The notes below the pieces were generated by a model. That model searched no databases. It saw only the letters and a program-made list of their open reading frames with translations, and was not told the origin of the DNA. The translations under genes were made by a program, and so were the position numbers. This document shows, piece after piece, positions 1 to 22,190 of a DNA stretch of 22,190 nt. Position 1 is the first letter of the stretch; each line of letters begins with the position of its first letter. The stretch comes from a virus: IMG/VR virus record IMGVR_UViG_3300006789_000203, positions 1 to 22,190 of that record, one strand, 5' to 3'.

Positions 1-75
1 TGACGGCTTAAAACCTTGCATGTCTGAGCGTTTAACGCGCAAATACCCGTGCGTTGGTGTGCTAATCCACTCCAT
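1..75 (-). CDS. Partial small gene of unknown function, 3' end cut by window edge
   Basis: An open frame starts with ATG at 75 and reads leftward through 25 codons to the window edge without a stop; the peptide begins MEWISTPTHGYLRV. A very strong Shine-Dalgarno sequence (AGGAGG, about 7 bases before the ATG) lies in the end of the preceding gene, whose TAA stop overlaps this start as TAATG, so the two are probably translationally coupled. It is the last visible member of a leftward four-gene operon. I do not recognise the product with confidence and too little is visible to assign a function. Confidence 0.6.
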   Translation of the reverse strand, partial: MEWISTPTHGYLRVKRSDMQGFKPS

Positions 76-671
76 TATGCTACCTCCTCAAACTCTTTAA
101 CCAGTTCAGCCAGTACGTCAGATCTATCATAACCTACAACATCTAAGTCAATGTAACCCGTGTTGGTTTTTGCGCTACATCTTATATATTCATCATTAAT
201 ACGACTGGTGCAAGAAAACTCCATGCTCTCGACTATTATATAAAAGTCATGAAATTGCTCGTTAAATATCTCGTGTAGTTCATGCTCGTCATTAAGTAAG
301 CAATAAGCCGTGTCAGTGTAATTCCCTCTCACATCTCCGAACCTATGAAATTTAACAGCTAAAACAATGCCCTCGCCTTGCGCTGGTGTATATATTCTAT
401 AATCAAAATCGTTCGAAATCATACCCCCCCAGTTATAAGAATTGTCAGCGTGTTTATAGTCTAGATTTTCAATATCGTCAACACTTTCAACTTCTAATAA
501 AGCGCATACCCTATTATTAGTAATTTCACAATCTCCCAGCGCGTCCACTAGTTCAAGTATATCGACTGTAATATCGTCCTCGCTTCGTGCTGGTAAAACT
601 TGCGATTGCCCGAAAATATCAACCGTTGCGCCTCTCAGTTCTATTAAATCTCTTTTAATATCTTTTATCAT
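75..671 (-). CDS. Hypothetical acidic protein, 198 aa, leftward operon
   Basis: This is a 198-residue, clearly acidic protein that I do not recognise. It begins MIKDIKRDLIEL and ends VKEFEEVA, with several Asp/Glu-rich stretches and no signal peptide, membrane segment or cysteine-rich zinc motif. I chose the ATG at 671 because GGAG lies 7 bases upstream and because this ATG overlaps the stop of the upstream 36-residue gene as ATGA. The frame stays open upstream to a TTG at 713, but that start has no comparable ribosome site and would lie inside the membrane-protein gene. Its own stop overlaps the next leftward start as TAATG. Position in a leftward operon, opposite to the virion genes, suggests an early or accessory (host take-over or control) role, which is inference only. 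Confidence 0.75.
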   Translation of the reverse strand: MIKDIKRDLIELRGATVDIFGQSQVLPARSEDDITVDILELVDALGDCEITNNRVCALLEVESVDDIENLDYKHADNSYNWGGMISNDFDYRIYTPAQGEGIVLAVKFHRFGDVRGNYTDTAYCLLNDEHELHEIFNEQFHDFYIIVESMEFSCTSRINDEYIRCSAKTNTGYIDLDVVGYDRSDVLAELVKEFEEVA

Positions 672-778
672 AGTATTACTCCAGTATTGATTAATGCCAG
701 CATAGTAATACAAAATACCATGCCAGCAATTATTAAAACATCTCTTGTTTTGTTTTCGTCCTCGACCCAGTTACTCAT
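668..778 (-). CDS. Small single-pass membrane protein, 36 aa
   Basis: A short gene reads leftward from ATG at 778 to TGA at 668-670. The protein starts MSNWVEDENKTRD, a charged N-terminal tail, followed by one hydrophobic segment of about 23 residues (VLIIAGMVFCITMLALINTG) that runs almost to the C-terminus. It looks like a single-pass membrane peptide. Support for its being real is strong for its size: GGAGGT stands 5 bases before the ATG, the start overlaps the previous gene's stop as ATGA, and its stop overlaps the next gene's start as ATGA, so the three genes form one translationally linked chain. Possible roles by analogy are small holin-like, superinfection-exclusion or membrane-modulating peptides; nothing in the sequence decides between them. 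Confidence 0.7.
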   Translation of the reverse strand: MSNWVEDENKTRDVLIIAGMVFCITMLALINTGVIL

Positions 779-1047
779 AACAAACCTCCAACCCAGCCTC
801 GAACGTCCACGCGTCCAGCTTTTACATCGTCATCAGTTGGTGCTGGTATGTGCGATTGCTCCCAAGCCCTGCAAAGTCCTATCTCAATAGGTAACATATC
901 CCAACCCACAACGTAGTAATTTTCGTTATAGTTTTCTACATACCCAGTTGTATTAACTTCGTATTCCGTTCCGATTGTCTTACTATGCCAATCAGCGAAC
1001 GCGTACGCTTCGCTCCTGGTCATCTCTTGCGTTTCGTATGTTTCCAT
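775..1047 (-). CDS. Hypothetical protein, 90 aa, first gene of leftward operon
   Basis: This 90-residue protein (METYETQEMTRSEAYAFADWH... ending WVGGLL) has no motif I can name. It is acidic, rich in Tyr and Trp in the middle (NYNENYYVVGWDM), and has no membrane segment. The ATG at 1047 is preceded by GGAG about 8 bases upstream and lies roughly 28 bases downstream of the transcription start predicted from the sigma70-type promoter at 1082-1111. Its TGA overlaps the start of the 36-residue membrane protein (ATGA), so this gene heads a coupled operon. Function unknown; placement suggests an early-expressed accessory phage gene. Confidence 0.75.
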   Translation of the reverse strand: METYETQEMTRSEAYAFADWHSKTIGTEYEVNTTGYVENYNENYYVVGWDMLPIEIGLCRAWEQSHIPAPTDDDVKAGRVDVRGWVGGLL

Positions 1048-1081
1048 AGTTGTTGCTCCATGTTTGCAAAATTGCCTTTAT

Positions 1082-1111
1082 ATTATAAACATACTTCCCA
1101 CTATGTAGCAA
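1082..1111 (-). promoter_or_regulatory. Leftward sigma70-type promoter for the minus-strand operon
   Basis: Read on the minus strand there is a perfect -10 hexamer TATAAT (1082-1087) and a -35 candidate TTGCTA (1106-1111, 4 of 6 matches to TTGACA) separated by 18 bases. Predicted initiation near 1075 leaves a leader of about 28 bases before the ATG at 1047. It is the only convincing housekeeping-type promoter I found in the window, consistent with host RNA polymerase reading the leftward operon. Confidence 0.65.
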
Positions 1112-1350
1112 TGTATTTATTAATTAATTCTATTTACTTGTTATCCATGCTTAACTGGTGCAATATAACCGCTCTAGCAATGATAATATCATTTGTGTAA
1201 TGTTTACCAGCATAGGGGTGCGACAGCGACAACTAATAAAGGTTTAATACAATGCTCCTGGTATAGTGATTACCTATAACAGTTATATATATATAAACCA
1301 GTAACCCTAACCTGGTTAAGTGTTAATCAATAACTAACCAATAGATATTC

Positions 1351-1370
1351 AATGAATAACGTTGTTCATT
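1351..1370. promoter_or_regulatory. 20-bp palindrome, candidate operator
   Basis: AATGAATAACGTTGTTCATT is a dyad with 9 of 10 paired positions matching its own reverse complement (centre between 1360 and 1361). Such symmetry in a divergent intergenic region is typical of a binding site for a dimeric helix-turn-helix repressor. No repressor gene lies in the window, so the binding protein is unknown. Confidence 0.45.
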
Positions 1371-1523
1371 CACTCTCACTCGCTCCCAGCATTTGTCGCC
1401 TGGTGTAAAAACCCTATAAAACCCCCGTGCTACAGCGATTTCACGCGATTTAAACGACCCCGACCCCCCAAACGGCTACCCGTGCTATATACATAAGGTT
1501 AATTCCACACAGCGGAGGGAAAA

Positions 1524-1571
1524 TTGATTATAATTTACCTAAGTAAACAAGGTAACCAGAGAGGATTATGA
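1524..1571 (+). CDS. Possible 15-codon leader peptide before the small terminase gene
   Basis: A TTG at 1524 follows a strong ribosome site (GGAGG at 1514-1518, 5-base spacer) and opens 15 codons (MIIIYLSKQGNQRGL if initiated) ending in a TGA at 1569-1571 that overlaps the ATG of the small terminase gene (ATGA). The terminase's own SD-like GAGAGGA lies only 2-3 bases from its ATG, a poor spacing, so coupling from a leader could matter. The alternative is that the GGAGG is chance or a relic and there is no peptide; the start codon is weak and the peptide is short. Confidence 0.3.
   Translation: MIIIYLSKQGNQRGL
1529..1534 (+). promoter_or_regulatory. Weak candidate -10 box for the rightward genes
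   Basis: A perfect TATAAT hexamer lies 34 bases upstream of the small terminase ATG, on the plus strand. No acceptable -35 hexamer is found at 16-19 bases upstream (nearest is TTCCAC with a 20-base gap), and a start from here would bypass the GGAGG of the possible leader peptide. In an AT-rich genome such a box can arise by chance. Confidence 0.25.
1535..1555 (+). promoter_or_regulatory. Inverted repeat upstream of small terminase start
   Basis: TTACCT (1535-1540) and AGGTAA (1550-1555) form a perfect 6-bp inverted repeat with a 9-base spacer. It sits inside the possible leader peptide, 12 bases before the terminase ATG. It could be a protein-binding half-site pair or an mRNA hairpin near the ribosome site; the stem is short and AT-rich, so the RNA form would be weak. 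Confidence 0.35.
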
Positions 1572-2005
1572 GTACAGATTTAGTTAGAAACGACCAACAG
1601 GCAGAGTTTATAAGGCTTTTCGTGGGGTCACAGTGGGCAGGGAACGCTTCTGCTTGTGCTATTGGCGCAGGGTATAGCAAGGATACTGCAAAGCAGAAAG
1701 GCTATCAGTTGAAAAGGAAGTTTGCTGATAAGATCAAAGATGAAACCGTTAGAATGATTGCAGATAGCGCTACACTAGGGCTTGCAGGGGTTTTGGAATT
1801 GGCTAAAAATGCTACAAATGATAGCGTTCGATTGCAGGCTTGCAAGGATTTGTTGGATAGAGCAGGGTTTAATGCTATTAACCAGATAGAGATCTCAGGC
1901 ATGGATAAGAAGTCAGATGAAGAGTTGAAGGAAGAGTTAAATCGTCTTTTAAACGCAAATATCATCGATGTAACCCCAGAAGTTTCTACACAGGTAGGAG
2001 TTTGA
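1568..2005 (+). CDS. terS: Terminase small subunit
   Basis: The product recognises phage DNA and delivers it to the large terminase for packaging. The 145-residue protein has the hallmark N-terminal pattern of the Terminase_2-type small subunits: about residues 11-50 read as a helix-turn-helix region with AFI/QAEFI start, A..IGAGYSKDTAKQKGYQL in the centre, followed by a helical oligomerisation part (residues 55-105; LELAKNATNDSVRLQACKDLLDRAGF) and an acidic/charged C-terminus that usually contacts the large subunit. It is followed by the large terminase gene after one small gene, the usual order. The ATG at 1568 has a short-spaced SD-like GAGAGGA. Family assignment rests on pattern recognition; length and context agree. 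Confidence 0.8.
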   Translation: MSTDLVRNDQQAEFIRLFVGSQWAGNASACAIGAGYSKDTAKQKGYQLKRKFADKIKDETVRMIADSATLGLAGVLELAKNATNDSVRLQACKDLLDRAGFNAINQIEISGMDKKSDEELKEELNRLLNANIIDVTPEVSTQVGV

Positions 2006-2009
2006 TGTA

Positions 2010-2027
2010 TATTAGATAAAACTAATA
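2010..2027. repeat. AT-rich stem-loop after the small terminase gene
   Basis: TATTAG (2010-2015) and CTAATA (2022-2027) pair perfectly around a 6-base loop just after the terS stop. There is no T-tract after it, so it is not a convincing terminator. The gap to the next gene (2006-2094, 89 bases) shows nothing else I can support. Confidence 0.3.
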
Positions 2028-2094
2028 ATACTGCTGTGTAAGGGATAAGTGACCAACGCTCAGTAGGGAAACACTTTTACTTTTTAGAGGGAAA

Positions 2095-2262
2095 ATGAAG
2101 CATAATATTGAAGATTGTAAAGTTAAATTGAGATCGATCTGGAGTTTAGCTCAACAGATTAAAGTTGGAGTTAAGACTAATGATGTTGAATCTCATGTTA
2201 TTGTAATGTTAGCTGAGATGATTCAACAAGATACCCAACTCTTGGCACAGGAAGAAGAATGA
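2095..2262 (+). CDS. Small hypothetical protein between the terminase genes, 55 aa
   Basis: An ATG at 2095 with a good SD (AGAGGG, about 4 bases upstream) opens 55 codons ending in TGA at 2260-2262, which overlaps the large terminase start as ATGA. The protein (MKHNIEDCKVKLRSIWSLAQQ... ending LLAQEEE) reads as two amphipathic helices with an acidic end and no membrane segment. Nothing identifies a function. Its coupling to the large terminase gene suggests stoichiometric co-expression with it, for example as a packaging accessory factor, but that is inference. Confidence 0.7.
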   Translation: MKHNIEDCKVKLRSIWSLAQQIKVGVKTNDVESHVIVMLAEMIQQDTQLLAQEEE

Positions 2263-3692
2263 GTATTGAAGAAGCATTAAAAATTGCTAAAGAACTTCAG
2301 TTTAGGCAGGATCATAACAAGTTAAAGCATTATCGTCCTTATGATTATCAAGAGAAATATCATAATACAATAGCATCTCAGAAATTATTGATGGCTGGTA
2401 ACCGTATTGGTAAATCTTTTTGTGGTGCAGCAGAATTAGCCTTTCATTTAACTGGATTGTATCCTAAGTGGTGGCAAGGTAGGAAATGGGATAGACCTAT
2501 TAGAGCTTGGGCAGGTGGTGCATCTAATGAAACCACTCGTGATATTTGTCAAAAAGAGTTATTTGGACAACCTGACGACCCTTCTGCTAGGGGAACAGGT
2601 GCTATTCCTTTAAGTTTAATGGGTGAAACTACTCGTAAACCAGGTGTGCCTCACGCCCACAACTCTGCCATGGTTAAACATGTTAGTGGAGGCTGGTCGA
2701 GAATCGGTTTTAAAGCCTATGAGATGGGTAAAGAGAAGTGGATGGGTGAATCATTAGACGTTATTTGGCTAGATGAAGAGCCACCACAAGATATTTATTC
2801 ACAAGCAGTTACTCGTACAGCAGATAAAGCAGGCATGGTGTATATGACATTTACTCCTGAGAGTGGAATGACTGAAACAATCGCTCAATTTATTAATGAT
2901 CTTAAACCAGGTCAGTATATGCAACAAGCAGGGTGGGATGATGCACCTCACATGACTGAAGAGGTTAAAGAACAGATATTAGCAGCACTACCACCTCATG
3001 AAAGAAAGATGCGTGAACAAGGGATTCCTTCTCTTGGCTCAGGTTTAGTGTTTCCAGTGCCAGAAGATTCCATTAAGTGTGAACCATTTGAAATACCTGC
3101 TCACTTTCCCAGGGTTTGTGGCATGGACTATGGTTGGGATCACCCGACTACAGCAGCGTGGATAGCTTGGGATAGAGATGCAGATATTGTTTATATATAT
3201 GACACTTATTCACAAAGACAAGAAGTGCCTGCAGTGCATGCAGCTGCTATTAATGCAAGACCAAAGTGGATACCAGTGATCTGGCCGAGAGATGGTCGTC
3301 AAGCAGATAAAGGATCTGGTACTCCACTAGCAGATCAATACCGCGAATTAGGTGTAAACATGCTAAAAGGAGATAATAGGTCTTGGGGTGGTTGGTTCAC
3401 TAATCCTCCGATTGCAGGATTAAAAGAGGGTTCTGGAGGGGTTTCGTTAGAATCAGGTATAATGGACTTGCTTGAAAGGATGAAAACGGGTAGACTAAAG
3501 ATATTCTCGAATCAGCCTGAGATATTTGAAGAATTACGGATGTATCACAGGAAGGAAGGACGAATTGTTCCGTTCAGAGATGACTTGATTTCTGCTATGA
3601 GATATGCTGTTTTGTCATTAAGACATGCTAGGGTACACGATACACAACCTAGACAGTATCAAGCAGATAGTGACTTTAATATATTTACATAG
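2259..3692 (+). CDS. terL: Terminase large subunit (packaging ATPase/nuclease)
   Basis: This is the DNA packaging motor that pumps DNA through the portal and cuts the concatemer. The 477-residue protein has the two expected domains. The N-terminal ATPase has Walker A AGNRIGKS at residues 46-53 and Walker B VIWLDEE at 168-174 (D172, with E173/E174 as catalytic carboxylate). The C-terminal RNase H-like nuclease has GMDYGWDH (D290) and a closing RDDLISAMRYAV (D441/D442), the usual metal-binding aspartates. Length is normal for podovirus terminases. The ATG at 2259 has AGGA 6 bases upstream and overlaps the preceding stop (ATGA). Its last codons (NIFT, stop) form the left end of a 44-bp direct repeat shared with the duplicated genes that follow. 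Confidence 0.93.
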   Translation: MSIEEALKIAKELQFRQDHNKLKHYRPYDYQEKYHNTIASQKLLMAGNRIGKSFCGAAELAFHLTGLYPKWWQGRKWDRPIRAWAGGASNETTRDICQKELFGQPDDPSARGTGAIPLSLMGETTRKPGVPHAHNSAMVKHVSGGWSRIGFKAYEMGKEKWMGESLDVIWLDEEPPQDIYSQAVTRTADKAGMVYMTFTPESGMTETIAQFINDLKPGQYMQQAGWDDAPHMTEEVKEQILAALPPHERKMREQGIPSLGSGLVFPVPEDSIKCEPFEIPAHFPRVCGMDYGWDHPTTAAWIAWDRDADIVYIYDTYSQRQEVPAVHAAAINARPKWIPVIWPRDGRQADKGSGTPLADQYRELGVNMLKGDNRSWGGWFTNPPIAGLKEGSGGVSLESGIMDLLERMKTGRLKIFSNQPEIFEELRMYHRKEGRIVPFRDDLISAMRYAVLSLRHARVHDTQPRQYQADSDFNIFT

Positions 3693-3719
3693 GAGAAAAC
3701 CATGGGCGGAGTAGTAAGA
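3676..3719 (+). repeat. 44-bp perfect direct repeat, copy 1
   Basis: This segment spans the last codons of the large terminase gene, the AGGAG ribosome site and the first six codons of the next gene (MGGVVR). It is identical to 4019-4062, 343 bases away; the flanking bases differ (T versus G before, T versus G after). Confidence 0.97.
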
Positions 3720-4022
3720 TTAGTCAAAAGCATGAGGCGTGGTAGTACACCTTTACCCGTTATGGATTTTAAAGATAGTGCTGGAGTATCAGCGCCACAA
3801 GATCTACAAGACGCTGGAAGAAGAGGTATGTCTGCAATTGTGACTGGAAAGCCAATTGAAAACGAAGTAGAAGCTCCACCAGAGACTGAAGAGACTTTAC
3901 TTAAAAAGAAAGAGACTTTACTTAAAAAGAAGAAGAAAGGTCGTTACTCAACACTACTGACAGGCGGAAAAGGCGTTACAGGTGGTGTAGATATTGAAAA
4001 GAAATCATTATTAGGTAGTTAA
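3702..4022 (+). CDS. Small basic protein with C-terminal GRY-LLTGG-SLLGS tail, 106 aa (paralogue A)
   Basis: This 106-residue protein begins MGGVVRLVKSMRRGS, has a variable acidic middle, then a Lys-rich duplicated ETLLKKK segment (residues 64-77) and the tail KKKGRYSTLLTGGKG...KKSLLGS. The next gene (100 aa) shares the start and the tail, and a third at 4973 shares the tail, so this is a local paralogous family. Small proteins with a Lys/Arg-rich segment followed by an I/LLTG...LLG tail are common near portal genes of podoviruses; T7 gp7.3 (a small basic tail/ejected protein, also near the portal) is the closest analogue I can suggest, not a demonstrated homologue. AGGAG lies 6 bases before the ATG. 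Likely a virion component; function unproven. Confidence 0.75.
   Translation: MGGVVRLVKSMRRGSTPLPVMDFKDSAGVSAPQDLQDAGRRGMSAIVTGKPIENEVEAPPETEETLLKKKETLLKKKKKGRYSTLLTGGKGVTGGVDIEKKSLLGS
3891..3932 (+). repeat. Internal 21-bp tandem repeat (ETLLKKK x2)
   Basis: Two adjacent 21-base units (3891-3911 and 3912-3932) differ at one base and encode ETLLKKK twice. The neighbouring paralogue has its own version at 4219-4254 with different bases, so the doubling arose in the ancestor or twice. Confidence 0.9.
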
Positions 4023-4062
4023 TATATTTACATAGGAGAAAACCATGGGCGGAGTAGTAAGA
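4019..4062 (+). repeat. 44-bp perfect direct repeat, copy 2
   Basis: This copy is identical to 3676-3719. Its left half carries an untranslated remnant of the large terminase 3' end (AATATATTTACATAG) although no terminase gene precedes it here, which shows it was copied from upstream. Confidence 0.97.
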
Positions 4063-4347
4063 GTTTTCAAAAATCTCGTTGCACCATCGAAAGACCCAGC
4101 AGCGCCATTAGTAAGAGCGTTTGCTGCAAAAAAATCTGGAACAAACATTTTAGAAAAACCAGAAAGCGTTGTTAAAGATGTAATTCCAGATAATGAAGTA
4201 GAAATGCCAGAAGCTACAGAGACTTTATTGAAAAAAGAGACTTTATTGAAAAAAAAGAAAAAAGGTCGTTACGGCACACTACTAACAGGTGGAAAAGGCG
4301 TTTTAGGAAGTCCAGATATTAAAAAGAAATCATTATTAGGTAGTTAA
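4045..4347 (+). CDS. Small basic protein with GRY-LLTGG-SLLGS tail, 100 aa (paralogue A')
   Basis: This is the tandem duplicate of the preceding gene. The first six residues MGGVVR and their upstream 38 bases are identical at the DNA level; the middle has diverged (NLVAPSKDPAAPLVRAFAAKK), while ETLLKKETLLKKKKKGRY.TLLTGGKG and the final KKKSLLGS are kept. The 18-bp unit encoding ETLLKK is perfectly doubled at 4219-4254. The conserved ends and divergent middle suggest that the N-terminal peptide and the C-terminal tail are the functional contacts. Same inferred role as its neighbour (small virion or ejected protein), unproven. AGGAG stands 6 bases before the ATG. Its stop is one base from the next start. 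Confidence 0.75.
   Translation: MGGVVRVFKNLVAPSKDPAAPLVRAFAAKKSGTNILEKPESVVKDVIPDNEVEMPEATETLLKKETLLKKKKKGRYGTLLTGGKGVLGSPDIKKKSLLGS
4219..4254 (+). repeat. Internal 18-bp perfect tandem repeat (ETLLKK x2)
   Basis: The 18-base unit at 4219-4236 is repeated exactly at 4237-4254, encoding ETLLKK twice just before the KKKGRY tail. Confidence 0.9.
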
Positions 4348-4348
4348 T

Positions 4349-4561
4349 ATGGGAAAGAAAAGCGCACCACAGCCTTTTATTCAGCCGATGACATCTGTTC
4401 CAGATGCAGTTGATAGAGAAGAGTTGGATAAAAAGACTACAGAAGATATTGATAAAGCTAAGATAGCTAAAGCATCTACAAAAGATGGCGTTGCAGCGCC
4501 TCAAGCATCACTATTGGCTGAAAGAGAGTTTTGGAAAAAGAAAGAATCACTGCTTAAATGA
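4349..4561 (+). CDS. Small hypothetical protein, 70 aa, related to the tail family but lacking the GRY-LLTGG tail
   Basis: The 70-residue protein begins MGKKSAPQPF, matching the start of the later 77-residue gene (MGKKSAPYVP), and ends FWKKKESLLK, which resembles the E-(T/S)LLK segment that stands just before the KKKGRY tail in the two preceding genes. The tail itself is missing: the stop overlaps the acetyltransferase start as ATGA. It therefore looks like a family member that lost its C-terminus, or a shorter variant. The ATG is one base after the previous stop and has only a weak SD-like AGG, so it probably depends on translational coupling. Function unknown; likely a small virion-associated protein. 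Confidence 0.65.
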   Translation: MGKKSAPQPFIQPMTSVPDAVDREELDKKTTEDIDKAKIAKASTKDGVAAPQASLLAEREFWKKKESLLK

Positions 4562-4980
4562 TCGAAATCAAACCTAATGCGGGGCAAGAAGTCACGGATT
4601 GGGTAGCAGAACGAGTAGATGCTACTACTTTTGGTGATAGTGTCAATTTTGGTTTTTTTGAAGATGACAAATTAGTAGGTGGAGTAGTTTTTAGTGAGTA
4701 CCGTGTAGAGGATATTACATTCTCTGGTGCTTTTGAAGACAAAAGATGTTTCACGAAACGCAATTTGCGCTACTTCTTTGAATATCCTTTCAGACAACTC
4801 AAGTGTCACAGAATTACAGCATATACCGAAACGGACAACAAAAGGGCTAATAAGTTACTTAAAAACCTTGGTTTTACCCTTGAAGGGACTATGCGAGAAA
4901 TATCAGAAAAGGGAAAGGATGCCAACATATATGGTATGCTTGACCGCGAATGTAAATGGTTAGGAGATAACAATGGGTAA
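4558..4980 (+). CDS. GNAT-family N-acetyltransferase
   Basis: GNAT enzymes transfer an acetyl group from acetyl-CoA to an amine. The 140-residue protein shows the family's features: a central beta-rich part (GFFEDDKLVGGVVFSEY), a conserved acceptor strand and a C-terminal signature with ETDNKRANKLLKNLGFTLEGTMRE at about residues 92-115 (N-x-R/A ... LGF..EG..R), typical of the RimJ/RimL-like branch found in phage structural clusters. The substrate is unknown; protein N-termini or lysines of host or virion proteins are possible. The start overlaps the preceding stop (ATGA), and the end overlaps the next start by 8 bases, so it is co-translated with the small tail-family genes. No ribosome site of its own is visible. 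Confidence 0.85.
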   Translation: MIEIKPNAGQEVTDWVAERVDATTFGDSVNFGFFEDDKLVGGVVFSEYRVEDITFSGAFEDKRCFTKRNLRYFFEYPFRQLKCHRITAYTETDNKRANKLLKNLGFTLEGTMREISEKGKDANIYGMLDRECKWLGDNNG

Positions 4981-5206
4981 GAAATCAGCACCGTATGTAC
5001 CACCACCACCTGTAGATTACGCTGCAGAATCTCGTGCAAGAGAGGAAGAGCAAGAAACTATGGATAAGGAACTTGAAGATACAAGAACAGAATTATTAGA
5101 GCGCAAGAAAAAAGGCAGATACTCTTTATTGCTAACTGGCGGTGAAGGAGATCAAGATGAAGCGACAATTAAAACTCGTTCTTTACTTGGCTCAGGTAAA
5201 AAGTAG
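4973..5206 (+). CDS. Small protein with GRY-LLTGG-SLLGS tail, 77 aa
   Basis: This 77-residue protein has three parts: an N-terminal MGKKSAPYVPPPPVDY proline-rich segment, a charged helical middle (residues 18-45, EEEQETMDKELEDTRTELLE) and the tail KKKGRYSLLLTGGEG...SLLGSGKK. It combines the start of the 70-residue gene with the tail of the two duplicated genes, and looks like the most complete member of the family. It overlaps the acetyltransferase gene by 8 bases, with AGGAG 6 bases before its ATG, and directly precedes the portal gene. A small virion or ejected protein near the portal is likely; T7 gp7.3 is an analogue in position and composition only. Confidence 0.75.
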   Translation: MGKKSAPYVPPPPVDYAAESRAREEEQETMDKELEDTRTELLERKKKGRYSLLLTGGEGDQDEATIKTRSLLGSGKK

Positions 5207-5215
5207 GAGTAACGT

Positions 5216-6838
5216 ATGGTCGAACAAATATTAAAACGATTAGCTCGTTTAGAATCAGGAAAACAAACATGGGAAGTTCATTGGCAAGAGATTCTTGATT
5301 ATGTAATGCCTCGTAAGGCAGAAGTAACGGTTCAGTATGCTAAAGGTTCAAAGCGTACAGAGAAGTTATATGATTCTTCTGCTATACATGCGAATACATT
5401 ATTAGCAGCATCATTACAAGGAACATTAACTTCAGCATCATTACCTTGGTTTCATCTAAGGGTTCGTGATGAGAATCTTAACCAGAGTAGAGATGTTCAG
5501 GTTTGGTTAGAGGATTGTCGAAATAGAATGTATAAGGCATTTAATTCATCTAACTTTAATACAGAAGTGCATGAGTTTTATCTTGATATTTGTTCTATTG
5601 GTACAGCGTGTATTGAAACAGAAGAAGCTGAACAAGGGTTTAACTTCAGAACATTACATATTTCAGAATATTTCATCTCAGAGAATCATGAAGGTAAGAT
5701 TGATACCTTATATAGAAAGTTTCAATATACTGCTAGACAAGCCAAACAAAAGTGGGGTGATGCAGTAGGTCCAAAGATTCAAGAAGCTTTTGAGAATAAT
5801 CCTGATAAGAAATTCACTTTTATTCATTGTGTAATGCCATCAGAGGAATATCATGGTGGTAAGAAGACAAAATTACCTTGGATTTCTATACATATAAGTA
5901 AAGAAGATAAAAATGTAGTACAGGAAGGTGGTTATAACGAAATGCCATATCTTGTAACAAGATGGTCTAAAGCCTCGGGGGAGGAATATGGTCGTTCGCC
6001 TGCTTATAACGCTTTACCAGATATTAAAACTCTTAACAAAGCAGTAGAGTTAGGGCTTAAAGCGTGGGCGAAAGCTATTGATCCACCACTTCTAGTAGAA
6101 GATGACGGTGTAATTGGTCGTGTTAAGACAAATCCATCGGGTATTACTGTAGTTCGTAGAGATGGCGCAATCAAACCACTTAATACTGGTGCAAGATTTG
6201 ATGTATCTGATATGAAAGAGTCTGAATTAAGAGGTGCTATTAAACAAGCGTTCTTCTCAGATCAATTAGAACTTCAGCAAGGTCCACAGATGACTGCAAC
6301 AGAAGTACAGGTTCGTTATGAATTAATGCAAAGATTGCTTGGTCCTACTTTAGGTAGATTCCAAACAGAGTTCCTTAATCCTCTTATTGAGAGATGTTTT
6401 GCAATTATGCAACGTAATGAAATGTTTGCACCTGCTCCAGGAGCATTAGATGGTGTTGCTATAGATATTGAGTATGTTGGTCCACTTGCTCGTTCACAAA
6501 GAATGGAAGAGGCTACAGCAGTAGAAAGATTGTATGAGATGGCTGCTAACCTTGCACAGATTGCACCAGAAGTTATGGATAACATAGATCATGATGCCGC
6601 AATTCGTTCTCGTGCTGAATTGTTAGGTGTTCCTAAAGATATTATGCGTGATCCTCAAGAGATTGCAGAACAGCGTAAAGCACAACAAGAGCAACAAGAA
6701 GAAATGATGGCTATGCAACAAGCACAACAAGGTGTTGAGATGGCTGCTACTGCTGCTCCAATCGCTGAACAAATAACACCTGAAAATGTTGAGCAGACAC
6801 AAGCAGGTGTAGAAGCAATGATGGGGGCTATGGAATAA
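5216..6838 (+). CDS. Portal protein (T7-type head-tail connector)
   Basis: The portal forms the dodecameric ring at one capsid vertex through which DNA enters and leaves. The 540-residue length equals the T7 gp8 class (about 536), and the N-terminus has the typical pattern: MVEQILKRLARLESGKQTWEVHWQEILDYVMPR, then LYDSSAIHANTLLAASLQGTLTSASLPWF. The wing/stem region includes EYGRSPAYNALPDIKTLNKAVE and the clip/crown part ends in a Gln/Glu/Met-rich helix (residues 480-515, KAQQEQQEEMMAMQQAQQ), common in the barrel of podovirus portals. AGGAG lies 6 bases before the ATG. The stop overlaps the next gene by one base (TAATG). Confidence 0.93.
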   Translation: MVEQILKRLARLESGKQTWEVHWQEILDYVMPRKAEVTVQYAKGSKRTEKLYDSSAIHANTLLAASLQGTLTSASLPWFHLRVRDENLNQSRDVQVWLEDCRNRMYKAFNSSNFNTEVHEFYLDICSIGTACIETEEAEQGFNFRTLHISEYFISENHEGKIDTLYRKFQYTARQAKQKWGDAVGPKIQEAFENNPDKKFTFIHCVMPSEEYHGGKKTKLPWISIHISKEDKNVVQEGGYNEMPYLVTRWSKASGEEYGRSPAYNALPDIKTLNKAVELGLKAWAKAIDPPLLVEDDGVIGRVKTNPSGITVVRRDGAIKPLNTGARFDVSDMKESELRGAIKQAFFSDQLELQQGPQMTATEVQVRYELMQRLLGPTLGRFQTEFLNPLIERCFAIMQRNEMFAPAPGALDGVAIDIEYVGPLARSQRMEEATAVERLYEMAANLAQIAPEVMDNIDHDAAIRSRAELLGVPKDIMRDPQEIAEQRKAQQEQQEEMMAMQQAQQGVEMAATAAPIAEQITPENVEQTQAGVEAMMGAME

Positions 6839-7044
6839 TGCCTAGAGCTATTGCTAAAATAAAAAGAGATTATGCTGATTGTTTTGGGTCTATATCTGGG
6901 GGTAAAGTCCTAGATGACCTACGCAAGGCATATCAACTACGGGAATCCTATGTAAAAGGTGACTCGTATGAAACCGCGAGGAGAGAAGGCGAAAGAGCTG
7001 TATATCTTCGTATTTTAAATATGTGTAATATAAAAGAGGAATAA
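6838..7044 (+). CDS. Bbp19-like small phage protein, 68 aa
   Basis: The 68-residue protein fits the pattern of a small family typified by Bordetella phage Bbp19: D....FGS..G..VL.DL at the start (residues 11-28), a middle with SYVKGDSYETARREGERAV, and a C-terminal YLRILNM. In these phages the gene sits beside the portal and scaffold genes, as here. Its function is not established; placement suggests an assembly role. The ATG overlaps the portal stop (TAATG) without a clear ribosome site, so translation is probably coupled to the portal. Confidence 0.75.
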   Translation: MPRAIAKIKRDYADCFGSISGGKVLDDLRKAYQLRESYVKGDSYETARREGERAVYLRILNMCNIKEE

Positions 7045-7048
7045 AACT

Positions 7049-7852
7049 ATGAGTGAAGAAATGGTCACAGAAACAACGGATAATGCAGTAGTTGCACCTG
7101 TTGAGAGTGGTAACCAAGATTGGCGTGAGGGGTTGTCAGAGGAATTACGAGCAGATCCAACGCTTGCAAGTATTAATGATACCGAATCAGCTGCAAAAAC
7201 ACTTATTCATCAGCAGAAGATGATGGGCAGTAGAATACCTATCCCGAAGAATGATGAGGAAATGAGCGAACTATATACTAAACTTGGTAGACCTGAAACA
7301 GCAGATGGTTACGAGGTTGATGTACCTACTGGATATGAACAATATTATCCAGAGGAAATGATGAGTTCATTTAAACAAACAGGACATGATTTAGGATTAT
7401 CACCTAAACAAATGCAAGGCTTAATTGAATGGCAGAAAGGCTCAATAGATTATCAAATGAATCAAGAACAAGTATCTGGCGATGCAAAAGGAGTTGAAAC
7501 TGAAGAAGTTCTAAAGAAAGAGTTTGGTGCTAACTATGATAAAAGTCTATCCGCTGCACAAAGAGCATTGCGTATCTACGGAACACCTGAACTTCAGCAG
7601 AAGTTAGCTGACCCTAGATATGGTAATGATCCAGATCTAATTAGACTACTTGCTAATGCTGGTAAAGATATAACAGAGGATTCAGCACAAGGTACTGCTA
7701 ATAACTCTCTAGTAATGAGTCCACTTGATGCGAAGATGCGTATTGAACAGATAAATGGGGATAAATCTAACCCTTACTGGGATGCTACAAATCCTAAACA
7801 TCAGGATGCTCAAGAAGAAATGCGACAATTATTTGATAAAGCATACAATTAG
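7049..7852 (+). CDS. Capsid scaffolding/assembly protein
   Basis: The scaffold directs capsid protein into a procapsid and is removed on maturation. The 267-residue protein is acidic and helical, with the family's N-terminal pattern DWREGLSEELRADPTLASINDTESAAKTLIHQQKMMG (residues 25-60) and the segment IPIPKNDEEMSELYTKLGRPETADGYEV (about 62-90), which I recognise from podovirus scaffold proteins. The C-terminal part (about 225-267) is the expected capsid-binding helix region. It lies between portal and capsid genes, as in T7 (gp9). SD AGAGGA stands 8 bases before the ATG. Confidence 0.85.
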   Translation: MSEEMVTETTDNAVVAPVESGNQDWREGLSEELRADPTLASINDTESAAKTLIHQQKMMGSRIPIPKNDEEMSELYTKLGRPETADGYEVDVPTGYEQYYPEEMMSSFKQTGHDLGLSPKQMQGLIEWQKGSIDYQMNQEQVSGDAKGVETEEVLKKEFGANYDKSLSAAQRALRIYGTPELQQKLADPRYGNDPDLIRLLANAGKDITEDSAQGTANNSLVMSPLDAKMRIEQINGDKSNPYWDATNPKHQDAQEEMRQLFDKAYN

Positions 7853-8019
7853 TGGTAAGATAACACGCAAGCGCGGTAAAATGCGCTTGTAACCATACGC
7901 TGCCCTCACGGATAACAGCAGGTTAAAGGTAGTTCTTAAACTCGTTTAGTCAACGTAATAGACAGGACACCCGAAAGGATAATGACCGTTTTTTTGTTTA
8001 ATTATAAAAGGAGGGCGTT
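7853..8019 (+). promoter_or_regulatory. Candidate structured leader of the capsid gene
   Basis: This 167-base gap holds no gene. It has a perfect 7-bp hairpin (7868-7889), a possible second small stem (GCTG...CAGC around 7900-7922), a short palindromic TAAACTCGTTTA, three GATAA motifs and a T7 run (7989-7995) 25 bases before the capsid ATG. GGAGGG at the end is the capsid ribosome site. Such a gap before the most abundant protein suggests a promoter, processing site or mRNA-stabilising leader. I found no consensus sigma70 promoter in it. Confidence 0.4.
7868..7889 (+). promoter_or_regulatory. Stem-loop after the scaffold gene
   Basis: CAAGCGC (7868-7874) and GCGCTTG (7883-7889) pair perfectly around an 8-base loop GGTAAAAT. 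There is no T-tract behind it, so it is more likely a processing or stabilising hairpin than an intrinsic terminator. Confidence 0.55.
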
Positions 8020-8880
8020 ATGTCCACTCAAATTACTACTGCATTTGTCGAGCAGTATAAAAGTAATGTATTGCACCTTGCACAACAAAAAGGTTCAAGA
8101 TTACGCGACACAGTTCGTTACGAATCAGTAACAGGTAAAAACCACTTCTTCGAGAGAATCGGAGCAGTATCTGCACAGAAGAGAACTTCTCGTCATTCAG
8201 ATACTCCTCGTATGGATACTCCACATTCAAGACGTAGAGTGTCTATGGATGATTACGATTGGGCTGACCTAATCGACCAGGAAGATAAGGTTCGTATGTT
8301 AATCACTCCACAGAGCGAGTATGCAATGGCTGGTGCTAATGCAATGGGTCGCGCTATGGATACTGCAATTATTGAAGCTGCAGTAGGTAATGCTTATGGT
8401 GGCGTTGCTGGTGGTACTACTATCGTACTTCCATCTGCTCAAAAAGTAGTTCATGGTTCTGCTGGTTTAACAGTTGCAAAGCTTCTTTCTGCTAAGGAAA
8501 TCTTAGATGGTTCTGATGTAGATGCTGATGAAGAGCGTTTCTGTATTCTTTCTGCAAAGCAAGTAACTGATTTATTAAATACTACTGAAGTTAAGTCTTC
8601 TGACTACAACACTGTTAAAGCGTTGGCACAAGGTCAATTAGATACTTTCTTAGGATTTAAGTTTATCCGTTCAGAGCGTTTAGGAACTGATACAGATGGT
8701 AACCGTCAAGTTACTGTTTATAATAAATCAGGTCTTGGTCTAGCAATGGGTTCAGAGATTCAAACTCGTATCAGCGAGCGTGATGACAAGAACTATGCTA
8801 CTCAAGTATTTTTATCAATGACAATCGGTGCTACTCGTGTTGAAGACGAGAAAGTAGTAGAGATTGCGTGTCAAGAGTAA
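8020..8880 (+). CDS. Major capsid protein
   Basis: This protein builds the icosahedral shell. The 286-residue sequence begins MSTQITTAFVEQYKSNVLHLAQQKGSRL and contains HSDTPRMDTPHSRRRVSMDDYDWADLIDQEDKVRM (about residues 56-90), a pattern I recognise from podovirus capsid proteins of the Phage_capsid_2 type; the HK97-like fold is expected but not provable by eye. It is the gene behind the scaffold and has the strongest ribosome site of the cluster (AGGAGGG, 4-base spacer), consistent with the highest expression. The codon use is simple and repetitive (GCT, GGT, CGT), as in highly expressed phage genes. No sign of a T7-like frameshifted minor form is seen at its end. Confidence 0.85.
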   Translation: MSTQITTAFVEQYKSNVLHLAQQKGSRLRDTVRYESVTGKNHFFERIGAVSAQKRTSRHSDTPRMDTPHSRRRVSMDDYDWADLIDQEDKVRMLITPQSEYAMAGANAMGRAMDTAIIEAAVGNAYGGVAGGTTIVLPSAQKVVHGSAGLTVAKLLSAKEILDGSDVDADEERFCILSAKQVTDLLNTTEVKSSDYNTVKALAQGQLDTFLGFKFIRSERLGTDTDGNRQVTVYNKSGLGLAMGSEIQTRISERDDKNYATQVFLSMTIGATRVEDEKVVEIACQE

Positions 8881-8892
8881 TAGGAGGTTATT

Positions 8893-9318
8893 ATGTCTAG
8901 CGTAAAAGGTGTAAATATCACCAATATGGATGCAGTACCTGCTGTAATGGCAAGTTCTGCACAAGTTCATGGTCGTATTCGTGTTGCGTATGATTCATAC
9001 GAGGCATCAGCTCTAGCAAGTGGAAGTGATATTACTATCGCTCGTTTGCCAGCAGGTGCTATTGTGTATGATGTAACTATCGTTCACGATGCTTTAGGTG
9101 CTTCTTCTACTTTAAAAGTAGGTGATTCATCTGATGATGATCGTTATATTGCTGCAACAGCTTCAACTGCTGCTAACGGTAAAATCATTATGTCTGAAGA
9201 TGGCGTAATTGGTGGTTTTGGTTATGAGAATAGTTCTGCAACAGATGTGTTAATCACAACTGGCGGTGCTTCTATTACTGGTACTATCAAATCTGCTGTT
9301 TACTACACAGTTGATTAA
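8893..9318 (+). CDS. Probable capsid decoration/head protein, 141 aa
   Basis: The 141-residue protein is rich in Ala, Ser, Thr, Val and Gly, with a beta-sandwich look: LPAGAIVYDVTIVHDALGASSTLKVGDSSDDDRYIAAT (about residues 53-92) is a pattern frequent in small structural proteins encoded after capsid genes. It follows the capsid gene after 12 bases with an excellent SD (AGGAGG, 6 bases before ATG), so it should be made in capsid-like amounts. That suggests a protein that coats or stabilises the head. The exact family is not certain. Confidence 0.65.
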   Translation: MSSVKGVNITNMDAVPAVMASSAQVHGRIRVAYDSYEASALASGSDITIARLPAGAIVYDVTIVHDALGASSTLKVGDSSDDDRYIAATASTAANGKIIMSEDGVIGGFGYENSSATDVLITTGGASITGTIKSAVYYTVD

Positions 9319-9332
9319 AAAGTAATAAAACA

Positions 9333-9358
9333 GAGGGTGTCTTTAATTAGGCATCCTC
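9333..9358. terminator. Stem-loop after the capsid/decoration genes, possible terminator or processing site
   Basis: GAGGGTGTC (9333-9341) pairs with GGCATCCTC (9350-9358) over nine positions, two of them G-U, around an 8-base loop. No T-tract follows on the plus strand; on the minus strand the stem is followed by a T-rich stretch. T7 has its major late terminator at the same place, after the capsid gene, which makes a partial terminator plausible here. Confidence 0.4.
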
Positions 9359-9379
9359 ACTACATTCAGGAGAAGTGAT

Positions 9380-9943
9380 ATGGCAACAGCGGTTTCCATT
9401 TGTTCAAACGCATTAAGAAAACTTGGTGACGATCCGATCACATCCCTAACTGACGATACAGAAAGAGCAAGACTCTGTAACGCTTTCTACGAACCTACAA
9501 GAGATGCTGTATTAAGATCACATCCTTGGAACTTTGCAATAGAAAGACAAGCACTCAGTAAACTTACAACTACTCCAGCATTTGATTATGCTTATGAGTT
9601 TACTCTACCAACCAGTCCTTATTGTCTTCGTGTTCTCAAGATGGAATATGATGATTATGATTTTAAGATTGAAGGTAGAAAATTACTATCAAATGAAGGC
9701 ACTGCAAAGATTCTTTATATTGCACAAGTTACTGATACTGCAAAATTTGACCCAATGTTCACAGAGTTACTTACTGCTAGACTTACAGCAGAATTAGCAT
9801 ACTCTATTACAGGTAGTAATACCTTAACTAAACAGATGTGGGAAATCTATGAGAACAAGGTTTCAGAAGCAAGAAGTATTGATGGTTTAGAAGGATTTAT
9901 AGACGGGATAGTTTCAGACGAATTTACATCATTCAGGGGTTAA
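9380..9943 (+). CDS. Head-to-tail adaptor (T7 gp11-like tail tubular protein A)
   Basis: The adaptor ring docks under the portal and carries the tail nozzle. The 187-residue protein matches the family's N-terminal pattern (SICSNALRKLGDDPITSLTDDTERARLCNAFYEPTRDAVLRSHPWNFA, residues 7-53) and its usual length (about 190). The motif RDAVLRSHPWNFA is particularly typical of podovirus tail tubular A proteins. It starts after the hairpin at 9333-9358 with AGGAG about 7 bases before the ATG, and directly abuts the next tail gene. Confidence 0.88.
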   Translation: MATAVSICSNALRKLGDDPITSLTDDTERARLCNAFYEPTRDAVLRSHPWNFAIERQALSKLTTTPAFDYAYEFTLPTSPYCLRVLKMEYDDYDFKIEGRKLLSNEGTAKILYIAQVTDTAKFDPMFTELLTARLTAELAYSITGSNTLTKQMWEIYENKVSEARSIDGLEGFIDGIVSDEFTSFRG

Positions 9944-11656
9944 ATGGCTAGAGTACATCCATTTCAGTCTAACTTTACTGCTGGGGAGTTAAGTCCTCGC
10001 CTTGAAGGACAAATAGACTTTAAGAAATATTTTAACGGTTGTAGTGAATTAACCAATATGATTGTCTACCCTCATGGAGGGGCAGCTCGTAGAGGAGGCA
10101 CATACTTTGTATCTGAAGTAAAGACTTCTGCTAAGGAAGTAAGGCTTGTTCCTTTTGAATTTAATGTAACTCAATCCTATGTACTAGAGTTTGGTGATAC
10201 TTATATTCGTTTCTATAAGGACAACGGTCAGATTCAATCTGGTGGTTCTGCTTATGAAATATCATCACCATATCTTGAGGCTGAATTACCAGAATTACAT
10301 TTTGCTCAATCAGCTGATGTTATGTATATCTGTCATAGTAATCACGCACCAAGAAAGCTATCAAGAACTGGTCATACATCTTGGACATTAACAACGCCTA
10401 CATTTCAGTGGAAAGCCTCATCTCCTTGGAATAGTAGTAACGGATACCCAAGAACAGTATCATTCTACGAACAAAGGTTGTTCTTCGCTGGCACTTCTGC
10501 AAAGCCTCAGACTATCTGGGGTTCTAAGACAGCTTCATACGAGGATATTCGTACTGGTACTAACGCAGATGATGCACTAGAGTATGCTATTGCCACTAAC
10601 AAGGTAAATGTAATTAGATGGCTACAACCAAGTAGAGACTTAATTGTTGGTACAGGTGGTGGTGAATTTAAAGTAGGTCGCCCAACAGGTGAACCTTTGA
10701 CACCATCTAACGTAATGGTAACTCAACAAACTACATACGGTAGTTGGACTATTCCACCAGTACAAATCGGTAATGCTATTTTATTTACACAGAGAGCAAG
10801 ACGTAAAGTTCGTGAGTTCTCTTACCAGTATCAGAGTGACGGTTATATTGCTCCAGATATGACACTCTTAGCAGAACACATTACAACAGGTTATCTAAAG
10901 GATATGGACTATCAGCAAGAGCCTGATTCTATTGTATGGTCTTGTACTTCAACAGGAAAGCTATTAAGTATGACTTATGAGCGTCCAGAAGATGTTGTTG
11001 CTTGGGCAGAGCATGAAATTGGTGGTACAGATGTTGAAGTTGAAAGTGTTGCAGTAATTACTAATGCTACACAGGATCAATTATGGGTTTCTGTAAAGAG
11101 AACTGTAAATGGCTCAACAGTAAGATATATTGAATATATAGACCCTGAGTTAAATGTAGACTCGGGTATTACTGGTATAGTATCGACTGCTACAACTTCT
11201 GTAAGTGGACTTTCTCATTTAGAAGGGGAAACGGTTAAGATTGTTATAAATGACGCTGTATTCCCAGATGCAACGGTATCAAGTGGCGCTATTTCTATAT
11301 CAGTACCTACAGGCTGGACTAATGTTCCGATTGAAGTAGGGTTAGGCTATACATCTACATTAAAGACTATGCGTGTTGAGGCAGGCTCTCAAGCAGGCAA
11401 GGCACAAGGATTAAAGAAAAGATGGAATGAGGTTAAAGTTAGATTGCTTAATACAACAGGTGTTAAGATTAATGGCGACCAACTTCCTTTTAGAACATCA
11501 TCAACTCCTATGAGTTCAGGTATCGGTTTATTTACAGGTGATAAACGAGTTACTAATCTCGGATGGGATAGAGATGGTATTATTGAAATTAAACAAGAAC
11601 AACCTTTACCATTAACGGTATTAGGTATTCATGGTACATTAACGGTGAGCGATTAA
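9944..11656 (+). CDS. Tail nozzle-like protein (tail tubular protein B position)
   Basis: The 570-residue protein begins ARVHPFQSNFTAGELSPRLEGQIDFKKYFNGCSELTNMIVYPHGGAARRGGT, a start widely shared among podovirus tail proteins (F.aGElSP.l..r.D...Y..G......n.i....G...rR.Gt), as in the epsilon15-like group. The rest is beta-rich with WGSKTASYEDIR and a C-terminal Ser/Thr/Val-rich part. Its place directly after the adaptor gene matches the nozzle/tail tubular B protein that closes the short tail and interacts with the outer membrane. The ATG follows the previous stop directly. The exact homology to T7 gp12 is not shown; the functional role is inferred from order. Confidence 0.75.
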   Translation: MARVHPFQSNFTAGELSPRLEGQIDFKKYFNGCSELTNMIVYPHGGAARRGGTYFVSEVKTSAKEVRLVPFEFNVTQSYVLEFGDTYIRFYKDNGQIQSGGSAYEISSPYLEAELPELHFAQSADVMYICHSNHAPRKLSRTGHTSWTLTTPTFQWKASSPWNSSNGYPRTVSFYEQRLFFAGTSAKPQTIWGSKTASYEDIRTGTNADDALEYAIATNKVNVIRWLQPSRDLIVGTGGGEFKVGRPTGEPLTPSNVMVTQQTTYGSWTIPPVQIGNAILFTQRARRKVREFSYQYQSDGYIAPDMTLLAEHITTGYLKDMDYQQEPDSIVWSCTSTGKLLSMTYERPEDVVAWAEHEIGGTDVEVESVAVITNATQDQLWVSVKRTVNGSTVRYIEYIDPELNVDSGITGIVSTATTSVSGLSHLEGETVKIVINDAVFPDATVSSGAISISVPTGWTNVPIEVGLGYTSTLKTMRVEAGSQAGKAQGLKKRWNEVKVRLLNTTGVKINGDQLPFRTSSTPMSSGIGLFTGDKRVTNLGWDRDGIIEIKQEQPLPLTVLGIHGTLTVSD

Positions 11657-11658
11657 TT

Positions 11659-12081
11659 ATGGCATCAAGTGGAGAATATGCAGGCGGTATAACAGCAATC
11701 GCAGGTGGTGTTATAGCTGCAAGAGGAGCAATGCAAGCTGGTAAAGCTTCTTATGCTGCTGGACAAGTTGAATATCATCAAGAATTAGAAAGAGCGCATT
11801 ACGAAGCTAAAATTCTTCAGCGTCAAATGCTAGAAGCAATGCACATGCAATTCGCACAAGCAGGTGGCGCAGGTGTAGCTGTAGGTGAAGGCTCTCCTAT
11901 GTTAGTTGCTATGCAAACCTTAAATAATTTACAAGAAGATAAAGCACAGATATATAGAACTGGTGCTAAAGATGCTTGGAAGTTCTGGCAAGCTGGAGCA
12001 GATAAATTCTCAGCTGCACAGTCACAAGCAACAGGTTCACTACTTGCTGGTATAGGTAAAGCAGCAAGCATAATGGGATAA
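11659..12081 (+). CDS. Internal virion/ejection protein, T7 gp14-like
   Basis: In T7, gp14 is stored in the capsid core and forms the outer-membrane pore of the DNA ejection channel. This 140-residue protein has the family's look: a Gly/Ala-rich N-terminus (residues 6-30, GGITAIAGGVIAARGAMQAGKASYAAGQ), a central helix with ILQRQMLEAMHMQFAQAGGAGVAVGEGSP, and an Ala/Ser-rich amphipathic C-terminus. It is followed by two larger ejection proteins, the order 14-15-16. The gap to the previous stop is 2 bases; the SD-like GGTGAG is moderate. Confidence 0.75.
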   Translation: MASSGEYAGGITAIAGGVIAARGAMQAGKASYAAGQVEYHQELERAHYEAKILQRQMLEAMHMQFAQAGGAGVAVGEGSPMLVAMQTLNNLQEDKAQIYRTGAKDAWKFWQAGADKFSAAQSQATGSLLAGIGKAASIMG

Positions 12082-12084
12082 CAC

Positions 12085-14103
12085 ATGGCAATTACTATTA
12101 GATCAAGACAAGGAACACAGATAGGCTATAAAGGCACTTCTGGTGGTAGTGTATCGTGGGTTAATCAGGCTGGACAAGCTGGTAGACAAATAACAGCATT
12201 AGGTCATACAATGATTAACGTTGCAGATGATGTTAAGAAATTCTTCAATGATGAAGTAAGTGAATCAGAGATTCGTCAGCAAGTTGATGATATGCAGGTT
12301 GCTTATTTAAAACAATCTCGTGCATGGCATAAAAACCTTCGTGAAGGTGGTTTAGCTAAAGATGCAAACGGTGTACCAACTCAAGAGATAGATCCTAACT
12401 ATTACACAGACATCTCTAATCAGAATCATGATACATTTTGGAAAGATTATGTAGAAGATAAGGGATACGATCCTAAAGCTGTATCAGCATTTGGTGTTTA
12501 TTTCCAGGACAAAGGACAAGAGGCTTTCAACAAGGCTGACCAGTGGGGAATGAAGCAACGCTATTCTAAGCTGAGAGCGAAAGATGCTATTAATATCAAA
12601 GAACACATGATAACAATCACAACTGATCCTTTGGTTGAGAATAAACAGTCTGCTTTTGATGCACTACAGAATATGCACCTATCTGGCGCTCCTCATAGAG
12701 ACGGCAATGAGTGGAAGAAAATCATGGATGACGCTCAAACTGTTTTAGTTGAGGAAATTGCAATCACTAATGCTTATGGACAACAAGGTCGTAACTTAGA
12801 CCCTTCAGATTTAGTGAATGGATATACAGAAGTAGATTACAGTAATGCTATTAAACGTATTAATGCAGACCCAACTTTAACCAAGGATCAGAGAAAAAAA
12901 ATTACTGATGGAATGCGTTCTAATCGTAAGACTCGTATAGCAGTTGAAAAGACGGCTAGAGCTGCTGCAGACAATGCTACTCAATCTGGATTCTCTGCAC
13001 TTCATTCTCAAGGTAAGCTAACACTAGCTATGATTGAAAACTCTAACATTGATTTCGAACAAAAGATGTACTGGAAAAGTCAATTAGAAGGCGGTAGTAA
13101 GAAGCCTTGGAAGGGTGATTACAATACTATTAAAGACACTATCCTTTCTGGAACTTGGTCTGAAGAGAATGATATTGCTCGTACTCCAGAGGACATTAAG
13201 CAAGCGGTAAGAGTAGCAGCCAACGAAAAGAACATCCCAGCTGATGAAGTTGAGAAGTTAATGAAAGACGTAGAGGAGGTTGCTAAAGCAAGCCCTATAA
13301 CTGTAAAGAAGAAAGCTGCTAGAGTCCATGCTAAATCATCATTTACTGGAGATTTATCAACATTTGAAAAGTTAATGCTTGGTCAGAAAGGCAAGAGTGT
13401 TATGGCATCTGAAGCTCAAGAAGCTGCTGAGAATAAGCTGTGGAAGTACGATACCATGATTGAGAAAGAATTAGCAGAAGGTCGTAAAAACGGACTTACT
13501 TGGAACAAGATGCTTTCTCCTAGTAGCCCTGACTACATCGTTAATGATATTATCGACACGATTAACAGCATTGAGCCAAATGTAGTGGAAAAAGTTGATC
13601 CAGTAGAAGAGACAGACCCTACATTAATTGAAAGCGCTATTGACGCTGTATCGGAGTTTGATACTGGTGCAGAAAAAGTATTTGATAAGGTTGTAGACCT
13701 TGTGTCTCCAGATGGTCCAGTAGTAGATAAAAAGGTAGTTGCCCAGCAGGTTGTAGATAGTGGTCAAACAATTCACAAGGTTTACGGTAGAGCATCATAC
13801 TTCCCATTAGGGACTACTCCTGTTCAGGCAAAGGCTCAAACAGATTCAAGCATGGCAGAAATACAAACTGGTGATGCAAGAATGAGAGTTGTGTTTGATA
13901 GTGAACATCCAGGATATTCTCAATACCTTGATGGCAGAGAATCAATGAAAGCGTGGAAAGAACGTATGGCGATTATGGGGTATGATATTACCAGTAAGAT
14001 TCGTCAAGATGGCTACAGATTAGAATTACAAGATGTCGTGCTAACTGACGAAGAAATTGCTGCAGAAATGGAAAGAATTGCTAACGAAATTGAGGCTGAT
14101 TAA
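12085..14103 (+). CDS. Internal virion/ejection protein in the T7 gp15 position
   Basis: The 672-residue, largely helical, charged protein starts MAITIRSRQGTQIGYKG and has long stretches of predicted helix without membrane segments, as expected for a core protein that forms part of the periplasmic tunnel. I cannot identify a catalytic motif in it. Placement between the gp14-like and the giant gp16-position protein supports the call. Residues 505-560 are acidic (VDPVEETDPTLIESAIDAVSEFD). The C-terminus LTDEEIAAEMERIANEIEAD resembles the duplicated ...FT..EI.AE motif at the N-terminus of the next protein. The stop overlaps the next start by one base (TAATG). Confidence 0.65.
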   Translation: MAITIRSRQGTQIGYKGTSGGSVSWVNQAGQAGRQITALGHTMINVADDVKKFFNDEVSESEIRQQVDDMQVAYLKQSRAWHKNLREGGLAKDANGVPTQEIDPNYYTDISNQNHDTFWKDYVEDKGYDPKAVSAFGVYFQDKGQEAFNKADQWGMKQRYSKLRAKDAINIKEHMITITTDPLVENKQSAFDALQNMHLSGAPHRDGNEWKKIMDDAQTVLVEEIAITNAYGQQGRNLDPSDLVNGYTEVDYSNAIKRINADPTLTKDQRKKITDGMRSNRKTRIAVEKTARAAADNATQSGFSALHSQGKLTLAMIENSNIDFEQKMYWKSQLEGGSKKPWKGDYNTIKDTILSGTWSEENDIARTPEDIKQAVRVAANEKNIPADEVEKLMKDVEEVAKASPITVKKKAARVHAKSSFTGDLSTFEKLMLGQKGKSVMASEAQEAAENKLWKYDTMIEKELAEGRKNGLTWNKMLSPSSPDYIVNDIIDTINSIEPNVVEKVDPVEETDPTLIESAIDAVSEFDTGAEKVFDKVVDLVSPDGPVVDKKVVAQQVVDSGQTIHKVYGRASYFPLGTTPVQAKAQTDSSMAEIQTGDARMRVVFDSEHPGYSQYLDGRESMKAWKERMAIMGYDITSKIRQDGYRLELQDVVLTDEEIAAEMERIANEIEAD

Positions 14104-17100
14104 TGACAACACTACAAGATGCTGGGCAATGGGGTTTTACACCTGATGAAATTAATGCAGAAGCGTTAAGAATACAAGATACTGCCAAGCAATGGGGTTT
14201 CACTGATGCAGAGATTGAAGCAGAAGAGGGTATCAAGAACTCTAACTGGGTTCGTACTGTTACTAATGTCAATAAACCAACACTCTCAACAATCACAGAT
14301 AGATTAGATTCTGGCTATAGTCCTTACATAGAGATAGGTGGTCGTAAAGGTAAGTTCAATTTCGATATTCCTAAACGTGAAGACGATAAAACACCAGGAT
14401 TTCAATATCAGTTTGAAGCTAATGATGGTAACAACTACTGGTTTCAATTAGAAAAAGACTATCAAGGTGGGCGTTGGGATGAAGCAGAGCATGCAGAAGC
14501 AAACTACAATGAATACAAGGCATGGGGTGCAGAAACTAGAAAAGAGCTACTAAACCAAATGTGGGCAGGCTCTCCTCAAATTGCAGAGTTTATTGATGAA
14601 TCTGTAAAGAATGATGTTCCATGGGTAAACGTTCAGGCAGGATTAAAACAGTTTAATACTTATCGTCAAATTTCAAACTCTGATACAGTTGGCAAGCCAG
14701 AAGTAGATGAAAACCTAGTGGCAATGATAGAGAATTATAAGTTAATGGAGCTGACCAAAGGCAAGGGTTTTGCTATGATGCCAGAGTTTGAAATACCTGA
14801 GGATGCAAGTGAAGAAACACGCGCCTTCATGGAGAAAATTCTTAAAGTTAAGCAACTTGCTAAAGATGATCCAAAAGGACTATTAACTAAAGAGTGGAAG
14901 TGGGAAGATGTTCCTGGGTATGGTTATGACTCTGCAGTAGTTGGTTTAGCGCATGAATTTCTAAAAATTAGAAACGGTGATGAAGACGCAATACAAAGTG
15001 CAGCTGAAATGATACTAACACTGCAGGCTTACGAAAACCAAGACTGGGGTAAGAAGACTTTATTCCGTATATCTGGTATTGGAAGTGAGCTGCCTATAAT
15101 GATTCCAGCAGGTGCTGCTGGCGCTTGGTTTTGTGGAACAGCTGCTGCACCAGGAGGACCAGCAGTGGCAGGTATTGCAGGAGCAGGTTGTGGCATGGGA
15201 ACAGCATTTGCAGCGCCAGCATTCTTTAGAGACTTGCTTACTAATCTTATGGATGAGGAGATGGGTGTTGTAGACGCTCATGGCGTGTTTGACTTATTAG
15301 CATCTGCTGCTGAAGAAGGTAGTTGGGAATTTCTAATCGGAGCTTTGACAGGCGTTGTTGGTAAAGGTACAGCTATGACCATGGAGACTCTTGGTGTAAC
15401 AAACAAGATTGTAAAAGGTGGTGCAACGCTTACAACTGAAACTACAACAATGGTAGGGGCATCAGGACTTGTGCATGACTACACCCCAACATTGCAAAAC
15501 TTCACAGATACTGCAATCGACCTATTAATTCTTAGAGGTGGTAACAAAGGATTTAAAGAAACCAAAAGCCTAATGAAGCGTAAATACCAAGGTACAGAGT
15601 ATTACGTTCGTAAGAATTTAATGAAGTTATACGCTAAGTCAGGTATCGACCCTAGAGCGGTAAAAGAACATATTAAAAATAATCCAGAGCTTGCTAGAGA
15701 ATTAGTAGAAACATTAGGCAAGAAGAACTTTGTAATGCCAGATTATTACATGCGTCATGTTGCAGAAGTAATGAATCGTCTTGAGCAGGTATCTCGTAGC
15801 ACTATTAAGGTGGGCGAGCAGGATTTCCAAGTATCAAGATACTATGATGCCAAGAATGGTGAGATGGAAGTGATGTCACGTTTTGACGGTGAGTTTAAAG
15901 GCTTGCCAGATAAGATTACTTTCAAATTAACTGAAGATGGTAACTGGACTATTAAGGAAATGGAAGGTGACTTGAGCATTAAAGGTATTCAAGCTATTGC
16001 TGATTTTGCAGAATCTAAAGGTAGACAAATTATTAGAACAGAAGGTTTTGATGAAGTTTACAAAATCATAGAAATGCGTCAGGAGAAAGTTGAAACACTT
16101 GATCCTAGAGATCAAGCTGCAGTAGACCTAATGGAAGGTGTTAAACAGACAGCTGAAGAACTTCGATCCCTTGGTAAAGAAAAAGAAGCTGTTGAAGTAG
16201 AAACAGAAGGTAGAAACCTATTAGAACAGGCAGTGGGTAAAGACTATCTTCAACAAGCTGAAGCAAAAGTAACAGAGTATGAAGCGTTTGCAATAGATAA
16301 AGCAGCGAAAGATGCTGCTAATGCTGAGTATAGAGCAACAGGGTTTTATCCACCAGAAACAGTATTCAAAGATACATTTGGCAAGATAGATAAATTAGAA
16401 ATACCTAAGCATGATATTGAAACACAATTAATTGCAACTCATTCTACAGAGTCAGCAAATATAGCTATTATCGCTGAAAAGGGGTTTGATGTTTCTAAAG
16501 GTAATGGATTCTTACACTTTGGTAATGACGCTCAAGCAAGAGGACGTGCTTCAGGAATGAATGACGCTTCATTTGTTAGAGTTCAAGTTAAGTATAACAA
16601 GCCACTAGATGCCCGTATTTGGGAGAATTTTGATGAGGCTACTGAAGGGTTAGGTACTCCGTTAATGACGGCTACATTCCTTAAAAACTTATCCAGAGAA
16701 TATGAGAACCATCCAGCTAAATTAACTGACGCAGAATTTAATACTATTCGTAATGAGCAAAGTATTCAAGCACAGAGTTTAAAGTTAGCAGAAATTCTAC
16801 AGACTAGAGGTTATGACGCTATTATCTACAAGAATGAAGTAGAGGCTAAAGGCGATTCAGTAGCAATTATGAGTAATGCTAATATGAGACCGTTAGGTTA
16901 TGCCAAGTCTACTACTAAAGGTGAAGCTGAAGCGCTTGGTGCTGATAGAGGAATTATTAAAGGCTTGCCTTTTAGCTTTAAAGAGCAGTTGCAAGACATA
17001 GCAAAAGATGACGGCATTAATTACTATGACTATTCCAATAAAGAAATCATAGCCGAAGCTAAAGAGTTTAAGCTACGTTTTGATGGGAACATTGGTAGGA

Positions 17101-20100
17101 TGGAGCAGGATATGCTCAATGGTGACTTCGGTGCTTCAGATAAAAAACAAGCACAGAAGAGTTACAGAGAGATAAAGAAGTTTTTGAAGAAGTTTGAAGA
17201 AAGTAGTGGCGAGAAGGTTGCTGAAGAGGCGTTCAACTTTACTGGCGCACCAGAAGCTAGAGTAACACCTAAAGGTATGGCTTCAGATGGTGGTTACAAT
17301 CTAAGTTTAATTGAGGGTAGTACACAAGCTAACAAGATTATGACTATGCCAGCATTAGTAGAGATAGTTGATCTATTGATGGATGGCAAACTACCAGGCA
17401 TCTATAAGAATCTAGGTGAAGGTACTCAAGGTTTATTTTCTCATATTCCTGGAAAAGGTAAAGAAACTGGAAAGATTAAACTTCGTGCTGATATATTCAA
17501 AGACCCTAAGATGGCTGCTAAAACTGTAGCTCATGAGATTGGTCACATGGTTGATTGGTTAGAAGGTGCTGAAAACTATACAATGTCAAGAGGTAATATT
17601 CTTGGTCGTTTAGCGAGTTTAAAAAAATACCTTAATACCTACATGGAAGGTAGACCTGGCGGTAAGAAGCCACTGACCCAGAAAGAGAAGAATAAGTTAC
17701 GTTATGAGGCTGAAAAGTTCATTAAGAATGAAGTTAAAGCAATATCTGAAGTTCCTGAAATTAAAGAATTAGGTATTACTCCACAGCAGATAAAAGACAT
17801 TTTTACTGGTGTTATGAAGCGTGCTGATGTAGACCCAAGAATATTCCAGCTTATATCAGATGCAGGTAAAAAACTAAAGAAAGATATTACTAAGACTGCA
17901 ATGCGTGGCAAGATTCATCCAGAGATATTAAAAATTATTAATTCTGGTAAAGAAAAGAAAGCTCCATCAGAAGACATTCGTAAGAGAGTATTAGAGAAAT
18001 ATCATGAGATGTTTGAGAAAGAAGTAACAGCTAGAGAGTTACTAAGTCGTGATGTTGTGATAGAAGAGCTGAAGAAGGTTACTCAAGCATGGCGACCTTT
18101 TGATGAAAACGCTAACCCTAAGTACACTAAGTATCGTCATAATTCAAAAGAACTATATGCGGACTTCTTTAGTGCTTTAATGACTAATCCTCAGTTTGCT
18201 AAACTAACTGCACCAACAGCGTATGAAGGTTTCTTTAATTTCATTAACTCTAAGCCTAAATTCAAACAAGCTTATGATAAGATTCAAGAAGAATTAACTA
18301 ACGGTAAGACACTAGATGCTGCTGAATCTAAACTTAGAAAAGGATTCCAAGAAGGTGAAAAGAAGTTTTTTGATCGTCTTGACCAGAATGAAGCAGTCTT
18401 TAAAGGCAAGGGTAGAGAATTTGCAAAGATTTTATTAGATCAATACTGGTATATTATTTCAGATGTAAAGAACTACAAGTCTAGCAATATTCCAGATTCT
18501 AAAAACCCTATCTTTAAGATTGATGAAATGCGTTACCAAGCATCAGAAGCTGAAGGTTATATGAATGACATGAGTAGTCGTGTTGTTGATAGAATGGAAA
18601 AATCAAACATTTCTCATGATGATATGGGAATATACATGTTCCTAAGACGTGTTGTAAAAGAGCGTGGTGAACTAGCTAACCCAAGAGGATTTGATGAGGC
18701 ATCAGCAGCTAGACGCATGGCTGAAATGGAAGCTAGAAGCCCTATACTGTCAGAATTAGCTAACGAGTATTGGACTATTCGTAAAGAGTGGGTAATTGAT
18801 AGACTAGAACAAACTAACATGTATCCTAAACATCTTATGGATAAGCTGAAAGATAATGATGCGTATGCTAAGTTTGATGTAATTGAGTATATGGATGCAC
18901 ACTTCGGTCCAGGTACTGGTGGTCGTATCTTTGGACAGATTGGTACATTGAAAGATATTGCTAATCCTTTCACTACAACAATGCTTAATGACATGATGCT
19001 AATGAGAGCAGCTAGTCAGAACATTGCATTACATACTACGATTGATTTTTACAGAACTGCTAATAAGACTGATCCACAAGTATTTGCTTTTGAGCCTGCT
19101 AAGAAACGTTTCACAGGTAAGTTTAACGAGTTCATAGAGTCTACTAATCCAGACTTAAAGCTGGTAAGAGTTCTAAGAAACGGAAAGATGGAAGGTTATT
19201 ACTTGGATAAGTATGTAGCTGAGGCATTTGAAAGAAACCCATTAGATGGTAATGCAGTAATTAATGCTACAAGAACATTTAATAACGCTATTAGAACGGT
19301 ATTAACAGATATTAATCCAGGTTTCTGGATGGTGAATATGGTTCGTGACTACAATCGTACTGTTAAAAACTTGCCAGCAACAGGTTCAGATAAAGTTATT
19401 CCTTACAAGCAGTTCTTACAATATTTCAAATACTGGAAGCAAGGTTTTAAGCCAGCATTACGAAGTGTTTACGGCATTCCTGATTCTATCATCAAGGAAA
19501 TGTATAAGAATAATGAGTTAATCTCTATTGAAGAAAGAGGTAATGACTTTAAAGCTGATACTGAAGCAGAGCGTTTATTAAAGCGTCATCATCAGAAGCC
19601 TCATGTATGGAAAAAAGAAATTACAATGCCTCTCAAGTGGTTGTATCGTCATATGACAAACATGGGTCAAGCTATTGAAAGACAAAACAAAGTAGCTGCT
19701 CACTTGTATATTAAAGAGAAATTCCCAGATATGTCACCTGAAATGCAAGGACACATGATCCGTGTACAAGCAGGTTCTCCAGCATTCTTGAGAAAAGGTA
19801 CTGGCAACCCAGTAGTTAATAATATATTCATGTTCTCTAATGCTATGAAAGAGGGTTGGCGTGGTGACTTAGAGGTAATGAAAGACAGACCTGCTGAATA
19901 CATGTACAAGACAATTCAGGCTAATATTATCCCTAAGATGTTAATGCATGGCATGGCTGTTGGAATGTTTGGTGATGAAACTAAAACAATCATGGACGGT
20001 ATATCTGAGTACGATAAGATGAATTACATCATTATTCCTATTGGGTTAGGTGAGAATGGTGAGTCTATCTACTTCAGAATACCTCAAGATGAGACTGGAC

Positions 20101-20816
20101 GTGTATTTAGCGGTGTAGCTTGGAAGATATTTGGACAAGGTAAAGAGCAAGATATTAGGTCTGTAATTGACTATACAGCTGGACAACTACCTACATTATC
20201 ACCAGTATTAACCTCTATAAGCGCTATGAAAGACTATATGTCAGGGCAAATGCCTTATGATAACTTTAGACAACGTTCTGCTATCAATCAAACTACATGG
20301 GATGCAGGATTCCCAGAACGTGACAAGGCTATGACTGGTTATATGTGGAATACTATGGGTGGTGGCATCTATAAGAGATACGACACACAAAACCTGGAAA
20401 AGATTAAAACTGATCTTGAAGAGTTACTTCACTTCCCTATCTTGGAGAATACTATAGGTAGGTTCTTAAAAGTATCTGACTATGGTATTAGACAAGAACT
20501 GACTAATGCAGCAGAAGGTGTTAAGCAAGAGTCTGCACAGCAAACACTAGCAGCCAACCATGCCATCAACCAAATTGCACTTGATCCAAGCTATCAGATG
20601 ACTGATGATGAGATTATGGCACTAGCTGCAAAGAGCAATAGCTTAGATAAAAAAGCTCAAAGAATCTTTGCTAATATATATGGTAACGTATTTGTACAAG
20701 AGCTAATGAAAGCACCATCAATTAAAGCAAGAGAGGCAATGTTTGAAAGAGTGAGAGAATTAGCTAAAGAGGGTAATTTACAAGCTCAGGAATATTTAGG
20801 TATCACAGATGAATAA
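14103..20816 (+). CDS. Giant ejected polyvalent protein with ART-like and metallopeptidase domains, 2237 aa
   Basis: This protein occupies the gp16 place of the ejection proteins and is the largest gene. Visible parts: a duplicated motif A.QWGFT..EI.AE at residues 7-20 and 28-41; a Gly/Ala-rich hydrophobic stretch at about 327-380 that could enter a membrane; an ADP-ribosyltransferase-like segment at about 775-930 with HST (H780), FLHFG and GYDAIIYKNEVEAKGDS (903-919, E914 the likely catalytic Glu); a zinc peptidase motif HEIGH at 1144-1148 with ELYADFF (E1350) as probable third ligand; and a long C-terminal part with NPGFW..NMVRDYN (about 1738-1750), resembling the large domains of phage 'polyvalent proteins'. 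I see no lytic transglycosylase motif. It is probably ejected with the DNA and may modify or cut host proteins. Domain identities are by eye. Confidence 0.8.
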   Translation: MTTLQDAGQWGFTPDEINAEALRIQDTAKQWGFTDAEIEAEEGIKNSNWVRTVTNVNKPTLSTITDRLDSGYSPYIEIGGRKGKFNFDIPKREDDKTPGFQYQFEANDGNNYWFQLEKDYQGGRWDEAEHAEANYNEYKAWGAETRKELLNQMWAGSPQIAEFIDESVKNDVPWVNVQAGLKQFNTYRQISNSDTVGKPEVDENLVAMIENYKLMELTKGKGFAMMPEFEIPEDASEETRAFMEKILKVKQLAKDDPKGLLTKEWKWEDVPGYGYDSAVVGLAHEFLKIRNGDEDAIQSAAEMILTLQAYENQDWGKKTLFRISGIGSELPIMIPAGAAGAWFCGTAAAPGGPAVAGIAGAGCGMGTAFAAPAFFRDLLTNLMDEEMGVVDAHGVFDLLASAAEEGSWEFLIGALTGVVGKGTAMTMETLGVTNKIVKGGATLTTETTTMVGASGLVHDYTPTLQNFTDTAIDLLILRGGNKGFKETKSLMKRKYQGTEYYVRKNLMKLYAKSGIDPRAVKEHIKNNPELARELVETLGKKNFVMPDYYMRHVAEVMNRLEQVSRSTIKVGEQDFQVSRYYDAKNGEMEVMSRFDGEFKGLPDKITFKLTEDGNWTIKEMEGDLSIKGIQAIADFAESKGRQIIRTEGFDEVYKIIEMRQEKVETLDPRDQAAVDLMEGVKQTAEELRSLGKEKEAVEVETEGRNLLEQAVGKDYLQQAEAKVTEYEAFAIDKAAKDAANAEYRATGFYPPETVFKDTFGKIDKLEIPKHDIETQLIATHSTESANIAIIAEKGFDVSKGNGFLHFGNDAQARGRASGMNDASFVRVQVKYNKPLDARIWENFDEATEGLGTPLMTATFLKNLSREYENHPAKLTDAEFNTIRNEQSIQAQSLKLAEILQTRGYDAIIYKNEVEAKGDSVAIMSNANMRPLGYAKSTTKGEAEALGADRGIIKGLPFSFKEQLQDIAKDDGINYYDYSNKEIIAEAKEFKLRFDGNIGRMEQDMLNGDFGASDKKQAQKSYREIKKFLKKFEESSGEKVAEEAFNFTGAPEARVTPKGMASDGGYNLSLIEGSTQANKIMTMPALVEIVDLLMDGKLPGIYKNLGEGTQGLFSHIPGKGKETGKIKLRADIFKDPKMAAKTVAHEIGHMVDWLEGAENYTMSRGNILGRLASLKKYLNTYMEGRPGGKKPLTQKEKNKLRYEAEKFIKNEVKAISEVPEIKELGITPQQIKDIFTGVMKRADVDPRIFQLISDAGKKLKKDITKTAMRGKIHPEILKIINSGKEKKAPSEDIRKRVLEKYHEMFEKEVTARELLSRDVVIEELKKVTQAWRPFDENANPKYTKYRHNSKELYADFFSALMTNPQFAKLTAPTAYEGFFNFINSKPKFKQAYDKIQEELTNGKTLDAAESKLRKGFQEGEKKFFDRLDQNEAVFKGKGREFAKILLDQYWYIISDVKNYKSSNIPDSKNPIFKIDEMRYQASEAEGYMNDMSSRVVDRMEKSNISHDDMGIYMFLRRVVKERGELANPRGFDEASAARRMAEMEARSPILSELANEYWTIRKEWVIDRLEQTNMYPKHLMDKLKDNDAYAKFDVIEYMDAHFGPGTGGRIFGQIGTLKDIANPFTTTMLNDMMLMRAASQNIALHTTIDFYRTANKTDPQVFAFEPAKKRFTGKFNEFIESTNPDLKLVRVLRNGKMEGYYLDKYVAEAFERNPLDGNAVINATRTFNNAIRTVLTDINPGFWMVNMVRDYNRTVKNLPATGSDKVIPYKQFLQYFKYWKQGFKPALRSVYGIPDSIIKEMYKNNELISIEERGNDFKADTEAERLLKRHHQKPHVWKKEITMPLKWLYRHMTNMGQAIERQNKVAAHLYIKEKFPDMSPEMQGHMIRVQAGSPAFLRKGTGNPVVNNIFMFSNAMKEGWRGDLEVMKDRPAEYMYKTIQANIIPKMLMHGMAVGMFGDETKTIMDGISEYDKMNYIIIPIGLGENGESIYFRIPQDETGRVFSGVAWKIFGQGKEQDIRSVIDYTAGQLPTLSPVLTSISAMKDYMSGQMPYDNFRQRSAINQTTWDAGFPERDKAMTGYMWNTMGGGIYKRYDTQNLEKIKTDLEELLHFPILENTIGRFLKVSDYGIRQELTNAAEGVKQESAQQTLAANHAINQIALDPSYQMTDDEIMALAAKSNSLDKKAQRIFANIYGNVFVQELMKAPSIKAREAMFERVRELAKEGNLQAQEYLGITDE

Positions 20817-20849
20817 TTTGTTATAATCGACAACAATTAGAGGTTAAAA
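20817..20849 (+). promoter_or_regulatory. Short gap before the tail fibre gene with a possible -10 box
   Basis: The 33-base gap has TATAAT at 20822-20827 and the fibre's ribosome site AGAGG a few bases before the ATG. No good -35 hexamer stands at the right distance, so a promoter here is only possible. Confidence 0.2.
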
Positions 20850-22190
20850 ATGGCAGTATCAAGCACAACAAGTAAAGTAAGTTATACAGCATCAGCATCA
20901 CAGACCGTATTTGCGTACACATTTAAGATATTCGCAGATGCAGATTTAAAGGTTTATGTTAATGATGTACTTAAAACACTAACAACAGACTACACAGTAT
21001 CTGATGCAGGGGAAACTGCAGGCGGTAATGTTACCTTTGGAACAGGATTATCAGCTTCCGATTCAGTAGTAATTGAAAGAGTCTTAACCCTTACCCAAGG
21101 AACGGACTATGTAGAGAACGATCCTTTCCCAGCAGAAACTCACGAAGATGCACTAGATAGATTAACTTTTATCACACAACAACATCAAGATGCTTTAGAT
21201 AGAACAGTTAAATTTGCTACTACGGTAACAGATGTAGGTGATGTAGAGGTATTAGGTTCAGCTACAGCTAGAGCAAGTAAATTATTTGCATTTGATTCTT
21301 CTGGTGGCTTAGACATTACTCAAGAAATCGGAGTTTACAAAGGTGGATGGGCTGCAACTACTGCTTATGTTGTTCGAGATATTGTTAAAGATACTGGTAA
21401 TAATAATATTTATATTTGTAATACCGTTCATACTGCTAGTGGTGCTTTACCAATTTCTAGTAATGCTGATTCAGCCAAATGGGATCTAATTGTAGACGCA
21501 GCAGCAGCAGCAACCTCTGCTACCGCAGCAGCGACTTCAGCTACGGCAGCTGCAAGTTCTGCCACAGCAGCAGCTAGTTCAGCTTCAGCAGCAGCTACTT
21601 CTAAAACTGGAGCAGATGCTGCTCAGACAGCAGCTGAGACTGCTCAGACAGCAGCTGAAACAGCAGAAACTAATGCAGAAACTGCTGAAACTAACGCTGA
21701 AACAGCAGAGACTAACGCAGAGACAGCAGAGACTAACGCAGCGTCTAGTGCAACAGCAGCAGCTTCTAGTGCTACCTCTGCTTCAACAAGTGCATCAACT
21801 GCTACGACAAAAGCAACAGCAGCAGCTTCTAGTGCGACAGCGGCTGCAAGTTCCGCAACGGCAGCTGCGACATCAGCCACTAACGCTGCGACATCAGCCA
21901 CGACTGCATCCACTCAAGCAACAAATGCTGCTACTTCAGCAACAACTGCTACGACTCAAGCTTCTACTGCTACTACTCAAGCAACAGCAGCAGCAGCGAG
22001 TGCAACAGCAGCAGCAGCTTCAGCAGATGCGTTTGATGATGTCTATCTAGGAGCTAAGGCTTCTGATCCAACATTAGATAATGATGGTGATGCTCTGACA
22101 GCAGGAGATATGTACTTTAATACAGGTACAGATAGAATGAGAGTTTATTCTGGAAGTGCTTGGGCAGATGTTGCTTTAGATAGTGCAACA
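20850..22190 (+). CDS. Tail fibre protein, 5' part (447 codons, truncated by window edge)
   Basis: The frame is open from ATG 20850 to the last base. Residues 1-130 (MAVSSTTSKVSYTASASQTVFAY..., VYVNDVLKTLTTDYTVSDAG, ERVLTLTQGTDYVENDPFPAE, LDRLTFITQQHQDALDRTVK) match the N-terminal adaptor domain of T7 gp17-type fibres, which binds the tail. Residues 131-215 include GVYKGGWAATTAYVVRDIV, a small carbohydrate-module-like segment. Residues 217-392 are almost pure Ala/Ser/Thr with a heptad-repeat core (258-299), a trimeric shaft. Residues 393-447 (DAFDDVYLGAKASDP..., AGDMYFNTGTDRMRVYSGSAWAD) are typical of the transition to the receptor-binding part, which lies outside the window. SD AGAGG. Confidence 0.88.
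   Translation, partial: MAVSSTTSKVSYTASASQTVFAYTFKIFADADLKVYVNDVLKTLTTDYTVSDAGETAGGNVTFGTGLSASDSVVIERVLTLTQGTDYVENDPFPAETHEDALDRLTFITQQHQDALDRTVKFATTVTDVGDVEVLGSATARASKLFAFDSSGGLDITQEIGVYKGGWAATTAYVVRDIVKDTGNNNIYICNTVHTASGALPISSNADSAKWDLIVDAAAAATSATAAATSATAAASSATAAASSASAAATSKTGADAAQTAAETAQTAAETAETNAETAETNAETAETNAETAETNAASSATAAASSATSASTSASTATTKATAAASSATAAASSATAAATSATNAATSATTASTQATNAATSATTATTQASTATTQATAAAASATAAAASADAFDDVYLGAKASDPTLDNDGDALTAGDMYFNTGTDRMRVYSGSAWADVALDSAT
21621..21746 (+). repeat. Six 21-bp heptad-coding tandem repeats in the tail fibre
   Basis: Six consecutive 21-base units encode AQTAAET, AQTAAET, AETNAET, AETNAET, AETNAET and AETNAAS. The amino-acid unit is exactly seven residues, the coiled-coil period, while codon choice varies between units (GCA/GCT, GAA/GAG, AAC/AAT), so the repeat is maintained for the protein and is not a fresh DNA duplication. 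Confidence 0.9.

What the first reader, a model, noticed from the sequence alone, without database searches (positions are those of the whole stretch)
14103..20816. Giant ejection protein combining an ART-like domain, a zinc metallopeptidase motif and a possible membrane segment
The gene sits in the gp16 (ejected core protein) place, but in place of a visible lytic transglycosylase the 2237-residue product carries H780/GYDAIIYKNEVEAKGDS (ART-like, 775-930), HEIGH (1144-1148) with a downstream ELYADFF (E1350), in the spacing style of gluzincins of the anthrax-lethal-factor type, and a C-terminal region like the large domains described for phage polyvalent proteins (Iyer, Aravind and colleagues, 2017). 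An ejected effector that both ADP-ribosylates and cleaves host proteins at the moment of DNA entry would be a front-line counter-defence or take-over tool. The motifs are seen; the functions and delivery are inference.
Basis: partly seen in the sequence, partly recalled or inferred. Interest (0 to 1): 0.72.

Follow-up and report, generated by a model that had tools for sequence, protein, structure and literature searches.

The report
Podovirus ejection protein carrying ART cargo
A short-tailed phage encodes one huge protein, probably injected with its DNA, that joins a predicted ADP-ribosyltransferase to a predicted zinc peptidase and a conserved delivery-type C-terminus; it is a well-supported new member of a class described in 2017 (phage polyvalent proteins), not a new kind of thing.

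Summary
The 2237-aa ORF (14103-20816) lies in the T7 gp16 place and is a phage polyvalent protein (Iyer et al. 2017). The ART domain (774-935) is supported by ART-PolyVal homology in a close relative and by a model matching NatT, AcrIF11 and PARPs. The zincin motif HEIGHxxD plus E1350 is nearly invariant in 51 homologues. The C-terminal ~850 aa matches LPD38 polyvalent proteins over its full length. No lytic transglycosylase was detected, though the sister clade (Pelagibacter phage Baldr) seems to keep one. Corrections: the ART's strand-5 acid is probably D918, not E914, and the peptidase fits the phage polyvalent MPTases rather than lethal factor. New detail: peptidase plus LPD38-type part form a constant C-terminal chassis under variable N-terminal cargo; the ART-peptidase linker is a slot holding unrelated inserts in relatives, and in the pair L016/L018 an ART cassette is swapped between conserved flanks. 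Best model: a packaged, ejected protein whose peptidase probably releases cargo and whose ART modifies a host target. No activity, target or virion proteomics is known for this phage.

The parts
14103..20816 (+). gp16-position polyvalent (ejection) protein, 2237 aa; its start overlaps the stop of the gp15-like gene (TAATG)
15090..15227 (+). uncharged Gly/Ala-rich segment, residues 330-375, possible membrane-active element
   Evidence: 46 residues without D/E/K/R; comparable segments in close relatives, Baldr and several members of the sister clade
16422..16907 (+). ART domain, residues 774-935; H780 (16440-16442), H805 (16515-16517), D918 (16854-16856)
16908..17237 (+). variable cargo slot, about residues 936-1045: only a 26-residue linker in L004/L006, unrelated inserts in the window, L002 and L003
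17340..18197 (+). zincin-like metallopeptidase domain, residues 1080-1365; H1114 (17442-17444), HEIGH (17532-17546), D1151 (17553-17555), E1350 (18150-18152)
18255..20813 (+). LPD38-type helical C-terminal region, residues 1385-2237; PF18857 match around residues 1966-2058 (19998-20276)
12085..14103 (+). gp15-like gene, 672 aa, by position only
11659..12081 (+). gp14-like gene, 140 aa, by position only
9380..11656 (+). tail tubular proteins A (9380-9943, phrog_394) and B (9944-11656, phrog_376)
20850..22190 (+). tail fibre gene (runs off the window)

Best explanation
The gene encodes a phage-type polyvalent protein in the gp16 slot of a T7-like virion module. Its C-terminal half (zincin MPTase plus an LPD38-type helical region, about residues 1080-2237) is a constant chassis that most likely gets the protein packaged in the head and ejected with the DNA (inferred). 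The N-terminal half has a Gly/Ala-rich segment that may act at the membrane (inferred) and, as cargo, an ADP-ribosyltransferase (fold and homology shown) that probably modifies a host protein or consumes NAD early in infection (inferred). The MPTase most likely cuts the polypeptide itself to free the cargo, in the capsid or in the cell (inferred, following Iyer et al. 2017); cleavage of host proteins is a lesser possibility. The cargo region is exchanged by recombination around the conserved chassis (shown by comparison of relatives).
For: Position after gp11/gp12-like genes and before the tail fibre, same order in Pelagibacter phage Baldr. Full-length fold match of the C-terminus to viral proteins including ones named LPD38 or large polyvalent protein, best E 8e-43, plus PF18857 at E 1.3e-4 in the near-identical G005 gene. 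ART: PF18760 in L006 (E 9.4e-5 in that record; 0.012 library-wide), reciprocal HMM hits with PF18760-positive relatives, Foldseek prob 1.00 to NatT and 0.97 to AcrIF11, tankyrase 2 Z 9.0 over 119 residues. MPTase residues nearly invariant in 51 homologues. dN/dS 0.07-0.24 over ART, MPTase and C-terminus. Constant C-side: 1110 +/- 88 aa from the HExxH to the end against 1169 +/- 457 before it in 35 complete homologues. Cassette exchange: L016/L018 and the linker slot. The window's ART clade is one group on the chassis tree, and ART needs at least 3 changes over the whole tree. A giant LT+LPD3+LPD38 protein, JC1 gp69, is in purified virions with 51 unique peptides (PMC9144972).
Against: No virion proteomics, enzyme assay or target for this phage or a close relative. 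The window protein itself passes no Pfam cut-off; the PF18857 and close-relative PF18760 matches are below curated scores, and PF18818 (MPTase-PolyVal) passes in none of 48 records. The strand-2 Tyr of the H-Y-D pattern is His here, so catalysis could be weak or altered. Self-processing was not tested; N4 vRNAP, which has an MPTase domain, is packaged unprocessed (PMC5512222).
Confidence: 0.75

Rival explanations
1. Dual host-directed effector: the ART ADP-ribosylates and the MPTase cleaves host proteins (for example defence proteins) right after entry.
For: The ART is related by fold to the anti-CRISPR protein 6kyf (AcrIF11, known as an ADP-ribosyltransferase from general knowledge); both catalytic centres are conserved under purifying selection; Iyer et al. 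allow MPTases to act as effectors.
Against: The MPTase is part of the constant chassis shared by phages with quite different cargo, which fits a general processing role better than a host-specific target; no defence-related family was matched.
Confidence: 0.2
2. Purely structural gp16-type core protein; the ART and MPTase folds are kept as structural elements with little or no catalysis.
For: gp16 position; ART strand-2 Tyr replaced by His; the ART is absent from the sister clade, so it is not needed for ejection as such.
Against: Catalytic residues H780, D918, HExxH, D1151 and E1350 are kept over large divergence; ART cargo turns up in separate places on the tree.
Confidence: 0.15
3. NAD-degrading (NADase) rather than target-modifying ART, by analogy with NatT, the top Foldseek match.
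For: NatT chains 8qnq and 8qnl rank 1-2, prob 1.00.
Against: Foldseek E-values are only 0.008-0.01; VIA-align ranks PARP-type ARTs first; a fold does not tell the acceptor.
Confidence: 0.2

Closest known systems
Phage-type polyvalent proteins with zincin MPTase, ART and LPD domains (Iyer et al. 2017, PMC5512222)
   Same: Giant multidomain protein in a virion gene cluster; ART plus MPTase with H at the end of strand 2 and D three after HExxH; LPD38-type C-terminus
   Different: Too diverged for Pfam cut-offs; ART has His instead of the strand-2 Tyr; gp16 place of a T7-like virion module without a detectable transglycosylase
Pelagibacter phage EXVC032P Baldr gene 020 (WDQ27601.1)
   Same: Same gene order, similar length (2329 aa), Gly/Ala-rich segment, HELGH and ELMAEF motifs; 28% identity over 1084-2138
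   Different: Has an N-terminal SLT-like ESDN...GLFQ motif and no ART
Burkholderia phage JC1 gp69 (DarB-like, LT + LPD3 + LPD38), found in virions (PMC9144972)
   Same: Giant podovirus protein ending in LPD38
   Different: Larger (over 4400 aa), helicase- and methylase-like cargo, lytic transglycosylase present
N4 virion RNA polymerase gp50
   Same: Packaged giant protein with an MPTase domain (PMC5512222); best, though weak, VIA match of the C-terminal model (Z 4.8, 190 aa)
   Different: Cargo is an RNA polymerase; the structural match is too weak to prove kinship
T7 gp16
   Same: Gene position and expected role as ejected core protein
   Different: T7 gp16 is smaller and has an N-terminal transglycosylase (general knowledge); no sequence or fold match to it was obtained here
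AcrIF11 (6kyf) and NatT (8qnq)
   Same: ART fold
   Different: Small stand-alone proteins; sequence identity 11-13%

Membership tests
Phage polyvalent protein (LPD38 class) | LPD38-type C-terminal domain | tested here: met
   Full-length fold match to viral proteins, several named LPD38 or large polyvalent protein; PF18857 E 1.3e-4 but 16.4 bits, below the 27-bit cut-off
Phage polyvalent protein (LPD38 class) | Several unrelated enzymatic domains in one large protein in a virion gene cluster | tested here: met
   ART and zincin-like domains in one ORF next to tail genes
Phage polyvalent protein (LPD38 class) | Packaged in the virion and delivered to the host | not testable with these tools
   Virion presence is shown by MS only for an LPD38 protein of another phage, JC1 gp69 (PMC9144972)
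ART-PolyVal / Tox-ART-HYD2 | Sequence homology to PF18760 | tested here: met
   Significant in relative L006, E 9.4e-5 in that record, though below cut-off; reciprocal HMM hits; the window protein alone gives none
ART-PolyVal / Tox-ART-HYD2 | ART fold | tested here: met
ART-PolyVal / Tox-ART-HYD2 | H (strand 1), Y (strand 2), D (strand 5) | tested here: inconclusive
   H780 and D918 9/9; the strand-2 position is H805, not Y; PF18760-positive L058 also has H there
Phage-type polyvalent MPTase (zincin) | HExxH plus downstream Glu on a second helix | tested here: met
   51/51 and 50/51; E1350 lies in a helix of the model
Phage-type polyvalent MPTase (zincin) | His at the end of strand 2 and Asp three residues after HExxH | tested here: met
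   H1114 follows strand 1110-1113; D1151 47/51. H1114 is kept in the close clade but not throughout the wider family
Phage-type polyvalent MPTase (zincin) | Match to Pfam PF18818 | tested here: inconclusive
   None over cut-off; one of 48 records at E 0.0026
Anthrax-lethal-factor-type gluzincin | Specific relationship to that family beyond the zincin motif | tested here: inconclusive
   The profile's weak PDB matches are other zincins at the HExxH helix; the fold of the MPTase alone was not searched; Iyer et al. report no specific kinship of these clades to other zincins
T7 gp16 ejection protein | Position after gp14/gp15-like genes and before the fibre | tested here: met
T7 gp16 ejection protein | N-terminal lytic transglycosylase | tested here: not met
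   No SLT match in the contig of the near-identical phage, in this protein or in the gp15-like protein

The most novel reading that the evidence does not exclude
The MPTase plus LPD38-type C-terminus is a general delivery-and-release chassis of podovirus-like phages, with defined cargo slots upstream into which unrelated enzymes are exchanged by recombination, so that ejection proteins diversify like polymorphic toxins, and the peptidase frees the cargo by cutting at the slot linkers.
Probability: 0.35. Interest if true: 0.65.

Novelty: new member of a known kind. Interest (0 to 1): 0.45.

Why it matters
It ties the polyvalent-protein class to the gp16 ejection slot of uncultivated relatives of a pelagiphage, gives a concrete ART with named catalytic residues that can be tested, and offers paired relatives (slot empty or filled, ART in or out) as natural experiments on what injected proteins do at the moment of DNA entry. 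The class and the general idea were published in 2017.

Tried and rejected
Pfam, PHROGs and PADLOC on the protein alone gave nothing significant. A second ART module in L002, which I suspected from a YHAT motif, is not supported by HMMs. Foldseek of the C-terminus against PDB gave no credible match, and sequence searches of PDB neither. Prophage homologues: first genome scan none, second one weak MAG hit (L068). The inserts of the window and of L002, and the window's ART, have no tblastn match in 50,697 phage records. My first thought that D919 is the strand-5 acid (notebook) was an off-by-one; the residue is D918. HExxH conservation is partly ascertained, since one search pattern contained HE[IL]G; H1148, D1151 and E1350 were in no pattern of that scan.

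Full report
Observation. The ORF 14103-20816 encodes 2237 aa and starts inside the stop codon of the preceding gene, TAATG. Chance alone gives an HExxH in 3.7% of shuffled versions of the protein and HExxHxxD in 0.15%, so conservation is what matters.

Context. The window is a 22-kb virus record with terminase, portal, scaffold-like, major capsid, tail tubular A and B genes and a tail fibre. The finding lies where T7 keeps gp16. The closest isolate is Pelagibacter phage EXVC032P Baldr, with the same gene order and a 2329-aa protein, 28% identical over 1084-2138. A near-identical 33.8-kb contig (L001/G005) adds a Sak/YqaJ recombination pair, a helicase and a primase; no RNA polymerase was seen among the ORFs scanned upstream.

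Relatives. One near-identical and five close loci and 56 loci with the peptidase region were collected. H1144, E1145 and H1148 are invariant in 51 aligned proteins, D1151 is kept in 47 and E1350 in 50. The exception at E1350, L040, has stop codons within the matched region. Purifying selection is clear: dN/dS is 0.10-0.24 in the ART, 0.07-0.10 in the peptidase and 0.07-0.08 in the C-terminus.

ART. A close relative, L006, matches PF18760 over this region, and profiles of the window-type ART and of PF18760-positive relatives find each other. The model of residues 745-1425 has block pLDDT of 82-97 over the ART. Foldseek gives NatT, AcrIF11, PARPs and Tpt1; VIA-align gives tankyrase 2 at Z 9.0, rmsd 3.3, 119 residues. 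Polyvalent ARTs have H in strand 1, Y in strand 2 and D in strand 5 (PMC5512222). Here H780 and D918 are kept 9/9, the strand-2 place is H805, and E914 is K in L012. D918 is the first residue of strand 5 of the model.

Peptidase. The model shows three short strands, then the HExxH helix, with H1114 right after the second strand and E1350 in a later helix. This is the layout that Iyer et al. give for the phage-type polyvalent MPTases, with D three residues after HExxH. A profile search of PDB gives mainly zincins at the HExxH helix, at weak E-values.

C-terminus. The model of 1385-2237 (mean pLDDT 78, pTM 0.73) matches, over its length, proteins of many phages, several of them named LPD38 or large polyvalent protein, with E down to 8e-43 and TM up to 0.76. 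PF18857 matches around residues 1966-2058 in the near-identical gene at E 1.3e-4, below its cut-off. PDB has no credible match; the best VIA row is N4 virion RNA polymerase at Z 4.8, which by itself proves nothing.

Delivery. Phage JC1 gp69, a giant protein with an N-terminal lytic transglycosylase, LPD3 and a C-terminal LPD38, was found in CsCl-purified virions with 51 unique peptides (PMC9144972). That is the best experimental support for the class being virion proteins. It is not evidence for this phage.

Chassis and cargo. In 35 complete homologues the stretch from the HExxH to the end is 1110 +/- 88 aa, while the stretch before it is 1169 +/- 457 (557-2957). The window's N-terminal half is shared only with its own clade, L002-L006 and L011-L014. 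Pfam sees ART, SLT, Radical SAM, RadC and Zeta toxin in single members of a set of 22. On the chassis tree the window's ART clade is one group (support 99) next to the clade with Baldr and other SLT-like members, and ART needs at least three changes over the tree. L016 and L018 are mostly 75-97% identical on both sides of a replaced stretch in which only L018 has a PF18760 ART. In the window's clade the ART-peptidase linker is 26 residues in L004 and L006 but is filled with unrelated inserts of about 100, 140 and 180 residues in the window, L003 and L002; the L002 insert has a VTPKG-type linker on both sides.

Mechanism. Shown: domain make-up, conservation, exchange of cargo. Inferred from the class: packaging, ejection, self-processing by the MPTase, host modification by the ART. 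The absence of a transglycosylase means that peptidoglycan is crossed by some other protein, or that the domain is too diverged to see.

Verdict. A known class with an informative member; good for direct tests, not a new system.

Noticed in passing
window 3702-4022 and 4045-4347: Two tandem paralogous small genes of unknown function sharing a KKKKKGRYxTLLTGGKG motif; upstream 54 nt 94% identical, 120 nt of the 3' part 86% identical.
   Followed up: partly
window 4558-4980: GNAT-type acetyltransferase (phrog_4470) between terminase and portal; Baldr has a putative acetyltransferase at the same place.
   Followed up: no
L016 residues 824-1342 (4691 start) and L018 residues 815-1167 (5204 start): Clean cassette replacement in otherwise similar giant proteins; only L018 carries an ART.
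   Followed up: yes
22 homologues of alignment A4 (L011 to L058): Other homologues carry Radical SAM, RadC, Zeta toxin, DUF3990 or ParB-like domains on the same chassis; which member carries which was not resolved.
   Followed up: no
L049, L057, L059: Giant homologues with extra HExxH motifs, possibly several peptidase domains.
   Followed up: no
L068 753-1331: Only cellular-genome hit: a Lentisphaeria MAG contig with a 25% identical peptidase region.
   Followed up: no
L007 (OQ414636.1): The Baldr record carries locus tags named EXVC031PHodr, so its tags may have been mixed up with another phage.
   Followed up: no
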